From Mycobacteriales bacterium (lineage in GTDB: Bacteria; Actinomycetota; Actinomycetes; DATLTS01): a DNA stretch of 64,000 bases. The translations under genes were made by a program, and so were the position numbers. The notes beneath the pieces are model-generated. The model was not told the DNA's origin. It made no database searches and saw only the letters and a program-made list of their open reading frames with translations. Location: positions 44,164 to 108,163 of the forward strand of contig DATLTS010000015.1 in NCBI GenBank assembly GCA_035533475.1, read 5' to 3'. Below are positions 1-64,000 of this stretch, in pieces (within the stretch, counting starts at the first letter, position 1; each line of letters opens with the position of its first letter).

Positions 1-1
1 G

Positions 2-121
2 AGGGACCCGCGGCGCATCGGGGCCACCCGCAACGCCGCCGCCTTCCGGCCGGCGCCGCCCTGGGCCTACAGGGTCCCGAAGCCGACCCGTCGACCCTCG
101 GCCTCGGCAATCTCGACGTAG
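2..121 (+). CDS. Possible 3' end of a plus-strand gene entering from the left
   Basis: An open frame enters at the window edge and stops with TAG at 119-121. Its tail reads with several Arg/Pro residues (RRIGATRNAAAFRPAPP near its beginning), the kind of low-complexity tail seen on actinobacterial DEAD-box helicases, which is the neighbour known at this locus in mycobacteria. It would overlap the end of the minus-strand DUF3107 gene by about 55 bases. There are too few residues for identification, so this may be a chance open frame. Confidence 0.2.
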   Translation, partial: RDPRRIGATRNAAAFRPAPPWAYRVPKPTRRPSASAIST

Positions 122-294
122 GCGAGTTTGGCGCTCGGGATCAGCACCCGCCGGCCCTTCTCGTCAACCAGGTTCAGCACGCCAGCCGGGTCGGCGAGCG
201 CCGCACCGACCGCCTGCTCGACCTCGGCCGGCGACTGCGCACTCTCGAGGACAATCTCCCGGGGCGCGAACTGCACGCCGATCCTGACTTCCAC
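67..294 (-). CDS. DUF3107 family protein
   Basis: A 75-residue protein beginning MEVRIGVQFAPREIVLES and ending RRVGFGTL. This is the full length and typical sequence of the small actinobacterial DUF3107 family (TB9.4 in M. tuberculosis), whose biochemical role is unknown. The GTG start has GAGG-type Shine-Dalgarno bases about eight nucleotides upstream. It lies 63 bases downstream of the TetR gene on the same strand, and the TetR-DUF3107 pairing is a conserved actinobacterial gene order, so co-expression is likely. It is a soluble protein with no signal peptide or membrane segment. Confidence 0.85.
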   Translation of the reverse strand: MEVRIGVQFAPREIVLESAQSPAEVEQAVGAALADPAGVLNLVDEKGRRVLIPSAKLAYVEIAEAEGRRVGFGTL

Positions 295-357
295 GCCGCC
301 GCCTCGCCCTCTCGCGGCTCCGCATCGGAGCCGTCCAGCCTGGAGGCTATCCCGCGG

Positions 358-975
358 TCACGGGTTGCGCGGAAAGCCGGAGATCCCACGCCAGGCCAAC
401 GCTGTCAGCAACTCGACGGCACGGGCCTTGGGCACACTGCCGGCCGAGGACAGCCACCAGCGCGCGGACACCTCGGCCAGCCCGGCGAGCCCACACGACA
501 ACAGCTCCGACTCCTCGCGCTGGAGTCCGGTGTCGCGCGCGATGGTGTCGGCGATCGCCTCGATGGAAACCTGGAGTGCCCGTTCGACCCGCGCGCGGAC
601 CACCGGCTCGTTGCGCAGATCGGACTCGAAGACGAGCCGGAACGCGCCCCCCTCGTCGCCGACGAAGTCGAAGTACGCCGCGATGCTCGCCTGCACCCGG
701 GCTCGGTTGTCCGGCGTGGAGGCGAGAGCCCGGTTGACCCCTCGTTCGAGGGAAGCCACATGCTGGTCGAGAAGCGCCAGGTATAGCTCGAGCTTGCCCG
801 GAAAATGTTGGTACAGCACGGGTTTGCTGACGCCGGCTCGTTCGGCGATGTCGTCCATCGCGGCGGCGTGGTAACCATTCGCGACGAAGACTTCCTGGGC
901 AGCTCCGAGCAGCTGGGTGCGCCGGGCCGAGCGCGAGAGCCGGCTACGGGGACGGGCTTGCGAACCGCTCGTCAC
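358..975 (-). CDS. TetR/AcrR family transcriptional regulator
   Basis: About 205 residues. The N-terminal helix-turn-helix domain (RRTQLLGAAQEVFVANGYHAAAM, then DDIAERAGVSKPVLYQHFPGK) is a classic TetR DNA-binding domain ending in the YQHFPGK helix, followed by an all-helical ligand or dimer domain. I chose the GTG at 975 because GAGGGG lies four bases before it; a GTG at 1020 would add 15 Arg/Ala-rich residues and has a weak ribosome site. The gene sits between a small acidic protein gene and DUF3107 in one minus-strand run. This matches the locus of the mycobacterial regulator next to TB9.4. Ligand and targets are unknown. Confidence 0.87.
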   Translation of the reverse strand: MTSGSQARPRSRLSRSARRTQLLGAAQEVFVANGYHAAAMDDIAERAGVSKPVLYQHFPGKLELYLALLDQHVASLERGVNRALASTPDNRARVQASIAAYFDFVGDEGGAFRLVFESDLRNEPVVRARVERALQVSIEAIADTIARDTGLQREESELLSCGLAGLAEVSARWWLSSAGSVPKARAVELLTALAWRGISGFPRNP

Positions 976-1056
976 GCTGCCCCTCGTCGCTGCGTCGGGC
1001 GCAGCGCCTCGCGCGCCCACGGCCGAGCCTACCGGAGGCTCACCAGGAGGCGGTGC

Positions 1057-1215
1057 CTAGCGGTAGTCCTCGTCGCCTTCGACGATCACGTCCTGCTCGG
1101 CCGCGTCCGCGTCGTCGGCCTCGAGCGGCCGCTCCCGCCGATCGGGCTCCGCCACGTCCTCGACGGTCTGGGCCTGCTCGACGACGTCCGCCTCGGCGGC
1201 CTCGAACTCGCTCAC
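1057..1215 (-). CDS. Small acidic protein, unknown function
   Basis: A 52-residue frame starting with GTG (MSEFEAAEADVVEQ) and ending VIVEGDEDYR. It is extremely acidic and Ala/Glu-rich, with no membrane segment. The tail pattern PLEAD-DAAEQ-V-DEDYR resembles the ends of several small actinobacterial proteins of the DUF5709 type, though I cannot confirm membership. ACGGAG lies six bases upstream of the start. It is the fourth gene of the minus-strand run, 54 bases after ligD and 81 before the TetR gene. The clean frame, ribosome site and tight spacing argue that it is real. Function unknown. Confidence 0.6.
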   Translation of the reverse strand: MSEFEAAEADVVEQAQTVEDVAEPDRRERPLEADDADAAEQDVIVEGDEDYR

Positions 1216-1269
1216 GGGCACTCCGTCTCGTCGCGTTCGTTCCCCGCGGCCAGCATGCCGCAGGGCGCT

Positions 1270-2196
1270 TCAGCCCAGCCGACCGGGATCGTCGAAGACG
1301 GCGTCGAACAGGTCGCCCAAGGTTGCCACCCGGTCGAGAGCGTCGGCGGAAAGGAAACGCAAGCCGGCGGGGTTTCCGGACTCCGCGGCCGCCTCGACCT
1401 CGGCCCAGGTCACCGGGGTCGAGGCCGTCGGCTCGGGTTGGGCCCGAAGTGAATAGGGGGCGACCGTCGTTTTCGCCGCGTTGTTCTGGCTCCAGTCGAC
1501 GAGCACCTTGCCCCGACGCACCGCCTTCGTCATCGAAGAAACGACGAGCCCCGGGTGGTGTCGCTCCAGGCCTTCGGCGAGAACCCGGGCGTGCCGGTGG
1601 ACCACTTCCCAGGCGGCGCTGCCATCCAGTCCGGCGTAGAGCTGGAGTCCCTTTCCGCCGCTCGTCTTAGGCCACGCATGCAGACCGTCGGCGGCCAGCG
1701 CGGCCCGGGCCAGCAGGGCGACCCGGGCGCACTCGACCAACCCGGCCGGAGGGCCGGGATCGAGGTCGACGACCAGCCGATCCGGATTCATCGGGCGCCC
1801 GTCGTCGTCGACGCGCCACATCGGGACGTGCAGTTCGAGGGCGGCCAGGTTGGCCAGCCAGACCAGTGTTGCCGTCTCTTCGACGACGAGGTAGTCGATG
1901 CTCTCCCGGCTACGGGTCGATCCGGGACTGGGCAGCCGGACCTTGCGGACCCAATCGGGGGTGTGCGACGGGGCGTTCTTTTCGAAGAATGTCGTGCCGT
2001 CGACGCCATTCGGGAATCGGCGCACGGTCAGCGGCCGGCCAGCGAGGTGGCGGAGGAGCACCGGGGCGATCCGCGTGTAGTAGTCGATGACCGCGGCTTT
2101 CGTGGTTCCGGCCGCGGGGTAGAGCACCTTCGCCAGGTTGGACAGCGAGAGCCGACGGCCTTCGACCTGCACCGTCACCTTCTCCGGCGCGCTCAA
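1270..2196 (-). CDS. LigD-type polymerase (primase-polymerase) domain protein
   Basis: A 308-residue stand-alone LigD polymerase domain (archaeo-eukaryotic primase superfamily) that would fill or extend DNA ends during non-homologous end joining. Visible motifs are the metal-binding DLDPG in LVVDLDPGPPAG, the SGGKGLQ nucleotide/phosphate motif, and the late VDWSQN acidic site followed by TTVAPYSLR. There is no ligase or phosphoesterase domain in this frame. The start is TTG at 2196, with AGGAAG seven bases before it; this TTG overlaps the TGA of the preceding membrane-protein gene (TTGA). A ku gene lies divergently 1 kb away, giving a compact NHEJ locus. The ligase itself must be encoded outside this window. 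Confidence 0.88.
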   Translation of the reverse strand: MSAPEKVTVQVEGRRLSLSNLAKVLYPAAGTTKAAVIDYYTRIAPVLLRHLAGRPLTVRRFPNGVDGTTFFEKNAPSHTPDWVRKVRLPSPGSTRSRESIDYLVVEETATLVWLANLAALELHVPMWRVDDDGRPMNPDRLVVDLDPGPPAGLVECARVALLARAALAADGLHAWPKTSGGKGLQLYAGLDGSAAWEVVHRHARVLAEGLERHHPGLVVSSMTKAVRRGKVLVDWSQNNAAKTTVAPYSLRAQPEPTASTPVTWAEVEAAAESGNPAGLRFLSADALDRVATLGDLFDAVFDDPGRLG

Positions 2197-3098
2197 CCGC
2201 CCACTTCCTGTTGCACGTCCGCTGGCGGCCGGACGGTGGCTGAGCCCCGGGCCAGCCGCTCGTTGGTAGGGGCTTCCCCGTGGCGGGCGAGCGCAACCGC
2301 GCCAGCGACGGTGCACACGAAACCGATCGCGGCAAGTCCGACGTAGCCGTGACGTGGATGGTCGTGCAGCAGCGCGACGCCGATCGCGGCCGGGACGAGG
2401 GTCTCCGTGACGACGACCGCCGCGGTGACCCGAGTGACCGTGCCGCGCTGCACGGCGGTCGCATAGAGCAGGATTCCCAGGAGACCGGCCGCCATCATCG
2501 CCCAGGTCGCCGGGTCGGTCACCAGCCCGAGCAGGGAACGCGGGTGATGCAGGATCCGGGCGCCGATCCCGGACGCGCCGTAGGCGAGCCCGGCCAGCAC
2601 CCCGAGCGCCCAGCTACCCGGACCCGGTCCGGTCCGGGTGGCCCGGCCGGCGAGGAAGGCGACCGCGCCCAGCAGACCGACACCGAGGAGCAACGCCGTC
2701 CGCCCGCCGAGGTCCACACCGGCCGGTCGGTTCCGTGCGGAGGAGATGGCGAGCATCGCGAGGCCGGCACTGACCAGGGCGATCGCCAGCCACTCCCGGG
2801 CCTGCAGCCGGGCCCGAAGGAATGCGGCCGCGAGCAGGGCCGTGACCGCGAGACTCGCCGAGATCGCAGCCTGGACCACGAACAGCGGCAGACTGCGCAG
2901 CGCCGCCAGGGACAGTGCGAAGCCGAGCCCGTCGAGGCCGAGCCCGGCGATGAACATCCAGGAATGGACCAGTCGCCACAGCATCCGAACGTCGACCGAC
3001 TGGGCACGCTGGGTTCGGCGGGCGCCGATGGTCTGAAGGATCGTCGCGACCCCGTAGGCGATGGCGGCGGCGAACGCCCCCGCGAGGCCCCAGTGCAC
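2193..3098 (-). CDS. EamA/DMT-like integral membrane protein
   Basis: About 301 residues with roughly ten hydrophobic helices arranged in two similar halves, beginning MHWGLAGAFAAAIAYGVATILQ. This is the layout of drug/metabolite-transporter superfamily proteins (DMT/EamA), here of the actinobacterial type often annotated as hypothetical. The GTG start lies 113 bases from the divergent ku start. The stop overlaps the start of the LigD polymerase gene, so the two are translationally coupled. Substrate cannot be read from the sequence. The C-terminal 30 residues (from about 270) are polar and cytoplasmic-looking. Confidence 0.7.
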   Translation of the reverse strand: MHWGLAGAFAAAIAYGVATILQTIGARRTQRAQSVDVRMLWRLVHSWMFIAGLGLDGLGFALSLAALRSLPLFVVQAAISASLAVTALLAAAFLRARLQAREWLAIALVSAGLAMLAISSARNRPAGVDLGGRTALLLGVGLLGAVAFLAGRATRTGPGPGSWALGVLAGLAYGASGIGARILHHPRSLLGLVTDPATWAMMAAGLLGILLYATAVQRGTVTRVTAAVVVTETLVPAAIGVALLHDHPRHGYVGLAAIGFVCTVAGAVALARHGEAPTNERLARGSATVRPPADVQQEVGG

Positions 3099-3211
3099 GC
3101 AGTGGACGGTAACCCGTCCGTTTCGGAGCGGGGCCGCGGCCCGGCGTAGCTGCCGGATCAGCGGGGTAGGATGATCTTGACGATCGGCGATCCGGACCTG
3201 GCGAGGCGGGC

Positions 3212-4192
3212 ATGCGCAGCATCTGGAAAGGGGCCATCTCGTTTGGCCTGGTCACGATTCCGGTCAAGCTCTATTCCGCCACGGACGTCAAGGACGTCAG
3301 CTTTCACCAGGTCCACCGCGCCGACGGAGGCCGGATCCGCTTCAAGCGCGTGTGCTCGATCGACGGCGAGGAAGTGCCCTTCTCCGACATCGCCAAGGGC
3401 TACGAGCTGGGCACCGGAGAGGTCGTCATGCTCGGCGACGAGGACTTCGCCGACCTGCCGTTGCGGACGTCGAGGTCGATCGATGTGCTGACGTTCGTCC
3501 CGCTCGATCAGGTCGACCCGATGTACTTCGAGCGCAGCTACTACCTCGAGCCGGAGACCGCCGGCACGAAGCCATACGTTCTGCTGCGCGAGGCGCTCGA
3601 GCAGTCCGGGCGGGTTGCCCTGGTCAAGGTGGCGCTCCGGCAGCGCGAGACGCTGGCCGCGCTTCGGGTCCGGGACGGGGTGTTCGTGCTCGAGACCATG
3701 CTTTGGCCGGACGAGATCCGAACACCGGACTTCGCATTCCTCGACGAGGAGGTGCCGGTCCGCCCGCAGGAGCTCGCGATGGCCGTTTCGTTGATCGAGA
3801 CGCTGGCCGGCGACTTCGATCCGATGGCCTACACCGACGACTACCGGTCGGCGCTCCAGGAGCTGATCGAGGCGAAGATTGCCGGCCGGGACGTGGTCGC
3901 TCCCGCCGAGCCGACCCAAACCGGCGGGGCCGTGGTCGACCTGATGGCGGCGCTGCGGGCCAGCGTCGAAGCCGCCCGGGGGGGCCGGTCCGATGCCAGC
4001 CCAGCGCCGTCGCAACCCGCATCCGCACCCGGGACGGCGTCGAAACGGGGCAAGGCCAAGACCGCGGCCGCCCCCCGGGGGGCTCGAGCGACCCCCGCCA
4101 CCGCCGGCGAATCGCCGCGCAAAGCCGCTCCGACTCGGAAGGTATCGGCCAAGAAGACGGCGAAAAGGACATCGACCCGCCGTTCTGCCTGA
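3212..4192 (+). CDS. ku: Ku DNA-end-binding protein (NHEJ)
   Basis: A 326-residue bacterial Ku homodimer subunit that encircles DNA ends and recruits LigD. The N-terminus MRSIWKGAISFGLVTIPVKLYSA is diagnostic, followed by the core motifs KRVCSIDGEEVPFSDIAKGYE and YFERSYYLEPE; the core ends near residue 255. A Lys/Arg/Ala/Pro-rich tail (about 265-326) is the low-complexity basic extension known to modulate DNA binding in many actinobacterial Ku proteins. The ATG at 3212 is the canonical family start. Divergent orientation to the LigD polymerase operon suggests a shared control region at 3099-3211. Confidence 0.96.
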   Translation: MRSIWKGAISFGLVTIPVKLYSATDVKDVSFHQVHRADGGRIRFKRVCSIDGEEVPFSDIAKGYELGTGEVVMLGDEDFADLPLRTSRSIDVLTFVPLDQVDPMYFERSYYLEPETAGTKPYVLLREALEQSGRVALVKVALRQRETLAALRVRDGVFVLETMLWPDEIRTPDFAFLDEEVPVRPQELAMAVSLIETLAGDFDPMAYTDDYRSALQELIEAKIAGRDVVAPAEPTQTGGAVVDLMAALRASVEAARGGRSDASPAPSQPASAPGTASKRGKAKTAAAPRGARATPATAGESPRKAAPTRKVSAKKTAKRTSTRRSA

Positions 4193-4289
4193 CCGCCCCC
4201 GGGCGCCGGTGCTCAAGGCGACCCCCAGACCGGTCGACACCCCGACGAGGGGTTGATCAACCCATCCGCGTCCATTGGGGGCAGTTGAG

Positions 4290-4940
4290 GTGACGCTCAC
4301 CGACTACGCCGAGATCGTGGCTGCGCTGCGCGCGGTTCCGGGCGTGGCCGACGCGGACGTCGAACCCGACGAAGAAGGCGGCGGGCTGGGGCTTCTCCGG
4401 CTCGGCCTAGCCCCTGGTGTCGACGAGGTCCAAGTGGCGACCAGCGTGGGCCGTCTGCTCCGCGAGCGCTTCGGCCTCGGCGTGGACGCCGACCGGGTGC
4501 AGCTCGTCGAGGATACGGCTACCCCCGAGCCACCGACCCTCCCCGAGGGCACCGGCGGCCGGCCGGCGATCACCCGGATGCAGCTTGTTTCTTCAGGGCT
4601 CGATGTAACCGCGATCGTCACGCTGCGGCACGGCAGCTCGTCGGCCTCCGGGGAAAGCACCGGCACGGCCACCCAGTCCGGCGTCCAGCGCGCGGTTGCC
4701 GGCGCAACCCTGCGGGCGCTTGAGGGTCTGCTGGACCGGAGGGCCCGATTCGAACTCGAACACGTCGAGATCTCCAACACCGGGCGGCACCGTACCGTGC
4801 TCGTTTCACTGACCATGCTGTCGAATTCCGGCAGCGAGCGGCTCACCGGATCGGCCACGGTCCGCGAGGATGTCCGCCAGGCCTGCATCCGGGCCACCCT
4901 CGATGCGGTCAACCGACGACTCGAGCCGATGCTGCACTGA
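4290..4940 (+). CDS. Conserved protein of unknown function
   Basis: A 216-residue soluble protein. The C-terminal half (about 115-216) carries a recognisable repeating pattern, GVQRAVAGATLRALEGLLDRRARFELEHVEI then GSATVREDVRQACIRATLDAVNR, an alpha/beta layout I have seen in uncharacterised actinobacterial proteins but cannot name. The start is assigned to GTG 4290 because GGGGGC lies seven bases upstream; a TTG at 4275 is the alternative. It lies 55 bases upstream of the S51 peptidase gene on the same strand and may be co-transcribed. No signal peptide or membrane helix. Confidence 0.6.
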   Translation: MTLTDYAEIVAALRAVPGVADADVEPDEEGGGLGLLRLGLAPGVDEVQVATSVGRLLRERFGLGVDADRVQLVEDTATPEPPTLPEGTGGRPAITRMQLVSSGLDVTAIVTLRHGSSSASGESTGTATQSGVQRAVAGATLRALEGLLDRRARFELEHVEISNTGRHRTVLVSLTMLSNSGSERLTGSATVREDVRQACIRATLDAVNRRLEPMLH

Positions 4941-4995
4941 GCCCCTCACGCCCGCCCGCCGGCGGCTGCGGAGCACCCTTTCGTAGGTTGATCCC

Positions 4996-5670
4996 ATGCC
5001 GGGAACGATCTGCCTGCAGGGCGGCGCCGAATTCGGGGATCTCTGCCGTCCGATGGACCTGGACCTGTTGGCCCGGGCGGACGGCGGACCGGTCGTCGTC
5101 GTGCCCTTGGCCGCGGCCGTGGGGCGGGAGGCGGAGCTGGCCGGCCGGCACGGTGTCGAGCACTTCGCCGGTCTGGGTGCGGTCAGCGCCGTCGTCGCCC
5201 CGGACGCGCGCTCTGATCCCGGCGCGGCCGAGGCCGCGTTCGCCATCGCCCGGTTGCTCGTGCTTCCGGGGGGTTCGCCGGGGCGGTTGTTGGACGCTCT
5301 GCGGCACACCGGAGCCGATCGCTGGCTCGATGGGGTCCTCGAACGTGGCGGCGTCGTCATGGGGGCCAGCGCGGGGGCGATGGTCCTCGGGGCGGTGACC
5401 CTCCGCCCCGGTGCCCGCCCCGGTTTCGGACCCGGGCTCGGCCTCCTGCCCGGGCTCGCCGTCGTCCCGCACGCGTCCGACGATGTCGACCGGTTGCAGA
5501 CGGTCCGGGCGATGGTCGGCACCGCGGTCGTGGTCGGAATCCCCGAGTGCGCCGGGATCCGGATCGACCCCGACGGCTCGTGGACCGGGATGGGCGCGTC
5601 GGCTAGCACCGCCGTCGACGCGGCCGGACCGCGCCGCCTCGAGGTGGGGGCGACGTGGGCGCTCCCGTGA
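4996..5670 (+). CDS. Peptidase S51 / cyanophycinase-like protein
   Basis: A 224-residue class I glutamine-amidotransferase-fold protein. Diagnostic elements are LLVLPGGSPGRLLDAL (about 89-104), the nucleophile elbow GASAGAMVLG with the Ser in the GASAGA turn (about 122-131), and the following LLPGLAVVPHAS segment. Family members are serine exopeptidases for isoaspartyl or Asp-rich peptides, or cyanophycinases. The protein is slightly shorter than typical cyanophycinases (about 270). Its end overlaps the beginning of the alpha/beta hydrolase gene, indicating one operon. The substrate is an inference only. Confidence 0.75.
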   Translation: MPGTICLQGGAEFGDLCRPMDLDLLARADGGPVVVVPLAAAVGREAELAGRHGVEHFAGLGAVSAVVAPDARSDPGAAEAAFAIARLLVLPGGSPGRLLDALRHTGADRWLDGVLERGGVVMGASAGAMVLGAVTLRPGARPGFGPGLGLLPGLAVVPHASDDVDRLQTVRAMVGTAVVVGIPECAGIRIDPDGSWTGMGASASTAVDAAGPRRLEVGATWALP

Positions 5671-6593
5671 GCCTGCGCGAGCTCCCCGGCCCGGATGCGC
5701 CACCGCTCGGACCGTGGGCCGGATCGCTGCTCGACGCCGGCACCGGCGCCCGGGTGTTCGTCCGCCGGGTCCCGGACAGCACCGGTGCGGAGCCTGCCGT
5801 GTTCGTCCACGGCCTCGGCGGCGCCGCGACGAACTGGACCGACCTGGCGTGGCTCCTCGCCGACGTGGTCGACGGTTACGCGGTCGATTTGCCGGGCTTC
5901 GGCTACAGCGAACCGGCTGCCGACGGCCGCTACCGGCTCGACGCACATGTCGACGCAGTGCAAGGGGTCATCCGCCGGCTCGAGCGCGGCGCGGTGCATC
6001 TGTTCGGCAACTCGCTGGGCGGCGCGGTGGCCGTCCGGCTCGCAGCGGATCATCCCGACCTGGTCCGCTCGCTCACCCTCGTCTCCCCGGCGCTGCCCGA
6101 TCTGACCCCGTGGCGGCTGCACGACCCGAGGTTGTTGGTGCTGCTGACCCCCGGCGTGCGCGGGATCGCGCAACGCCGACTTTCGTCCGTGCCGGCCGCC
6201 GCGCGGGCTCGGCGGATGCTCCGGCTCTGCTACGCCGACCCGACCCGCGTGCACCCGGACCGGGTCGACCAGGTGATCGCGGAGATAGAGCGACGGGACC
6301 GGGTGAGCTGGGCGAACCGGGCCCTCCTCGGCTCCCTCGACGGGTTGGCCCGGGCCAACCTCGAGCCGGGATCGCGTTCCCTGTGGCGGCAAGCGGCCGC
6401 CCTCGAGGTCCCCACCCTGTTGCTCTGGGGACGCAAGGACCGGCTGGTGAACGTCGCTGTGGGACACCGGGCACACCGGCGGATCCGCGGGTCGAAGCTC
6501 GTCATCTACCCCGACTGCGGGCACGTGGCCCAGCTCGAGGCCCCAGAACGGGTCGCCGCCGAGGCGTGGCGCCACGTCACAGCGGCCCGATAA
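5655..6593 (+). CDS. Alpha/beta hydrolase (lipase/esterase-like)
   Basis: A 312-residue alpha/beta-hydrolase fold. The oxyanion region FVHGLGGAATNW, nucleophile elbow GNSLGG, acid GRKDRL and catalytic histidine in DCGHVAQLEAPE are all present in order. GTG 5655 is preceded by GAGGTGGGGG, a usable ribosome site; a GTG at 5667 would give a four-base overlap with the upstream stop but has no clear ribosome site. It occupies the relative place of lipV (Rv3203) in the mycobacterial block, though orthology cannot be proved here. Likely cytoplasmic, as no signal peptide is evident. Confidence 0.85.
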   Translation: MGAPVSLRELPGPDAPPLGPWAGSLLDAGTGARVFVRRVPDSTGAEPAVFVHGLGGAATNWTDLAWLLADVVDGYAVDLPGFGYSEPAADGRYRLDAHVDAVQGVIRRLERGAVHLFGNSLGGAVAVRLAADHPDLVRSLTLVSPALPDLTPWRLHDPRLLVLLTPGVRGIAQRRLSSVPAAARARRMLRLCYADPTRVHPDRVDQVIAEIERRDRVSWANRALLGSLDGLARANLEPGSRSLWRQAAALEVPTLLLWGRKDRLVNVAVGHRAHRRIRGSKLVIYPDCGHVAQLEAPERVAAEAWRHVTAAR

Positions 6594-6630
6594 CCGGGGA
6601 TACTGCGATCCGGACAGGAGGGAGCAGGCC

Positions 6631-7728
6631 GTGACCGACTTCGGACCTGGGGGGGCGCCGTTCACCGACCCCCCCGCGGAGGCACCTGCCGGCTCGCCGA
6701 TGGCTGAGCGGATGCAGCAACTGCTCTCGCGTGCAGTCGAGGACCAGATCTCCGAGCAGCGCCAGTTGGCCGTCATCGTCGGCGAGATCCGCGGGTTGTT
6801 GGCCCGGCTGCCCGAGGAACTGCGGATCGCCGCCGGCGGGGCACTTATCCAGCAGACGCAGCAGACCCAGCAGGCCGTCGCGGCGGTAGCGGCCGTCACC
6901 TCCCGGGTGGAGGAACTCGGCGGCCAACTCACCCACCTCGCGTCCGCCGACGCGGTGGCGCTGCTTGCCGCGCGGATCGACGAGCTCGGGGTTCGAGTCG
7001 ACCGATTGGCCGGCGGCGAGCTCCTGACCGCTGTCCTCGACCGGCTCGACACCCTGTCCGGCAGATTCGACGGGGTCCACGGTCGACTGGAGGGAATCCC
7101 CGGCGAGGTCGCCGGGTCGGTGCGCAATGAATTCGGCCCGGTCCTCGACCGGCTCAGCCGGGTCCAGCGCGGGCTCGCCGACGGCGAGACCCGGATCGCG
7201 GCTCGGGTGGATGAGGCGGTCCTCGCCCTGGCTGACGCGCTGCTCCGCAGACGGTCCCGGCCGGCCGGCTCCGGCAAAGCCGCGGCGGAGCCGCCCGGGC
7301 CGGTCGAACTGCCGGTCGAACCGCCGGTCGAGCCGCCGGTGGTCGAACCGCCCGGGCCGGCCGAGCCTCAGGTGGCCGAACCTCCGGTGGTCGAACCGCC
7401 GGCCGAACCGCCCGTGGCCGAACCGCCCGGGCCGGCCGAACCGCCGGTGGCCGAACCCATCGATGCAGTGACACGCACCGACGAGCGTTTGCTCGACGAC
7501 GCGGACGCCGACCCCGAACCGGCGCCGTTCACCGGTCATCTGCTCCAGGACGAGCCGGCTGATGCCGCGCCCAGTCCGGAGTCGACCAGACACCCATGGT
7601 CCTACCCCGAGTCCGGTCCGGATTCTGTCGCGCCGCCGGTCAATGCGGCGCAAGCGGCGGCAGAGAGCCCGGCCGAGCAGTCGGACGAACCGCGCCGACG
7701 GCGGCCCTGGTGGCGTCCGGGGGACTGA
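6631..7728 (+). CDS. Coiled-coil protein with a long Pro/Glu/Val repeat
   Basis: A 365-residue protein in two parts. Residues about 20-205 are helical with heptad-like Leu/Val spacing and read as a coiled coil. Residues about 221-276 are a low-complexity EPPVVEPPGPAEPPV region, followed by an acidic disordered tail ending in RRRRPWWRPGD. There is no membrane segment. The GTG start is at 6631 after GGAGGGAGCAGGCC. Unknown function; the layout suggests a scaffold or cell-envelope-associated protein with a flexible spacer, which is inference only. The repeat is likely to vary in length between strains. Confidence 0.65.
   Translation: MTDFGPGGAPFTDPPAEAPAGSPMAERMQQLLSRAVEDQISEQRQLAVIVGEIRGLLARLPEELRIAAGGALIQQTQQTQQAVAAVAAVTSRVEELGGQLTHLASADAVALLAARIDELGVRVDRLAGGELLTAVLDRLDTLSGRFDGVHGRLEGIPGEVAGSVRNEFGPVLDRLSRVQRGLADGETRIAARVDEAVLALADALLRRRSRPAGSGKAAAEPPGPVELPVEPPVEPPVVEPPGPAEPQVAEPPVVEPPAEPPVAEPPGPAEPPVAEPIDAVTRTDERLLDDADADPEPAPFTGHLLQDEPADAAPSPESTRHPWSYPESGPDSVAPPVNAAQAAAESPAEQSDEPRRRRPWWRPGD
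7291..7455 (+). repeat. Imperfect tandem repeats coding for Pro-Val-Glu units
   Basis: Within the coiled-coil gene, short units of 9 to 24 bases built from CCGCCGGTGGTCGAA-like words recur about a dozen times and encode EPPV, EPPG and AEPP blocks. The frame stays open throughout. Confidence 0.8.
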
Positions 7729-7762
7729 CGGAAGGCCGCCGGAAGGCTGACGCAGAGGCAGG

Positions 7763-7799
7763 CGGACAGGTAGCCGGACAGGTAGGCCGGACAGGCCGC
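7763..7799. repeat. Three tandem 12-13 bp units between convergent genes
   Basis: CGGACAGGTAGC, CGGACAGGTAGGC and CGGACAGGCCGC lie head to tail in the gap between the coiled-coil gene and the convergent CsbD gene. No function is evident. Confidence 0.7.
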
Positions 7800-7845
7800 G
7801 GGCCGGACCGCCCCCGTGGCCGGCCTGGCCCGCAGCCTCGCGCGG

Positions 7846-8019
7846 TCAGGACTTGAACGCGTCCTTGACTTTCTCGCCGGCTTGCTTGAGGTTTCCGGCG
7901 ACCTGGTCACCCTTGCCCTCTGCCTGCCACTGATCGTTGCCGGTGGCCTTGCCGACCTTGCGCTTCGCGTCGCCCTTGAGTTCCTGCGCCTTGTTCGAGA
8001 GCTTGTCGGCCGCGCCCAT
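7846..8019 (-). CDS. CsbD family stress-response protein
   Basis: A 57-residue protein starting MGAADKLSNKAQELKGDAKRKVG and ending AGEKVKDAFKS. This is the standard CsbD-like sequence with the GDxxG and QAEGKGDQVAGN motifs. CsbD proteins are small, very hydrophilic, and in several bacteria belong to general stress regulons; molecular function is unknown. AGGAGA lies about six bases before the ATG. Single gene, convergent with the coiled-coil gene and divergent from moeZ. Confidence 0.9.
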   Translation of the reverse strand: MGAADKLSNKAQELKGDAKRKVGKATGNDQWQAEGKGDQVAGNLKQAGEKVKDAFKS

Positions 8020-8145
8020 CTCGTCTCCTCGGTTCGTGGTGCTTCCGCCACCTGGTTACTGCCCGCGGCGCGCCCGGCGAAACGGAACAATCGCGCGGTG
8101 GCGAGGGTTTCCCCCTCGCGAGGGCGGTCTGCCAGGCTGTCCCCA

Positions 8146-8171
8146 AACGCTGTCTACGAACGCTGTCTACG
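8146..8171. repeat. Perfect 13-bp tandem duplication upstream of moeZ
   Basis: AACGCTGTCTACG occurs twice in direct succession, ending 14 bases before the moeZ start codon and just before the GAGG ribosome site. It is either a recent slippage product or a binding site in the moeZ promoter region. Confidence 0.8.
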
Positions 8172-8184
8172 AACGAGGTGCATC

Positions 8185-9357
8185 GTGGCGTTGCCGCCGC
8201 TGGTCGAGCCGGCCGCAGACCTGACCACGGATGAGATCCGGCGCTATTCCCGGCATCTGATCATTCCGGACGTCGCGATGGACGGTCAGAAGCGGCTCAA
8301 GCACGCCAGGGTGCTCGCGGTCGGGGCCGGGGGGCTCGGCTCGCCGACCCTCATGTACCTGGCGGCGGCCGGTGTCGGCACCCTGGGCGTCGTCGACTTC
8401 GACGTCGTGGACGAGTCGAACTTGCAGCGTCAGGTGATCCACGGGCAGTCCGACATCGGGCGGTCAAAGGCCCAGTCGGCACGCGACTCGATCCGTGAGA
8501 TCAACCCGCTGATCGACGTTGTCCTGCACGAGCAGCGGCTCGATTCCTCGAATGTCATGGAGATCTTCGCCGGCTACGACCTAATCGTCGACGGTACCGA
8601 CAACTTCGCGACTCGCTACCTCGTGAACGACGCCTGCGTGCTGCTCGGGAAGCCTTACGTGTGGGGATCGATCTACCGGTTCGACGGGCAGGCGTCGGTG
8701 TTCTGGGCCGAGCATGGCCCGTGTTACCGCTGCCTCTACCCGGAGCCGCCGCCGCCGGGGATGGTGCCCTCCTGCGCGGAAGGCGGCGTTCTGGGCGTGC
8801 TCTGCGCGTCGATCGGCTCGATCCAGACCACCGAAGCGATCAAGCTGCTCACCGGGATCGGCGAGCCCCTGGTGGGCCGGCTGATGATCTACGACGCGCT
8901 GGAGATGACCTACCGCACCCTGCGCGTGCGTAAGGACCCGGAGTGCCCGTTGTGCGGGAAGAACCCGACGATCACGGAGCTGATCGACTACGACGCCTTC
9001 TGCGGCGTCGTGTCCGAGGAGGCGCAGCGCGCCGCGAGCGGATCGACGGTCACCGCGGCCGAGCTCAAGCAGATGTTCGACGACGGGGAGCGGTTCCTGC
9101 TCGTCGACGTCCGGGAGCCGGCCGAGTACGAGATCGTCCGGATCCCCGGGTCGGTGCTGATCCCCAAGGGCGAGCTCGCCGGTCGGCTCTCCGAGCTGCC
9201 GCAGGACCGGCCGGTGGTCCTGTACTGCAAGACCGGGGTGCGGTCCGCCGAGGCACTGGCCATGCTCAAATCCGCCGGCTTCGCCACGGCGACGCACGTG
9301 CAGGGTGGCGTCACGGCCTGGGCCCAGCAGGTGGATCGCAGCCTGCCGATCTACTAG
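8185..9357 (+). CDS. moeZ: MoeZ: adenylyltransferase/sulfurtransferase (MoeB-rhodanese fusion)
   Basis: A 390-residue ThiF/MoeB-type E1 enzyme fused to a rhodanese domain; it adenylates and then thiocarboxylates sulfur-carrier proteins for molybdopterin, thiamine or cysteine pathways. The E1 domain (1-265) has the GAGGLGSP nucleotide loop, DFDVVDESNLQRQ, and paired zinc cysteines in CYRCLYP and CPLCG. The rhodanese domain (285-390) has the active loop YCKTGVRSA with Cys348. The GTG at 8185 follows GAGG and gives the family length; the longer upstream frame is not conserved in character. The position matches Rv3206c. Confidence 0.94.
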   Translation: MALPPLVEPAADLTTDEIRRYSRHLIIPDVAMDGQKRLKHARVLAVGAGGLGSPTLMYLAAAGVGTLGVVDFDVVDESNLQRQVIHGQSDIGRSKAQSARDSIREINPLIDVVLHEQRLDSSNVMEIFAGYDLIVDGTDNFATRYLVNDACVLLGKPYVWGSIYRFDGQASVFWAEHGPCYRCLYPEPPPPGMVPSCAEGGVLGVLCASIGSIQTTEAIKLLTGIGEPLVGRLMIYDALEMTYRTLRVRKDPECPLCGKNPTITELIDYDAFCGVVSEEAQRAASGSTVTAAELKQMFDDGERFLLVDVREPAEYEIVRIPGSVLIPKGELAGRLSELPQDRPVVLYCKTGVRSAEALAMLKSAGFATATHVQGGVTAWAQQVDRSLPIY

Positions 9358-9361
9358 ACGC

Positions 9362-9592
9362 ATGAAGCTCGGACGGCGGCTGGCAACCCTCGACCGCGCC
9401 GTGTTCGGTGCCCCGCCCCCGTCCCGGCGATGGAGCCGCCGGGAGGCGCTGAACCGGCTCTGGGCGCCGGTCCTCGGCAGCGTGCTGCTCGGGATCTGGG
9501 CTGTGTTCGTTCATCCGCTGGTGGTGCTGCTAGCCGGTTGGGTGGTGGTGTCGGTGCTTGTCGCGGTGAAGGCCCGGGGCGATGAAGAATGA
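9362..9592 (+). CDS. Small membrane protein
   Basis: 76 residues: a basic N-terminus (MKLGRRLATLDRAVFG), then a hydrophobic stretch of about 36 residues (VLGSVLLGIWAVFVHPLVV and LLAGWVVVSVLVAV) that can form one long or two short helices, and a charged end. It starts four bases after the moeZ stop and its end overlaps the alkyltransferase-like gene, so it is embedded in that operon. No named family recognised. Confidence 0.6.
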   Translation: MKLGRRLATLDRAVFGAPPPSRRWSRREALNRLWAPVLGSVLLGIWAVFVHPLVVLLAGWVVVSVLVAVKARGDEE

Positions 9593-9965
9593 GCGATCGA
9601 GGATGAACGCTGACCGGTCGCGAACCGCCCTCGGCGACTTTGCCTGCCACGTGCTCGACGTCGTCGATCTCATCCCGGCCGGGCGGGTGATGAGCTACCG
9701 GGATGTCGCGGACTACCTGGGGCGGGGGTCCGCCCGGGCCGTCGGTTCGGTGTTGGCTCGAAACGGCGCCGAGGTTTGCTGGCACCGGGTGGTCATGGCC
9801 GACGGCCGGCCGGCCCCGCACAAGGATGCCGAGCAGCTGCGCCGGTTGCGCGGCGACCGGACCCCTTTGACCGGTGACGGCCGTCGGGTCGACATGGCCC
9901 GCGCCCGCTGGGACGGGGCCGGTCCGGTTCGCCCGACGGAGCGGCGGCCCCGGATGCGAGGCTGA
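9582..9965 (+). CDS. Alkyltransferase-like (ATL) protein, MGMT C-terminal fold
   Basis: About 127 residues with the DNA-binding fold of O6-alkylguanine-DNA alkyltransferases (IPAGRVMSYRDVADYLGRG then SARAVGSVLARN). In true MGMT the acceptor motif is PCHRV; here it reads CWHRVVMADGRPAP, so Trp replaces the alkyl-acceptor Cys. This is the signature of ATL proteins, which bind O6-alkylguanine without repairing it and hand the lesion to nucleotide excision repair. The residue preceding Trp is Cys rather than the common Pro. The start may be ATG 9582 or ATG 9603. Corresponds in position to Rv3204. Confidence 0.85.
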   Translation: MKNERSRMNADRSRTALGDFACHVLDVVDLIPAGRVMSYRDVADYLGRGSARAVGSVLARNGAEVCWHRVVMADGRPAPHKDAEQLRRLRGDRTPLTGDGRRVDMARARWDGAGPVRPTERRPRMRG

Positions 9966-9969
9966 TCCG

Positions 9970-10362
9970 GTGACCGGAGACCGGAACGTGCTCGGCGGGC
10001 CCCTGGAACCGTGTGGCACGGACCCGGTGACCGGCTTCTACCGCGACGGCTGCTGCACCTCCGGGCCGGAGGACTTCGGAAGCCACACCGTGTGCGCCGT
10101 GCTGTCGAGCGAGTTTCTCGCCCACCAGCAGGAGACCGGGAACGACCTGATCACGCCGAGGCCCGAGTACCGGTTTCCCGGCCTGCGGCCAGGCGACCGT
10201 TGGTGCGTCGTAGCGACCCGCTGGCTGGAGGCCTACCAGGCCGGCGTCGCGGCGCCAGTGGTGCTGGCTGCAACCAACATCCGGGCGACGGACCTGGTGC
10301 CGCTGGAGATCCTGCGTCGGCACGCGGTCGACGTCCCTGCCGACCCCAGCTCGCTCGGCTGA
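9970..10362 (+). CDS. DUF2237 family protein
   Basis: 130 residues: MTGDRNVLGGPLEPCGTDPVTGFYRDGCC, then GSHTVCAVLSSEFL and RPGDRWCVVATRW. These are hallmark strings of the widely distributed DUF2237 family, which has several conserved cysteines and histidines but no established biochemical role. The GTG start lies four bases past the ATL stop, indicating co-translation in the moeZ-ATL run. No signal peptide; probably cytosolic. Confidence 0.85.
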   Translation: MTGDRNVLGGPLEPCGTDPVTGFYRDGCCTSGPEDFGSHTVCAVLSSEFLAHQQETGNDLITPRPEYRFPGLRPGDRWCVVATRWLEAYQAGVAAPVVLAATNIRATDLVPLEILRRHAVDVPADPSSLG

Positions 10363-10417
10363 CCCTGGCTGCCCCGCAACGCCGCCCCGGTGACCTGACC
10401 TCATCGAAGGGAGAGCC

Positions 10418-10954
10418 GTGTCCGCGTGTGCCGTCCTGCTTCGTGGCATCAACGTCGGCAGGCACAACCGGCTGTCGATGGGTGAGCTGCGCTCGGTACT
10501 CGAGGCGGTCGGCGCAAGAGCGGTGGGCACATACCTTCAGAGTGGGAATGCAGTCGTCGAAGCGGAGCCGAACGGACTGGCCGCCCGGATCGAGGACGAG
10601 CTGCGCCGTCGGCTCGGTCTCGAGGTCCGGGTGCTCGTGCGGACCGCAGCGGAGCTCGGGGCGGTCGTCAAGGCGAATCCCTTCCCCGGACGCGTCGCCA
10701 CCCCGAAGCAGTTGCACGTGGCCTTCCTCGAGGCGCCGGCGCCTGCGGAGGTGGTGCGGGCGGTGGGGACGACCCACGGGGCCGACGAGTACGCGGTCGG
10801 GGATCGCGTGCTCTACCTGTCATTCGCGGCCACATCGCACGATTCGCCTCTTAACGAGGCCCTTCGCCGGCTCGGGGTCGTGATGACGGCTCGGAACTGG
10901 ACGACGGTGACCCGGCTGCTGGAGCTCGCGGAAGGGATCGCCGGCGGCCCCTGA
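10418..10954 (+). CDS. DUF1697 family protein
   Basis: 178 residues starting MSACAVLLRGINVGRHNRLSMGELR with YLQSGNAVVE at about 45-54; LLRGINVGG and YIQSGNVV are the defining motifs of the DUF1697 superfamily. Its function is unknown. GAAGGGAGAG precedes the GTG start at a proper distance. It ends only four bases from the end of the convergent HigA antitoxin gene. Soluble, no targeting signal. Confidence 0.88.
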   Translation: MSACAVLLRGINVGRHNRLSMGELRSVLEAVGARAVGTYLQSGNAVVEAEPNGLAARIEDELRRRLGLEVRVLVRTAAELGAVVKANPFPGRVATPKQLHVAFLEAPAPAEVVRAVGTTHGADEYAVGDRVLYLSFAATSHDSPLNEALRRLGVVMTARNWTTVTRLLELAEGIAGGP

Positions 10955-10957
10955 GCT

Positions 10958-11260
10958 TCAGGCGCCGCGCAGCGGGCGGATCTCGGCGAGGGCGGGTGCC
11001 AGCCGGTCACGTTCGACTTCGAGGTCATACCGGCTCTGCAGGTTGATCCAGAACCGTTCCGAGGTGTCGAAGTAGCGGGCCAGCCGCAAGGCGGTATCGG
11101 CGCTGATCCGTCGCGTTCCGTGCACGATCTCGTTGATCCGCCGAGGAGGGACGCCGATGGCGACGGCGAGCTTGTGCTGGGTGACTCCGAGGGGAGCGAG
11201 GTACTCCTCGGCGAGGACCTCGCCCGGATGAATGGGGGCGATCGACGTGCTGGCGCTCAT
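10958..11260 (-). CDS. HigA-type antitoxin (XRE family)
   Basis: 100 residues: IHPGEVLAEEYLAPLGVTQHKLAVAIGVP followed by RINEIVHGTRRISADTALRLARYF, the VapI/HigA group of helix-turn-helix antitoxins that bind both HigB toxin and their own promoter. The family has the usual inverted order (toxin first), and a higB relic lies nine bases upstream on the same strand. The antitoxin frame is complete and undamaged. Orphan HigA proteins may serve as ordinary repressors or anti-toxins to related elements. Confidence 0.88.
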   Translation of the reverse strand: MSASTSIAPIHPGEVLAEEYLAPLGVTQHKLAVAIGVPPRRINEIVHGTRRISADTALRLARYFDTSERFWINLQSRYDLEVERDRLAPALAEIRPLRGA

Positions 11261-11269
11261 GGGATCTCC

Positions 11270-11413
11270 TCAGTGGTAATCAACGATCTCGACGTCTTCT
11301 GCGCCGGCGGTGGTCCAGCGGAAGCAGATGCGCCACTGCTGGTTCACCCTGATGCCGTACTGGCCGGCTCGGTCGCCAGCCAGCTTCTCCAATCGGTTGC
11401 CCGGCGGGACCCT
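11270..11413 (-). pseudogene. higB toxin remnant (C-terminal half only)
   Basis: The frame encodes [19 protein letters not shown], then [12 protein letters not shown] and ends EDVEIVDYH, which is the typical last half of a HigB (RelE-fold) mRNA-interferase toxin. Family members are about 92 residues; here the preceding residues ([11 protein letters not shown] and further upstream) do not resemble the family, and no start codon exists in a sensible place. The first half appears lost where the AdnA gene region begins. The toxin is probably inactive. Confidence 0.7.
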
Positions 11414-11463
11414 GGTCTCGCAGCCGGCCGAAGGCGCCGAGCTGAGCGGTCGGCGGAATTGTC

Positions 11464-14400
11464 GTGGGCGCGTGGTCGAATGCCGGGATGCAAAGCCCGA
11501 ACGACCCCGCGGTCCGGCTGGTTCGGCCGCCTCCCGGCAGGCGGCGGGCCCCGCCGGTTCTCGACCGCGACCAGCAGGTGGTGGTCGACCATCACGGCGG
11601 CCCGCTGCTCGTCCTCGCCGGTCCGGGCACCGGGAAGACGACCACCCTCGTTGAAGCCGTCGTCGAACGTGTGCATCGGGGCACGGCACCGGACCAGATC
11701 CTCGTTCTCACTTTCAGTCGTGCGGCAGCCGGCCAGCTGCGCGAGCGGATCGCGGCCCGGCTCGACGTCGTGTCCCGGCAACCGCTGGCGATGACCTTCC
11801 ACGGCTATGCCTACGCGCTGTGCCGGCGGGAGGCACCCCGGCTCGGGCAACCGGCGCCGCGGTTGCTGAGCGGACCGGAGACCGACCTCACGTTCCGCCG
11901 GCTGCTCGCCGGCGAGGCCGAGGACGGGGGGCACGACTGGCCGGTCGAGCTGCGGCCGGCGTTGCGGACCCGCGGATTCGCCCGCGAGCTGGCCGACCTC
12001 GTCGCCCGGGCTCGCGAGCGGGGGCTCGACGGCGCCGAGCTGGCATCGATGGGTGCTCGTGTCGGGCGCGTGGAGTGGATCGCGGTCGGCCGGTTCTGGC
12101 AGCGCGCGGCCGACGTGGCGGCGCTCGACCCGACCGGTCCGGCGCTCGACTACGCCGGCCTTGTCCGGCGCGCGGCCGACCTCCTCGAGGACCCCGAGAT
12201 CGGCGGGGCCGAGCGGGGGGCCCGGCGCGCCGTCTTCGTCGACGAGTACCAGGACACCGATCCCGCCCAGGAAAGGCTGCTGGCAAGCCTGGCGGGTGGG
12301 GGCCGCGACCTTGTCGTAGTCGGCGACCCCGACCAGGCGATCTACGGCTTCCGGGGGGCGGACGTCGGCGGCCTGCTCGGATTTCCGGACCGGTTCCGTA
12401 CCGTCGGCGGAGCCCCGGCGCCGGTCCGCGCGCTGATGACCAGCCGCCGCTGCGCGGGTGACCTGCTCTCGGCTTCTCGTCGGCTGGCGGCCCGGCTGCC
12501 GGCCGCCCCCGGTCGCGGGCACCGGGCCCTCACCGCTGCCGCCGGCATCCCGGACGGCTCGGTCGAGGTCCTCCGCGCGGCCAGCCGGGCCCAGGAGGCA
12601 ACCCTCGTCGCGGACACGCTGCGCCGGGCGCGTTTGGTCGACGGCGTGCCCTGGTCCCGGATGGCGGTTCTCGTGCGCTCGGCGGTGCGGAGCCTGCCCA
12701 CCCTGCGTCGTGCGCTGGCCGCCGCGGGGGTCCCCACGACCGTCGTGGGCGACGAGATCCCGTTGATCGGAGAGCCGGTGGTTCGCCACCTGCTGCTTCT
12801 GCTCCGCGCTGCGCTGGCGCCGGCCAGCCTCGACGAGGACATCGCGGTCGAGTTGCTCAGCGGACCACTGGGCCGCGGCGATCCGTTGGCCGTGCGGCGG
12901 TTGCGCCGCGCACTGCTGGCCGCAGAGCCACCGGGGGGCCGCCGGCGGCCGTCCGGCGACCTGCTGGTCGAGGCGATGCGCCCAGCCGGCGATCTCGGGC
13001 TCATCGACCCGTCGGTCGCCCGCCCGGCGCAACGGATCGCCGATCTGATGACCGGCGCCCGCGCGGCCGCCGCCGGCGGGAACGCGGAGGACGTGCTCTG
13101 GGCGGTCTGGTCGGCATCCGGGCTCGCCGGCCGCTGGGAGCGCGCGGCCGTGGCCGGTGGCGCGACCGGCCGGCTGGCCGACCGGGCGCTCGACGCGGTC
13201 GTCGCACTGTTCGACGTGGCCGGGCGGTTCGTCGACCGGCTACCGGGGGCCGGGCCACTGGTGTTCCTCGACGACCTCGCCGCTCAGGAGATCCCGGCGG
13301 ACACCCTCGCCGAGCGGGCGCCCGCCGACGACTCGGTTCGGCTGCTCTCCGCGCACCGGGCCAAGGGCCTCGAATGGGATGTGGTCGTGGTTGCCGGCGT
13401 GCAGGAGGGCAGCTGGCCGGACCAGCGGGTCACCGGCAGCCTGCTCGGCATCGCGGACCTCGTCGATGCCCTCGCCGACCGGCCGACGACGCCGGCGAGC
13501 GCCGCGGCCGCCGCGCTCGCCGAGGAGCGCCGGCTGTTCTACGTGGCGGTCACCCGGTCCCGGCGGCGCCTCGTGGTGACCGCGGTATCGAGCGACGAGG
13601 AGCAGGACGAGCGGCCGTCCCGGTTCCTCGACGAGCTCGTCGGCGAATCCCCGGCCGACCCGCCGGCGCGGGCGGCGCGGATGCTCTCGTTGCCGGCGCT
13701 CGTCGCGGAGCTGCGCGCGCACCTGCTCGACGGGTCGGTCCCCGAGCCGGTCCGCGCCGCCGCCGCGGTCGAGCTGGCCCGGCTGGCGGTCGCCGGCGTG
13801 CCGGGCGCGCACCCGGACGGCTGGTACGCCCTGACCGAGCTTTCCGACCCGGGCCCGATCACCGACCCGGACGCGCCCGTCGCGGTGAGCCCCTCCGCGG
13901 TCGAGGGTTTCGAGCGGTGCGCGCTGCGCTGGTTCCTGGAGCGGTCCGCTGGCGCGTCCAGCCCACCGGGGGCGGCGCAGACCGTCGGCAGCATCGTGCA
14001 CGCGCTGGCCGCGATCGTCGGCGCCGCCGAGCTGAACGGCGAGGCGGTCGACGAGGCCCAGCTCATCGGCCGCCTCGACGCGATCTGGCCCGGCCTCGAC
14101 CTGGGGGGCGTCTGGTTCTCCCGCAAGCAGCGCGATGCCGCTGCACTGGCGCTCCGGAGGTTTCTCGGCTGGGCCGCGACCAACCCGCGGATGCTGGTGG
14201 CGGTCGAGCAGGGGTTCCGGGTCGAGTCCGGTCGGGCCGTGGTCTCCGGACGGGTCGACCGGCTCGAGCGGGACGACGCGGGGCGGGCAGTCGTGATCGA
14301 CCTCAAGACCGGCAGCGCGCGGGTGGGGGAGGCGGTGTTGCCGACGAATCCGCAGCTCGGGGTCTACCAGCTGGCCGTTGCGCTGGGCGCGTTCGCCGAC

Positions 14401-14661
14401 GTCGGGTTGGCCGAACCCGGCGGGGCCGCGCTGGTCCAGCTCGGCCGCGCCGCGAACAAGGCCGGGGCCCGGGAGCAGGCCCAGGTCGCGCTGGCCGACG
14501 CCGAGGACCCGGACTGGGCCGCCAGGTTGCTCGACCGCGTGGTGCTCGGGATGTCCGGGGCCGAGTTCCCGGCCACCGTCGGCGCGGACTGCCGCAACTG
14601 CCCGGTGCAGGGCAGCTGCCCGGCCCAGCCGTCCGGGCGCCAGGTCGGGACGGGGCGTTGA
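11464..14661 (+). CDS. adnA: AdnA: helicase-nuclease subunit with Fe-S nuclease domain
   Basis: A 1065-residue UvrD-like motor fused to a RecB-family nuclease, the first subunit of the AdnAB end-resection complex. Walker A GPGTGKT lies near 53-59, Walker B reads [11 protein letters not shown], and motif IV-VI elements include [14 protein letters not shown] and [10 protein letters not shown]. The nuclease domain (about 800-1065) has [22 protein letters not shown] and NPQLGVYQ. Four cysteines ([11 protein letters not shown] plus [10 protein letters not shown]) form an AddB-type Fe-S staple. GTG 11464 has GGCGGA nearby; ATG 11488 is the alternative start. Its stop overlaps the adnB start (TTGA). 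Confidence 0.92.
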
Positions 14662-17600
14662 CCCCCGTCGATCTGGCCCGTCGGCTCGGCTGGGAGCTGC
14701 CGACCGCCGAGCAGGCTGCGGTCATAGCCGCTCCGTTGGAGCCGCTGCTCGTCGTCGCCGGAGCCGGTTCGGGGAAGACGGCGACGATGGCCGCCCGGGT
14801 GATCTGGCTGGTCGCCACCGGTCAGGTCCGCCCGGACCAGATCCTCGGCTTGACGTTCACCCGCAAGGCCGCCGCCGAGCTCGCGGTCCGGTTGCGTCGC
14901 CGGCTGGCTCAGCTGCGGGCCGCCGACCCGGTAGCCGTCGGCGAGGAGGAGCCCACCGTCTCGACCTACCACTCCTATGCCGCCCGACTTCTCGGCGACC
15001 ATGCGCTGCGGGACGCCCGGGAGCCCACCGCGCGATTGGCCAGCCCGGCGGCCTGCTGGCAGCTGGCCGGCCGGGTCGTCGCCGAATACGACGGCCCGAT
15101 GGATGCCGTCCCGTGGGGCCCGCCGGCGGTGATCGCCGCGGTGCTGAGCCTGGCGGGGGACATCAGCGAACACCTGTGCTCCGTGGAGGAGGTCCGCGCG
15201 CATGCCGACGGGTTGGCGGCGGCGGCCCAAACCGTGCCCGGGCCGGTGCCGGCGGCGGTCCGGGCGCTGCTCGACACGGCGGAGACCCGGGTCGCCCTGT
15301 TGCCGCTCGTCGCCGCCTACAACCGACGCAAAGCCGAGCGGGAGGTCCTCGACCACGGGGACCAGGTCGCGTTCGCCGCCCGGATCGCCGAGCGCCACCC
15401 CGCGGTCGGGCGGGCCGAGCGCGATCGGTACCCCGTGGTGCTGCTCGACGAGTACCAGGACACCGGACATGCGCAACGGGGCCTGCTCCGGGCGCTGTTC
15501 GGAGCCGGCCACCCGGTCACCGCCGTGGGCGACCCATGCCAGTCGATCTACGGCTGGCGGGGGGCGAGCGCCGGTGGGCTGCGCCGGTTCCGCACCGATT
15601 TCCCCGCCCGGGACGGGTCCCCCGCGCAGCTGCGGCAGCTAGCCACCAGCTTCCGCAACGGCGAGCGCATCCTGGCCGTCGCCAACCGGCTTTCCGCGCC
15701 GCTGCGCGCGGAAGGTCTCGAGGTGCCCGAACTGGTCCCGGCTCCGGGCGGACGGGGGCGGGGCGACGTGGTTGCCGCGTGGCACCGCAGCGCCGCCGAC
15801 GAGGCCGGCTGGCTGGCCGGGCAGATCGGCGACCTCCTGGCGTCCGCGGAGCGCCGGCCGGCCGACATCGCCGTCCTCGTGCGCCGCCGGACCCAGATGC
15901 CGCGACTGCGGGAGGCCCTGGAAGCGGTCGGGGTGCCGGTCGAGGTGGTCGGTCTCGGCGGCCTGCTCCAGGTCCCCGAGGTTGCCGACATCGTCGCGAC
16001 GCTGAAGGTCGTTGCCGACCCGGGCGAAGGTGCCGGGCTGGTCCGGTTGCTGACCGGGCCACGCTGGCGGCTCGGCCCGCGCGACCTGACGGCGCTCGCC
16101 CGGCGCGCCCGGCGGCTCCGGGCGCCGGCCGATCCGGCGGGTGACGCGCTGCTCGACGCGGTCGCCGGCACCGACGACGCGGGCCGCGGCAGCCTGGTCG
16201 ACGCCGTCGACGATCCGGGTCCGGCCGAGGCGTACTCGCCGACCGGGTATCGCCGGATCGAGGCTGTGCGTGCGGAGCTGCGTACCCTGCGCGGCCAGCT
16301 CGACCTGCCCCTGCCCGAGCTCGTCGCCGAGATCGCCCGCGCCTTGGGTCTGGCGGTCGAGCTGGCCGGGCGTCCCGGTGTCGACCCGGCGGCCGCGCTG
16401 GCCGACCTCGACGCTTTCGTCGACGCGGCAGCCGGTTTCGCCGGGGACAGTGACCTGCCGACCGTGCGGTCGTTCCTCGGATACCTCGCGGCTGCCGACG
16501 AGCACGAGTTCGGCCTCGAGCCGGCCCGGGTCGGCAGCAGCGACTCGGTGAAGCTGCTCACCGTGCATGCCGCGAAGGGCTTGGAGTGGCCGGTCGTCGT
16601 GCTGCCCGGCCTGGGCGCCGGGATTTTCCCGGCGAGGCCGCTGGTCACCAGTTCCTGGGCGGCCAATGCCCGGGTGCTGCCCTTCGCGCTCCGCGGCGAC
16701 GGCGCGGACCTGCCTCAACTCGCCGCCCCCGACGCGGCGGAGCTGAGCCGGCTCGCCGGGGCGGTCGCCGCCCGCGAGGCCCTGGAGGAGCGACGGCTCG
16801 GCTACGTGGCGGTGACCCGGGCCGCCGAGCAGCTGATCTGCACCGGTTTCGTCTGGGGCGACGGCAAGACGCCGCGGGTGCCGTCCCCCTTCCTCGTCGA
16901 GGTCGTCGAGGCCGGTGCCTCCGTGGCGGTGTGGGTCGACCCCCCGGAGCCCGGCGAGGCCAACCCGCTGCACGCCGACCCGCGCCCGGTGCCTTGGCCG
17001 GTGCCGGTCTCCGGCCCGGATCTCGAGGTGGTCCGGGCCGGCGCCGAGCGGGTCCGGCGCCAGCTCGCCGCCGGGGGCCCGCGGCCAGGGGTGCCGGCCC
17101 CCGGCGGGGTGCCGGCGAGCTGGCGGGCCGAGGCCGACCTGCTGCTCGCCGAGCGGGCCGCCGCCGGCCGGGGGCCGGCGAACCTCGACGTGCTGCTGCC
17201 CGGGCATCTGTCGGTCTCCGCCCTGGTCGAACTCGGCCGGGACCCGGCACGGCTGGCGAGGTCCATCCGCCGGCCGCTGCCCCGCCAGCCAGCGCCGGCC
17301 GCCCGGCGCGGCACGGCGTTTCACACCTGGTTGGAAGCGGTGTTCGGGCAGGCCGAGCTGCTGGATCTCGACGACCTCCCGGGCGCCGCCGACGCGGACG
17401 CCGCCGGCGATGCGCGACTCGGCGAGCTCCAGGACGCGTTCCGGCGCAGCCACTGGTGGGGCCGCAGCCCGCACGCGGTCGAGGTGGCGTTCGAGATGCG
17501 CGTGGCCGGCGTGCAGGTGCGGGGTCGGATCGATGCCGTGTACGCGGAGGCGGACGGGCGCTGGTCCGTCGTCGACTGGAAGACCGGTGCGCCGCCGCCC

Positions 17601-17801
17601 ACCGCGGCCGAGGCGTCCGCCGCCGCCGTGCAACTCGCCGCCTATCGGCTGGCCTGGTCCGGGCTGGCCGGGGTGGCACCGGAAGCGGTCCGGGCCGCCT
17701 TCCACTATGTGAGTACCGGCCTGACCTGCTGGCTCGACGACATGCCCGGGGCGGCGGACCTGGGCGCCGCCGTCGAGGCGCTTCCGGTGGCCGCCGGCTG
17801 A
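14658..17801 (+). CDS. adnB: AdnB: helicase-nuclease motor subunit
   Basis: 1047 residues, TTG start overlapping the adnA stop, with GGGACGGGG just upstream. Walker A VAGAGSGKT, Walker B VVLLDEYQDTGH, GDPCQSIYGWRGA and KLLTVHAAKGLEWPVV define a UvrD-type motor, known in mycobacteria to be the leading translocase. The C-terminal RecB nuclease has RGTAFHTWLEA, RGRIDAVY, VVDWKTG and QLAAYRLAW. It lacks the Fe-S cysteines seen in AdnA, as expected for AdnB. Together the pair processes double-strand breaks in place of RecBCD or AddAB. Confidence 0.93.
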   Translation: MTPVDLARRLGWELPTAEQAAVIAAPLEPLLVVAGAGSGKTATMAARVIWLVATGQVRPDQILGLTFTRKAAAELAVRLRRRLAQLRAADPVAVGEEEPTVSTYHSYAARLLGDHALRDAREPTARLASPAACWQLAGRVVAEYDGPMDAVPWGPPAVIAAVLSLAGDISEHLCSVEEVRAHADGLAAAAQTVPGPVPAAVRALLDTAETRVALLPLVAAYNRRKAEREVLDHGDQVAFAARIAERHPAVGRAERDRYPVVLLDEYQDTGHAQRGLLRALFGAGHPVTAVGDPCQSIYGWRGASAGGLRRFRTDFPARDGSPAQLRQLATSFRNGERILAVANRLSAPLRAEGLEVPELVPAPGGRGRGDVVAAWHRSAADEAGWLAGQIGDLLASAERRPADIAVLVRRRTQMPRLREALEAVGVPVEVVGLGGLLQVPEVADIVATLKVVADPGEGAGLVRLLTGPRWRLGPRDLTALARRARRLRAPADPAGDALLDAVAGTDDAGRGSLVDAVDDPGPAEAYSPTGYRRIEAVRAELRTLRGQLDLPLPELVAEIARALGLAVELAGRPGVDPAAALADLDAFVDAAAGFAGDSDLPTVRSFLGYLAAADEHEFGLEPARVGSSDSVKLLTVHAAKGLEWPVVVLPGLGAGIFPARPLVTSSWAANARVLPFALRGDGADLPQLAAPDAAELSRLAGAVAAREALEERRLGYVAVTRAAEQLICTGFVWGDGKTPRVPSPFLVEVVEAGASVAVWVDPPEPGEANPLHADPRPVPWPVPVSGPDLEVVRAGAERVRRQLAAGGPRPGVPAPGGVPASWRAEADLLLAERAAAGRGPANLDVLLPGHLSVSALVELGRDPARLARSIRRPLPRQPAPAARRGTAFHTWLEAVFGQAELLDLDDLPGAADADAAGDARLGELQDAFRRSHWWGRSPHAVEVAFEMRVAGVQVRGRIDAVYAEADGRWSVVDWKTGAPPPTAAEASAAAVQLAAYRLAWSGLAGVAPEAVRAAFHYVSTGLTCWLDDMPGAADLGAAVEALPVAAG

Positions 17802-17822
17802 CCGGACATAGGCTCGCCGACC

Positions 17823-18680
17823 GTGGACCTACCCGCCTTCGGCACCGGAGAGATGGACCGGGCGGCGAACCGTCGCGAGGATCAGGGGTGGTTGGCCGAA
17901 CGCTGGGCCGATCCGACGAGCCGGGTGCTGGTACTGGACGACGCCCTTCGCGTGACGGTCGAGGACACCCCGGACGGAGCCCGACTGGTGCTCAGCCCGC
18001 CGGTCGGCCTGGCGATGACGGCGCTGCTCGGTGTGGATGCCACCGGCGTGGCGTACTTCAGCGCCAGCGGCGATCCGCCGCGCCGGTTGGACACCCGGCT
18101 GGCCGGCCTGCGAGACGTCGCGACCTCGCTCGACGCCCGCGAGGCGCACCTGCTGGTCACCGCCGTCGCCCTGGCCAACTGGCACGCCAGCCATCCATGT
18201 TGCCCACGCTGCGGGGCGCCGACGATCGCGGCGGCGGCGGGCTTCGCCCGGCGGTGCCCGGCCGATGAGAGCCTGCACTTCCCGCGCACCGACCCGGCCG
18301 TGATCATGCTGGTGAGCGACGGGGATCGGCGCTGTCTACTCGGGCGACGGCCCGACTGGCCGCCGGGCCGGTTCTCCACGCTGGCCGGTTTCGTCGAACC
18401 GGGGGAGACCGCCGAGCAGGCGGTGGTCCGCGAGGTGCGCGAGGAGGTCGGCCTCGCGGTGCGCGACGTCCGCTACGCGGCGAGCCAGCCATGGCCGTTC
18501 CCGGCCAGCCTGATGCTCGGTTTCACCGCGATCGGTGCGGCCGAGCCGCCGGTGCTCGCCGATGCCGAACTCGAGGAAGCCGCCTGGTTCGACCGTGCGC
18601 AGTTGCTGGGCGGGGAGGTGCAGCTTCCGCCGCCGATCTCGATCGCCCGCCGGCTGATCGACGGCTGGCTGCGGCCGTGA
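17823..18680 (+). CDS. nudC: NudC: NAD(+) diphosphatase / RNA decapping Nudix hydrolase
   Basis: A 285-residue Nudix enzyme hydrolysing NADH to NMNH and AMP and, in studied homologues, removing NAD caps from RNA. A zinc-ribbon remnant CCPRCG (125-131) with a third Cys in RRCPADESLHFPRTDPA is followed by the Nudix box GFVEPGETAEQAVVREVREEVG (about 189-210, with the REVREE core) and the NADH-specific SQPWPFP motif (221-227). A TAGGCT -10-like hexamer ends eight bases before the GTG, and no ribosome site is visible, so a leaderless transcript from within the adnB-nudC gap is possible. Confidence 0.93.
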   Translation: MDLPAFGTGEMDRAANRREDQGWLAERWADPTSRVLVLDDALRVTVEDTPDGARLVLSPPVGLAMTALLGVDATGVAYFSASGDPPRRLDTRLAGLRDVATSLDAREAHLLVTAVALANWHASHPCCPRCGAPTIAAAAGFARRCPADESLHFPRTDPAVIMLVSDGDRRCLLGRRPDWPPGRFSTLAGFVEPGETAEQAVVREVREEVGLAVRDVRYAASQPWPFPASLMLGFTAIGAAEPPVLADAELEEAAWFDRAQLLGGEVQLPPPISIARRLIDGWLRP

Positions 18681-18692
18681 TCGGGTGGCGGA

Positions 18693-18935
18693 TCAGCCGC
18701 GCAGGGCCGCGGTGAGCTCGGTGACGCTCGGGTTGCTCAGCGCGGTCCCGTCCGGAAGGAGCACCGTCGGCACGGTCTGGTTGCCGCCGTTGACCGACAT
18801 GACGAACTCGGCGGCATTTGGATCACGGTCGATGTCGACCTCCGCGAACGAGATCCCGGCCCGCTCCAGGTGCCGCTTGAGCCGGGTGCAGTACCCGCAC
18901 CACGGCGTGCTGTAGAGCGTCAGCTGGCCGGACAC
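18693..18935 (-). CDS. mrx1: Mycoredoxin (glutaredoxin-fold, Mrx1 type)
   Basis: 80 residues: QLTLYSTPWCGYCTRLKRHL, with the CGYC redox site at about 11-14 and the cis-Pro segment NQTVPTVLLPDG. These are hallmarks of mycoredoxin-1 (Rv3198A), which reduces mycothiol mixed disulfides, implying the host makes mycothiol. I place the start at GTG 18935 with GGAGG five bases before it; the much longer open frame upstream runs antisense through uvrD2 and is not a gene. It is convergent with nudC and divergent from uvrD2. Confidence 0.9.
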   Translation of the reverse strand: MSGQLTLYSTPWCGYCTRLKRHLERAGISFAEVDIDRDPNAAEFVMSVNGGNQTVPTVLLPDGTALSNPSVTELTAALRG

Positions 18936-19016
18936 CGAACCTCCATCAGGAAAGACTGCCGTGGTCAACACCGTGGGGCCCGTGGTCGTTCCCCGCGGAC
19001 TGGCAGGATGCCCGTA

Positions 19017-21059
19017 ATGACCCCCGAGGACGTGCTCGCCGCGCTGGACCCCGAGCAGCGGACGGCCGTCGAGGCGATCCGCGGGCCGGTCTGCATCCTC
19101 GCCGGCGCCGGAACCGGGAAGACCCGGACGATCACCCACCGGATCGCCTACGGGGCGCTGATCGGGGCCGCACCCGCCGAACAGGTCCTCGCGGTTACCT
19201 TCACCACCCGGGCGGCGAGTGAACTGCGCACCCGGCTGCGCGGCCTCGGGGTCGGCCAGGTCGCCGCCCGGACCTTCCACGCCGCCGCCCTCGCACAGCT
19301 CAAGTACTTCTGGCCACGAATCGTCGGCGGTGGTTTCCCGGAGATCGTCGAGAGCAAGCTGAGGCTCGTCGGGGCTGCGGCCGCGCGGGCGCGGGTGACA
19401 CCCGGCAGTGCCGAGCTCAAGGACCTGGCCGCGGAAATCGAGTGGGCGAAATCCACGCTTTCCGGTCCGGACGGGTACCCGGCGGCGGCCGCTGCCGCCC
19501 GCCGGAGCCCGCCGCTGCCCGCCCCCAAGGTGGCCGAGGTCTACACCGCCTACGAAGCGCTCAAGGGCGAACGCGGGCTGCTCGACTTCGAGGATCTGCT
19601 GCTCGTCACGGCGGTCGCCCTGGAGGATCACGGGGACGTCGCGGCGGAGGTCCGAGCCCGCTACCGGTACTTCGTCGTCGATGAATACCAGGACGTCACC
19701 CCGGTACAGCAGCGTCTGCTCAACGCCTGGCTCGGTGGTCGCGAGGAGCTCTGCGTGGTCGGCGACGCGAGCCAGACCATCTACTCCTTCACCGGGGCGT
19801 CGGCCAACCACCTGCTGGATTTCCCGCGGCGCCATCCCCAGGCAACCGTCGTGCGGTTGGTCCGCGACTACCGGTCGACGCCGCAGGTCGTCAGCCTCGC
19901 CCGGTCGGTGCTCGCGGACGCGCCGAGCCGCCTCGAGCTCGTCGCGCAGCGGCCGGCCGGCGCCGCACCCGTGTTCCGAGAGTTCGCGGACGAGCCCGCC
20001 GAGGCCGAGGGGGTGGCCCGCCGCTGTCGGGAGTTGATCGACGCCGGAACGCGACCCGACGAGATTGCGGTGCTCTATCGGATCAACGCGCAGTCGGCCG
20101 CGTACGAAGCCGCGCTCGCCGGGCACGGCATCGCGTATCTGGTCCGCGGGGGTGAGCGCTTCTTCGACCGACCGGAGATCCGCCAGGCGATCGGCCTGCT
20201 CCGCGGCGCGGCTCGGTCTGACGGCGGCGGGGGGGACCTGGTGGCCGGGGTGAGCGATGTTCTCAGCGCGACCGGCTGGACAGCCACGGCACCGGACGGT
20301 CCCGGTGCGGTCCGTGAACGCTGGGAGTCGGTTCGGGCCCTGCTCGGCCTGGCCGAAGAGCTGGCGGCCGGGAACCCGCGGGCCGACCTGGCTGACCTCG
20401 TCGCCGAACTTGCCGAGCGCACCGCCGCCCAACATCCGCCGATCGTCGCGGGGGTCACCCTGGGCTCGCTGCACTCCGCGAAAGGCCTCGAATGGGATGC
20501 GGTCTTCCTCGTCGGGCTGGTCGACGGGGTGCTACCCATCACCTACGCGGTGACCGAGGAACAGATCGCCGAGGAGCGCCGGCTGCTCTACGTCGGCATC
20601 ACCCGGGCCCGACAGCACATCTGGCTGTCCTGGGCCGGTTCACGAGTCCCGGGCGGTCGCCGGGGGCGGTCCCCGAGTCGGTTCCTGGACGGCCTGACTC
20701 CTGGCGGCACCGGACCGCCGGTCGGCCGGCCCGGACGTGGTCCGCGTCCCGGACCGGTGATGTGCCGGGTGTGCGGGAAGCCGGTACGGGCGCCGGTCGA
20801 GCGCACGCTCGGTCGCTGTGCCGGCTGCCCCGGCAGCCTGGACGAGGGGCTGTTCGACCGGTTGAAGGCCTGGCGTCTCGACGCGGCCCGGACCCTGGGC
20901 CAGCCGGCCTACTGCGTGTTCACCGACGCGACCCTCACCGCGATCGCCGAACAGAAGCCGGCGACGACGGAGGCGCTCGAGGCGATCCCGGGGGTCGGCG
21001 CGACCAAGCTCACCAAGTTCGGGCCGGCGGTTCTCGACCTCGTCGCTGCCGCAGGCTGA
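19017..21059 (+). CDS. uvrD2: UvrD2: superfamily 1A helicase with HRDC domain
   Basis: 680 residues. The motor has GAGTGKTRT (Walker A, about 30-38), TFTTRAASELR, VVDEYQDVTPVQ, VGDASQTIYSFTGA, SLHSAKGLEWDAVFLVG and LYVGITRAR. After about residue 570 come a paired-Cys zinc motif (CRVCG and CAGCPGS) and a C-terminal HRDC domain ending GVGATKLTKFGPAVLDLV, the exact layout of mycobacterial UvrD2. I chose ATG 19017 because the AGG at 19005-19007 is nine bases upstream; ATG 19008 abuts it. Role: 3'-5' unwinding in DNA repair, with UvrD2 essential in mycobacteria. Confidence 0.93.
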   Translation: MTPEDVLAALDPEQRTAVEAIRGPVCILAGAGTGKTRTITHRIAYGALIGAAPAEQVLAVTFTTRAASELRTRLRGLGVGQVAARTFHAAALAQLKYFWPRIVGGGFPEIVESKLRLVGAAAARARVTPGSAELKDLAAEIEWAKSTLSGPDGYPAAAAAARRSPPLPAPKVAEVYTAYEALKGERGLLDFEDLLLVTAVALEDHGDVAAEVRARYRYFVVDEYQDVTPVQQRLLNAWLGGREELCVVGDASQTIYSFTGASANHLLDFPRRHPQATVVRLVRDYRSTPQVVSLARSVLADAPSRLELVAQRPAGAAPVFREFADEPAEAEGVARRCRELIDAGTRPDEIAVLYRINAQSAAYEAALAGHGIAYLVRGGERFFDRPEIRQAIGLLRGAARSDGGGGDLVAGVSDVLSATGWTATAPDGPGAVRERWESVRALLGLAEELAAGNPRADLADLVAELAERTAAQHPPIVAGVTLGSLHSAKGLEWDAVFLVGLVDGVLPITYAVTEEQIAEERRLLYVGITRARQHIWLSWAGSRVPGGRRGRSPSRFLDGLTPGGTGPPVGRPGRGPRPGPVMCRVCGKPVRAPVERTLGRCAGCPGSLDEGLFDRLKAWRLDAARTLGQPAYCVFTDATLTAIAEQKPATTEALEAIPGVGATKLTKFGPAVLDLVAAAG

Positions 21060-21062
21060 GCG

Positions 21063-21917
21063 ATGACGGCCGCCCTGGATGCATTGGTCGCGTTGCTCGA
21101 TCTCGAGCAGATCGAGCTCGACATCTTCCGCGGCACGGGGCCCGCGGAGGCCCGGCCGCGGGTCTTCGGGGGCCAGGTGGCGGGGCAGGCCCTGGTTGCG
21201 GCCGGTCGTACCGTGCCGGCCGACCGACCGGTGCATTCCCTGCACGCCTACTTCCTGCGCCCCGGCGATCCGGCGACCCCGATCGTCTACGAGGTCGACC
21301 GGCTGCGTGACGGCCGGTCCTTCACGACCCGGCGGGTGGTGGCGGTCCAGCACGGCCAGCCGATCTTCAACCTCTCCGCGTCGTTCCACCATCACGAGCC
21401 GGGGATCGAGCACCAGGTGAAGATGCCGACCGTGGCAGACCCGGAGACGTTGCCGACCATGCGTGAGCGCCTCGCGCCCTACCGGGACCGTTTCCCCACC
21501 TGGTGGGACCGACCGCGCCCGATCGACATCCGTTACGTCGGTCAACCGCCCTGGGCCCCCCGCTCCGCCGACGACCGGGAGCCGGTCAGCCAGGTCTGGA
21601 TGCGGGCCGACGGGACGTTGCCCGACAACCCGCTGCTGCACGTCTGCGCCGTGACCTACGCGAGCGATATGACGCTGCTCGACTCGGCGCTCATCGCGCA
21701 CGGGCTGTCGCTGGACCAACCCAACGTTCAGGTGGCCAGTCTCGACCACGCGATGTGGTTCCATCGCCCGTTCCGGGCCGATGACTGGCTGCTCTACTCG
21801 CAGTCGTCGCCGTCCGCGTCCGGCGCGCGCGGGCTGGCGCAGGGTCAGTTGTTTGCCAGAGACGGTCGGCTCGTCGTCTCGGTGGTGCAGGAGGGGCTGC
21901 TCCGGGTCACGGGATGA
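21063..21917 (+). CDS. tesB: Acyl-CoA thioesterase II (TesB family)
   Basis: A 284-residue double hotdog-fold thioesterase. It shows RVFGGQVAGQALVAAGRTV, VHSLHAYFLRPGD and RDGRSFTTRRVVAVQ in the first hotdog, then LDHAMWFHRPFRADDWLLYSQ and the GLAQGQLFARDGRLVVSVVQEG finish of the second. These are TesB hallmarks, with the Asp/Gln catalytic layout. Starts four bases after uvrD2, so probably co-transcribed. Expected to release free fatty acids from medium- and long-chain acyl-CoA. Confidence 0.92.
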   Translation: MTAALDALVALLDLEQIELDIFRGTGPAEARPRVFGGQVAGQALVAAGRTVPADRPVHSLHAYFLRPGDPATPIVYEVDRLRDGRSFTTRRVVAVQHGQPIFNLSASFHHHEPGIEHQVKMPTVADPETLPTMRERLAPYRDRFPTWWDRPRPIDIRYVGQPPWAPRSADDREPVSQVWMRADGTLPDNPLLHVCAVTYASDMTLLDSALIAHGLSLDQPNVQVASLDHAMWFHRPFRADDWLLYSQSSPSASGARGLAQGQLFARDGRLVVSVVQEGLLRVTG

Positions 21918-21940
21918 TCACGACTTGCTGCGGGACCGGG

Positions 21941-21984
21941 TAATTCCATTGCCGGACACGGGTGGCGACGGCTACCCTGCGGGC
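21941..21984 (+). promoter_or_regulatory. Predicted whiB7 promoter with AT-rich WhiB7 recognition block
   Basis: TTGCCG (21949-21954) and TACCCT (21973-21978), 18 bases apart, form a sigma-A-like promoter. Immediately upstream lies TAATTCCA, an AT-rich block in a GC-rich genome. WhiB7-activated promoters are known to carry an AT-rich stretch abutting the -35, bound by the AT-hook. Transcription would start near 21985, leaving a leader of about 320 nucleotides. Confidence 0.6.
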
Positions 21985-22026
21985 GATATCCGGGTGATCC
22001 CGATCAGGAGCGACGGAGGTGACGGA

Positions 22027-22206
22027 ATGCGGCTGAGCATCACGCCGACGGCGTCCGCACCTGGCGTCGCGCCGGCCGTTGCGCCCCACTGGGTCTTCGA
22101 TCCGGCAGGGGCACTCGGCATGTCGGGCATCGGGAAGGCGCGGCTCAGCGCCAACCGCAATGCCGACGCCCAGCCGGCTCCGTGCCCCTCGAGGCCGCCG
22201 ATCTGA
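22027..22206 (+). CDS. Candidate upstream ORF in the whiB7 leader
   Basis: A 59-codon frame starting MRLSITPTASAPGVAPAV with a strong GGAGG seven bases before its ATG. It shows no protein-family character and is Pro/Ala-rich. Its stop (TGA 22204-22206) falls inside the first arm of an RNA structure that competes with the whiB7 attenuator, which is the arrangement expected for a regulatory leader peptide whose translation reports ribosome function. The peptide itself probably has no separate job. Confidence 0.55.
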   Translation: MRLSITPTASAPGVAPAVAPHWVFDPAGALGMSGIGKARLSANRNADAQPAPCPSRPPI

Positions 22207-22272
22207 CAGCGATGTCACGACCGGCACCTCGAGGCCGCGGAACCCGTCCGGGATCCGCGGCCTTCGTTTTTG
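22187..22272 (+). promoter_or_regulatory. whiB7 attenuator: mutually exclusive antiterminator and terminator
   Basis: Terminator: AGGCCGCGGA (22232-22241) pairs with TCCGCGGCCT (22254-22263), with CCCG-TC-CGGG nested in the loop and TTCGTTTTT following. Antiterminator: CCTCGAGG at 22187-22194 can pair with an identical self-complementary CCTCGAGG at 22227-22234, enclosing GCCG/CGGC and TGACA-GCGA-TGTCA helices. The second CCTCGAGG shares bases 22232-22234 with the terminator arm, so only one structure can form at a time. A ribosome finishing the uORF at 22206 would cover the first CCTCGAGG and favour termination. Confidence 0.75.
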
Positions 22273-22304
22273 TCCGATACCAGGTCCACGAGGAGGTGGC
22301 ACCG

Positions 22305-22574
22305 ATGCAGGACACCGCGTTCGACGTTGTCGCCGAGCCGGCTCTTCCCTGCTGGGACGTCGACCCCGATCTGTTTTTCGCCGAGTCCCCGGCTGACGTC
22401 GAGTTCGCCAAGGCGGTGTGTGGCGACTGCCCGTTGCGTCCGGCATGTCTGGCCGGGGCCCTCGAGCGGCGTGAGCCGTGGGGGGTCTGGGGGGGCGAGC
22501 TGCTCGTCGGCGGCGTTGTCGTCGCGCGCAAGCGACCGCGCGGGCGGCCACGCAAGAACGACGTGGCCGCGTGA
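22305..22574 (+). CDS. whiB7: WhiB7 transcriptional regulator of intrinsic antibiotic resistance
   Basis: 89 residues with four Fe-S cluster cysteines (Cys16, Cys39, Cys42, Cys48), the WhiB turn GVWGG (60-64) and a C-terminal AT-hook RGRPRK (79-84) preceded by KRP. The AT-hook is specific to the WhiB7/WblC subfamily. WhiB7 binds the primary sigma factor and activates efflux, ribosome-protection and modifying-enzyme genes on exposure to ribosome-targeting antibiotics. AGGAGGTGG precedes the ATG. The neighbourhood (uvrD2 upstream) matches mycobacteria. Expression is likely set by the attenuator and AT-rich promoter described above. Confidence 0.95.
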   Translation: MQDTAFDVVAEPALPCWDVDPDLFFAESPADVEFAKAVCGDCPLRPACLAGALERREPWGVWGGELLVGGVVVARKRPRGRPRKNDVAA

Positions 22575-22614
22575 CCTGACCTCTCCCCGCCCCGCACGGC
22601 GGGGAGAGGTCAGG
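22575..22614. terminator. 17-bp perfect inverted repeat after whiB7
   Basis: CCTGACCTCTCCCCGCC pairs perfectly with GGCGGGGAGAGGTCAGG around a six-base loop, starting at the first base after the whiB7 stop codon. There is no T tract, which is usual for actinobacterial hairpin terminators. Confidence 0.8.
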
Positions 22615-22639
22615 CCCGAGGGCGCACTAGGGTCGCACC

Positions 22640-24115
22640 GTGCCGATGCCTGACCGAGACGTGTCCTCGGTCCGCGTGTCCGGCAGGTCTGCCAACCTCG
22701 AGCGGGCGGTCGAGGCGCTCTGCGCGGAGCAGTTGGCAGGCATCGTCGATCTGGTCGCATACCCCGAGCCTGGGGCGGTCGTCGTCGCCAACTCCGATGG
22801 CGCCAGCCGGCTGTTCCCGGACGGCACCGTGGCCGAGCGGCTCTGGGGCGCCGATCCCGTGGCCGCCCAGGACCCGCTGGCCTTCGCCACGATCGAGGGC
22901 GAGCGGGCCGATCCGTCGCCGCCGAATTCCCGCAACTCCTACCCGCATGCGGCGGTCCGGCTGCATTCGCTGTTCGCCGACCCGCGCGCGCCGGACATCG
23001 CGGTCGTGCATACCGGGCGCCATTTCTGGCCCGAGCGCGGCGGTCACCTCGGCGAGCACGGGTCCCTCGGGGTCGTGCAGTCTCGGGCGCCGCTGCTGCT
23101 GTCCGGCCCGGGCATCGCGGGGCGCGGTCTGCTTTCCAGGGCAGCCAGGGTGGTCGACATCGCCCCCACCATGGCCTGGCTGTCCGGCGTCGATCTGGAC
23201 CGGCTCAGCGAGCTGGACGGATCGGCTCTGGTTGACCTTGCCGAGCGTGGCGCCCCGCGGGTCGTCGGATTGCTATGGGATGGCGCCAACAGCAACAGCC
23301 TGCTGGAGTTGGCCGGCTCCGGGGAATTGCCCGCGGTCGCCCGCTTGCTCGAGTCTGGATGCGCGCTCGCCGGCGGCGCGGTCGCCGAGTTTCCGAGCGT
23401 GACCCTGGTCAACCACACGTCGGCACTTACCGGCGTCGGCCCTGGCCGGCACGGCATCGTGCACAACGCCTACTTCGACCGGGCACTCGACGAGCGCGTG
23501 GTACCGAACGATTCCGGAAACTGGCATCGCGCGATGGACTGGCTACGGCCCGGCGTGAGCACTGTTTTCGAGTGGGTCGACGGGCCGACCGCCTGCGTGA
23601 ACGACCCGGTGGATCGGGGCGCCGACTATTCGACATTCGGTCTGATCCGCGACAGTCGGGAGTCCGGTGGGGCGAACGCCTTCCGCTCCTCCCTACCCGA
23701 CCCGAGGGAGGACCGGCACGCGACGCAGGAGTTCGTCGCCGACGGTGACTACGCATGGTCGACCCAGGTGGACGCAGCCGGGCTGTCTCAGATGCTCGGG
23801 CTGTGGGCCACGTTTGCGGCGGCGCCGCGGCTGACCTGGTGGAACACGACCCTCACCGACACCGGGCACCACAACGGTGGCCCGCATTCCCGGTCGGCGC
23901 ACGCCGCGCTGCGCGATGCCGACCGTCGGCTCGGTGCGTTCCTCGACCACCTGGACAGGGTCGGCGGCATGGACGACACCGTGTTCCTGCTCACCGCGGA
24001 TCACGGCTCGGAGGGCGCCGACCCGTCCTGCCGCGGTGACTGGGACGAGGCGCTTCGGGAGGCCGGCATCGCGTTCCGCGACGAGGCCTACGGCTTCCTC
24101 TACCTGGGGGTCTGA
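22640..24115 (+). CDS. Alkaline-phosphatase superfamily phosphodiesterase, unusual domain order
   Basis: A 491-residue protein of the type I phosphodiesterase/nucleotide pyrophosphatase group. Residues about 210-491 hold a recognisable core: VVGLLWDGANSNSLLEL, SVTLVNHTSALTGVGPGRHGIVHN and later the metal site LLTADHGSEG. Residues about 1-200 look like the closing part of the same fold (HTGRHFWPERGGHLGEHGSL, PLLLSGPGI, VVDIAPTMAWLSGV), placed before the core rather than after it. GTG 22640 has AGGG upstream; ATG 22646 is an alternative. No signal peptide. Substrate unknown. Confidence 0.75.
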   Translation: MPMPDRDVSSVRVSGRSANLERAVEALCAEQLAGIVDLVAYPEPGAVVVANSDGASRLFPDGTVAERLWGADPVAAQDPLAFATIEGERADPSPPNSRNSYPHAAVRLHSLFADPRAPDIAVVHTGRHFWPERGGHLGEHGSLGVVQSRAPLLLSGPGIAGRGLLSRAARVVDIAPTMAWLSGVDLDRLSELDGSALVDLAERGAPRVVGLLWDGANSNSLLELAGSGELPAVARLLESGCALAGGAVAEFPSVTLVNHTSALTGVGPGRHGIVHNAYFDRALDERVVPNDSGNWHRAMDWLRPGVSTVFEWVDGPTACVNDPVDRGADYSTFGLIRDSRESGGANAFRSSLPDPREDRHATQEFVADGDYAWSTQVDAAGLSQMLGLWATFAAAPRLTWWNTTLTDTGHHNGGPHSRSAHAALRDADRRLGAFLDHLDRVGGMDDTVFLLTADHGSEGADPSCRGDWDEALREAGIAFRDEAYGFLYLGV

Positions 24116-24193
24116 CGGGCGCTCGTTTCGGCCGGATCTGTCTTCTGACCTGGGCTTTTCCTTGATCCGCAGGTGTCCGAACGACACCGCTGT

Positions 24194-24217
24194 AGTCCGC
24201 AATTTCGCGGACTTTCT
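24194..24217 (+). terminator. Probable intrinsic terminator
   Basis: AGTCCGC and GCGGACT form a seven-base stem with AATTTC as loop, followed by TTTCTG, about 80 bases after the phosphodiesterase gene. The adjoining gap to the next gene shows nothing else. Confidence 0.6.
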
Positions 24218-24351
24218 GCTGACTGACCAAGATCATCGAGGCGCACGGGCCCAATCTGCTCGTCCCTGCAGATGCGCCACCGCCCCTGGCCGGGGTTGTG
24301 TTCATCGACGTGGAGGTCTGCGCCCAATGCGGGCTGGGGGATGCTGATCGC

Positions 24352-25083
24352 GTGGACGTGGAGACGCCGGCCGATTGCCCATTCGCGCTGCGGCGTGCCG
24401 CCATGTGGCAGCGGTGGGAGTCATTGACCTTCCTGCATTGGCGCTATCCGGCCGGTGTAGTGCAGCAGTTGCTCCCGGCTGAGCTGACTGTGGAGGAGCA
24501 TGGGTCCGCTGCCTGGGTCGGACTCGTCCCGTTCACGATGACTGTGTCGTTGCCACACGTGTCTGCTCCGCCGTGGCTTGGGAGATTCGCGGAGACCAAC
24601 GTCCGAACGTATGTGCGTGATTCCGCGGGTCGATCTGGGGTCTGGTTCTTCTCGTTGGACGCTGCTCGACTGGCCGCGGTCGTTGTCGCTCGAACCGCGT
24701 TCCGATTGCCCTACTTCTGGTCGTCTATGAGTGTTGGGCGCGATGCTGACATCGTCGAGTACGCCATGCGACGGCGAGCGCCTGGATCATCGGCGGAGTC
24801 GAAGGTGGTCCTTCGTGTGGGGAAGGCGTACGCGAGTCATGAGCTCGGTGCCCTTGACCATTTCTTGACAGCGCGGTACCGGGTCTTTTCGAAGGGTCGA
24901 AAGAAGTTGCGGTTCGTCGAAGCAGAACACCGATCGTGGCCTCTTCGTCGCGGAGAGGTGATCGCGCTGCAGGACTCGCTCATCACATCCGCGGGACTGC
25001 CTGTGCCGAGTGGCGACCCCGTCGTGCACTTCTCGGACGGCGTCAAAGTGCGTCTCGGGCTGCCTCAACGGGTGTCCCGCTGA
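24352..25083 (+). CDS. DUF2071 (YqjF-like) family protein
   Basis: About 243 residues. The strings LTFLHWRYPAGVVQQLLPAEL, AAWVGLVPFTM, APPWLGRFAETNVRTYVRD and GVWFFSLDAARLAAVVVAR are diagnostic of the DUF2071/YqjF family, which has no established function. The start is uncertain: GTG 24352 with GGGGG upstream, GTG 24358, or ATG 24403, which would place the protein at MWQRWESLTF as in many relatives. The gene has visibly lower GC and more T-ending codons than its neighbours, suggesting later acquisition. Confidence 0.8.
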   Translation: MDVETPADCPFALRRAAMWQRWESLTFLHWRYPAGVVQQLLPAELTVEEHGSAAWVGLVPFTMTVSLPHVSAPPWLGRFAETNVRTYVRDSAGRSGVWFFSLDAARLAAVVVARTAFRLPYFWSSMSVGRDADIVEYAMRRRAPGSSAESKVVLRVGKAYASHELGALDHFLTARYRVFSKGRKKLRFVEAEHRSWPLRRGEVIALQDSLITSAGLPVPSGDPVVHFSDGVKVRLGLPQRVSR

Positions 25084-25264
25084 TTCCCCGACTGCCGAAA
25101 CCGTGAACGTCCCGTGGCGTGGCGTGGTGGGGTCTGGGGTAGCGAGACGTGCTGCTTCTTCGCCTCCGCCGACAACAGCCCAACTGTTCCGACCATGGAT
25201 GCCGCAAGCTGATCACGGCCAAACCCTGTCAGGCGCGCCCTTGCCGGCGCGTAGCCTAGCCCAG

Positions 25265-25645
25265 GTGAGGGGACTGTTGGTTTTCGACGGAGACTGCGCC
25301 TTCTGTACTAGCGCGGTGGCCTTCTCGCATCGCTGGGTGAACACTGACACCGAGGCGGTCCCGTGGCAGCTGGCAGACCTTGCCTCGTTCGGTCTCAGCC
25401 AGCAGAGTTGTGCGCAGGCCGTGCAATACCGAGATCGCGGAGGACGATGGTCATCGGCCGGCCGAGCAGTTACGGCACTATTGCGAGACGCCCGAGCGCC
25501 CTGGTCCTGGCTCGGCCGGCTCGCGGCGTTACCCGGCCTGGTCTGGGTCGTCGATCGCAGCTATGCCTTCGTCGCGAACAACCGGTACAGGCTCCCGGGA
25601 GGTACTCCGGCCTGCCGGCTGCCGGAAGCTCCGCCCAGCCCGTAG
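25265..25645 (+). CDS. DCC family thiol-disulfide oxidoreductase-like protein (DUF393)
   Basis: 126 residues. The N-terminal GLLVFDGDCAFCTSAVAF contains the DxxCxxC motif that names the DCC family, and the rest (LRDARAPWSWLGRLAALPGLVWVVDRSYAFVANNRYRL) follows the family pattern of a terminal helix region. DCC proteins are predicted thioredoxin-fold oxidoreductases; substrates are unknown. The GTG 25265 start has only a weak ribosome site. The gene lies in the lower-GC patch with DUF2071. Confidence 0.8.
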   Translation: MRGLLVFDGDCAFCTSAVAFSHRWVNTDTEAVPWQLADLASFGLSQQSCAQAVQYRDRGGRWSSAGRAVTALLRDARAPWSWLGRLAALPGLVWVVDRSYAFVANNRYRLPGGTPACRLPEAPPSP

Positions 25646-25862
25646 TTCAGTAATGGCAGAGCCGTCGGTTCTCCGAACAGCAGCAGTGGGGGACGTTCGC
25701 GGGATGCCAGGTTGCTAGTGCGGCGCCTCCAGGTACAGCCGAGGCGCCGCGATGGGCGGGCGATCACGGCAGCGAGCCGTAGTCGACGAACTAGCCGGCT
25801 CCGGTGTCGGCTGAGTGCCGATCGCCGAGGTTCTCGCAGGTGATCCCGGGCGGGTGGATCGT

Positions 25863-27107
25863 CTAGTGGAAGTCGACGAGGAACGCGGTGGTGTCGTCGC
25901 TGAGGACGCCATGATGGTCCAGAACGGTATGGGAGAGCTGGCGGACCATCTCCGTCGTGCCGAGCTGAATTTGGGACTGCGCCTCAAGCAGTGCGACCAG
26001 GCGTTCCTCGCCGAAGTCTTCGCCGCCGGGGCGATGGGCGTCGACCACGCCGTCGGTGATGCAGAAGACTCGATCGCCGGGTTCGAGGATGTCGTTGGCG
26101 ACCTCGGCCAGGCCGCCCCCGAGTCCGGCGGGCAGCGTGGGCTTGCACGCGAGCGGACCGACGACCTTGCCGTCGCGCACCAATAGCGGCAGCGGGTGCC
26201 CCATGTTGATCCGGGTCAACTTCCCAGTGACCAAGTCGAGGCGCCCGAGGAGGCAAGTGACGAATGCCTCGCCGCGGCCTCTGCTGGCGATGGCCGCGTC
26301 CAGCGCCTGGCAGGTGGCGGGGAGGTCGCGGCCGGAGCGTCGGCTGTTCCGATAGCTGCTCACGGCGAGGTGCGCGAGCTGGCTGGACTCCAAACCGTGG
26401 CCCATCGCGTCGAAGACCGCGAAGTCGAGGGTGTCGCCGTTGACGGCATAGTCGAAGCAGTCGCCCCCGACTTCATAGGCAGGCTGGATCAGTCCCGCCA
26501 CGGACACTCGCCCGCTGTCGAGACTCAGCGGTGGCAGTAACTGCCATTGGATTTCTGCTGCCAGGCTGATGCTCTGGCTGCGTTGCAGGATGGTGTAGCC
26601 GTCGGTGCACTGGCCCCGGGTCACAAGCAGCGCGGCGACGACACCGGCGAGGCTTTCCGCCAGCGCGCGAGCCTCCTCGTCCACTGGCGAAACAGTGAGA
26701 GCCAACACCCCCAGCCGGGTGGCCCCGGCGACAACAACATTCCACAACTGGACGCCGAGGTTGGTCCGCTCCTCGAGCTGGCGACCCGTGGTGAACGCGT
26801 TCCCTCCGATGGACGTGTCCATGTCCAGCGACGCGGTCTCGGTGGACCCAACAATTGGCACGAGGCGACGCTGCTCGTAGTCGGTCAGGTACACCGACAG
26901 GTCCCGCATCCCGAAGCCTCGCACCCGGGACGCGAGGAAAGACCCGAGCGCGTCCGGCGCGGCTCGGCGGGACTCGTGCAGCAGAGCCGCGACATGGGCG
27001 TATGTCCCCGACGCGCCGGAGCCGCTGTGCACGGGCGACATGATCGGATCTTCGCCGCGCATGCCGATCAAATCTGGAGCGGCCGGGGCGGCGACGCCGT
27101 CTGGCAC
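25863..27107 (-). CDS. GAF-like plus SpoIIE/PP2C phosphatase
   Basis: 414 residues. An N-terminal sensory half (about 30-175) resembles a GAF domain. It is followed by a SpoIIE-type PP2C phosphatase: LAAEIQWQLLPP, YEVGGDCFDYAV (metal-binding Asp in GGDCFD), VFDAMGHGLESSQLA, INMGHPLPLLVRDG, EPGDRVFCITDGVVDA and LSDDTTAFLVDF. Such proteins dephosphorylate anti-anti-sigma factors or sense small signals. GGGAGAG precedes the GTG start by six bases. No anti-sigma or STAS gene is adjacent. Codon use matches the lower-GC patch. Confidence 0.86.
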   Translation of the reverse strand: MPDGVAAPAAPDLIGMRGEDPIMSPVHSGSGASGTYAHVAALLHESRRAAPDALGSFLASRVRGFGMRDLSVYLTDYEQRRLVPIVGSTETASLDMDTSIGGNAFTTGRQLEERTNLGVQLWNVVVAGATRLGVLALTVSPVDEEARALAESLAGVVAALLVTRGQCTDGYTILQRSQSISLAAEIQWQLLPPLSLDSGRVSVAGLIQPAYEVGGDCFDYAVNGDTLDFAVFDAMGHGLESSQLAHLAVSSYRNSRRSGRDLPATCQALDAAIASRGRGEAFVTCLLGRLDLVTGKLTRINMGHPLPLLVRDGKVVGPLACKPTLPAGLGGGLAEVANDILEPGDRVFCITDGVVDAHRPGGEDFGEERLVALLEAQSQIQLGTTEMVRQLSHTVLDHHGVLSDDTTAFLVDFH

Positions 27108-27470
27108 CTGGTCTCTCCCTCATTCGAGGGCCCAACGACGCGCAACCGGGGACCGGGGCGACGTGCCGGGAAGGCCACATGCGGAATGGTGAATTCAGCC
27201 AATGCCGCACTCTACCGCAGGCGGCGAGGAGTAGACGGACCGCACGACCGTCCCTCGGTGTCGCCGTCGAGGGCGCCAAGCCCACCCTCAGGGTGTGGCA
27301 CGCGCCGGCAGCCGGACCCCTTCTGGGCAGCGCGGATGAGGCCAGACCCGGCGTCCTGGGCCGCCCCTAACCCGGCCCGGCGCAGAAGCACCCGCCGGCG
27401 AGGGTCGCGAACATTGGTTTCCGTCCGCGTGCCGACGTTCGATCCCGTCGATGTCGGGTATATCAAGTGC
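27108..27470. other. Intergenic region without a recognisable gene
   Basis: About 360 bases upstream of the phosphatase. Short open frames are present on both strands but none has a ribosome site and family character together. A promoter for the minus-strand phosphatase should lie here; none was clear enough to mark. Confidence 0.5.
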
Positions 27471-27566
27471 ATGATCACCATATTGCTCATCGTCTTGCTG
27501 GTGCTTGTCCTGACCGGGGGTATCGGGGTTCGCCGTCGAGGCCGTCGTGGCGGTCGTTGGATCTGA
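27471..27566 (+). CDS. Very small single-pass membrane peptide
   Basis: A 31-residue frame: MITILLIVLLVLVLTGGIG followed by a strongly basic RRRGRRGGRW tail. This is a clear hydrophobic helix with positive-inside residues at the C-terminus, similar in build to other tiny bacterial membrane peptides. The ribosome site is weak, so translation is uncertain. No named family assigned. Confidence 0.4.
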   Translation: MITILLIVLLVLVLTGGIGVRRRGRRGGRWI

Positions 27567-27618
27567 CCGCGGACGACCTGCGCCGGGGCGGGGTCGGCAA
27601 CAACAGCGGAACCCGGCT

Positions 27619-27649
27619 CCTTCGCCACCGAGCCGGCCGCTGGCGAAGG
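27619..27649 (+). promoter_or_regulatory. Hairpin that could hide a ribosome-binding site
   Basis: CCTTCGCCA (27619-27627) pairs perfectly with TGGCGAAGG (27641-27649). The 3' arm contains the start of the GAAGGAGAGG Shine-Dalgarno stretch of the small gene at 27661, so folding would mask it. Equally it could be a terminator for the gene upstream. Confidence 0.45.
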
Positions 27650-27660
27650 AGAGGTGCATC

Positions 27661-27852
27661 GTGTCCGACAAGCCGTCCCCGCAAGCTGGTCTTCGAGGTT
27701 GGTGGGGTCGCCGCGGGCGACGTCAACTCGGGCTCGTCGACGAGGCGCTATCGGCCGAGGCATCGCTCCGCTCGACGGGAGAAGATCCCCGGGCTAAGCC
27801 GGGCCTGGACAGCGCCATCGAAAGGCCGGAAACCGAATGGAACGGTGACTGA
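27661..27852 (+). CDS. Small hypothetical protein
   Basis: 63 residues beginning MSDKPSPQAGLRGWWGRRGRRQLG. The GTG start has a strong GGAGAGG six bases before it, which is the main support. The product is basic at the front and acidic at the end, with no membrane helix or known motif. It lies just after a nine-base-pair hairpin. Function unknown; could be strain-specific. Confidence 0.45.
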   Translation: MSDKPSPQAGLRGWWGRRGRRQLGLVDEALSAEASLRSTGEDPRAKPGLDSAIERPETEWNGD

Positions 27853-27948
27853 GGTCCCTTCGTGCCGGTAGAGATTCGCCCGCGCTGGGTCACGGCTGCC
27901 GGGGCACGAACACGGCCACCGAACGCGCGGGCATTTCTTGCCGGCTGT

Positions 27949-28292
27949 TCAACCGAACAGGGGCCCGGGGTGGCTAGCTCCCGTGTGGACATCCAAGCCA
28001 CTGAATGACTTGCCGGCTCGGGATGCCGTGCTGGTGACCAGAGCGACGGCGTGCTCGTCGTTGGCCAGAATGTCGTGCACCTCGATCTTCGCCGTGCCCC
28101 CGCTGAGCTCCATGAGTTTGCCGAAGAACCCGAAGACCTGATCGCGCCCCTTGTACTCGCCGGAGATCGGGCTGCGCCCGGCGGTGCGCCACACGACCTC
28201 ATCCGCGAGCAACTCAGTGAGGACGTCCATGTCGCCTGTGCTGTAGGCGGCGTCCCCTTGCGCGCAAGCTCGACGTTCGGGTGTTCGGCCAC
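27949..28292 (-). pseudogene. SnoaL/NTF2-like protein, frameshifted and truncated
   Basis: A GTG start with perfect AAGGAGG opens MAEHPNVELARKG, the normal beginning of a SnoaL-like protein. The frame then shifts: the continuation (YSTGDMDVLTELLADEVVW, GEYKGRDQVFGFFGKLMEL and HDILANDEHAVALV) lies in a different reading frame, joined near base 28253. After SGLDVH the similarity stops and the frame ends early, so the last 25 or so family residues are missing. Two defects argue for a decayed gene rather than one sequencing error. Confidence 0.75.
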
Positions 28293-28497
28293 GACTGCCT
28301 CCTTGGTGCAGACGGCACGCTGTCAATTCGCGCGGTAGTCGCTACGGCGGCCACGGTCGAGCCATCGCCGGCGCGACCGCCATCCCGGGGGTCGCCGCCG
28401 ACCGGACTGTCCCACGCCGGCTGGTGTGCGCCACGATGGCTGGAATGAGCAGTTTCACCGACTTGTCGACCGAGGCGTCGCGCGTTCGTCACGCAGG

Positions 28498-31400
28498 TCA
28501 CGGCCGCCCGGGCCGGCCCCGGCGACGCCGGCGCCGGCTCAGGGCTAGTCCCGCAGTGAGCAGCGCCACCGCGGCACCGGGTAGTGCCGTCCCGCCACCG
28601 GTAGCGGCCAGCGGGGTGGTTCCGTTAGCAGTCTTCGGTTGGGCCTCGCCGGTAGTGGTGGGAGCTGTGGCGCCTGCTGCCGCTGACGGTGCGCAGGTCA
28701 GCGATGGTGTCCCAGGGGCGTCGAGGTTGCTCGTGTTGAACAGATCGTGGTGTTCGCGGGGCCACGGCCCGGACGGCGCGCAGGCCGCGGTGGGGGTCGA
28801 CCACACGAACAGGTTCCCTTCGCGGGTGCCCGCGGCGAGCACCTGGGTGCGGAGTGACCCCCAAGGTCCGTACGACGGGGAGTTGACCATCCAGCCACCG
28901 GTGAACTTGGGGAAACCGGGTGCTTCGTTGCCCGCGGCGTCGATCGCACGAAGGTCGTAGCTCGCCGTGCCCTCCACGATGTAGGGGGTGGTGTCGCCCC
29001 CCACGTCGGCCACGGTGGGCTCGACGATGAACTGCAGGTCATTGACCACCCGGGGGAACAGCGGGTCGAAATGCCCGGTGGTGGTGCTCCACGCAGCTAT
29101 CTGGTTGTCGTGCTGGAGTTGGTCCGCGGGCAGGGCCGCGTCCAGTGCCTTGCCGACACTCGCCGCGGGTGCGATGAAACTCACCCCGGGGTCGAGCGGG
29201 CCAAGCGGAGCGAATGTGGGCATCCCCACGGCCGGCAGGCTCGGGAAGTCCAGCGAGTTGCCGGGCACAGTTGGCTCGGTGTCGAGCACCAGCGCCTTGC
29301 CGTCCGGACCCTCCCCAAGGTAGGACCGACCCTGGGGGGTGAGCAGGTACCCGGGGCCGACGCTCGTCATCACGCCCGTCACCAACGTCTGGTTGCCGCC
29401 GAGGTCGGCGAGCACCGGGCTGCCACCGGTGCCGTCGGCGACGTCGGGCAACAGCCCCTCGTCGAGGTCGGCGATAGCTGCCGGCCAGCCCGGCAGGTAT
29501 GCGCCGCGGCCGGGGAAAGCCGGTTGGCCCGGTGCCCCGGCCGCCGGCTTCGTGTCGGAGCCGGTCGGGGCGATGGCGTAGACCCGGCTGTTGCCGGGGC
29601 TCAGTAGCGGCACCTGGGCCAACGCGGCGAAGGCGGGCGAGGCGACGCTGATGTTGGTGTTGCCGGCGTATTCCTCGTTGGACCCGACGACTACGTCCGG
29701 CGGGCCGCTGCCGCTGAGCTTCCCGATCGCCGGGGTGTCGACGATCTTGGTGCCCTGCCCGTTCTGGGCCGACGCCAGGAAAGTCACCTGGTTCGTCACC
29801 GGGTTGACCGATGCGATCTCGGTGGGGTCGATGACCAGAACCGGCCACCCCGGCACCGGCCGTCCGTCCGGCTGCCAGGCGTAGACGTGGCGGTCCATGG
29901 CGCCGACGACGATGTCGAGGCGCCCATCACCTTGCAGGTCGGCCAGCGCCGGGGCACCCACGATGCCGAACAGGACCCGGTTGGCCCGGTTGCGGACCGC
30001 GGGCCCGGAGTAGGCGGGGTCCAGCCCGACCGGGAATCCGGGGAGCAGCCGGCCGCCGGCGGTCCAGGCGTAGACGTGCCCGGTGTAGTCGCTCACCACC
30101 ACGTCGGGTGCGGTGCCGGCGGCGTTCGCGAGATCCCCGACCGCGACCCCGCCGATGATCGGGCCATCGGGCCGGGCGGTGACCGCACCGCTGGTGTAGG
30201 CGGGCTCCCCGGCATGCACGGGCAGCGGTTGGGTGTACACCGGCCAGCCTGGCAGCTCCCTACCGTCGGGCAGGTAGGCGTGGATCACCCCGTCGGTCGT
30301 GGCCACTAGCAGCGCGTCTTCGCCGCGGGGTCCGATCGGGGCCAGCGTCGGCGGGGCGTCGACCGAGGCGCCGAAGTGCACCGGGAAACCGGCCAGCAGG
30401 CTCGGGTCGGAGTGCAGGTATTCGGTTCGGCGGTCCATCCCGACCACCCCCCGGTTGTCGACGGTCACCAGCCGCAGGGTGAAGCTGAACTTGTCGCGGT
30501 CCGGTCGGTCCGCGGTGCCCACCGGCCCACCGGTAAAGGTCGTTCCGGCCGGGAAAATCGCGGCGATCGCGGCCAGCGGGACGCGCGCCAGAACGCCCTC
30601 GCGCCGGGCGGTGCCGGCGCCGTTCGCAAGGAGGTGCCAGCTGCTCGGCGTCGGGCTGGTCCCGACGCCGACCTCGAGTTCCCACCGATAGGAGCGGGCC
30701 CGGACCGCCGCCACCAGACCGGTCACGGTGAGGCTTTGTCCGGGGGAGTAGGTCTGGAACCAGTCTCCGGGGGCATCAATGGACGCCTCCGGGGGGATCT
30801 GGGCACTCGCGGTCGCGCGCAGGATCTTCCCGGCGTCCATCCGCCCGTACCCGGTGTACATGTCGTAGGCCGGCTGGCTGGGGTAGCGCACCGTCGGGTA
30901 AGGGAAAACGACTGCGTTGTTGTCCGGCGGTCCGAATGGTGGCGCGGCGGTCTGAAAGTCGATGGTGTCGGCATTCATGGTGACCAGCTGCGCCACCTCA
31001 TTGGGTGACAGGGCCACCGGTGCGCCGGCCACGGTGCGCAGGCCCGGATATGGCGCCAGCCGGCCGGCCTGCAGCAGCTGTTGCGCTTCGGATTCGACCA
31101 GCCCCACGATGCCACCGGTCTTCCCGGTTGCCTGCGAGGAGCACGAGTCGCTTTCCACGGTCACGTCCACGTTCGCGCCGTAGTTCGTGCAGCCGTTGAG
31201 GTAGAGGTAGCTCGCCGGTTCCATCACCGCAACCCCACCCTGCGACGTGGCCTGCGTCGTGCTGTTCACCACGATGGTGTGCGGCAGGTAGCCCGGCAGG
31301 TTGTGGTGCTCGGCCTCCTCGTCGGCCGCGCTGGCGACGATCGGCACACCATGCGCGAGCGCGTAGTTGACCGCCTGGCGGGTCACCGTGGTGATGTCCA

Positions 31401-32475
31401 GGGTGCCGAGCGCCTCCTGGATGACACTCGCCCCGGAGTCCACCGCGAACATCACACCCTGCGCGAAGTCATCGGAGACGGTGATGAAGCTGTCCCCCAC
31501 CCGGATTGGCAGCACCATGCAGTTCGGGCAGGCGCCAAGCACCTTGTTCAGACTGTTGGCCGGCCCGGCGGCATCCTCGGCCTGACCGGTGCCATGGCGG
31601 TAGAAGACGTCGTCGTCGGGGTTGTTGGTGTTGTCCAGGAAGTTCCACCCGGCGATCGCCTCGGTGAACCCGGCTGGTCCCTGGTGCCCGTAGTACCAGC
31701 GGGAGCCGACGGTGCCGAACGTGCGGATCAAGTCCATCGGCGAGATGCCGGTGTAGCCCGACCCGTTGTTGTGCGCTGCGTCGGCGCAGAAGTAGGGCCG
31801 GGCGATGCGCGGGTCGCCCGCATAGTCGACGACGTTGAACACGCCGTCGCTGTTGAGGTCGTAAGGGTCGGTGTCGGCCGCCGAGCCACCACCCGCTGCC
31901 TTGGTCCGGCCCCCCGGGTCCTCCGGTACCGGGAGCGCGGCCCGGTTGAGGTAGATCTTGTCGACCACCCCCGGGTCGCACCACTCGATCCCGGAGTCGG
32001 TGATCGCGATGACCGTCGTCGGCTGGCCGGTGCTGACCTGCCAGGCCGTGTCCACGCTGTTGCCCTCGACCCCGCACAGCTCCTGCGGATTGCGGTAGAG
32101 CGTCGGATCGCTCGATCGGGCGCTGGTGAGCTGCCAGTTGTCCCCGCCATTGTCCCAGTTCGCCGGCCGCTCGGGCACGACCCCAGCCGGCGTGTGCAGG
32201 TAGGCGGAGTATGCCGTCGGATCAGTTCCCCGCGGGGCGGATGGCCAGGGGAACGTGCCGGTGGCGCTGCGGGTCTCCCCGTCCGGAGCGTTCGGATCCG
32301 TCGGCGCTCCCGGGCAGCTCGCCGGGCGGTTGCTCTCGGATCGGACCGGCGCCTTCGGCGGCGCCGCGATCACGGCCCTGACCGGCGCGGCCCGGGCCGC
32401 CGTCACGGCGGAGGGGACAGTGAGCACCCCCAAGACGAGCCCTGCGGTCAGCAACCGGCGTGGCGGCACGATCAT
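28498..32475 (-). CDS. Secreted subtilisin-family protease with beta-propeller-like repeats and LAATG wall anchor
   Basis: 1325 residues. A signal peptide covers about 1-29 (hydrophobic, AxA-type end). The S8 catalytic triad can be placed: Asp160 in ITDSGIEW, His294 in RHGTGQAEDAAG, and Ser447 in CSSQATGKTGG. This last motif stands where GTSMATP is usual, so the active-site Ser has an atypical setting. From about 720 to 1250 come repeated FG-GAP/PQQ-like blades (VVSDYTGHVYAW, DIVVGAMDRHVYAW, PGWPV). The C-terminus has LAATG (1289-1293), a hydrophobic helix and a poly-Arg tail, a class E sortase signal. Expected on the cell wall. Confidence 0.82.
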   Translation of the reverse strand: MIVPPRRLLTAGLVLGVLTVPSAVTAARAAPVRAVIAAPPKAPVRSESNRPASCPGAPTDPNAPDGETRSATGTFPWPSAPRGTDPTAYSAYLHTPAGVVPERPANWDNGGDNWQLTSARSSDPTLYRNPQELCGVEGNSVDTAWQVSTGQPTTVIAITDSGIEWCDPGVVDKIYLNRAALPVPEDPGGRTKAAGGGSAADTDPYDLNSDGVFNVVDYAGDPRIARPYFCADAAHNNGSGYTGISPMDLIRTFGTVGSRWYYGHQGPAGFTEAIAGWNFLDNTNNPDDDVFYRHGTGQAEDAAGPANSLNKVLGACPNCMVLPIRVGDSFITVSDDFAQGVMFAVDSGASVIQEALGTLDITTVTRQAVNYALAHGVPIVASAADEEAEHHNLPGYLPHTIVVNSTTQATSQGGVAVMEPASYLYLNGCTNYGANVDVTVESDSCSSQATGKTGGIVGLVESEAQQLLQAGRLAPYPGLRTVAGAPVALSPNEVAQLVTMNADTIDFQTAAPPFGPPDNNAVVFPYPTVRYPSQPAYDMYTGYGRMDAGKILRATASAQIPPEASIDAPGDWFQTYSPGQSLTVTGLVAAVRARSYRWELEVGVGTSPTPSSWHLLANGAGTARREGVLARVPLAAIAAIFPAGTTFTGGPVGTADRPDRDKFSFTLRLVTVDNRGVVGMDRRTEYLHSDPSLLAGFPVHFGASVDAPPTLAPIGPRGEDALLVATTDGVIHAYLPDGRELPGWPVYTQPLPVHAGEPAYTSGAVTARPDGPIIGGVAVGDLANAAGTAPDVVVSDYTGHVYAWTAGGRLLPGFPVGLDPAYSGPAVRNRANRVLFGIVGAPALADLQGDGRLDIVVGAMDRHVYAWQPDGRPVPGWPVLVIDPTEIASVNPVTNQVTFLASAQNGQGTKIVDTPAIGKLSGSGPPDVVVGSNEEYAGNTNISVASPAFAALAQVPLLSPGNSRVYAIAPTGSDTKPAAGAPGQPAFPGRGAYLPGWPAAIADLDEGLLPDVADGTGGSPVLADLGGNQTLVTGVMTSVGPGYLLTPQGRSYLGEGPDGKALVLDTEPTVPGNSLDFPSLPAVGMPTFAPLGPLDPGVSFIAPAASVGKALDAALPADQLQHDNQIAAWSTTTGHFDPLFPRVVNDLQFIVEPTVADVGGDTTPYIVEGTASYDLRAIDAAGNEAPGFPKFTGGWMVNSPSYGPWGSLRTQVLAAGTREGNLFVWSTPTAACAPSGPWPREHHDLFNTSNLDAPGTPSLTCAPSAAAGATAPTTTGEAQPKTANGTTPLAATGGGTALPGAAVALLTAGLALSRRRRRRGRPGRP

Positions 32476-32579
32476 GGCAACCCCCGACGCCTGCCTGCGG
32501 AGACCCGCACGTTACCGCCGCGGCCGCTGCGGCGACGGTGGCCGGGCGTACCCGCCGCCCGCGCCCGCGTTTTCGCCAT

Positions 32580-32594
32580 TAGATTTGATTCCAA
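32580..32594 (+). promoter_or_regulatory. -10 element giving a probable leaderless mRNA
   Basis: TAGATT at 32580-32585 fits the TANNNT actinobacterial -10 box and lies eight bases before the ATG at 32594. No Shine-Dalgarno sequence is present, so transcription probably starts at or next to the start codon. Confidence 0.5.
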
Positions 32595-33205
32595 TGGACC
32601 AGGCCGCTGAGCACTGGGAAAGCGTCTACGGTTCCCGGGCCTTGGACGAGCTGAGCTGGTTCCAAGCGTCCCCGGCCGTGTCGCTGCGCTTGTTGCAGCA
32701 GGCCGCGCCGCAGACCGGCTCGGTCATCGACGTCGGGGCCGGCGCGTCGACCCTCGCCGACCTGCTCGTCGAGGCCGGTTGGGCGGACGTCACGGTCCTG
32801 GACGTTTCCGCATCGGCGCTATCCGCGGTCCGGGCCCGCCTCGGCCCGCGCGCGGACCGGGTTTCCTTCGTCGCTGCCGACCTGCTGTCCTGGCAACCTC
32901 GGCGCAGCTATGACGTCTGGCACGACCGCGCCGTCTTCCACTTCCTGGTCGCGCCGGCCGACCAGGCTCGCTACGTCGCCTTGGCCGGTCGGGCCGTCGC
33001 GACCGGTGGCGCGCTGGTCCTGGGCAGCTTCGCCGCGGATGGCCCGACCCGGTGCTCCGGATTACCGATCACGCGTTACGACCCCGAGACCCTCGCCGAT
33101 GCCTTTGCCCCGGCCTTCCGGCTGGAACACGCCGAGCGGGAGGAGCATGTGACGCCGGGTGGTTCGATCCAGCCCTTTTCCTGGGTCGTGCTCCGCCGCC
33201 GGTAG
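32594..33205 (+). CDS. Class I SAM-dependent methyltransferase
   Basis: 203 residues: MDQAAEHWESVYGSRALDELSWFQ is the usual opening of a family of bacterial methyltransferases, then the SAM loop VIDVGAGASTLADLL (motif I), VTVLDVSASAL (motif II), YDVWHDRAVFHFL (motif IV) and GGALVLGSFA. The substrate is unknown; relatives are annotated as thiopurine or trans-aconitate type without proof. The gene is divergent from the subtilase with about 118 bases between start codons. Confidence 0.85.
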   Translation: MDQAAEHWESVYGSRALDELSWFQASPAVSLRLLQQAAPQTGSVIDVGAGASTLADLLVEAGWADVTVLDVSASALSAVRARLGPRADRVSFVAADLLSWQPRRSYDVWHDRAVFHFLVAPADQARYVALAGRAVATGGALVLGSFAADGPTRCSGLPITRYDPETLADAFAPAFRLEHAEREEHVTPGGSIQPFSWVVLRRR

Positions 33206-33466
33206 GCGGGTCCAGCGGGTCGCTGCCCGCGGGGTTGACCTTCACGCGCCGGCGGGTGCCTTCCGGCTGGGTCGCCGGCGGATGAGCGGCAGCCCACGGC
33301 GCTGAACGGCCGCCGTTCCGGATCGTCGCCCCGTGCCGTCGTCCCGTGCCGGATGTGACCCGGGCCGGCTTCAGAGCGAACTGAGAGCGGGTTCTACGGG
33401 CACGGACAGCCGCCCGGCCCAAGGTGAACTCACCAAGCACACCGAGTCCGGAAGGGGACGAGCACG

Positions 33467-33967
33467 ATGACCGAACAGCAGACAGCTCCCAGTGGGCGGC
33501 GATCACGGCGCGACAGGCGCGGCAAGGTGGCGGCGATCGGCCTGGTGGCGGCCGGGGTGGCCGCGGGCGGGGTGCTCGCCTCCACGCTCACGGCCGCGGC
33601 CGCCACTTCGGATCCCACCCAGGCAGCCGCGGTCCAAGCCACCGCAGCGCCGGTCGGGCCGCCAGGCTGCCCGGGGCATGCCCTCGCGAAGAGCGGGACG
33701 GTGGCCGCGGTAGGCACCAACACGGTGTCGATCAAGACTAGCTCCGGGACGGTGACCTACGGGGTGACCAGCGCGAGTGACGTCGACAAGAACGGCGAGG
33801 CGACGTTGAGCGCCCTCAAGGTCGGCGACGCCGTGCGGTTCAGCACCACGACCTCCGGGGGCGCCACCATCATCGCCAGGTTGCATGCCGGCAACGAGGC
33901 GCTAGACCGTCCGGCGGGTGGCCCGGGGCCGGCCGGTGGGCCACCGGCAGCGGGGAGCAGCGCCTGA
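33467..33967 (+). CDS. Membrane-anchored DUF5666-like protein
   Basis: 166 residues. A basic cytoplasmic head (RRSRRDRRGK) precedes one signal-anchor helix (VAAIGLVAAGVAAGGVLAS, about 20-40). The outside part holds a beta-rich segment GTVAAVGTNTVSIKTSSGTVTYGVTSASDVDKNG and LKVGDAVRFS, typical of DUF5666/OB-like repeats, then a Pro/Gly/Ala-rich end. GGAAGGGGACGAGCACG precedes the ATG. Function unknown; extracytoplasmic location inferred. Confidence 0.65.
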   Translation: MTEQQTAPSGRRSRRDRRGKVAAIGLVAAGVAAGGVLASTLTAAAATSDPTQAAAVQATAAPVGPPGCPGHALAKSGTVAAVGTNTVSIKTSSGTVTYGVTSASDVDKNGEATLSALKVGDAVRFSTTTSGGATIIARLHAGNEALDRPAGGPGPAGGPPAAGSSA

Positions 33968-33978
33968 TCGTTGACCCG

Positions 33979-34037
33979 CGAATGCCCCGAACGGCTGCCG
34001 GTGAAATACGGAAGACCCGGCGCCGCCGGGGCATTCG
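33979..34037. terminator. Long-loop inverted repeat between convergent genes
   Basis: CGAATGCCCCG (33979-33989) and CGGGGCATTCG (34027-34037) are perfect complements, lying between the ends of the DUF5666-like and GNAT genes. Likely a bidirectional terminator. Confidence 0.55.
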
Positions 34038-34047
34038 GGCGCTGGCC

Positions 34048-34581
34048 TCAGCGCGCCCGCTCGGGCGGCGCCGGGTCCTCTCGGAGCCGGCTGTAGAGGA
34101 CCAGATCGCGCCATTGTCCATTGCGGTACTGGGCATGTCGGAGGATTCCCTCGCGGGTGAATCCGGCCCCCTCCAGGGCCCGCTGCTCGGGCACGTTCTC
34201 CACGTCGGTGCCCGCCTCGAGTCGATCGACCAGCGTCGTGCGAAACATGTAATCGGCCAGCGCAGCCTGAGCGGTACGGCCGTAGCCTTTGCCCCGGTGT
34301 TCGGGGAACAGACTGATCCCGATGTTGAACGCCCGGCAGGCACTGCTCGGGCCGTGCTGGACGGCGAACCAGGACACCTCCCCGACCAGGGTGGCGTCCT
34401 CGGTTTCGACCGCCAATACCCCGTGATCGTCGCTGATCAGCCCATCGGCGTGAAAGCGGCGCTCGAACCCGTTGCTCGGCCGGTGGCCGAACCAATCCCA
34501 TGGATCGACCTCGGCGGAACGCCCTCGGGTCAGCTCGGGTAGGTCCTCAGCGCGAACTGGGCGCAGCCGGATCGGGGGCAC
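34048..34581 (-). CDS. GNAT family N-acetyltransferase (RimJ/RimL-like)
   Basis: 177 residues: IRLRPVRAEDLPELTRGRSAEVDPWDWFG opens a RimJ/RimL-type acetyltransferase. The acetyl-CoA loop is present as FPEHRGKGYGRTAQAAL (the RGKGYG motif), and NVPEQRALEGAGFTREGILR is the usual closing region. Substrate could be a protein N-terminus, a ribosomal protein or a small amine; sequence does not tell. Single gene. Confidence 0.85.
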   Translation of the reverse strand: MPPIRLRPVRAEDLPELTRGRSAEVDPWDWFGHRPSNGFERRFHADGLISDDHGVLAVETEDATLVGEVSWFAVQHGPSSACRAFNIGISLFPEHRGKGYGRTAQAALADYMFRTTLVDRLEAGTDVENVPEQRALEGAGFTREGILRHAQYRNGQWRDLVLYSRLREDPAPPERAR

Positions 34582-34641
34582 CCTCGCAGGTTAAGGCAAC
34601 CGTAGGCAGCGGGACCCGACCGGCTCGTCGCCCCGCTTCGG

Positions 34642-35481
34642 TCAGCCGATCGGGGCCGGGCAGCGCAGCGCATAGGCGCAGGAGTCGAAGCCGTCGCCGC
34701 GCCGGTCCAGGGTCGAAGGCAGCGCCTCGCCGGGCAGCCCGGGGGCGGCGCCGAGAGTGATGCTCACCGGGTGCCCCTGCGCGATCTTGCGGGACACGCC
34801 GTTCACCGCGAACGTGTTGCCACCGACGAAGCGCACGGTGCCCACGTTGGCCAGCGTGGTCTGGACGACGAGGGTCGGGGCCTCCAGGATCCATTCGGCG
34901 GAGGACCGGGTCGAGGCGTAGCCGACCGGACGCGTCCACGACCAGCGACCGCGGTCGCTGAGGCTGATCAGCCACGTGCCGGGGCGCAGCTGGCGGATGT
35001 TGACGCCGATCTGGTCGCCCGGGCGGACCGCGCAGCTGCGGTCCCCGGTGCAGTTGGCGATCTGCTGCTCTCCGGCGGGAAGTGTCTCGATCCACGCGTA
35101 GTAGCGGGGGCCGAGCAGCGAAGAGTTGGGCAGCGTCGACGTGCCGACACCGGCCTGGATGAGGTCGCTGGTGTTGTACCCGCCGATGCCGGTCCAGATC
35201 GCGGCGAAACCCGCCGGGAGCGCGCTGACGGCGGGGACGACGAAGTTGGCGGACACGGACGTGATCGCCTGCCCGGCGGCCGGGAGTACCGCGTAGCCGG
35301 ACCAGTTCAGGCTGGCGACCGCGGCGTCCTGCCGAGGCAGGGCGGCGTTCAGGTTCCGCGGGACCAGGACGTGGCTGCGCGGCAGCGCCCGATGCCCCGT
35401 CGGAGTGGCCGCGCCAGCCGCGAGTGGGGAAATGGCCAGCCCGACTCCGATGAGGGAGGTCAACACGGTCCGCCGATGCAT
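34642..35481 (-). CDS. Secreted G1 family glutamic peptidase (eqolisin-like)
   Basis: 279 residues with a signal peptide (MHRRTVLTSLIGVGLAISPL, AxA end near 25). The mature protein shows the G1 scheme: LNWSGYAVLP, FVVPAVSALPAGFAAIWTGIGG, LIQAGVGTS (catalytic Gln), YYAWIETLPAGEQ, GDQIGVNIR and SAEWILEAPT (catalytic Glu in AEWILE). G1 enzymes are acid proteases best known in fungi but also found in some actinobacteria. The second ATG (35481) is the better start, since GGGAGG lies six bases before it but abuts the first ATG at 35487. Confidence 0.83.
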   Translation of the reverse strand: MHRRTVLTSLIGVGLAISPLAAGAATPTGHRALPRSHVLVPRNLNAALPRQDAAVASLNWSGYAVLPAAGQAITSVSANFVVPAVSALPAGFAAIWTGIGGYNTSDLIQAGVGTSTLPNSSLLGPRYYAWIETLPAGEQQIANCTGDRSCAVRPGDQIGVNIRQLRPGTWLISLSDRGRWSWTRPVGYASTRSSAEWILEAPTLVVQTTLANVGTVRFVGGNTFAVNGVSRKIAQGHPVSITLGAAPGLPGEALPSTLDRRGDGFDSCAYALRCPAPIG

Positions 35482-35667
35482 GCTCATCCTCCCCTGGTCG
35501 TCTCGGGTCGTCTGGACTGCTTCGGCCCCGGCGGCCCGGATCCCTGCCCCCGACTGGGTGAATCCCGAGACCCGTCCACGATATGGTGACATGTCGGGGA
35601 CCATTTTCGGGAACAGTCGGCGCGCGCGCTCCGTTCCGAGGGCCGGCCGCGAGATAGCGTCGGGTGT

Positions 35668-35826
35668 GTGCCGGCGAGCTGCGCGTGGTGCGGGGCGCAG
35701 GCCAAGGACCCCCCGGTGACCTGGACGGTCCAGCACGACGAGCGGGGCGTGACTTGGCTTTGCGAACGGTGCACCCGGGAAACCCTTCGTTCGATCGAGA
35801 GTCAGCTCAGTAGCGACTGGTGGTGA
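35668..35826 (+). CDS. Small zinc-ribbon protein
   Basis: 52 residues: MPASCAWCGAQAKDPPVTWTV, then GVTWLCERCTRETLRSIESQL and ends SDWW. Two CxxC pairs (CAWC and CERC) form a classic zinc ribbon. I recognise this layout as a conserved actinobacterial small protein of unknown function. GTG start at 35668. It ends four bases from the end of the convergent ABC1 kinase gene. Likely a structural or nucleic-acid/protein-binding module. Confidence 0.7.
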   Translation: MPASCAWCGAQAKDPPVTWTVQHDERGVTWLCERCTRETLRSIESQLSSDWW

Positions 35827-35829
35827 GCG

Positions 35830-37260
35830 TCAACCGGTCTTCGGTCGGCGCGAACGCGCCCTGGGCACGGCGGGTGTCACGGCCGTAGCGCTGTCCTCCG
35901 GGGTGGGGATCGCGACTGGCGGGTCCACCCGGCGCACGCGACGTCGGGGGTGCTCGGCGAAACCGGGCAGCCACTGGCGCATCTCGGCCCGGAACGGGCC
36001 ACCCGCCCCCAGCTGGCAAAGCACACCGACGCCGCCGAGCGTCACCCGGTGGACCAGCAGATAGGTCGGCGGCAGGTTGAGTTGCCGCCCGAGCTGCGCG
36101 GCCGGCGAGCGCGGGTCGCCGAGCCGGGCTGCTTCGGCTCGCAACCAGCTCCGGCTGAAGCGGAAGGTGTCCTCGGCGACCGGGGTGAGCAGCGGGCGCA
36201 GGTAGTCGAGGACGGCATCGGCGTCTATCTCGATCGAGGCCTTGATGAACCCTTCGGCGCGCAGCCCGGCAAGCACGTCCTGGGCGCGCCCCTCCAACGC
36301 GAGCCGGGCCAGGCGGCCGATCGGCTCCGGCAGCCCGTCCGGCAGCCGGTTCACCGCTCCGTAGTCGACGACCCCGAGCCGGCCGTCGGGAAGCAGCCGG
36401 TAGTTCCCCGGGTGCGGGTCGGCGTGCAGCAGGCCGACCCGAGCGGGACTGGCGAACAGGAACCGTAGGTAGAGCAGGCCGGCACGATCTCGTTGCGCGA
36501 GGCTGCCATCGCTGATAACCGTGGACAGTGGCGTTCCGTCCATCCATTCCGTGACGAGGACGCGCTCGGCGTGGGTCACGACGGGAGGGACGTAGATGTC
36601 GGGATCACCGGCATAAGCCGCCGCGAAAGCCGCCTGCGAGGCCGCTTCCAGGGTGTAGTCGAGTTCCTCGGCTACCCGTCGCTTGAGCTCGTCGAGCAGG
36701 GGTTTGACGTCGAGTCCGGGCGAGAGCACGGCGAAAAGCCTCGCTACCCGGCTCAGCTGGTTCAGGTCGGAAAGCAACGCCGGGCCGGCACCGGGATACT
36801 GGATCTTCACGGCTACTCTGCGGCCGTCGTTCCACGTGGCCTGGTGTACCTGGCCGATCGACGCGGCCGCGGCCGGGAGATCGTCGAATTCGCGGAAGTT
36901 GTCCCGCCAGTTCGGACCGAGGCCTTCCGCGAGTACCCGATGGACCGCGCCCGGCGGCAATGGCGGCGCGGCCTCCTGCAGCTTGGTGAGAGCTGCCCGG
37001 TAGGGGCGGGCGAGGTCCTCGGGCAGCGCCGCTTCGAAAATCGACAGCGCCTGGCCGAACTTCATGGCGCCGCCCTTGAGCTCGCCAAGAACCCGGAAGA
37101 TCTGGTCGGCCGTGCGGCGCTGGAGCTCGGCGGCGACGGCCTCAGCCGGGCGCCCACCCAGCCGCTTACCGAAGCCGAGGGTGGCCCGGCCGGCGACGCC
37201 CAGCGGCAGACTGGCCAGCTTCACCCCACGCGTCAACGCGTTGCGCGGGATGTCGCTCAC
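35830..37260 (-). CDS. ABC1/UbiB-family atypical kinase
   Basis: 476 residues: LGELKGGAMKFGQALSIFEA (the KxGQ motif that closes the active site in ABC1/ADCK proteins), AAASIGQVHQATWNDGRRVAVKIQYPG (Ala-rich loop and Lys), VLVTEWMDG, LLHADPHPGNY (catalytic Asp) and LGVVDYGAVNR (metal-binding Asp). UbiB-type proteins assist quinone or lipid metabolism. Its mycobacterial counterpart (Rv3197) sits next to whiB7 and has been linked to macrolide tolerance. The start is taken at GTG 37260 (VSDIPRN); no strong ribosome site is visible. The tail is basic and disordered. Confidence 0.9.
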   Translation of the reverse strand: MSDIPRNALTRGVKLASLPLGVAGRATLGFGKRLGGRPAEAVAAELQRRTADQIFRVLGELKGGAMKFGQALSIFEAALPEDLARPYRAALTKLQEAAPPLPPGAVHRVLAEGLGPNWRDNFREFDDLPAAAASIGQVHQATWNDGRRVAVKIQYPGAGPALLSDLNQLSRVARLFAVLSPGLDVKPLLDELKRRVAEELDYTLEAASQAAFAAAYAGDPDIYVPPVVTHAERVLVTEWMDGTPLSTVISDGSLAQRDRAGLLYLRFLFASPARVGLLHADPHPGNYRLLPDGRLGVVDYGAVNRLPDGLPEPIGRLARLALEGRAQDVLAGLRAEGFIKASIEIDADAVLDYLRPLLTPVAEDTFRFSRSWLRAEAARLGDPRSPAAQLGRQLNLPPTYLLVHRVTLGGVGVLCQLGAGGPFRAEMRQWLPGFAEHPRRRVRRVDPPVAIPTPEDSATAVTPAVPRARSRRPKTG

Positions 37261-37337
37261 CCAGTCATCATGCCGGGTCGCTGGGTTCGGTCGGTGATTC
37301 GGTAGGTGTTGATTCGGCCGAACGTGGCGGCGGTCGT

Positions 37338-38366
37338 CTAGGCGTTCACCTCCGCGCAGCCGCAGGCCGGATGCCGGCGCCAGGAGCGGCGCCGGATCGC
37401 TGCACCCGGCCCGATCTCCAGCGTGCCGTCCAGCGTGGCCGGGGCGACGCCGTCCAGATGGGACAGCACTTCGCGGGCGGCGAGTCCGGCGCAGAGGTGG
37501 GCGAGCACGACGTCGCACGGTTCCGCGGCTGGCGGATCGCGGCGCGGCCCGGACAGCTGCGCGGCCACGAATGGCCAGCACGGATCCCGGTCCGCCCGGA
37601 TGAGGTCGAGGCAGCGCTGGCAGGCGGAGCGGCCGGGACGGACGAAGGGGCCGACCCTCGCGGTCGTCTCCCGAACGCTGGCGTAGAGGTGGGGCACGCC
37701 GCGGCGGACAAGGTCGGCGGTCGGGTCAAGCTCCGGCGGGTCGGCGATCACCACGACGTCGACCGGCGATCCCGGGTCGACGATCACGCTCTCGGACACC
37801 GTGGCCAGCCGAGCGTGGACCGCGCTGCTACGCGAACGTCCGGCATCCTGGGTAGTCAGGCCGGCGGGAGCGGCGTCGGCGGCTCGGACCGGACGGGGGT
37901 CCTCGACGCTGACCCGACCGACCGCGGCGGCGGCGAGCAGGGTGGCGATCGGGGCCCCGACCCGCCCGGCGCCGACGACCCGCACGCTGGCGTTCCTTCG
38001 CCGGCTCAGCGCAAGAGCCGGGTCGGGGTGGCTGAGGGAGAGCGCGGCGACATCGGGCCCGAGTCGGTCCCGCTCGATGAGCGGCAGGGTGGCGATTGCA
38101 TCGGGACGGGCCGACGTGTCTGCCATGGCTCCGGCAGCGGACAGCAGGGCGAGGACCCGCCGCGCTTCCTCCGCGGGGACGCCGCGCTTGGCGGCTGCCT
38201 GGACAAGGTCGTCGAGCTCGTGGGTGCCATCGAGCCGGTCCAGTAGCTCAGCGACGGCTGGGCCGATGCCACCGACCACGACCGCGTGGGCGGTCTCGAG
38301 CCCGAACTGGACGGTCTGCTCGTCGCGCCAGAACCGGCGCAGACCGGGATGCACGGCGGGTCGCAT
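37338..38366 (-). CDS. ThiF-like protein with RRE-like N-terminus
   Basis: 342 residues. Residues about 1-85 (MRPAVHPGLRRFWRDEQTVQFG, then GGIGPAVAELLDRLDGTHELDDLVQ) resemble the winged-helix RiPP-recognition region of cyclodehydratase partner proteins. Residues about 120-330 are a ThiF/E1-like fold: VRVVGAGRVGAPIATLLAAAAVGRVSVEDP, with a Zn-type CQRCLDLIRADRD and a terminal HPACGC. Classical E1 features such as SNLxRQ are not evident, so adenylation activity is doubtful. A role in making or handling a modified peptide is inference; no precursor or YcaO gene is seen here. Confidence 0.65.
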   Translation of the reverse strand: MRPAVHPGLRRFWRDEQTVQFGLETAHAVVVGGIGPAVAELLDRLDGTHELDDLVQAAAKRGVPAEEARRVLALLSAAGAMADTSARPDAIATLPLIERDRLGPDVAALSLSHPDPALALSRRRNASVRVVGAGRVGAPIATLLAAAAVGRVSVEDPRPVRAADAAPAGLTTQDAGRSRSSAVHARLATVSESVIVDPGSPVDVVVIADPPELDPTADLVRRGVPHLYASVRETTARVGPFVRPGRSACQRCLDLIRADRDPCWPFVAAQLSGPRRDPPAAEPCDVVLAHLCAGLAAREVLSHLDGVAPATLDGTLEIGPGAAIRRRSWRRHPACGCAEVNA

Positions 38367-38457
38367 GACTCTCCTCGACGCGGGGGGTGTCGCGCGAGCG
38401 TGTCAGCAGCAGCGCAGTGATCGTGCGGACGGTCCACATGGCAGCGTTGCCAAGCAG

Positions 38458-38496
38458 CCTGCGGGGCGGTGCCAGGTGCCGGCACCGCCCCGCAGG
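38458..38496 (-). terminator. 16-bp perfect hairpin after the DUF5679 gene
   Basis: CCTGCGGGGCGGTGCC and GGCACCGCCCCGCAGG are perfectly complementary with a seven-base loop AGGTGCC. It lies eight bases past the end of the minus-strand DUF5679 gene; no T tract. Confidence 0.75.
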
Positions 38497-38503
38497 ACGA
38501 CGG

Positions 38504-38656
38504 CTACGCCTTGCCGAGGATGCGGTTCATTTTCGTGCCGCACACCGGGCAAAGACCCTGTGCCATTCGACGCCCGGACTCACTCACCCGGACTTCGCCG
38601 TCGAACGTCCGCTTCTCCTTGCACTTCACGCAGTAGCCCTCATAGGACTCGGCCAT
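38504..38656 (-). CDS. DUF5679 small zinc-binding protein
   Basis: 50 residues: MAESYEGYCVKCKEKRTFDGE and GLCPVCGTKMNRILGK. CxxC pairs (CVKC and CPVC) mark a treble-clef/zinc-ribbon of the DUF5679 family, common in actinobacteria and of unknown function. AGGAGG stands seven bases before the ATG, so the start is firm; the 18 extra residues upstream do not belong. Followed by a strong hairpin terminator. Confidence 0.88.
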   Translation of the reverse strand: MAESYEGYCVKCKEKRTFDGEVRVSESGRRMAQGLCPVCGTKMNRILGKA

Positions 38657-38794
38657 GCGGATCCTCCTTCGGTCTCCTCCGCAGCATGCGGGCTCAACCG
38701 GGGGCCACATTACCGGTCGGAGGGTCTCGGACCGTGGAGGAGGGGCCGCGACATACGCTCAACTTTCGATCATTCGCCCAGCGCAGGAGGTTCC

Positions 38795-39592
38795 GTGACC
38801 GAGCGTGCGCCGCTGTCGGTGGACCGTCGGGACGACGGCGTAGTGCTGCTTACCCTCGCGCTGGCCGAGCGACGAAACGCCATGACCGCCGAACTCACCT
38901 CCGCTTGGGTGGGCGCCGTGGCGGGGCTGGCGGGCGACCCCGGGGTGCGCTGCGTCGTCGTGACCGGCGAGGGCAGCGCGTTCTGCGCGGGCGGCGACCT
39001 GTCCTGGATCGCCGAGTCGCCAGAGCTCACGGTCTCCGACCTGCGGGACCGGATGCTCACCTTCTACCGGTCCTGGCTGGCAATCCGCGAGCTCGAGGTG
39101 CCGGTGGTCGCCGCGGTCAACGGGCCGGCCGTCGGCGCCGGCCTCTGCCTTGCCCTCGCGTGCGACCTGCGCTACGCAGCCCGGGAGCGGGCGGTCTTCT
39201 CCGCGCCCTTCACCCAGCTGGGCATGCACGCGGGGATGGCGGCGACCTGGCTGCTTCCGGAGGCCGTTGGGGTGACCCGAGCCCGCGAGTTGCTGTTCAC
39301 CGGACGCCGGGTCGGTGCTGACGAGGCGCTGTCGATCGGGCTGGTGCACGGCGTCGTGGACGACGACGCGCTGCTCGCCGAGACCTTGGCGATAGCTGCT
39401 CGGATCGCCGCTGCCGGTCCGTTGGCGACCCGGCTGACCAAGGCTGCCCTGGCCAGCGGCGCCCATCGGTCCTTCGACGAGGCGCTGGCGTGGGAGGCGC
39501 TCGCCCAGCCCGTGACGATGGCGACCGCTGACCTGCGGGAAGGGCTCGCAGCCCAGCGGGAGAAGCGGCGGGCTGTCTTCACCGGTCGGTAG
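38795..39592 (+). CDS. Enoyl-CoA hydratase/isomerase family protein
   Basis: 265 residues of the crotonase superfamily. Oxyanion hole regions AFCAGGDLSWIAE and VNGPAVGAGLCLALACDLRYAARERAVFSAPFTQLGMHAGM are clear, followed by TGRRVGADEALSIGLVHGVV. In hydratases the two glutamates of the second region act as acid/base; here the second region reads GMHAGMAATWLL, and the first Glu is not evident, so substrate or reaction may differ. AGGAGG precedes the GTG start. Single gene. Confidence 0.88.
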   Translation: MTERAPLSVDRRDDGVVLLTLALAERRNAMTAELTSAWVGAVAGLAGDPGVRCVVVTGEGSAFCAGGDLSWIAESPELTVSDLRDRMLTFYRSWLAIRELEVPVVAAVNGPAVGAGLCLALACDLRYAARERAVFSAPFTQLGMHAGMAATWLLPEAVGVTRARELLFTGRRVGADEALSIGLVHGVVDDDALLAETLAIAARIAAAGPLATRLTKAALASGAHRSFDEALAWEALAQPVTMATADLREGLAAQREKRRAVFTGR

Positions 39593-39962
39593 CGATCCTG
39601 GGCCACGGCGGATGCACCGGGACGCTACGAAGCCCCCGGACCGGCTGACCATTCGCCTTCCCCTTGCGAACGGTCACCCTGCACCGGGGGCTTCGACGCT
39701 TGTCGACGCTAGGACCGGCCGATGGGCGAGTCAACGCTGGGCCGCGATGCCCTGTGGACGAACCTGGGGACGTGGTGGGGATGACCCGCTGCGTAATTGT
39801 GGATAACCCGGGACGCCACTGTGGATGACCGGCCGGTACGGCCGTCGAAAGCCCTGTGACCTGCGCCGTCTTGGTCCACGGGCTGTGGACGGAAGAAAGT
39901 CGGCCACCGTGGCCGGGTGGGCACCAGGAGCGGGCCGTCGGGGCGGTGTTTAGGTTGTCGAC
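39593..39962. other. Gap holding a cluster of DnaA-box-like 9-mers
   Basis: The 370-base gap between crotonase and YgjP-type genes has no gene. It carries TGTGGATAA at 39798-39806, the exact complement of the canonical DnaA box TTATCCACA. It also carries TGTGGACGA (39753-39761), TGTGGATGA (39820-39828) and TGTGGACGG (39884-39892), with one or two mismatches. All four have the same orientation within 140 bases. Confidence 0.5.
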
Positions 39963-40478
39963 ATGCAGGAACCCGAAGTGACCGTCGTCCGCAGCCGGCG
40001 GCGCACCCGAACCGTGTCCGCCTACCGGGAAGGCGGCCGGCTGATCGTCCTCGTCCCGGCCCGGCTCAGCGCCGCCGAGGAGGCCCATTGGGTGGCGCGG
40101 ATGACCGAGCGGCTCGCCGCACGGGACCGCCGCGAGCGACCAGGCGAGGGGGAACTCGCCGAACGCGCCGAGCGGCTGTCCCGCCGCTACCTCGACAGCC
40201 GTGCGCGGCCAGCCTCGGTGCGATGGGTGAACAACCAGCAGGGCCGCTGGGGCTCCTGCACCCCGGTCGACCGGACGATCCGGCTGTCCCGACGCTTGCT
40301 CGGAATGCCGAGCTGGGTCATCGACTACGTCCTGCTCCACGAGCTCGCCCACCTCCTCGAAGTCGGCCACGACCCTGCGTTCTGGGCGCTCCTGGACGGC
40401 TTCCCGCGGCTCGAACGGGCCCGCGGGTACCTCGAGGGCGTGGCCGCCACGTCCGGACTGGACCTCTCTGACGGGTAG
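39963..40478 (+). CDS. YgjP-like metallopeptidase domain protein (DUF45)
   Basis: 171 residues. The catalytic HELAHLLEVGHDPAFWALL gives the HExxH zinc site plus the third His, preceded by RWGSCTPVDRTIRLSRRLLGMP, the highly conserved block of the YgjP/DUF45 (M48-like, SprT-related) family. The N-terminal part VRSRRRTRTVSAYREGGRLIVLVPARL is the usual beta-rich lead-in. Start ATG 39963. Physiological substrate unknown. Confidence 0.88.
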   Translation: MQEPEVTVVRSRRRTRTVSAYREGGRLIVLVPARLSAAEEAHWVARMTERLAARDRRERPGEGELAERAERLSRRYLDSRARPASVRWVNNQQGRWGSCTPVDRTIRLSRRLLGMPSWVIDYVLLHELAHLLEVGHDPAFWALLDGFPRLERARGYLEGVAATSGLDLSDG

Positions 40479-40546
40479 GTGCCGGCACGGGCGCTCGCCC
40501 AAGATCGGTAAGCGGTGAGTGGGCGATCGTGCAAGATCTCCACGCA

Positions 40547-40585
40547 CCGAGTGGGCGGTTTGCCCCGGGAAAACCGCCCACTCGG
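40547..40585. terminator. 15-bp hairpin between convergent genes
   Basis: CCGAGTGGGCGGTTT pairs perfectly with AAACCGCCCACTCGG around a nine-base loop, between the YgjP-like and DUF2342 genes. The 220-base gap also contains GCGGGC-type low-complexity runs (about 40673-40693). Confidence 0.75.
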
Positions 40586-40698
40586 CGTGACGGCGGGCCT
40601 AGCTGTGGGGTCAGCGGTTCCCCTGGGGCTGTTGGGGTGCATGGGGCTGGCCTGGGGCGCGGCTGGGCCCCAGGCGCGGGCGCGGGCGCGGGGGAGCG

Positions 40699-41958
40699 CT
40701 AGCCGTCCCCCGGTGGTTCCTCGTCGGTGAGGGCGGACAGGTCCAGCGCTGACGGACCCCCCGCGCCGCCGGCCCGGTCGGCGAATCGGGTCGGGTCGTC
40801 GAGGTCCTCCGGCCCCGGCAGCAGGTCGGGATGCCCCCAGATCGCGTCCCGGCCGTCGACCCCCCGCGCGGCCGCCAGGGACGCCCATAAGAGCGCCGCA
40901 TCGCGGAGGCGGCGCGGTCGCAGCTCCAACCCGACCAGCGTGGCGAAGGTCTGTTCGGCCGGGCCGCCGGCGGCGCGCCGCCGGCGCACGCTCTCCCGCA
41001 ACGCCGCCGCCGCCGGCAGGTGTTCTCCGGCAGCGGCACCGACCACCTCGTCCACCCAGCCTTCGACGAGGGCAAGGGCGGTCTCCAACCGCCGCAGCGC
41101 CGCCTGCTGGCTCGGGGTCGCCTGCGGCTCGAACAAACCGCCCCCTAGTACGCGCTGGACGGCCTCCGGGTCGGAAGGGTCGACCTCGCGCATCGCCTCC
41201 TCGAGGGCCGAGGTGTCGATGGTGATCTCCCGGGCGTAGCGCTCGACGGTGTCGAAAAGGTGGGCGCGCAGCCACGGCACGTGCTGGAACAGCCGGTGGT
41301 GGGCAGCCTCCCGCAGGGCGAGGAAGATTCGGACCTCCTCCTCGGGGATGCCGAGGCCGGACCCGAAACCGGCGACGTTGACCGGGACGAGCGCGGCCCG
41401 GCCGGCGGGGCCGAGCGGCAGCCCGATGTCCGTCGCGCTCAGGACCTCGTTCGCGAGCTGGCCGAGGGCCTGCCCGACCTGCGCGCCGAACATCACCCCG
41501 CCGACCTGGCGCATCACGCCGAGCAGCGGGCCGGCCATCGCCTGCATCTCCTCGGGGAGTGCCCCGCCCATGGCCTCGACCACGCGGGATGCGACCGGGT
41601 CGACGAGCGTCGTCCAGGCCGGGAGGGTCGCCTCGACCCACCGGCGGCGGCTCCATGCCTCGGACGCGGTCACCCCCGACGGCAGCGTCGTCACCGGGTC
41701 GAGCCAGTGGTCGGCGAGTTCGACCGCGGCGGCGACCCGCTCGGTGTCGCCGGCTGTGGTGCCCGGATCGGAAGCTCCGGCCGCCTGGAGCGCGGATTCC
41801 CGCGCGAGCTGCCAATTCACCGGGCCGGTCGTGCTGGAGAGGAGGTCGCCGAGGCGGTGCAGCGCGGCCCCGAGGTCGGGCGCCGAACCGCCGAAGAGTG
41901 CGGCGAACGGGTTGTCCTCCGGCGGGCCCGCCCCGGCGCCGCCTTCGACCTCGCTCAC
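40699..41958 (-). CDS. DUF2342 zinc-dependent metalloprotease-like protein
   Basis: 419 residues: PVNWQLARESALQAA, VEATLPAWTTLVDPVASRV, MGGALPEEMQAMAGPLLGVMRQVGG and FLALREAAHHRLFQHVPWLRAHLFDTVERYA. These are features of the actinobacterial DUF2342 family, often labelled zinc-dependent metalloprotease; the REAAHHRLF stretch has a candidate metal site. Rv3195 is the mycobacterial counterpart in this syntenic place. GTG 41958 has GAGGG seven bases upstream. It is divergent from the epimerase gene and convergent with the YgjP-like gene. Confidence 0.85.
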   Translation of the reverse strand: MSEVEGGAGAGPPEDNPFAALFGGSAPDLGAALHRLGDLLSSTTGPVNWQLARESALQAAGASDPGTTAGDTERVAAAVELADHWLDPVTTLPSGVTASEAWSRRRWVEATLPAWTTLVDPVASRVVEAMGGALPEEMQAMAGPLLGVMRQVGGVMFGAQVGQALGQLANEVLSATDIGLPLGPAGRAALVPVNVAGFGSGLGIPEEEVRIFLALREAAHHRLFQHVPWLRAHLFDTVERYAREITIDTSALEEAMREVDPSDPEAVQRVLGGGLFEPQATPSQQAALRRLETALALVEGWVDEVVGAAAGEHLPAAAALRESVRRRRAAGGPAEQTFATLVGLELRPRRLRDAALLWASLAAARGVDGRDAIWGHPDLLPGPEDLDDPTRFADRAGGAGGPSALDLSALTDEEPPGDG

Positions 41959-42001
41959 CTGCGCACCCTCGACCGCATTCCCCCACGGTAGCCGCGAAGA
42001 T

Positions 42002-43060
42002 ATGGGGGTGCAGAGCCGAGGCGTGGTGGCCGTGACCGGCGCCGCCGCGGGGCTCGGCGCGCAGCTGGTCGAGCGGCTCGCGGAGCGGCCCGACGCGGGC
42101 CGGGTCGTGGGCCTGGACACCGTCCGCGGGCACCTCCCGCAGGTCACCTGGCGGATCGCCGACGTTCAGGATCCGTCGCTGGTGCGCAAGCTCGCCGGCA
42201 TCGAGGCGCTCGCCCACCTCGCGCTGGACATGTCGCCGGACACCCCCGCCGCGCAGCGCCGGGAGCGCAACGTGCGCGGCGTGGAAACTGTGCTCACGGC
42301 GGCGCACGCGGCGGGGGTTCGCCGAGTCGTTCTCTTAACGAGCGCCACGGTCTACGGGGCCCTGCCCGACAATCCGGTCCCGCTGACCGAGGCCTCCCCG
42401 TTGCGGGCCACTTCCGACCGGGGTCTGGTGGGGGACTGGCTCGCGATCGAGCGGCTGGCCCGGCGGGCCCGGCGCACCGACCGCGGGATGGTGACCACGG
42501 TGGTCAGACCCGCCGCGCTGGTCGGACCGGGCGTGGACACGGCCTTCACCCGGCAGTTCGCCGCCCCCCGACTGCTGATGGTCAAGGGCAGCCGACCGCT
42601 CTGGCAGTTCTGTCATGTCGACGACCTGGTCGAGGCGCTGATTCTCGCCACGCTCGGTGCGGTGACCGGCGACGTGACCGTCGGCTGCGACGGCTGGCTC
42701 GAGCAGGGCGACGTCGAACGGATCAGCGGCCTGCGTCGGATCGTGCTTCCGGCGGCCGTCGCGCTGGCGGCCGCGGAACGGCTGCACCGGCTGGGGGTGA
42801 CCCCGGCGCCGGCCAGCGAGCTCGGCTTCCTCACCCATCCCTGGGTCGTCTCCTGCGACCGGCTGCGGGCCGCCGGCTGGACCCCGGCCCACGACAACGA
42901 GTCCGCGCTGACCGACCAGCTGGCCGGGATGGAGGCGGCCGGCGGCCGGCGGATCGACAAACGGGAAGCCGCGCGGGCGGCCGCCGGGGCGACCGTGGCA
43001 CTTGCCGGCGCCGTGGCGATGGCCCGGGCCCGGGCTGCCCGCCGGCGCCGGCACACTTGA
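42002..43060 (+). CDS. NAD-dependent epimerase/dehydratase-like protein
   Basis: 352 residues with an extended SDR fold. The nucleotide loop AVTGAAAGLGAQLVERL, LDMSPDTPAAQRRERNVRGVETVLTAAHAAGVRRVVLLTSATVYGALPDN, and a catalytic-like Tyr/Lys region in which the usual YxxxK is replaced by WLAIERLAR. The active-site Lys is therefore doubtful and the protein may be a non-catalytic or NAD(P)-binding member. The C-terminal 30 residues hold an Ala-rich helix and poly-Arg end (ARAAGATVALAGAV, RARAARRRRH), possibly a membrane contact. GTG 42008 is a possible alternative start. Confidence 0.72.
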   Translation: MGVQSRGVVAVTGAAAGLGAQLVERLAERPDAGRVVGLDTVRGHLPQVTWRIADVQDPSLVRKLAGIEALAHLALDMSPDTPAAQRRERNVRGVETVLTAAHAAGVRRVVLLTSATVYGALPDNPVPLTEASPLRATSDRGLVGDWLAIERLARRARRTDRGMVTTVVRPAALVGPGVDTAFTRQFAAPRLLMVKGSRPLWQFCHVDDLVEALILATLGAVTGDVTVGCDGWLEQGDVERISGLRRIVLPAAVALAAAERLHRLGVTPAPASELGFLTHPWVVSCDRLRAAGWTPAHDNESALTDQLAGMEAAGGRRIDKREAARAAAGATVALAGAVAMARARAARRRRHT

Positions 43061-43135
43061 TCGACTGGGCAGCCCCGCAACCGCGACGTACAGTGAAAAG
43101 ACCGCAGGGATTCCCAACAAACGCGAGGCGAATCG

Positions 43136-43339
43136 ATGTCCGGCGTGGCGTTGCCCGGCCAGGGGATCGCCGTGCTCGCGTGGACTCTGACGCTGCCCGT
43201 TGTGTTCGTCGCGCTGGCTCTCCTCTTCGTGTGGTGGCGGGGCCGGCCCCGCCGGCCGGCGAAGGCGGTCGACTCGGTGGCCGAATACCAGCGGTTCCGT
43301 CAGGCCCTGGAGACCGCGGAACGCCGCGAGGTCAACTGA
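43136..43339 (+). CDS. Small single-pass membrane protein
   Basis: 67 residues: a hydrophobic segment AVLAWTLTLPVVFVALALLFV (about 13-33), a WWRGRPRRP basic boundary, then a short soluble helix SVAEYQRFRQALETAERRE. The ATG at 43136 has GAGG nearby. Lies 75 bases after the epimerase gene, possibly same transcript, and ends five bases from the convergent small secreted-protein gene. No family named. Confidence 0.6.
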   Translation: MSGVALPGQGIAVLAWTLTLPVVFVALALLFVWWRGRPRRPAKAVDSVAEYQRFRQALETAERREVN

Positions 43340-43343
43340 CCGG

Positions 43344-43538
43344 TCAGAACCAGACGCAGGCGATGTAGTGGGAGTTGCCCTGCGGGTCGGTGTTGCCGAG
43401 GCAGACGTACTGCTGGCCCGGACCGATGTGGGTGACCCCGGTGCCGGGAGCCGGCTGCGTGGTGTCGGCGAAGGCGAACCCGCCGCCGAGGCCGACGAGG
43501 CTGGTGAGGGTCGCGAGGATTACGAGGCGGCGCTTCAT
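43344..43538 (-). CDS. Small secreted protein coupled to a membrane-bound ECF sigma factor
   Basis: 64 residues: MKRRLVILATLTSLVGLGGGFAFA is a standard signal peptide, leaving a 40-residue mature peptide with two Cys (VCLGNTDPQGNSHYIACVWF), which can form a disulfide. Its ATG overlaps the sigma gene stop (ATGA at 43535-43538), so it is translated with it, and AGGAG lies eight bases upstream. Coupling suggests that it works with the sigma factor's external domain, which also carries Cys and reads alike in style (VCGKTWVNTP). This is inference. Confidence 0.6.
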   Translation of the reverse strand: MKRRLVILATLTSLVGLGGGFAFADTTQPAPGTGVTHIGPGQQYVCLGNTDPQGNSHYIACVWF

Positions 43539-44638
43539 CGGTGGGCTCCTGACTGGGTCGAGCAGCGGGCGACGGGGGTGTTCACCCAGGTTTTGCCGCA
43601 GACGTCGCCCTTGTCCGCGAGCCAGTACTGGCCGACGACGGGCAGCGGCGGCCCGACGGTGATCTTGACCGCGGGGTGCGGGGTGCCACAGTTGAGCCCG
43701 GCCACGGTTCCGTTGACCCGGCCGCAGGTGGGTACCCGGTCGAGCGGCCCGGAGGGGCGGGAGAGCGGGGTCGTTGAGGAGAAGGAGACAGTGTCCGCGC
43801 GGGTGGGCTGAGTTCTCGAGGCGCCCGGTTGGGTGTTCGTGCGGTCGGTCGGGGCGAGGCGCATCTGCGTGGGGCTCACCGCGAGCGCCGCGTGCGCGGA
43901 TCCACCGGGGTGCCCCGGGATCAACATGACCCCGCCGAGGGTGAGGCCGGCGAGGGCGAGCGGCAGCGGACCGGCGACGGCCCGGGCGACCCGGCGGAGG
44001 CGCCCCACCGCGTGGAGCCCGGTCCGCCACGGGGCGAGGACCGCGGCCAGGCCGCCGACCGGGAGCGTGCCGCCGCGGGCGGCGTACTCCCGGCGAAGCG
44101 CCTGCCGGCCCCGATGCAGCAGGGAGCGGACGGTTGGCTCGGTGATGGCGAAACGCTCGGCGATCTCGTCGTAGGACAGGCCTTCGACCTCACGCGCCCA
44201 CAGCACGGACGCCTGCCGGGAGGGCATCGCCTCCAGGGCGTCGAGGGCGGCCCGCGCTTCGTGACGGGCGACGACGATGTCGGCGGTGTCGCGGCCGACT
44301 CGGGCGGTGGCCGGCAGCTCGGCGACCGGGGTCGAGCGGCCCCGGACCCGCAGGCGGTCGATGACCAACCGGCCGGTGACGACGGTGACCCAGGCGTTGA
44401 GGTCGTCCTCCGTGGCGAAGCCCGGCTCGTGCTGGCAGGCGCGGAGCAGCGCCTCCTGGACGCATTCTTCGGCTTCGTGGCTGTTCTGGAGCCGGCGCCG
44501 GGCGTAGCGCAGCAGCCGCGGCTGGGCGCGCCGCAGCACGGTTTCGAGGTCGTCACCGGGAACCGAGGGGACCGCCACGAGCGGGGGCCGGTTGGGCGAC
44601 TCGGCTGGCAGGGGGGCCAGGTCTGGTGCGCTCGTCAT
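43535..44638 (-). CDS. ECF sigma factor fused to a membrane helix and external Cys domain
   Basis: 367 residues. Sigma region 2 is at about 36-100 (RLLRYARRRLQNSHEAEECVQEALLRA, ATEDDLNAWVTVVTGRLVIDRLR) and region 4 at 130-190 (ALEAMPSRQASVLWAREVEGLSYDEIAERF then PTVRSLLHRGRQALRREY). Unlike free ECF sigmas, it continues with a Pro/Gly linker, one transmembrane helix at 221-240, and an outside domain of about 125 residues with four Cys. No anti-sigma gene is next to it. ATG 44638 follows GGGAGAGG. The domain order implies a membrane-tethered sigma factor released or signalled from outside. Confidence 0.85.
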   Translation of the reverse strand: MTSAPDLAPLPAESPNRPPLVAVPSVPGDDLETVLRRAQPRLLRYARRRLQNSHEAEECVQEALLRACQHEPGFATEDDLNAWVTVVTGRLVIDRLRVRGRSTPVAELPATARVGRDTADIVVARHEARAALDALEAMPSRQASVLWAREVEGLSYDEIAERFAITEPTVRSLLHRGRQALRREYAARGGTLPVGGLAAVLAPWRTGLHAVGRLRRVARAVAGPLPLALAGLTLGGVMLIPGHPGGSAHAALAVSPTQMRLAPTDRTNTQPGASRTQPTRADTVSFSSTTPLSRPSGPLDRVPTCGRVNGTVAGLNCGTPHPAVKITVGPPLPVVGQYWLADKGDVCGKTWVNTPVARCSTQSGAHR

Positions 44639-44838
44639 GCGACCTCTCCCGACGGGGGAGCTGGGACCGCCCGCCACCGTCTCAACGGTAGAGCAGGTCG
44701 AACGTTTCGGTCACCCGGCCCGGGTCCGAATTGTTCCGCATCCCGGATCGCCGGCCCGCCGGCTCAATTCGACGTCCCGGGCTGCCGATCCTTGTTGCGA
44801 TGAGCACGTCGCCGAACCCCGACGCGAGGCAGGCCGCA

Positions 44839-45372
44839 ATGGAGCACGTCGTCTTCTTCCCCAGCCCCGAGGGCGTCCCCGCTTTCCGACGCTTCGGCAG
44901 CGTCGACGACGCGGTGCTGTTCGTCGAGACGCTGCGCAACGTCGATGGCGTCAGTGACTTCTCGGTGCATTCGCTCACGCCGGTGCCGCTGACCGTCCGC
45001 CAGTATTTCCGGGTGGAGGTCCCCAGCGAGACGGACCCCGCGCCGGCCGCGGCTGTGGTCGCGGGGCCGCCCGTGGTCGACGTGCCGGTTCAGGAGTCTC
45101 CGGTTCAGGAGTCTGCGGTTCAGGGGTCTGCGGTTCAGGAGTCTCCGGCCGAAGCGGTGCGGCCCGAGCCGGCGGCCGCGGCGCAGCCGGTCGCCGAACC
45201 GGCGGCAGAGCCTGCCGTCGACCCGGTTGTTTCCTTCCCGGCGCCGGATTTCCCGGATGTGCCTGTTGCCGCGGAGACGATCCTCGCCGGGGCGCACGGT
45301 CACCACTCCGGCGCGGCGGATGGTGACTCCTCGGCGAACGGCAAGCGCGGGCTCGGCTTCTTCAACCGCTGA
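44839..45372 (+). CDS. Conserved protein with acidic low-complexity tail
   Basis: 177 residues. The start MEHVVFFPSPEGVPAFRRFGSVDDAVLFVETLRNV fits a conserved actinobacterial hypothetical family with an alpha/beta head (1-70). It is followed by a long Val/Pro/Glu/Gln tail with a short tandem repeat and a GKRGLGFFNR end. ATG 44839 has GAGG about nine bases before; ATG 44800 is possible but has no ribosome site. Function unknown. Confidence 0.62.
   Translation: MEHVVFFPSPEGVPAFRRFGSVDDAVLFVETLRNVDGVSDFSVHSLTPVPLTVRQYFRVEVPSETDPAPAAAVVAGPPVVDVPVQESPVQESAVQGSAVQESPAEAVRPEPAAAAQPVAEPAAEPAVDPVVSFPAPDFPDVPVAAETILAGAHGHHSGAADGDSSANGKRGLGFFNR
45086..45145 (+). repeat. Four 15-bp tandem repeats (variable tail)
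   Basis: Four units of CGGTTCAGGAGTCTC or one-base variants lie head to tail and encode VQESP/VQESA/VQGSA/VQESP. The repeat keeps frame and could change copy number between strains. Confidence 0.85.
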
Positions 45373-45423
45373 CCCATCCTCCGCGCTGCCGCTCATCGAC
45401 CGGCGGGCAAGTACGCTGCGCGG

Positions 45424-46467
45424 ATGCCCCGCCGGACCCAAGCGCTGCTCGTCTCCGTCGTGGCCGCGGTGGCGCTGTTCGTCGTCGCCTGGCAGTTGCC
45501 GGTGCCGTACGTGGCGCTCAGCCCCGGTCCGACCTTCGACACCCTCGGCGTGCAGCCGGGCAGCCAGACGCCGCTCATCCGGATCCAGGGGCGCCCCACC
45601 TATCCGACCCGCGGTCACCTCATCCTGCTGACCGTCGGAGTGAACGGGGGTCCCGGGGACGAACTGAACCTGTTCCGGGCGATCGCCGGTTGGTTCAACA
45701 CCAAGGATCTGGTCCTGCCTGAACAATTCGTGTTCCCGGCCGGGCAGACGCCCCAGCAGGCGACCCATCAGCAGAGCCAGGAGATGAGCCAGTCCCAGCA
45801 GGACGCCATGACCGCGGCGCTCTACCAGCTGCACGTGCCCGGGACGGTGTCGATCGAGACGGTGGACCCGGCCCAGTCCGCGTCCGCGGTGCTCCAGCCG
45901 GGCGACGAGATAGTCACGGTCGACAATCAGCCGATCCATTCGATCGGCGACCTGCTCGACGTGGCCAAGGGTCTCCGGGTGAACCGTTTGGTCGACATGG
46001 TCGTCCGACGGGACGGCCGGATCGTGCGGGTCGGCGTGAACCCGACGACCGAAAGCGACACCGCCGACTACCTGCCGATGCTCGGCTTCACCCCGGCCGA
46101 GACCCCCCTGCCTCCACTCAAGATCACGATCGATCTCACCAACGTCGGCGGACCGAGCGCGGGCACGATGTTCGCCCTCGGGATCATCGACAAGCTCACC
46201 CCCGGCGGGATCAACGGCGGCCTGACGATCGCCGGGACCGGGGCCATCGGGTACAAGGGCGACGTCCTCGAGATCGGCGGGATCAAGCAAAAGGTTTTCG
46301 CGGCGCTGGCTGCCGGCGCCACCGTGTTCCTCGCGCCGACGGGCGAGTGCCCGGACGCCGCGTCGGTCGCCCCGCCGGGACTGCGGGTGATCCCGGTGGC
46401 GACGCTGTCCGCGGCGCTCGCCGACCTGGCCAGCCTGGCCCGCGGCGGCCCGGTGCCGCACTGCTGA
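45424..46467 (+). CDS. PDZ-Lon-type membrane-anchored protease (YlbL-like)
   Basis: 347 residues. One N-terminal helix (ALLVSVVAAVALFVVAWQL) anchors an outside-facing protein. A PDZ domain (about 135-210) shows VLQPGDEIVTVDNQPIHSIGDLL. The C-terminal Lon-type protease has GGPSAGTMFALGIIDKLTPGG with the catalytic Ser, and EIGGIKQKVFAALAAG with the catalytic Lys of the Ser-Lys dyad. This is the architecture of YlbL and Rv3194c, implicated in envelope proteolysis. The ATG lies near the preceding stop but a separate promoter is possible. Confidence 0.9.
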   Translation: MPRRTQALLVSVVAAVALFVVAWQLPVPYVALSPGPTFDTLGVQPGSQTPLIRIQGRPTYPTRGHLILLTVGVNGGPGDELNLFRAIAGWFNTKDLVLPEQFVFPAGQTPQQATHQQSQEMSQSQQDAMTAALYQLHVPGTVSIETVDPAQSASAVLQPGDEIVTVDNQPIHSIGDLLDVAKGLRVNRLVDMVVRRDGRIVRVGVNPTTESDTADYLPMLGFTPAETPLPPLKITIDLTNVGGPSAGTMFALGIIDKLTPGGINGGLTIAGTGAIGYKGDVLEIGGIKQKVFAALAAGATVFLAPTGECPDAASVAPPGLRVIPVATLSAALADLASLARGGPVPHC

Positions 46468-46494
46468 GTCCGGCGCGCCCCGGCTGCTAACCGG

Positions 46495-46512
46495 GCGGTT
46501 CGGGCGAACCGC
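46495..46512 (+). terminator. Short hairpin after the PDZ-Lon gene
   Basis: GCGGTTC and GAACCGC form a seven-base stem with GGGC loop, 28 bases past the protease stop and just before the kinase start. Confidence 0.4.
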
Positions 46513-46530
46513 TCCCGTACCCTCGCGGTC

Positions 46531-49332
46531 ATGGAGCCGGCTGTCCCGTTCGCGCTCCTCGGCGTGGTCCAGCTGCTCGCCCTGGCTGGTTGGCTGGGGC
46601 TGGCGGCGGCCGCCCTGTTCCCCCGGCTATGGCGGCCCGCGACCCCGGTGTTCGTTGCCGGTGCGCTGATGCTCGCGGTCGCGGAAGGTTTCACTGTCGC
46701 GGACTTCGGCGCGGCATCGTCCCGGCTCATCCCGGTGCTCCGGGCGGTGGGTTTCGCCCTGCTCGCGCTCGGCCTCGCGGCCGGGGTGCCGCAGCCGCGG
46801 ACCCTGCGGGCCGCCCCGTCGGTTGCGCCCGCCGGTGTTCTCGGTGTCGTGGCGCCGCTCGGGGCACAGGTCGCAGCGGCGGTCGCGTCCGGGATCGCCG
46901 GGATGGTCGCGGCAGCGGCGGCGCTGCGCGGTGGGACCTCGCGGGGGGAGCGGCGCGACCCGCAGCTCGGCTGGTTGCTTGCGGGCGCGTTGGGGCTGGC
47001 CGCCGCGGCGGCCCTGGTCGGGGCGGGTGCCCGTACCTCCTCGACGATGGCCACGCTCGAGCTGGCGCTGCGGGCGGCCTCGTCGCTCATGGTTTTCGCG
47101 GCCTGCGGATGGTTGGCCCGCGGCAGCGTGCTGGCCAAGGTCGTGGTCGCGATCCTGGTCGGCGTAGTCGTCATGGCGGCCGGCGCGGTCGGAGTGGTCG
47201 GGACGAGCGTCGCGGATGCGGTGACCGGCCAGCAGGCGGCGGCGTCGCTGAAGGCGGCGGTCGGCGAGCGACTGGCGATCCAGGCGACGGCCGGTCAGGC
47301 GTTGGACCAGGCCGGCTTGGTCAACATCTGCGTCCAGAAGGCATCGGCCTCCGGGTGCGGGGCGTTATTGCAGACGCTTGCCGTTCAGCCGGCGTATTTC
47401 GCCGCGGTGATCGATCGCAGGCACGCGGCCCAGCTGATCGTCGACGTGCACGACCGGGTCGGCCCGGCGGGCACTTTGGCGTTGCGGGTGCTGGCCGCCG
47501 AGCCGGCGGTCACCCAGGCTCTGCTGCCAACGGGGGTATGCGCGACCGCGGTGGCCCTGCTGCCAACCGAGCCCCCCGCGCTCACCGCGATCGGCATCAC
47601 TCCCGGCCCCAACGGGTGCACCCCGTCGAAGGCCGGCGGCGTCTACGCGGGCGTCTACGCCATCCGGTTCACCGACGCCGACGCGGCGACGATCCGCAGC
47701 CAGATCGCGTACGACGTGACTTTTCTGGCGGACGGGCAGGTTCTCGCCACCGATCTCCCGGGGGATCAGCGGCCGGCAATTCTCGCGGCGGCCGCGACCT
47801 TGGGGTCCCACGCCCTCCCGGCCGGCGGGGTGACGGTCCTCGGGCAGGGCTCCGCGCCGACGGTGTCCTTCGTCCCGCTTCTCGACGGCGGCCCGGACGA
47901 CACGCAGGTGGGCGTGCTCGCCGTCTCCCAGCCGGCGGCGCAGCTGATCGCCCCCGAGCGCAGCGTGCTGCGCCGGCTGTTCCTCACTTCGGTCCTCGTG
48001 CTGCTGGCGGCCGCCGCCTTCGCCTTCCTGCTCGGCCGCCGGGTGGTGGACCCGGTTCGCAAGCTCACGCTGGCCGCTCGACAGGTTCGCCGAGGGGACC
48101 TCGAGGTGACTTCCGGCGTCGCCGGCCGGGACGAGGTGGGCGCGCTGTCCCGAGCTTTCGACGCGATGACCGCGTCCCTGCGCGGGATGACGGCCGACCT
48201 TCGTTCCGCGGCCGCGGCCGAGGCGGCGCTGCGACTTCGTCTCCAGACCGTGCTCGACTCGATGGCCGACGGGCTCGTGACCGCGGACAGCGCGGGCCGG
48301 GTGAGTAGCCTCAACCCAGCCGCCGCTGCGCTCCTGGACTCCGAGCCGGCGCAGGTACTCGACCGGCCGCTCCTCGAGGTGGTGGATGTGCGCGACGCTG
48401 CTGGTGCCCCGCTGCTCCAGGCGGGCGCTGACTCGCTGGAAGCCGATGGTGCACTGCACCGGGCGGACGGCCGCCCGGTGCCGGTCCGGGTGGCGGTGAC
48501 CCCGCTCGTGGGCGCCGTCGGGGAGCAGCCGGGTGTCCTCGTCGTCCTGCGGGACACGACTCGCGACCGGGAGGTCGAGCGGATGAAGACCGAGTTCCTC
48601 GCGAACGTCAGCCATGAGCTGCGGACGCCGCTCACGCCGATCCGCGGGTACTCCGAGCTGCTCGCCCGGCGCAAGGGTCTCGCGGCCAAGGAGACTGCCG
48701 AGTTCCTCGGCGTCATCCACTCCTCCAGCCTGCGTATGCAGCGGGTCGTCGACCTGCTCGTCGACGTCGCCGCGTTGGAGGCCGGCCGGATCGAACCGGT
48801 TCGGCGCCCGGTTCGGGTGGGCGCCTTCGCCGACGAGTGCCTGGCCCGCTGGCGGGCCCGGTGGCCGGAGCGCGCCGCGGATTTCCGCCGGCGGATCGCC
48901 GCCGGGCTTCCCGAGGTGGACATCGACCCCGGATGGATCGGGAAGGCCCTGGACGAGCTCGCCGACAACGCGGTGAAGTACACGCCGGATCGCACGCCGA
49001 TCACCATCGTGGCCGCGGACGCCGGGGGACGGCGGGTGCACATCGGCGTCCGGGACGCCGGTCCCGGGATCGCGCTGGACACGCTTCCCGGGCTGTTCGC
49101 CGACTTCTCCCAGGCCGACGCGTCGGAGACCCGGCGGGTGGGTGGACTGGGTCTCGGCCTGTCTTTCGTTCGCAGGTTGGCGGAGGGCTTCGGGCTTGGC
49201 TACACCGCGAGCAGCGAGCCCGGCCGCGGCTCCGAGTTCGCCCTCGAACTGCCCACGGTCCGGCCGGCGTCGCGTGGGCGGCACCGGGCTCCCCCCCGTC
49301 GCCGCGCGGTGGGCACGCGGGGCACCAGGTGA
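46531..49332 (+). CDS. Multi-pass membrane sensor histidine kinase
   Basis: 933 residues. The first 235 residues hold about seven transmembrane helices; residues 240-475 form an external sensing domain with several Cys (CVQKASASGCGALL, NGCTPSKAGG). Next come a transmembrane helix (LTSVLVLLAAAAFAFLLG), HAMP (about 500-555), a PAS-like segment (SMADGLVTADSAGRVSSLNPAAAAL), HisKA with His695 in NVSHELRTPLT, and HATPase motifs NAVKYTPDRTPI, GPGIALDTLPGLFADF and GLGLGLSFVRR. No response regulator is adjacent. Its stop overlaps the UPF0182 start (GTGA), so the two are coupled. Confidence 0.9.
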   Translation: MEPAVPFALLGVVQLLALAGWLGLAAAALFPRLWRPATPVFVAGALMLAVAEGFTVADFGAASSRLIPVLRAVGFALLALGLAAGVPQPRTLRAAPSVAPAGVLGVVAPLGAQVAAAVASGIAGMVAAAAALRGGTSRGERRDPQLGWLLAGALGLAAAAALVGAGARTSSTMATLELALRAASSLMVFAACGWLARGSVLAKVVVAILVGVVVMAAGAVGVVGTSVADAVTGQQAAASLKAAVGERLAIQATAGQALDQAGLVNICVQKASASGCGALLQTLAVQPAYFAAVIDRRHAAQLIVDVHDRVGPAGTLALRVLAAEPAVTQALLPTGVCATAVALLPTEPPALTAIGITPGPNGCTPSKAGGVYAGVYAIRFTDADAATIRSQIAYDVTFLADGQVLATDLPGDQRPAILAAAATLGSHALPAGGVTVLGQGSAPTVSFVPLLDGGPDDTQVGVLAVSQPAAQLIAPERSVLRRLFLTSVLVLLAAAAFAFLLGRRVVDPVRKLTLAARQVRRGDLEVTSGVAGRDEVGALSRAFDAMTASLRGMTADLRSAAAAEAALRLRLQTVLDSMADGLVTADSAGRVSSLNPAAAALLDSEPAQVLDRPLLEVVDVRDAAGAPLLQAGADSLEADGALHRADGRPVPVRVAVTPLVGAVGEQPGVLVVLRDTTRDREVERMKTEFLANVSHELRTPLTPIRGYSELLARRKGLAAKETAEFLGVIHSSSLRMQRVVDLLVDVAALEAGRIEPVRRPVRVGAFADECLARWRARWPERAADFRRRIAAGLPEVDIDPGWIGKALDELADNAVKYTPDRTPITIVAADAGGRRVHIGVRDAGPGIALDTLPGLFADFSQADASETRRVGGLGLGLSFVRRLAEGFGLGYTASSEPGRGSEFALELPTVRPASRGRHRAPPRRRAVGTRGTR

Positions 49333-52181
49333 GCGCCGCAACGGTCCAGTTCCCCCGGCCGCAGCTGTCCCGGCGCGCTCGGATCATCCTGCTCTCGCTG
49401 CTCGGCGTTGCGGTCCTCGTCGGGCTGTTCGTCGTCTTCACCGGGCTGTTCACCGACTGGCTGTGGTTCCGGTCCGTGGGGTACACGTCGGTGTTCGCGA
49501 CGCGGCTGCGGGCCGAGTTGCTGCTCTTCCTCGTCGTCGGGATCGTCACCGCGGCCGCGGTCGCCGCGAACATCGTCATCGCCTACCGGTTGCGACCGAG
49601 GATGTATCCCGACTCCCCGGAGCAGGTCCAACTGGATCGCTACCGGCAGGGGCTCCACCCGTTCCGGTACGTCCTGCTCGGGCTGGCCAGCGTGATCATT
49701 CTCGTAGCGACCGGGTCCGGGGCCTCCGCCCGCTGGCAGACTTGGCTGCTCTGGCGACACGGCGTGCACTTCGGGGTCATCGACCCGCAGTTCCATCGCG
49801 ACGTGTCCTACTTCGCGTTCACCTATCCGTTCCAGCGATTCGTGCTCGGCTCCCTCTTCACCATCGTCGTGCTGAGCATCCTCGCCGCCGCGGCGATGCA
49901 CTACATCTACGGATCGCTTCGGCTCCAGACCCGTGGAGAGAAGGTCAGCGCGGCCGCGCGGGCCCACCTTTCGGTGTTGCTCGGCATGTTCGTGGCCCTC
50001 AAGGCGATCGCGTACTACCTGGACCGTTACGGCCTGGCCTTCTCGGGGCGTGGTGTGGTCACCGGGCCGTCCTACACCGACGTGAACGCGGTGCTACCGG
50101 CGAAGACGATCCTGCTCGTGATTGCGATCATCTGCGCTCTGCTGTTCTTCGCCAACGCGCTGGTGCGGAACTGGACGCTGCCCGCGGTCGGCTTCGGGCT
50201 CATGGTGCTTTCGGCGGTGGTAATCGGCGGCCTGTATCCGCTCATCGTGCAGCAGTTCTCGGTGCGCCCGAACGAGTCGGTGAAGGAGCAGCCCTACATC
50301 GCGCGCAACATCACCGCGACCCGGGCCGCATACGGGCTGACCAATGTGGCCGAGACGCCGTACCTCGGAGTCGCGCCGGCGAGCGCGGCGTCGATCGCCG
50401 CATCGACCGGGATCGTGCCGAACATCCGCCTGCTGGACCCGAACGTGCTCCAGCCGACCTTTGAGCAACTCCAGCAGATTCGGGCGTATTACGGCTTCCC
50501 GGCCACCCTCGACATCGACCGGTACACGATCGGCGGCAGCACCTCGGCCTATGTCGTCGCGGCCCGGGAGGTCGATCAGAGCGGGTTGCAGCCCGACCAG
50601 CGAAACTGGATCAACGAGCACCTGGTCTACACCCACGGGTTCGGATTCGTCGCGGCCCCGGCCGACCACGCGAATGCCGATGGCGCACCGGCGTTCAGCG
50701 AGCGGGACATCCCGCCCTCGGGGCCGATCCCGATCAGCCAACCGCGGATCTACTTCGGCGAGCTGTCGCCGAAGTACTCGATCACCGGGACCAAACAGCA
50801 GGAGCTCGACTACTCGAGTTCCGGTGGGGCCAACCAGTACGACGTCTATCGGGGCAACGGCGGGGTTCAGATCGGGAGCTGGTTCCGGCGGCTGCTCTAC
50901 GCGGTGCGGTTCGGCGACCGCAACATCCTGCTGTCCAGTTCGCTGACCAGTCAGTCCCGCATTCTCTACATTCGTGATCCGCTCCAGCGGGTTCAGGAAG
51001 TTGCCCCGTACCTGCAACTCGACAGCGATCCCTATCCGGCCGTGGTCGACGGGCGGATCGTGTGGATCGTCGATGGCTACACGACCAGCGACGGCTACCC
51101 GTATTCGCAGCGGGAAACGCTTGGCTCGATCGCCTCCGACTCCCAGTCCGCGTCGACCGACCAGGGCGGTCCGCCGCAGGACCAGGTCAACTACATCCGC
51201 AACTCGGTCAAGGCGACCGTGGATGCCTACGACGGAACGGTGCGGCTTTACACCTGGGACCCGACCGACCCGGTGCTCAAGGCGTGGATGCATGTCTTCC
51301 CCGGAACCGTGCTGCCGAAGTCCGCGATCCCGCCGGATCTCGTCCCGCACCTGCGATACCCGACCGAGATGTTCGAGGTCCAGCGCGACCTGTTCGCTCA
51401 GTACCACGTCACCAGCCCGAAGGACTTCTACACCAAGCAGGACTTCTGGGGCGTGCCGGCTGATCCGCAGAACCCGCAGGGCGGAACCCAGCCACCCGCC
51501 TACATCCTGGGCCAGCTGCCCGGGGACGCCGGTCCGGAGTTCAACATCATGTCCCCGCTGGTTTTCCGAGGCCGGGCAAACCTGGCGGCCTATTTCTACG
51601 TTTCCGGGGATCCCGCCGACTACGGGCAGTTGCGGGCGTTGGAGTTGCCGCAGACCACCCAGGTGAACGGTCCGCAACAGGTCGACGCGGCGTTCCAGGC
51701 CTTCCCACAGTTCTCCACCCAGAAGACGCTGCTCGACCAGGGTGGCTCGAGTGTGATCATGGGAAACCTGATCGCGCTGCCGATCTCCAACGGGCTGCTC
51801 TACGTAGACCCGGTCTACGTGCAGTCCGCTGGCGGCAGTTCCTACCCGCTGCTTCAGAAGGTGTTGGTTAACTACGGGAGCAACATCGGTTACGGGAACA
51901 CCCTCGCCGATGCGCTGGACAGCCTGTTTGGGGCCGGTGCGGGCAGCGGGGCCGCGGGCTCCGGTTCGACCGGGGGAGCGGGGGTAACCGGAGCGGTGTC
52001 GGCCCAGCTCGTTCAGGCCTTCCAGCAGGCCGAGCAGGCGTACCAGGCCGCTCAGGCCGCCCTGGCGAAGGTCCCGCCCGACTTCGCCGGCTACGGAACC
52101 GCGGAGCAACAGCTCGGCGCGGCCCTGGCCCGGATCAACGCCCTGCTCAAACAGGAGCAGAAACCGACGACGAAGAAATAG
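49329..52181 (+). CDS. UPF0182 family large membrane protein
   Basis: 950 residues with seven transmembrane helices in the first 310 (for example IILLSLLGVAVLVGLFVVFTGLF) and a large external region (about 320-950). The strings WLWFRSVGYTSVF, FSVRPNESVKEQPYIARNI and GTVLPKSAIPPDLVPHLRYPTEMFEVQR are UPF0182 signatures (Rv3193c). Function not established; the C-terminal 45 residues are a Gln/Ala-rich coiled segment. The GTG overlaps the kinase stop. Confidence 0.92.
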   Translation: MSAATVQFPRPQLSRRARIILLSLLGVAVLVGLFVVFTGLFTDWLWFRSVGYTSVFATRLRAELLLFLVVGIVTAAAVAANIVIAYRLRPRMYPDSPEQVQLDRYRQGLHPFRYVLLGLASVIILVATGSGASARWQTWLLWRHGVHFGVIDPQFHRDVSYFAFTYPFQRFVLGSLFTIVVLSILAAAAMHYIYGSLRLQTRGEKVSAAARAHLSVLLGMFVALKAIAYYLDRYGLAFSGRGVVTGPSYTDVNAVLPAKTILLVIAIICALLFFANALVRNWTLPAVGFGLMVLSAVVIGGLYPLIVQQFSVRPNESVKEQPYIARNITATRAAYGLTNVAETPYLGVAPASAASIAASTGIVPNIRLLDPNVLQPTFEQLQQIRAYYGFPATLDIDRYTIGGSTSAYVVAAREVDQSGLQPDQRNWINEHLVYTHGFGFVAAPADHANADGAPAFSERDIPPSGPIPISQPRIYFGELSPKYSITGTKQQELDYSSSGGANQYDVYRGNGGVQIGSWFRRLLYAVRFGDRNILLSSSLTSQSRILYIRDPLQRVQEVAPYLQLDSDPYPAVVDGRIVWIVDGYTTSDGYPYSQRETLGSIASDSQSASTDQGGPPQDQVNYIRNSVKATVDAYDGTVRLYTWDPTDPVLKAWMHVFPGTVLPKSAIPPDLVPHLRYPTEMFEVQRDLFAQYHVTSPKDFYTKQDFWGVPADPQNPQGGTQPPAYILGQLPGDAGPEFNIMSPLVFRGRANLAAYFYVSGDPADYGQLRALELPQTTQVNGPQQVDAAFQAFPQFSTQKTLLDQGGSSVIMGNLIALPISNGLLYVDPVYVQSAGGSSYPLLQKVLVNYGSNIGYGNTLADALDSLFGAGAGSGAAGSGSTGGAGVTGAVSAQLVQAFQQAEQAYQAAQAALAKVPPDFAGYGTAEQQLGAALARINALLKQEQKPTTKK

Positions 52182-52186
52182 CCGGG

Positions 52187-52222
52187 TTGCCGGGGCCTGG
52201 GGGGCCCCGTATAGTGGGGTTT
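52187..52222 (+). promoter_or_regulatory. Promoter of initiator tRNA
   Basis: TTGCCG (52187-52192) and TATAGT (52210-52215) with a 17-base spacer form a near-consensus promoter ending seven bases before the expected start. The -35 lies directly after the UPF0182 stop. Confidence 0.65.
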
Positions 52223-52227
52223 ACCGA

Positions 52228-52304
52228 CGCGGGGTGGAGCAGCTCGGTAGCTCGCTGGGCTCATAACCCAGAGGTCGCAGGTTCAAATCCTGCCCCCGCC
52301 ACCA
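52228..52304 (+). tRNA. Initiator tRNA-Met (CAT)
   Basis: 77 bases, anticodon CAT at 52262-52264, CCA encoded. The first base C1 faces C72 and is unpaired, and the anticodon stem has three consecutive G:C pairs (CTGGG/CCCAG). Both are marks of initiator tRNA. T-arm GGTTCAAATCC is present. Directly upstream is a good promoter and downstream a terminator. tRNA 3' ends are common integration sites, and the gene content beyond it turns accessory. Confidence 0.95.
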
Positions 52305-52608
52305 AGTAGGTGCGTTTTCCGCGCCTCGTTGCGTATGCACAGGCCGCTGACCAGCATGTTTGGTCGGCGGCTTCTGTGTTTGTGGGGACAGTTTGTGGGG
52401 TCCTACTCAACTTCTGCGTATGCAGGGTGGGCAGGGCGCCAGGGCACGGGCGGGCCGACACGCTGCGGGTTCGCGCATCGAGGTGCGGGTGAACGAGGCG
52501 CTGCATTGGGCACGCCTTGTGCAGCGCCATGCAGCTGCACTACTCAATGCCTTCGAGAGCTCCACACTCTTCGTGGGGCTGGCGCTCAGTTGCCGAGCCG
52601 TAGGACGG
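52305..52608. other. Gap after the tRNA with terminator and short direct repeat
   Basis: About 300 bases without a gene. It holds the tRNA terminator and two GTTTGTGGGG words (52378-52387 and 52391-52400) 13 bases apart. A minus-strand open frame crossing the tRNA is only its complement. Confidence 0.5.
52344..52381 (+). terminator. tRNA terminator hairpin
   Basis: CCGCTGACCA (52344-52353) pairs with TGGTCGGCGG (52361-52370), one G-T wobble, followed by CTTCTGTGTTT. It lies 40 bases past the tRNA end. Confidence 0.7.
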
Positions 52609-53472
52609 TCACCGCTTCAGTTCCGCAACCTCTTCCAGCCCTCCCAGCTTGTCCGGATTGCGCACCGCATAGATCCGGGTGATGCGTCCGTCCTCGACCA
52701 CCAGGCTGACCGCGGTGGCTTCGCCACCGACGTCGATTCGAAGGCTTGGCATCCCATTGAGCCAGACGGTCGTCGCTGCGAAGTCGGGGACCTTCGCGGC
52801 GCGGGCCAGGAACGCGACCACCTTCTCGGCTCCAGTGATCGGTTTGCGAGCAGCTGCTACCTGGCCGCCGCCGTCGGCGATCAACACCACGTCGGAGGCG
52901 AGCACCTCCACCAGTCCGGCCACGTCGCCAGTGGAGATGGCTGCCATCAGCTTGTCGACGGCGGCCTGCTGCTGGGCTCGGTCCACCTGCATCCGCGGCC
53001 GGCGGGCCGCCACATGGCTGCGAGCACGGTGCGCGATCTGGCGGACCGCGGCCGGGGTCTTGCCCACCACCTCGGCGATCTCGTCGTAGGGCGTCTCGAA
53101 CACCTCGCGCAGCACGAACACTGCCCGCTCGGTCGGACCGAGAGTCTCGAGCACGGTGAGCATGGCGATCGAGACGTTCTCGGCGAGCTCGACGTCCTCG
53201 GCCACATCGGGGCTGGTGAGCAGCGGCTCGGGCAGCCATTCCCCGACGTAGTCCTCCCGGCGGCGGGACACCGATCGGAGCCGGTTGAGCGCCTGGCGGG
53301 TGACGATCCGAACCAGGTAGGCCCGAGCGTCACGCACCTCGGCCTGGTCCACGTCGGCCCACCGCAGCCAGGTCTCCTGGACGACGTCTTCGGCGTCGAC
53401 AGCGGAGCCGAGCATCTCATAGGCGACGGTAAAGAGCAGGCTGTGGTGGGTGACGAAGGGATCGTCGATCAC
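52609..53472 (-). CDS. ECF41-type sigma factor with SnoaL-like C-terminal domain
   Basis: 287 residues. Regions 2 (LLFTVAYEMLGSAVDAEDVVQETWLRW) and 4 (LGPTERAVFVLREVFETPYDEIAEVVGKTPAAVRQI) are followed by a SnoaL-like domain. The ECF41 hallmarks are all present: WLPEP in the linker, DGGG in the C-terminal part and NPDKL near the end; in this group the fused domain, not a separate anti-sigma, controls activity. The GTG at 53472 overlaps the stop of the carboxymuconolactone decarboxylase gene (GTGA), the usual ECF41 partner. Positive regulation of that partner promoter is the known pattern. Confidence 0.92.
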   Translation of the reverse strand: MIDDPFVTHHSLLFTVAYEMLGSAVDAEDVVQETWLRWADVDQAEVRDARAYLVRIVTRQALNRLRSVSRRREDYVGEWLPEPLLTSPDVAEDVELAENVSIAMLTVLETLGPTERAVFVLREVFETPYDEIAEVVGKTPAAVRQIAHRARSHVAARRPRMQVDRAQQQAAVDKLMAAISTGDVAGLVEVLASDVVLIADGGGQVAAARKPITGAEKVVAFLARAAKVPDFAATTVWLNGMPSLRIDVGGEATAVSLVVEDGRITRIYAVRNPDKLGGLEEVAELKR

Positions 53473-54047
53473 GCCGTCGAGACTACGGCGAGCGGCTCGA
53501 GACCACAGGCGGCCGAGAGCCCTTGTGACTCGATGCCGAACGCGGTGTTGGTGCGGGTGTACAGGTTCGCCAGCGCGATGTAGGCGGTGAGCTCGACCAG
53601 CGCGGCCGGGCCGAGCGCTTCGAGCAGCCGGGCCGACAGCTCGTCGGTCACGGTCGGCGGGGTATGGGTCATCGCCTCGGCGTACTCCATGGCGTCGCGC
53701 TCGGTCGGCGTGAAGACATCGGAGGTGCGCCACCGGGGTACCTCACGCGCCTTGGCCACGTCGAGTCCCTGGTTGCCGGCCTGGAAGTAGCCGAGGTCCA
53801 GGCAGAAGCTGCAGCCCACCAGGCTGGCCACCGCCATGTGGGCGAACGACTTCAGGCTCTCGTCGCTCCGGTTCCACTTCTGTGCCTTGCGACCGACGCT
53901 GAAGGAGAAGTTCAGCACCTTGCGGTTGTGCCACGCCACCTCGACAGGCTCGGGCACGTCGCCGAACATCTTGGTGGAAATCCGCTTGACCAGCGCGCCG
54001 TAGATGCCGGTCAGCTCTGCCTTCGGGATCCTGGTGCTGCTGGTCAT
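53469..54047 (-). CDS. Carboxymuconolactone decarboxylase/AhpD-like protein
   Basis: 192 residues: AHMAVASLVGCSFCLDLGYFQAGNQGLDVAK contains a Cys pair (GCSFC) in the AhpD-like fold; PTERDAMEYAEAMTHTPPTVTDEL and LEALGPAALVELTAYIALANLYTRTNTAFGIESQG complete the family pattern. AhpD-like proteins are peroxidase or alkylhydroperoxidase partners or decarboxylases. It is the standard genetic partner of ECF41 sigmas (COE group) and is translationally coupled to it here. The ATG 54047 follows CCGGAGGTGG. Confidence 0.85.
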   Translation of the reverse strand: MTSSTRIPKAELTGIYGALVKRISTKMFGDVPEPVEVAWHNRKVLNFSFSVGRKAQKWNRSDESLKSFAHMAVASLVGCSFCLDLGYFQAGNQGLDVAKAREVPRWRTSDVFTPTERDAMEYAEAMTHTPPTVTDELSARLLEALGPAALVELTAYIALANLYTRTNTAFGIESQGLSAACGLEPLAVVSTA

Positions 54048-54300
54048 GGTTCCACCTCCGGTTACTTGCTCTCGGCATCAAGACACCGGCCACGGATCGA
54101 ATGTGACACCCGAGCCGGACATTCTTGCCACCGATGGCTGAAGAAGAGCTCCGGTGCCTCGACTGTGCAGGGCGTCCATCTACCCATCCTGCGCCTTGAC
54201 CAACGGGCTCGGCCTGTGCGGCTCCTGCTCTGCGGTTTCGTGCATCTGGTTTGCGTCTGAAGCAAGGCCGACTGGGCGTGCCGTATGCATGTGCTCCGCT

Positions 54301-54474
54301 CAAACCTTTGACGGGTTGCCTCGATTCCTGCGCGCCATCGAGAACGGCACGCCGGAAGAGAAGAAGCAGCTCATCGAAGAGCTGGTCGATAACGTCGAAA
54401 TCACGCCAGAACGAACAGCGAACCCCTATTTTCGCGTGCCGGACATGCGCACGCCTGGGCCGTTCGTCAGCCGT
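54301..54474 (+). pseudogene. Fragment of a serine site-specific recombinase C-terminus
   Basis: The frame reads GLPRFLRAIENGTPEEKKQL, then IEELVDNVEITPERTANPYFR and RVPDMRTPG. This resembles the last part of large serine recombinases (charged helix then a VEI-x-PxFRVP-VRT ending). No catalytic resolvase domain, start codon or companion is present. It is a remnant of a mobile element in the island downstream of the tRNA. Confidence 0.45.
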
Positions 54475-54665
54475 GCTTGCAACTGGACCCGGTTTCGGGT
54501 CTGCGAAGACCATGCTGCGGATGAAGCGGCCTACCCGTCGGCCGCCCTACTTGCGACTTGAACGCGTGGCCGTTGATCGATACCACGTGGCCCGATCCGT
54601 CTCCGCCGCGTAGGTGTGAAGCTCCACGGGTGCGCCCCAGTGATAACCGGGGTGTCCCCTGGGCT

Positions 54666-55331
54666 TCATTCAGCCCATCCGGGCCGGGCCAGGCCGGATT
54701 CGTAGGCGAAGACGACGAGTTGGCTGCGGTCACGGGCGCCGAGCTTGGTCATGGCCCGCGTCGCGTGGGTCTTGGCGGTGGAGACGCTCATGTAGAGCTT
54801 GTCGGCGATCTCCTCGTTGGACAGCCCCGCCGCGATCAGGGTCACGACCTCTCGCTCCCGGGCGGTCAGGGCGTCGGCGGCGGGGGTGCGGCGGGTGGCC
54901 CGGCTGCGCGTGGCGAACTCGGCGATCAACCGTCGGGTGATGGTGGGAGATAGGAGTGCGTCTCCAGCGGCGACCACCCGGACGGCACGGAGAAGCTCGG
55001 GCGCGTCGGTGTCTTTGACGAGGAAGCCGGCGGCGCCGGCCCGGAGGCCTTCGAACACGTACTCGTCGAGCTCGAAGGTGGTCAAGATGACCACGTGCAC
55101 TGATGCCAGAGCGGGGTCGGCGGCGATCTGCTTGGTGGCTCCGATGCCGTCGAGTCCGGGCATGCGGATGTCCATGAGCATGACGTCGGGCCGGGTGCGC
55201 CGGGCCAAGCGGACGGCTTCGTCGCCGTCGGCGGCTTCGCCCACCACCTCGATGTCGTCTTCGGCGTCGAGCAGGGCCACGAAGCCGGCGCGCACGAGGG
55301 CCTGGTCATCGGCCAGTGCCACCCGGATCAA
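54666..55331 (-). CDS. NarL/LuxR-family response regulator
   Basis: 221 residues: receiver domain with Asp54 as phospho-acceptor (VMLMDIRMPG) and Lys in FLVKDTDAPE, then a LuxR-type HTH, LTAREREVVTLIAAGLSNEEIADKLYMSVSTAKTHATRAMTKLGA (about 150-195). Its ATG overlaps the stop of the kinase gene (bases 55328-55331), so the pair is translated together. It likely binds the inverted repeat at 56581-56617 to regulate the ABC operon, which is inference. Confidence 0.93.
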   Translation of the reverse strand: MIRVALADDQALVRAGFVALLDAEDDIEVVGEAADGDEAVRLARRTRPDVMLMDIRMPGLDGIGATKQIAADPALASVHVVILTTFELDEYVFEGLRAGAAGFLVKDTDAPELLRAVRVVAAGDALLSPTITRRLIAEFATRSRATRRTPAADALTAREREVVTLIAAGLSNEEIADKLYMSVSTAKTHATRAMTKLGARDRSQLVVFAYESGLARPGWAE

Positions 55332-56509
55332 CGGGTTCGTCCGTTGAGGGGAAGGCGCGCCCGCACCGAGAACCCACCACCTGGGCGGGGTCCGGCCTGC
55401 AGGGTCCCGCCGACGGCTTCGGCCCGCTCAGTCATCCCGGTGATGCCCTTGCCGGTCCCGTTGGTCTGGCCGGCACGGACGCCAGGGCCGTCGTCGTCCA
55501 CCGCGACGACGATATCGGTCTGGCCATAGGTGAGGCGCACGGTCGCCCGGCCGCCACCCGAGTGGCGGGTGCTGTTGGTGAGGGACTCCTGCACGATTCG
55601 GTAGGCGGTGACGTCCACATCGGCCGGGAGCCGGCGCCGCTCACCTTCCTCGGCCACTTCGACCGCCAAGCCGGCCGCCCGGCTGTGCTCCAGTAGGGCG
55701 CCAAGCTGGGCCAGGCCAGGCGCCGGTGCACGCGGCGCCTCTTGGTCGACGTCGCGCAGCACCCCCAGCACCGAGCGCAGCTCGACGAGGGCCTGCTTGC
55801 TCACCTCGTTGATGGTGCTGAGCGCCGCCCGGGCTCGTTCGGGCTGTCGGTCCATGAGGTGCAGGGCGGTGTTGGCCTGCACGTTGATGACCGAGATGTT
55901 GTGGGCGACGATGTCGTGGAGATCCCGAGCGATGCGAAGGCGCTCCTCGCTCGCTTGGCGGAGGTCTGCCTCTTCTCGCCCCTGGGCGAGGGCCAAGGAC
56001 CGTTGGCGTCGCAGCCGCACCAGCTCGGTGCCGACAAGGAGCGCGGCCAACCCGGCACCCAAGCCCAGGGCGAAGGCGGCAGAGGGGGCGTGACCCTCTC
56101 CGATCGCCGCAGGACCCCACAGCGACACCACGTAGCAGACGACTAAGAAGACGAGGGCGGCAACCCGGCGGCGCAGGTAGATCGCCGTCGCGAACGCCAC
56201 GATCACCGCCAGCCACGCCGCGCCTCCACGCCTGCCGAAGTGCTGGGTCGCCTGGAACGACAGGGTGAGGGCGTAGGCCGCGACCATGACCGCGACTGGA
56301 AACCGTCGCCGAGCGGCCAGCACCAGGCCCCCGGCGACGAGGAGCACCACCTCGCCGGGAGTCACCACACCACCCTGGTGGGCGACCTGGGCAAAGACCA
56401 GCCCCACCTGGGCCGACGCGACTGCTACGGCCACGGCGCCGTCGATCAGCCACCGTCGGGCCTTTGGGCGTGCCCGAAGGGCCTCAGCCTGGGCGGATAT
56501 CGCTCTCAC
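55328..56509 (-). CDS. Sensor histidine kinase (NarL-type partner, HisKA_3)
   Basis: 393 residues: four or five transmembrane helices in the first 165, no large external domain, then HisKA_3 with His198 (RIARDLHDIVAHNISVINVQAN), and a HATPase_c with NSTRHSGGGRATV and DDDGPGV then GKGITGMTERAEAVGG. Paired with the response regulator at 54666. Such intramembrane-sensing kinases in actinobacteria often sense envelope or antimicrobial stress and control neighbouring ABC exporters, which fits the divergent operon beside it. Confidence 0.93.
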   Translation of the reverse strand: MRAISAQAEALRARPKARRWLIDGAVAVAVASAQVGLVFAQVAHQGGVVTPGEVVLLVAGGLVLAARRRFPVAVMVAAYALTLSFQATQHFGRRGGAAWLAVIVAFATAIYLRRRVAALVFLVVCYVVSLWGPAAIGEGHAPSAAFALGLGAGLAALLVGTELVRLRRQRSLALAQGREEADLRQASEERLRIARDLHDIVAHNISVINVQANTALHLMDRQPERARAALSTINEVSKQALVELRSVLGVLRDVDQEAPRAPAPGLAQLGALLEHSRAAGLAVEVAEEGERRRLPADVDVTAYRIVQESLTNSTRHSGGGRATVRLTYGQTDIVVAVDDDGPGVRAGQTNGTGKGITGMTERAEAVGGTLQAGPRPGGGFSVRARLPLNGRTR

Positions 56510-56580
56510 CGTCCTCGACGGTACGCCCGGTGGGCGCCGAGCGCATCGTCACCAGGCTGATCGTGGCCTACACCGCCCGT

Positions 56581-56617
56581 GGTAGTCCCGCTCGCTCCCA
56601 TACCACCAGGGACTACC
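56581..56617. promoter_or_regulatory. 9-bp inverted repeat in the divergent two-component/ABC promoter region
   Basis: GGTAGTCCC (56581-56589) and GGGACTACC (56609-56617) are perfect complements separated by 19 bases. The site lies in the 238-base gap between kinase and ABC genes. A candidate binding site for the dimeric NarL-type regulator. Confidence 0.5.
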
Positions 56618-56747
56618 CGTTGCTGGCTCGACGTCGGCCCCACGCTGACGGCGAATTCGTCTCCCCGCTGACGACACGGCCGAACCCTGCGCCGACCATG
56701 TCTGTAGGCAACACCCCAGACGTCCGCTGGAGGAGAAGGGACAGCCA

Positions 56748-57656
56748 ATGGCCGTGATCGAAGTCCACGACCTCACCAAACGCTTCGGAGCGCTCACCGC
56801 CGTCGACCATCTCAGCTTCGCGGTCGACGCCGGCACGGTGGTCGGCTTCCTGGGCCCCAACGGGGCCGGCAAGACCACCACCCTGCGAATGCTCTTGGGT
56901 CTCGTGGAGCCGACCGAAGGCTCCGCGACCATCTGCGGTCGCCCCTACCAGGAGTTGCCCGACCCGCTTCACCGGGTGGGTGCGGTGCTCGAAGCCTCCA
57001 GCGCCTATCCGGGACGCACGGCCCGGAACCACCTGCGGATCCAGGCCCTGGCCGGGCAGGTGCCCTCCACCCGGGTCGACGAGGTCCTCGACCTCGTCGG
57101 TCTCACCAGCGCCGCGCGCCGGCGGGTGGGCGAGTTCTCCCTCGGGATGCGCCAGCGCCTCGGGCTCGCCACGGCGCTTTTGTGCGACCCGGAGATCCTG
57201 ATCCTCGACGAGCCAGCCAACGGCCTCGACCCCGAGGGCGTCCGCTGGTTGCGAGACCTCCTCCATGGCCTGGCGGGCGAAGGGCGCACCGTGCTCGTCT
57301 CCAGCCACATCCTGGCCGAGGTCGCCCAGACCGTCGACAGCGTGGTCATCTTGAACTCTGGCCACCTCGTCGCCCAGTCCACCCTGGACGAGCTCACGAC
57401 CCGGGCCCAGCACAAGGTACGTATCCGCACGCCGATGGCCGAGCGGCTCCAAAGCGCGCTTGCCGCCAAAGGAGCAACGGCAGTTCTCGTGGCGCCCGAC
57501 CGGGTCGAGGTGAGCGGGGCCAGCGCCGAGCAGGTCGGCCTCCTCGCCGCCGAGCAGGCCATACCGATCTTCGAGACCACCACCGACGGAGTCGGCCTGG
57601 AGGAGGTCTTCTTCCAGCTGACCGCCGCCGCGACCGCAAAGGAGACCCCACGATGA
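56748..57656 (+). CDS. ABC transporter ATP-binding protein
   Basis: 302 residues: Walker A GPNGAGKT (36-43), Q-loop LVEPTEG region, signature EFSLGMRQRLGLA, Walker B ILILDEPANGLDPEG and His switch SSHILAEV. The C-terminal portion (about 230-300) is the DUF4162-like addition typical of multidrug or daunorubicin-type exporters. Its end overlaps the permease start (ATGA). GGAGAAGGGACAGCC precedes the ATG. Probably an efflux pump controlled by the divergent two-component system. Confidence 0.94.
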   Translation: MAVIEVHDLTKRFGALTAVDHLSFAVDAGTVVGFLGPNGAGKTTTLRMLLGLVEPTEGSATICGRPYQELPDPLHRVGAVLEASSAYPGRTARNHLRIQALAGQVPSTRVDEVLDLVGLTSAARRRVGEFSLGMRQRLGLATALLCDPEILILDEPANGLDPEGVRWLRDLLHGLAGEGRTVLVSSHILAEVAQTVDSVVILNSGHLVAQSTLDELTTRAQHKVRIRTPMAERLQSALAAKGATAVLVAPDRVEVSGASAEQVGLLAAEQAIPIFETTTDGVGLEEVFFQLTAAATAKETPR

Positions 57657-58441
57657 TCCGCCTGGCCCGCATCGAATGGCTCAAGCTGCGCACCGTGCGC
57701 ACGGGCTTCAGCCTGCTGGCCACCTCGGCCGCGCTAACCGCCTTGTTCGCCTCCCTCGAGGCGTCGCGGGCCGGCAACGGCAAATACGGTGTCGCCCCCC
57801 TCTTCAGCGCGTCGGGGCTCGCAACGGTGACGACCGTGACCGGCTGGTCGATGATCTTCGCCGCCGTGTTGGGGGTGATCGTCGCCAGCGGCGAGTTCCG
57901 CCACTACACGGCCACGCTCACCTACCTCGCCACTCCGGACCGACGGCGGGTGCTCGTCGCCAAGGCGCTGGCCGTGGCCGGGGCAGGGGTGATCTTCGGT
58001 CTCGTCTCCGCCCTGATCGCGACCGGGGTCGGGCTCATCTTCGTGGCCGGACACGGTTACCACGTCGCCCTCGGCACCGGCACTCTCGTGGCCCACATAG
58101 CCGGCGCTGCCGTGGGTGCGGCGCTCTTCGGGGCAATAGGGGTCGGGATCGGCTCGTTGCTCCGCTCCCAGCTGGCGGGCGTGATCGGCATCTTCGTGTG
58201 GGCGCTCGTCATCGAGTCGATCATCGGCGGTCTCTTCACCTCGGTTCGCCCCTACCTGCCCTACACCGCGGCGACGACGTTGGCCGGCATCAAGCTCGGA
58301 GGGGCAGCCTTCGGTCCCGCCCACGGCCTGTCGGGCGGAAGCCCGCTCCCCTTTGCCGCAGCGGCAGCGCTGGTGCTCGGCGTCGCAGCGCTGCTCGACG
58401 TGATCACTGTCCGCACGACGCTGCGAAAGGACGTGACCTAA
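57653..58441 (+). CDS. ABC-2 type transporter permease
   Basis: 262 residues with six transmembrane helices: WSMIFAAVLGVIVASGEFRHYTATLTYLATPDR is the recognisable ABC-2 family segment, followed by AKALAVAGAGVIFGLVSALI and repeated Gly/Ala-rich helices, ending with charged TVRTTLRKDV. Partner of the ATPase gene with which it overlaps. One permease per ATPase suggests a homodimer pump. Confidence 0.9.
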   Translation: MIRLARIEWLKLRTVRTGFSLLATSAALTALFASLEASRAGNGKYGVAPLFSASGLATVTTVTGWSMIFAAVLGVIVASGEFRHYTATLTYLATPDRRRVLVAKALAVAGAGVIFGLVSALIATGVGLIFVAGHGYHVALGTGTLVAHIAGAAVGAALFGAIGVGIGSLLRSQLAGVIGIFVWALVIESIIGGLFTSVRPYLPYTAATTLAGIKLGGAAFGPAHGLSGGSPLPFAAAAALVLGVAALLDVITVRTTLRKDVT

Positions 58442-58533
58442 CAGCTGCGACACCACCTGACCCACACCTCCGCCGACTTCGCCCGCACAAAGCGCTCCCA
58501 ACGCGAACCACCCCATGAAAGGAGACGACCACC

Positions 58534-58722
58534 ATGCACCATCAGATACTGCTCGCCGCCACCTTGCTGGCAACCACGGCCAGCAACACCAGGCACTTCC
58601 ACATCGGCCCGTGGATCATCGTGCCGATACTCATACTTGCCGCGATCATCGCCATCCCCGTCTACATCGTGCGAGACCGCCGCAAGCGCCAAGAGCTCAA
58701 GAGCGAACGGTCGAGAACATGA
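58534..58722 (+). CDS. Small membrane protein in the ABC operon
   Basis: 62 residues: one or two hydrophobic helices (LLAATLLATTASN, HIGPWIIVPILILAAIIAIPVYIV) and a charged DRRKRQELKSERSRT end. AAAGGAGACGACCACC precedes the ATG, a strong ribosome site. Located 93 bases past the permease; small accessory membrane proteins are frequent in such operons, but no family is recognised. Confidence 0.65.
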   Translation: MHHQILLAATLLATTASNTRHFHIGPWIIVPILILAAIIAIPVYIVRDRRKRQELKSERSRT

Positions 58723-59031
58723 ACGCCCGACGAGGAGCCGCATGAGGACACGCCCGCCCCAGAACACGGGCGTGCCGGGCCTCTATCTGCGGGGCCCACG
58801 CGCCCCCGGCCGCTTCTCGCGGCGCACAGAATTCCGAACTCAGCCCACTGGCCAAGAGGCACGTAGTCGGTGCTCGGGGGATGCCGGAGCTGAAATCTGC
58901 GAGCACCGCGGCGGCGCGCAGAACTGTCGTGAAACGGTACGACAGCTGCGTCTCGATCGTGCTTCAGCGCGGCGTTCACCGATGCGAGCTACCGACGATG
59001 TCCCCGAGCACGTGCCTGTAGGACAAGGAGC
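58723..59031. other. Gap without a supported gene
   Basis: About 310 bases. A plus-strand ATG at 58743 has GAGGAG before it, but the frame has no family character and runs into the complement of the next gene. No structure or motif stands out. Confidence 0.4.
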
Positions 59032-59523
59032 TCATTCCACTGGCGCCGGACCTTCGTCGAGGTGCCAGCGCACCACACGAAAGCCGTGGCCGATCGCGGC
59101 TTTGAGCGGGGGGCGCTCGTAGCGGCCGTTGGGCGTCTTCGGCAGGCGGACGAAGCGGTCGAGGCTGGGGTTCGCAGCTCGCATCACGCCGAGGAGGGTC
59201 TCGACCAGACCGGGGTCGGTGACGATCTCGGGTCGGGCCGAGATGTCTCGGCCTCGGAGGCGGATTCGGGTGGGCTCGCCCTCTTTCAGGTTCAAGGTCC
59301 AGCGGCCGCCGCCCGGGGTGAGAAGGGCACCGTCGTGGGCGACGTAGCTCACGGGCTGGCGGTAGTGGCGTCCAGTGCGGCGACCCGTATGGAAGACAAG
59401 CATGAGCCGACTGCCGAGCGGAGTGGGAACGGGAAGGCCGAGCAGGACCCGCATGGGAACGTTCAACGTCTTCATGAGCGCCGCTTGGCGCCGCCGGTCC
59501 GCCGGTGTGGGGGGATCGCTCAT
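59032..59523 (-). CDS. F420-dependent nitroreductase/quinone-reductase family protein (DDN-like)
   Basis: 163 residues: TPLGSRLMLVFHTGRRTGRHYRQPVSYVAHDGALLTPGGGRWTLNLKEGEPTRIRLRGRDI is the standard F420-binding fold of deazaflavin-dependent nitroreductases such as Ddn. Reduced F420 would be the hydride donor; substrates likely quinones, aldehydes or aromatic compounds. The ATG 59523 overlaps the stop of the SDR fragment (59520). This arrangement shows it was once the second gene of an SDR-DDN operon. Confidence 0.85.
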   Translation of the reverse strand: MSDPPTPADRRRQAALMKTLNVPMRVLLGLPVPTPLGSRLMLVFHTGRRTGRHYRQPVSYVAHDGALLTPGGGRWTLNLKEGEPTRIRLRGRDISARPEIVTDPGLVETLLGVMRAANPSLDRFVRLPKTPNGRYERPPLKAAIGHGFRVVRWHLDEGPAPVE

Positions 59524-59786
59524 ACCATGACCTTGCCGCCAGCGATGTCGAGGGTGACTCCGGTGATCCACGAGGAGACGTCGGAAGCGAGGAACAAGGT
59601 TGCCGCGGCGACGTCACCGGGTTGTCCGATGCGGCCGAGGGGGAAGCTGGCGGCGAGCTGGCGGCGGTGCGCTTCGGGCATCGGGACCCGCATCTTGTCG
59701 TTCTCAATCGCTGACGGTGCGAGGCAGTTGACCCGGATCCCGTCGTTCGCGAGGAGGCCGTCGACGACGATCGCAGCTTCACCCAC
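59520..59786 (-). pseudogene. Short-chain dehydrogenase, 5' truncated
   Basis: Only about 88 residues of an SDR remain: NDGIRVNCLAPSAIENDKMRV, LGRIGQPGDVAAATLFLAS and WITGVTLDIAGGKVMV, the last third of a typical 250-residue enzyme. The nucleotide-binding and catalytic YxxxK parts are missing, and upstream lies the promoter region of the divergent TetR gene. Probably a non-functional remnant. Confidence 0.75.
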
Positions 59787-59858
59787 CGATTGCTCCTCTC
59801 TACCCGGGATGCCGAGGCACTGATGGCGTAGCTGGACTCTCGGGGGTGTATCATTTAG

Positions 59859-59875
59859 TCAGACAGTACGTCTGA
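59859..59875. promoter_or_regulatory. Palindromic TetR operator candidate
   Basis: TCAGAC and GTCTGA flank AGTAC, a perfect palindrome with five-base centre. It lies 35 bases before the TetR start in the divergent gap, overlapping the AT-rich promoter zone. Typical of autorepression. Confidence 0.6.
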
Positions 59876-59909
59876 ACATAGTCCCGCATGAAGGAGCCGT
59901 CAAGACCCG

Positions 59910-60524
59910 GTGAGCCCCCGCCCCTACCAGCTCGGAAGACGCCAGGCGGAGATCGACGAGGGACGCCGCCGGATGATCGACGCCGCCAGGGCCCTTCTCG
60001 CCGAGACCACCAGCTATACAGCGTTCACCCTTGACGCCGTGGCCAAGCGGGCCGATGTCGCCCGTGCCACCGTCTACTACCAGTTCGGATCCAAGTCCGG
60101 CGTGCTCGAGGCGCTCTGTGACGATCTGGCCGCCTCGGGCCAGATGGGCGACCTCGCCCAGGTCTTCATCACCCCCGACCCGCTCGAGGCAGTCCACGGC
60201 TTTGTCGCCGCCTTCGCCCGGTTCTGGGCAGCCGACCGGATCGTCATGCGCCGCCTACGCGCCCTCGCCCACCTCGACCCCGACGTCGGCGACGTCATCG
60301 CCGCACGCGACGACCGGAACCGCCAAGGGCTCCGGGTCCTCCTCGGACGCCTCGCCGAGCACCCCGGAGGTCTCACCCCAAGCCGAGATCCCGAGGCGCT
60401 CGTCAGCGTGCTGCACACCCTCACTAGCTTCGAGACCTTCGACTCCCTCGCCGGGCCGGATCGCACCCCTACTGAGGTCGTGCCCGTCGTCGTCGCCCTC
60501 GTCGACGCCGCGCTCGAACAGTAG
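59910..60524 (+). CDS. TetR/AcrR family transcriptional regulator
   Basis: 204 residues: RRRMIDAARALLAETTSYTAFTLDAVAKRADVARATVYYQFGSKSGVLEAL is a full TetR HTH. The C-terminal domain includes FARFWAADRIVMRRLRALAHLDPDVGDVIAARDDRN. GTG start. Divergent from the truncated SDR-DDN genes, which it presumably represses or repressed through the palindrome between them. Confidence 0.9.
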   Translation: MSPRPYQLGRRQAEIDEGRRRMIDAARALLAETTSYTAFTLDAVAKRADVARATVYYQFGSKSGVLEALCDDLAASGQMGDLAQVFITPDPLEAVHGFVAAFARFWAADRIVMRRLRALAHLDPDVGDVIAARDDRNRQGLRVLLGRLAEHPGGLTPSRDPEALVSVLHTLTSFETFDSLAGPDRTPTEVVPVVVALVDAALEQ

Positions 60525-60824
60525 GAGCAGATGACCGGGGGAGCGCTCACCTTGGCCTTCGACGAAGAATCCGACGGTCCATGCCGACGCCGTTTGGGAT
60601 TGGGTGTGGCTCTTCGGAAGGACGTCGAGGAGCACTCTCAGCGCCTGGCGTGGAGACCGCAGGGCCGCCCGGTGGTTCCGGTGGGATCGTGCAGCTCCCT
60701 CGCCGACTCAAGAGCGGAGCACGCAACGGGTTGGTCCGTTGCCCTGTGCACCCAGGAGGCTGCGACCGGCGACGGTCGGGGACACGGAACTCTCGTGCTC
60801 GACCACGTCTTGCGGCCGAGAGAT
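60525..60824. other. Gap of 300 bases with no supported gene
   Basis: Several open frames overlap here on both strands, but none has a ribosome site and recognised residues. Composition is like the neighbours. The first ArsR operator arm begins at the end of the gap. Confidence 0.4.
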
Positions 60825-60868
60825 CCAGACCATAAGCTACAACCCAATGGTTGTAGCTTATGGTCTGG
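60825..60868. promoter_or_regulatory. Perfect 20-bp inverted repeat spanning the ArsR start codon
   Basis: CCAGACCATAAGCTACAACC (60825-60844) and its exact complement (60849-60868) flank a four-base centre CAAT. The ATG of the ArsR gene is in the centre and second arm (60847-60849). In DNA this is an ideal operator for a dimeric ArsR repressor; in RNA it would bury the start codon. Confidence 0.75.
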
Positions 60869-61212
60869 ACGCTGAATCCGCTGAGCAGCGGACCGACCGC
60901 ATCTTCAACGCGCTCGCGGACCGGACTCGCCGGGACATTCTCAGGCGAGCGATGGAGGGCGAGCATTCCGTCTCGGCCCTCGCTCGCTCCTACCCGATGA
61001 GCTTTGCCGCCGTGCAAAAGCACGTCGCCGTGCTCGAACGGGCAGGACTGGTCGTGAAGCACCCACGCGGCCGGGAACAGCTCGTGCGCACCGATATCGA
61101 CGCCGTCCGCACCGCACATCGCTTGCTCGACCAACTCGAGGCCGTCTGGCGTAGCCGGATCGATCGTTTTGCCGAGGTTCTCGGCGAACCCACAGAAGGA
61201 GCCGATCAATGA
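60847..61212 (+). CDS. ArsR/SmtB family winged-helix repressor
   Basis: 121 residues: RTDRIFNALADRTRRDILRRAMEGEHSVSALARSYPMSFAAVQKHVAVLERAGLVVKHPRGREQLVRTD is the wHTH with the ArsR pattern for non-metal relatives of the SRPBCC-linked group. No metal-binding CxC motif is seen. The start at 60847 lies within the inverted repeat. Stop overlaps the AHSA1 start (ATGA), the common ArsR-AHSA1 pair. Target: probably its own operon. Confidence 0.85.
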   Translation: MVVAYGLDAESAEQRTDRIFNALADRTRRDILRRAMEGEHSVSALARSYPMSFAAVQKHVAVLERAGLVVKHPRGREQLVRTDIDAVRTAHRLLDQLEAVWRSRIDRFAEVLGEPTEGADQ

Positions 61213-61721
61213 CCGTCACGAACGTCGAGAAGGACGCTGCGAGCCTGACCATGACGATCACCGCCGACCTCGACGCCCCAGTGGCCCGCGCCTGGAAGCT
61301 GTGGGAGGACCCCCGACAGCTCGAACGGTGGTGGGGGCCTCCGATGTATCCGGCGACCTTCGTCGAGCACGACCTCGCGCCAGGCGCCACGACCACCTAC
61401 TTCATGACCGGTCCCGGGGGCGACCAGCCTCGCGGCTGGTGGCGGGTGCTCGCGGCCGATGCGCCTCACCACCTCGAGTTCGAGAGCGGGTTCGCCGACG
61501 ACACGGGACGCCCGAACCCGAACATGCCGACGATGATCATCCGGGCCGACCTGCACGAGCACGACGGTGGCACCCGCATGACGATCGCGACGACGTTCCC
61601 GTCGCTCGCCGCCATGGAACAGATCCTCGCCATGGGCATGGAGGAAGGCATGACTGCCGCGATCGGTCAGATCGATGACATCCTCGGGGCCGAGATTCAG
61701 CAGCAGCCGCATCAGCAGTAG
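61209..61721 (+). CDS. SRPBCC/AHSA1 family protein
   Basis: 170 residues: LTMTITADLDAPVARAWKLWEDPRQLERWWGPPMYPATFVEHDL is the AHSA1-like START-fold opening; RGWWRVLAADAPHHLEFESGF, then TRMTIATTFPSLAAMEQILAMGMEEGM completes the fold. Hydrophobic ligand-binding proteins of this type often pair with ArsR regulators, as here by an ATGA overlap. Ligand unknown. The end is Gln/His-rich. Confidence 0.87.
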   Translation: MTVTNVEKDAASLTMTITADLDAPVARAWKLWEDPRQLERWWGPPMYPATFVEHDLAPGATTTYFMTGPGGDQPRGWWRVLAADAPHHLEFESGFADDTGRPNPNMPTMIIRADLHEHDGGTRMTIATTFPSLAAMEQILAMGMEEGMTAAIGQIDDILGAEIQQQPHQQ

Positions 61722-61788
61722 TGGTAGGCGACGCCATGTCAAGGCTGCTCGGCATGGCGTCCCATGACTGACTGGATGGCTATCTTCT

Positions 61789-61905
61789 CAACGGCTCGTC
61801 CATCTGCTTGGAGGACGTTGGACCCTGGCGGTCCTCGGTGAGTTAGCTGACCAGGGGCGTCGCTATCACGACTTGCACGACGCCTTAGACGGGATTCCCC
61901 ACCAG
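61789..61905 (+). pseudogene. HxlR-family regulator fragment
   Basis: One frame reads QRLVHLLGGRWTLAVLGELA, then DQGRRYHDLHDALDGIPHQ, matching the HTH core of HxlR regulators (GGKWTLxVLxxLxxGPxRFxELxRxxPGIS). There is no start codon or C-terminal half, and the frame leaves the family immediately after. A gene remnant in the island. Confidence 0.55.
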
Positions 61906-62228
61906 TCCGCGTCGTCGCCGAGCGGCCGCGCCCAAGCCGTGAACATCTCGGGCGCGAAGTTGACCGGAAGGACGTTGCTCGTCAGCGCGAGCGCGCCTGC
62001 CATCGCCGCGTAACCCCGTGGGGTCCAACCGCCATCAGCGAAACCGATATGGAGAACGGATTCCTACTAGGCAACAGAGTTGACCGTCGCGTGGTTCCCT
62101 AGAATTCGCGTGATCGAAGTTCAAGTAGCCAGAGTGCCGCAGGCAGCTACTGCGGTGGCGGCCCGACCCCGGCGGTGTGCCGGTTCGGCGACGTAGCGTG
62201 TCGCTCTGTACCAGGGCAGACTGGTCCG
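61906..62228. other. Gap with a minus-strand coding-like fragment
   Basis: About 320 bases. The minus-strand frame at roughly 62055 to 61866 reads HIGFADGGWTPRGYAAMAGALA, split from FAPEMFTAWARPLGDDADWWG; it looks like protein sequence but lacks a start codon and follows a stop directly. Probably another gene fragment. Confidence 0.25.
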
Positions 62229-62588
62229 ATGGATCAACCTGTCGACCTGGCCACAGCCTTGGCTCGTTTCGAGGAGCCTTGGTCCCCGCGCACGGTGGCC
62301 ACCCTCAACGACTACGACATCCGAGTTGTCAAGACCAGGGGCGAGTTCACCCGGCACAGCCACCCGGAGACCGATGAGGTCTTCCTTGTGATGAACGGCT
62401 CGCTGACCATTCGTCTCGACGACGGGGACGTCACGCTCGGACCTGGACAGCTGTACGTCATACCGCGCGGAGTGCACCACCAGCCGGTGTCGGTCGACGG
62501 CGCGGAGGTCGTTCTCATCGAGCCGAGCACGACGGTCAATACCGGAGACACCCCGAGCGAGCTCACGGCCGAGCGCCGCCCCGGATGA
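62229..62588 (+). CDS. Cupin domain protein
   Basis: 119 residues: TRGEFTRHSHPETDEVFLVMNGSLTIRLDDGDVTLGPGQLYVIPRGVHHQPVSVDGAEVVLIEP shows the two cupin motifs with three His and a Glu (HSHPETDE) and a late His (GVHHQP). Small single-domain cupins of this group bind metal and are often of unknown function. The ATG 62229 is placed after TGGTCCG, weak ribosome site. Its 3' end overlaps the next gene on the other strand by 26 bases. Confidence 0.88.
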   Translation: MDQPVDLATALARFEEPWSPRTVATLNDYDIRVVKTRGEFTRHSHPETDEVFLVMNGSLTIRLDDGDVTLGPGQLYVIPRGVHHQPVSVDGAEVVLIEPSTTVNTGDTPSELTAERRPG

Positions 62589-63420
62589 CGCCGATAGGTC
62601 GCGCGGCAACGAGACGGACGATCGGCCTGGCTGGCGTTCCAGGCGGGCGCGGGGGATCGACCACGCCGGGGGCCGCCGTCGCTGCCTGCAGGCGAGCTGC
62701 CTTGAGGTGGTGGTGGAGCAGCGAATAACGGTGGTCGTCGTCCAAGTCGAGGTGGTTCGCGAGGCGCAGCACTGCCCGCTGTTCGTTCAGGCTGATCGCG
62801 TACCAGTCCGAGCGCCGGTGCAGCTGCCGGAGCGGCAGCGCCGCTTGGCGCCGCCGGCACTCCGTCCAGGCCGTCTCAGGAAGCGCCGAGACCGCCAAGG
62901 CGGGTCGCCGGGCGGTGCCTGCTGGCGGGAGCGGGTCGAATGGGACCGCCGGGTGGTCGGCCGGGATTCCAAGCAGGCCGAGCGCCGCCTCCCGCAGCGC
63001 GCCCGCGTCGACGGCGCTGTGCGCCAGCACCTCGCCGACCGGTGCGCTGGCCTGCTCGAGGAGCACCACGACGAGGTGCGCCGGCCCGGTGGTCTCTTCG
63101 CGCCCAGCCGCCCACTGCGCTGCTGCACCCACGGCCTGGGAAGCCAGGTGGTCGTAGGAGACGCCGAGGCGTCGGCCCGCCGCCGTTGTGGCATCACTCT
63201 CCCCGGCGCCGGACCGGAGCCCGGCCGCCTCACGCGTCGGCGCGGTGCCGGGAGCCGACGCCCACCACGCTGCCAGCGGCTCGCTGCCCTCGATCGCGGC
63301 GACGAGCAGGTGCGCCGTCGTGACCACCCCGCCCTCCTGGGCGAGGGTGGCGGCTGCGACGAGCAGCGAGTCGTCGAAGCGGGCAAGGGGTTGGCGAGGG
63401 CGGCGACGCCTCCGTGGCAC
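62563..63420 (-). CDS. Protein with Clp-N-like helical repeats
   Basis: 285 residues, GTG at 63420 with GGGAGA upstream. Residues about 8-150 show a duplicated pattern: FDDSLLVAAATLAQEGGVVTTAHLLVAAIEG and HLVVVLLEQASAPVGEVLAHSAVDAGALREAALGLLGI. This resembles the Clp N-terminal repeat of ClpA/ClpC, here without an ATPase domain. The C-terminal part is uncharacterised. Longer upstream frames start without a ribosome site. Function unknown. Confidence 0.7.
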   Translation of the reverse strand: MPRRRRRPRQPLARFDDSLLVAAATLAQEGGVVTTAHLLVAAIEGSEPLAAWWASAPGTAPTREAAGLRSGAGESDATTAAGRRLGVSYDHLASQAVGAAAQWAAGREETTGPAHLVVVLLEQASAPVGEVLAHSAVDAGALREAALGLLGIPADHPAVPFDPLPPAGTARRPALAVSALPETAWTECRRRQAALPLRQLHRRSDWYAISLNEQRAVLRLANHLDLDDDHRYSLLHHHLKAARLQAATAAPGVVDPPRPPGTPARPIVRLVAARPIGVIRGGARP

Positions 63421-63490
63421 GAGGCAAGTCTCCCAGCTGTAGATCCCACCCGCTCGGCGCCTCACGCGCCGAGGATGGGAAGATCGCGCC

Positions 63491-64000
63491 ATGTGCCAGC
63501 TCCGCCCGCCCGCCCAGTGGAGCAGCGCCGTCGAGGCCGCCGACTGGATCGCGGAGCGCATCGGGCCCTTTGGCGCAGGCGTCACGTCGGTGGTCCCTGC
63601 CGGCTTCGAGGCCTACGCCCGCATCCTGCACCCGGCCGAAGAGGCCGGGCACGGCGACCGCCTGGTGCGCTGGCGGGAGGTCGCGGCCTGGAGCGGCGTG
63701 GCGCTTTGTCCCGACGCCCAGTTCCACACGATCGCCCTGCCGCCCGAAGCTCCGGCTACCCCCGCGCCCTGGAGGGGCCAGGGGCCGAGGGAGGGCCGGC
63801 TCTACCTCCCCGATGCCGAGGTGCTCGCCGAGATCATCCGGGTGTTCACCACCACCCCTGAGACCTGCTTCTTCGGCGTCTGGGACGGCTACGGCTGGGG
63901 CGGAGTGCAGTTCAGCTCGTCTCGGGCACCCGCAGGTGCTCGTCGGCGGAGGACGCAGCCGGTGACCATTCCCGACCCGGTCCCCGACGCGGTGCGCGAG
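63491..64000 (+). CDS. Conserved hypothetical protein, 3' end outside the window
   Basis: At least 170 residues and open at the window edge: MCQLRPPAQWSSAVEAADWI, SVVPAGFEAYARILHPAEEAG, ETCFFGVWDGYGWG. I have seen this pattern in actinobacterial proteins without known function. ATG 63491 follows AGGATGGGAAGATCGCGCC and is divergent from the ClpN-like gene 70 bases away. Confidence 0.65.
   Translation, partial: MCQLRPPAQWSSAVEAADWIAERIGPFGAGVTSVVPAGFEAYARILHPAEEAGHGDRLVRWREVAAWSGVALCPDAQFHTIALPPEAPATPAPWRGQGPREGRLYLPDAEVLAEIIRVFTTTPETCFFGVWDGYGWGGVQFSSSRAPAGARRRRTQPVTIPDPVPDAVRE

Follow-up and report, generated by a model that had tools for sequence, protein, structure and literature searches.

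Within the window, that is, the whole 64,000-nucleotide stretch of DNA analyzed here, a whiB7 gene occupies positions 22305-22574 of the forward (+) strand, which also carries all of the leader features described below. The 89-aa product matched the Whib family (Pfam PF02467, E 4.4e-15) and, when its translation was read by eye, displayed the four cysteines and the AT-hook of a WhiB7-type protein (CWD..CGDCPLRPAC, GVWGG, and RGRPRK), with RGRPRK being the AT-hook. The source genome comprises 3.27 Mb in 68 contigs and is the sole genome of its order in the collection searched. It contains six WhiB-like matches, with this gene being the best and the remaining five 43-51% identical. Relatives of whiB7 control antibiotic responses, and in mycobacteria whiB7 lies beside uvrD2. 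Here, the neighbors across 18870-24115 include a long UvrD-like helicase frame, named by eye from its translation; 21063-21917 encodes an acyl-CoA thioesterase and 22640-24115 a phosphodiesterase-type protein.

The gene is preceded by a leader of 320 bases, counted from a likely transcription start near 21985 that was placed from the -10 box, and the leader's fold was 4.1 sd better than those of 100 dinucleotide shuffles. The putative promoter (21940-21978) consists of an AT-rich GTAATT (21940-21945) located 3 nt before a -35 element TTGCCG (21949-21954), an 18-nt spacer, and a -10 element TACCCT (21973-21978). The WblC box has been given as GAAAWY, 3 nt upstream of the -35 element, in a passage of PMC7157823, and GTAATT agrees with it at five of six positions and with exact spacing. 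Downstream of the promoter, a Shine-Dalgarno GGAGG (22015-22019) precedes a uORF of 59 codons (22027-22206) that starts with ATG at 22027, ends with the peptide ...CPSRPPI*, and closes with TGA at 22204-22206, just before an intrinsic terminator (22233-22271). The terminator has a stem formed by 22233-22245 and 22250-22262 and a tail, TTCGTTTTT, at 22263-22271, and thus stands between the uORF and the Shine-Dalgarno GAGGAGG of whiB7 itself (22290-22296). A first-pass annotation, made from the letters of this DNA, had proposed the promoter with its AT-rich block ahead of the -35 element, the 59-codon uORF with its GGAGG, and the intrinsic terminator, all of which are present.

Conservation of the leader in the class

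Loci for comparison came from two scans. A scan of reference genomes contributed the best 80 loci among the matches listed, and 296 genomes drawn evenly from the class contributed 29 further loci besides the window's own (the best 30 matches); because these are the best matches of both scans, WhiB7 proteins similar to the query are over-represented in the set. A whiB7 match was present at 110 loci, of which 107 yielded a stem candidate, the exceptions being L036, L065, and L074. A further filter demanded a stem of the GGCCGCGG type followed by a T-rich tail; it kept 98 loci and removed L010, L011, L014, L018, L028, L049, L054, L075, and L103. Dereplication kept 52 of the 98 leaders. Across the class sample, 245 of the 296 genomes had a WhiB7 match at E 1e-15 or better.

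The place at which the uORF closes was conserved. In 96 of the 98 leaders, a frame open for 30 codons or more ended 17-34 nt ahead of the terminator stem, versus 8% of control windows located 40-100 bases farther upstream, a count that required neither a start codon nor a Shine-Dalgarno sequence. Of 97 leaders, 58 had a promoter pattern, scored as an AT-rich 8-mer, TTG, 17-18 nt, and TAnnnT, 5' of the uORF, versus 0.1% of shuffled upstream regions; among the 60 leaders with at least 160 nt of sequence upstream of the uORF start, 51 had it. The terminator stem was strikingly constant among relatives, often taking the form GGCCGCGGAACCC...GGGATCCGCGGCC. When the 52 dereplicated leaders were aligned by sequence alone, its 12 pairs were formed in 94.6% of cells, double-sided changes occurred in 8 of the 12 pairs, and none of 500 shuffles scored as high on any of five measures, so that covariation backs the stem. 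Simple promoter and terminator scans over 21500-22700 flagged nothing, probably because they demand a sigma-70 promoter nearer to consensus and a tail richer in T; the evidence for both elements comes instead from conservation among relatives.

A covariance model built from the 52 leaders, whose own matches to it arise by construction, matched 202 of the 296 genomes of the class sample under strict filters (E 0.001 or better). For 126 genomes, the places of the model match and of the whiB7 match were both among those listed, and in every one of them the element lay on the same strand as the whiB7 match and 31-272 nt upstream of it. A single significant place was found in the source genome, the next one (E 0.011) being the same place on the opposite strand; run against 88 loci, the model returned whiB7 leaders plus weaker opposite-strand matches on the same stems. 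A search of the leader against Rfam 15 gave no match at gathering score, with the sole match being CcsR1 on the other strand (15 bits, cut-off 65.3), and a model of the element could therefore annotate whiB7 leaders automatically. At least one genome, G208, had a model match yet was not among the listed WhiB7 matches. Conversely, some genomes with WhiB7-like matches were not matched by the model at E 0.001, for example those of one family, f25, with sizes of 1.3-1.4 Mb (G024, G043, G061, G076, G090, and G102); in this family, loss or divergence may have affected the attenuator.

The uORF peptides were also compared. A mid-uORF peptide motif, G[TSIA][GRS][LMVI][SPC], occurred in 9 of 50 uORFs versus 1.3 after shuffling; it was chosen post hoc and is absent from the window, and we make no claim for it. 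Where a GTGLS/GTRMS-like peptide lies in the middle of the uORF (e.g., L012, L019, and L100), several of the underlying DNA sequences read GGGAC..GT.TGTCC, which could form a small hairpin. The C-terminus of the uORF in relatives often reads W-S-P-P-V-stop or similar, and PPI-stop in the window (22187-22206). This trend may reflect only the RNA arms described below, or a slow Pro-Pro step may hold the ribosome at the end.

Predicted pairing between the uORF and the terminator

Two copies of CCTCGAGG, at 22187-22194 and 22227-22234, form a predicted hairpin spanning 48 bases. The first-pass annotation had taken this hairpin for the antiterminator of a complete switch, in which the second word shares bases with the terminator and the uORF ends inside the first arm. 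The words, the hairpin, its span, and the overlap are all real. However, the overlap amounts to two bases (22233-22234), and the minimum-energy fold contains the hairpin and the terminator side by side. The uORF stop codon lies 10 bases beyond CCTCGAGG, within a nested hairpin (22197-22225; stem 22197-22208/22213-22225) that is predicted by the folds and shows compensatory changes in relatives. Additionally, when folding was restricted to RNA in which the terminator 3' arm had not yet been made, the competing helix was longer than the CCTCGAGG hairpin, adding 22179-22184 paired with 22236-22241, and the attenuator is to this extent not complete as first drawn. On folds and on the swap test given next, the 5' side of the antiterminator thus runs over 22179-22194, comprising a distal arm TCCGTG (22179-22184) and the proximal arm CCTCGAGG, both within the uORF, and its 3' side over 22227-22241, comprising the second CCTCGAGG and CGCGGA (22236-22241), the latter within the terminator 5' arm. 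In the fold of RNA ending at 22257, this extended helix occupies 8 of the 13 bases of that arm.

On the sequence-only alignment, the antiterminator pairs were formed in 57.3% of cells; of 500 shuffles, 0 reached the observed percentage of cells, 1 the covariation score, 7 the number of pair types, 23 the number of double-change cells, and 41 the number of double-change pairs, and all five measures peaked at the true register. This count is weak, a probable cause being register shifts of the distal arm among genera, and a swap test was therefore used, in which the pairing energies of a leader's own arms were compared with those of arms swapped between leaders. Across the 52 leaders, the distal arm paired with a mean of -13.40 kcal/mol for own and -11.83 kcal/mol for swapped partners (0 of 5000 permutations as good), and the proximal arm with means of -10.83 and -8.81 kcal/mol (0 of 5000 permutations). 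The same test on uORF sequence 52 bases farther upstream showed no effect (4844 and 2437 of 5000 permutations). Dereplication leaves some relatedness in the 52-leader set, which would affect the control region too. The swap effect is an average, and about one-third of foreign partners still outbind the leader's own. In the window, 69% of foreign uORF ends bind the distal arm better, so that its own distal pairing is weak; its proximal helix is strong (-15.3 kcal/mol), with only 6% of foreign uORF ends outbinding it.

With the terminator 3' arm left out, 87 of the 98 leaders had eight or more of the first 12 stem bases paired upstream, and the mean number of stem bases so paired was 9.2 versus 7.2 with the upstream part shuffled; by this measure of predicted folds, the excess of upstream pairing above chance is real but moderate. 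The refined model alignment was given 51 of the 52 leaders (L020 was left out) and retained 50, with L026 falling below the cut-off. On this model-fitted alignment of the proximal arm, stop hairpin, and terminator, which is biased towards its own structure, pairs were formed in 77.8% of cells, and double changes were seen in 19 of the 24 pairs, levels reached by none of 500 shuffles.

The words themselves varied. A crude word test on the 98 leaders found CTCGAG in both arms of 5, arms of the CTGGAG/CTCCAG type in 33, and mixed or other arms in 60. CCTCGAGG/CCTCGAGG is one form of a covarying helix in which the pairing is conserved and the words are not. We had also considered CCTCGAGG as a rare word, an idea rejected on its 11 copies versus 3.4 expected in the whole window, where it is over-represented. 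The repeat alone is therefore weak evidence, and the strong evidence is the conservation of pairing. The first-pass annotation had staked its reading on the conservation, among relatives, of the words or of the uORF stop position, and had suggested looking for covariation in both stems. The words did not hold, though their pairing did, the stop position was kept, and covariation emerged in the terminator against shuffles and in the antiterminator through the swap test.

Ribosome position and competing explanations

The predicted balance between the two structures changes over a short distance of transcription. With RNA ending at 22257, the antiterminator state had an energy of -43.3 kcal/mol versus -39.6 kcal/mol for the best state without the distal arm, about 3.7 kcal/mol better, and with RNA ending at 22259 the order flipped (-43.3 versus -45.5 kcal/mol). 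This timing is borderline, in that shielding of 10 bases would already put the terminator ahead.

Ribosomes have a footprint of 31 bases, and such a footprint was placed with its P site at 13 codons and the remainder folded at RNA ends 22257 and 22271. At 22257, ribosomes at codons 1, 5, 10, 20, 30, and 40 left the terminator arm paired upstream at all six positions, five of them with the exact antiterminator helix. The sixth was codon 10, at which the distal part of the helix instead paired with 22007-22016, in the region of the uORF Shine-Dalgarno sequence, a possible extra alternative pairing. Ribosomes at codons 44, 46, 48, 52, 55, and 58, six of the seven late positions, let the 3' arm take over, and codon 50 gave another upstream pairing, with 22132-22145. 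With the ribosome at the stop codon, the 3' arm won at 22257 with 26- and 31-base footprints alike. At 22271, the terminator was the minimum-energy state at 12 of the 13 ribosome positions, stalled ones included, and it was likewise the minimum in 45 of the 52 full-length leaders folded without a ribosome. Because equilibrium folding alone thus predicts termination nearly always, we infer that the switch is kinetic, and read-through would rest on kinetics beyond the reach of folding.

Judged by sequence and by comparison, the locus combines a promoter, a uORF, a class-conserved terminator, and an arm within the last nine codons of the uORF that covaries with the terminator 5' arm. We consider it very probable that 21940-22304 is a uORF attenuator of the whiB7/wblC type, terminating after full translation of the uORF and permitting read-through if ribosomes stall early or never load. 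The earlier reading as a translation-sensing attenuator survives in its architecture of uORF, antiterminator, and terminator, which is conserved in the sampled class, but not as an exclusive switch by the CCTCGAGG words alone. In an uncovered leader with RNA to 22257, the antiterminator helix would hold its eight bases of the terminator 5' arm; a ribosome on the stop codon would cover that helix, and the terminator 3' arm would take over. The decision to terminate would be kinetic, and stalls in approximately the first 40 codons would induce, whereas those in the last 15 or so mostly would not. The switch would therefore sense how fast translation runs in general, not a single peptide or amino acid. 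WhiB7 would then likely boost its own promoter through the AT-rich box.

Other explanations take up parts of the same evidence. A narrower model, in which nothing beyond the 48-base CCTCGAGG hairpin serves as antiterminator and the bases that it shares with the terminator provide the competition, can point to a proximal helix that is strong in the window and is the main helix covered by a ribosome at the stop codon. We regard it as unlikely, given that the overlap leaves both hairpins standing and that the distal terminator arm covaries with the uORF as well. It is less likely again that the leader is an amino-acid-specific or arrest-peptide attenuator, with a codon run (e.g., Ala or Pro) or the nascent peptide as its sensor. 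In trp-type attenuators, the position of the ribosome likewise selects antiterminator or terminator. Among the 59 uORF codons, 12 encode Ala and 10 encode Pro, set against 13.8% Ala and 6.8% Pro in four neighboring proteins, and published work describes, in places, whiB7 responses to alanine or amino-acid starvation. However, no run of any single codon, as the trp type would have, was seen in the uORF by eye, its Ala and Pro being scattered, and Pro at -2 (31 of 50 leaders) and Val at -1 (19 of 50), which are among the commonest shared residues, coincide with the RNA arms and the stop hairpin. This objection carries some uncertainty, as Streptomyces uORFs visibly have blocks in common within the uORF body.

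A constitutive partial terminator could also lower whiB7, with induction coming through the promoter by WhiB7 autoactivation and the uORF being incidental. The full-length energy minima, as well as the conserved promoter with its WhiB7-type box, would suit such an arrangement, but a plain terminator has no need for the conserved stop position or the conserved uORF-terminator complementarity, and we hold this to be very improbable. The attenuator reading can be taken further, to an RNA family that spans the class, is missing from Rfam, and uses the last nine uORF codons also as an antiterminator arm coevolving with the terminator. Such a family would act as a kinetic timer, with approximately the first 40 codons inducing, the last 15 or so blind, and the decision falling within about 2 nt (RNA end 22257-22259). 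We put this fuller picture forward tentatively, as possible but short of an even chance.

Relation to known attenuators

The mechanism is already in print for mycobacteria and Streptomyces, and the newness of the long helix, its covariation, and the blind zone is not established; Lee 2022 and Burian 2018, reportedly the primary papers on whiB7/wblC attenuation, may already draw these. The present analysis would extend a studied antibiotic-response switch to a lineage without another genome in the collection searched, and the swap test provides comparative evidence for coevolution of uORF and terminator that is independent of alignment. The predicted blind zone and decision point are open to in vitro testing.

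Attenuation of whiB7/wblC by a uORF is described in passages of PMC10727445, PMC11550727, and PMC13393426, the second being a review that applies the same model to whiB7 and wblC. Passages of PMC4128351 report conserved attenuation in two mycobacteria with transcript data, and attenuation is cited as established in parts of PMC13393426, PMC13236596, and PMC12421871. The first-pass annotation's statement that leader attenuation is known in mycobacteria and Streptomyces agrees with these accounts as far as they go. According to one passage of an eLife paper (PMC12121999), no test of stalling within the whiB7 uORF had been made.

Like Streptomyces coelicolor wblC and mycobacterial whiB7, as portrayed in sections of PMC10727445, PMC11550727, PMC4128351, and PMC7157823, the locus has a WhiB7 gene, a uORF with a Shine-Dalgarno sequence, and an intervening intrinsic terminator. 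It further resembles the whiB7/wblC attenuators of those partial accounts in a predicted antiterminator overlapping uORF and terminator and in a WhiB7-type promoter box. It differs from them in its host, whose order has no other genome in the collection, and from most leaders in that both of its arms carry the palindromic CCTCGAGG and in a distal pairing weaker than that of most foreign partners. The Mycobacterium tuberculosis ilvB1 attenuator, in the description given in part of PMC13236596, is similar in that the position of the ribosome in the leader frame picks antiterminator or terminator. Unlike ilvB1, the present leader shows no run of regulatory codons for one amino acid and has its arm at the 3' end of the 59-codon frame.
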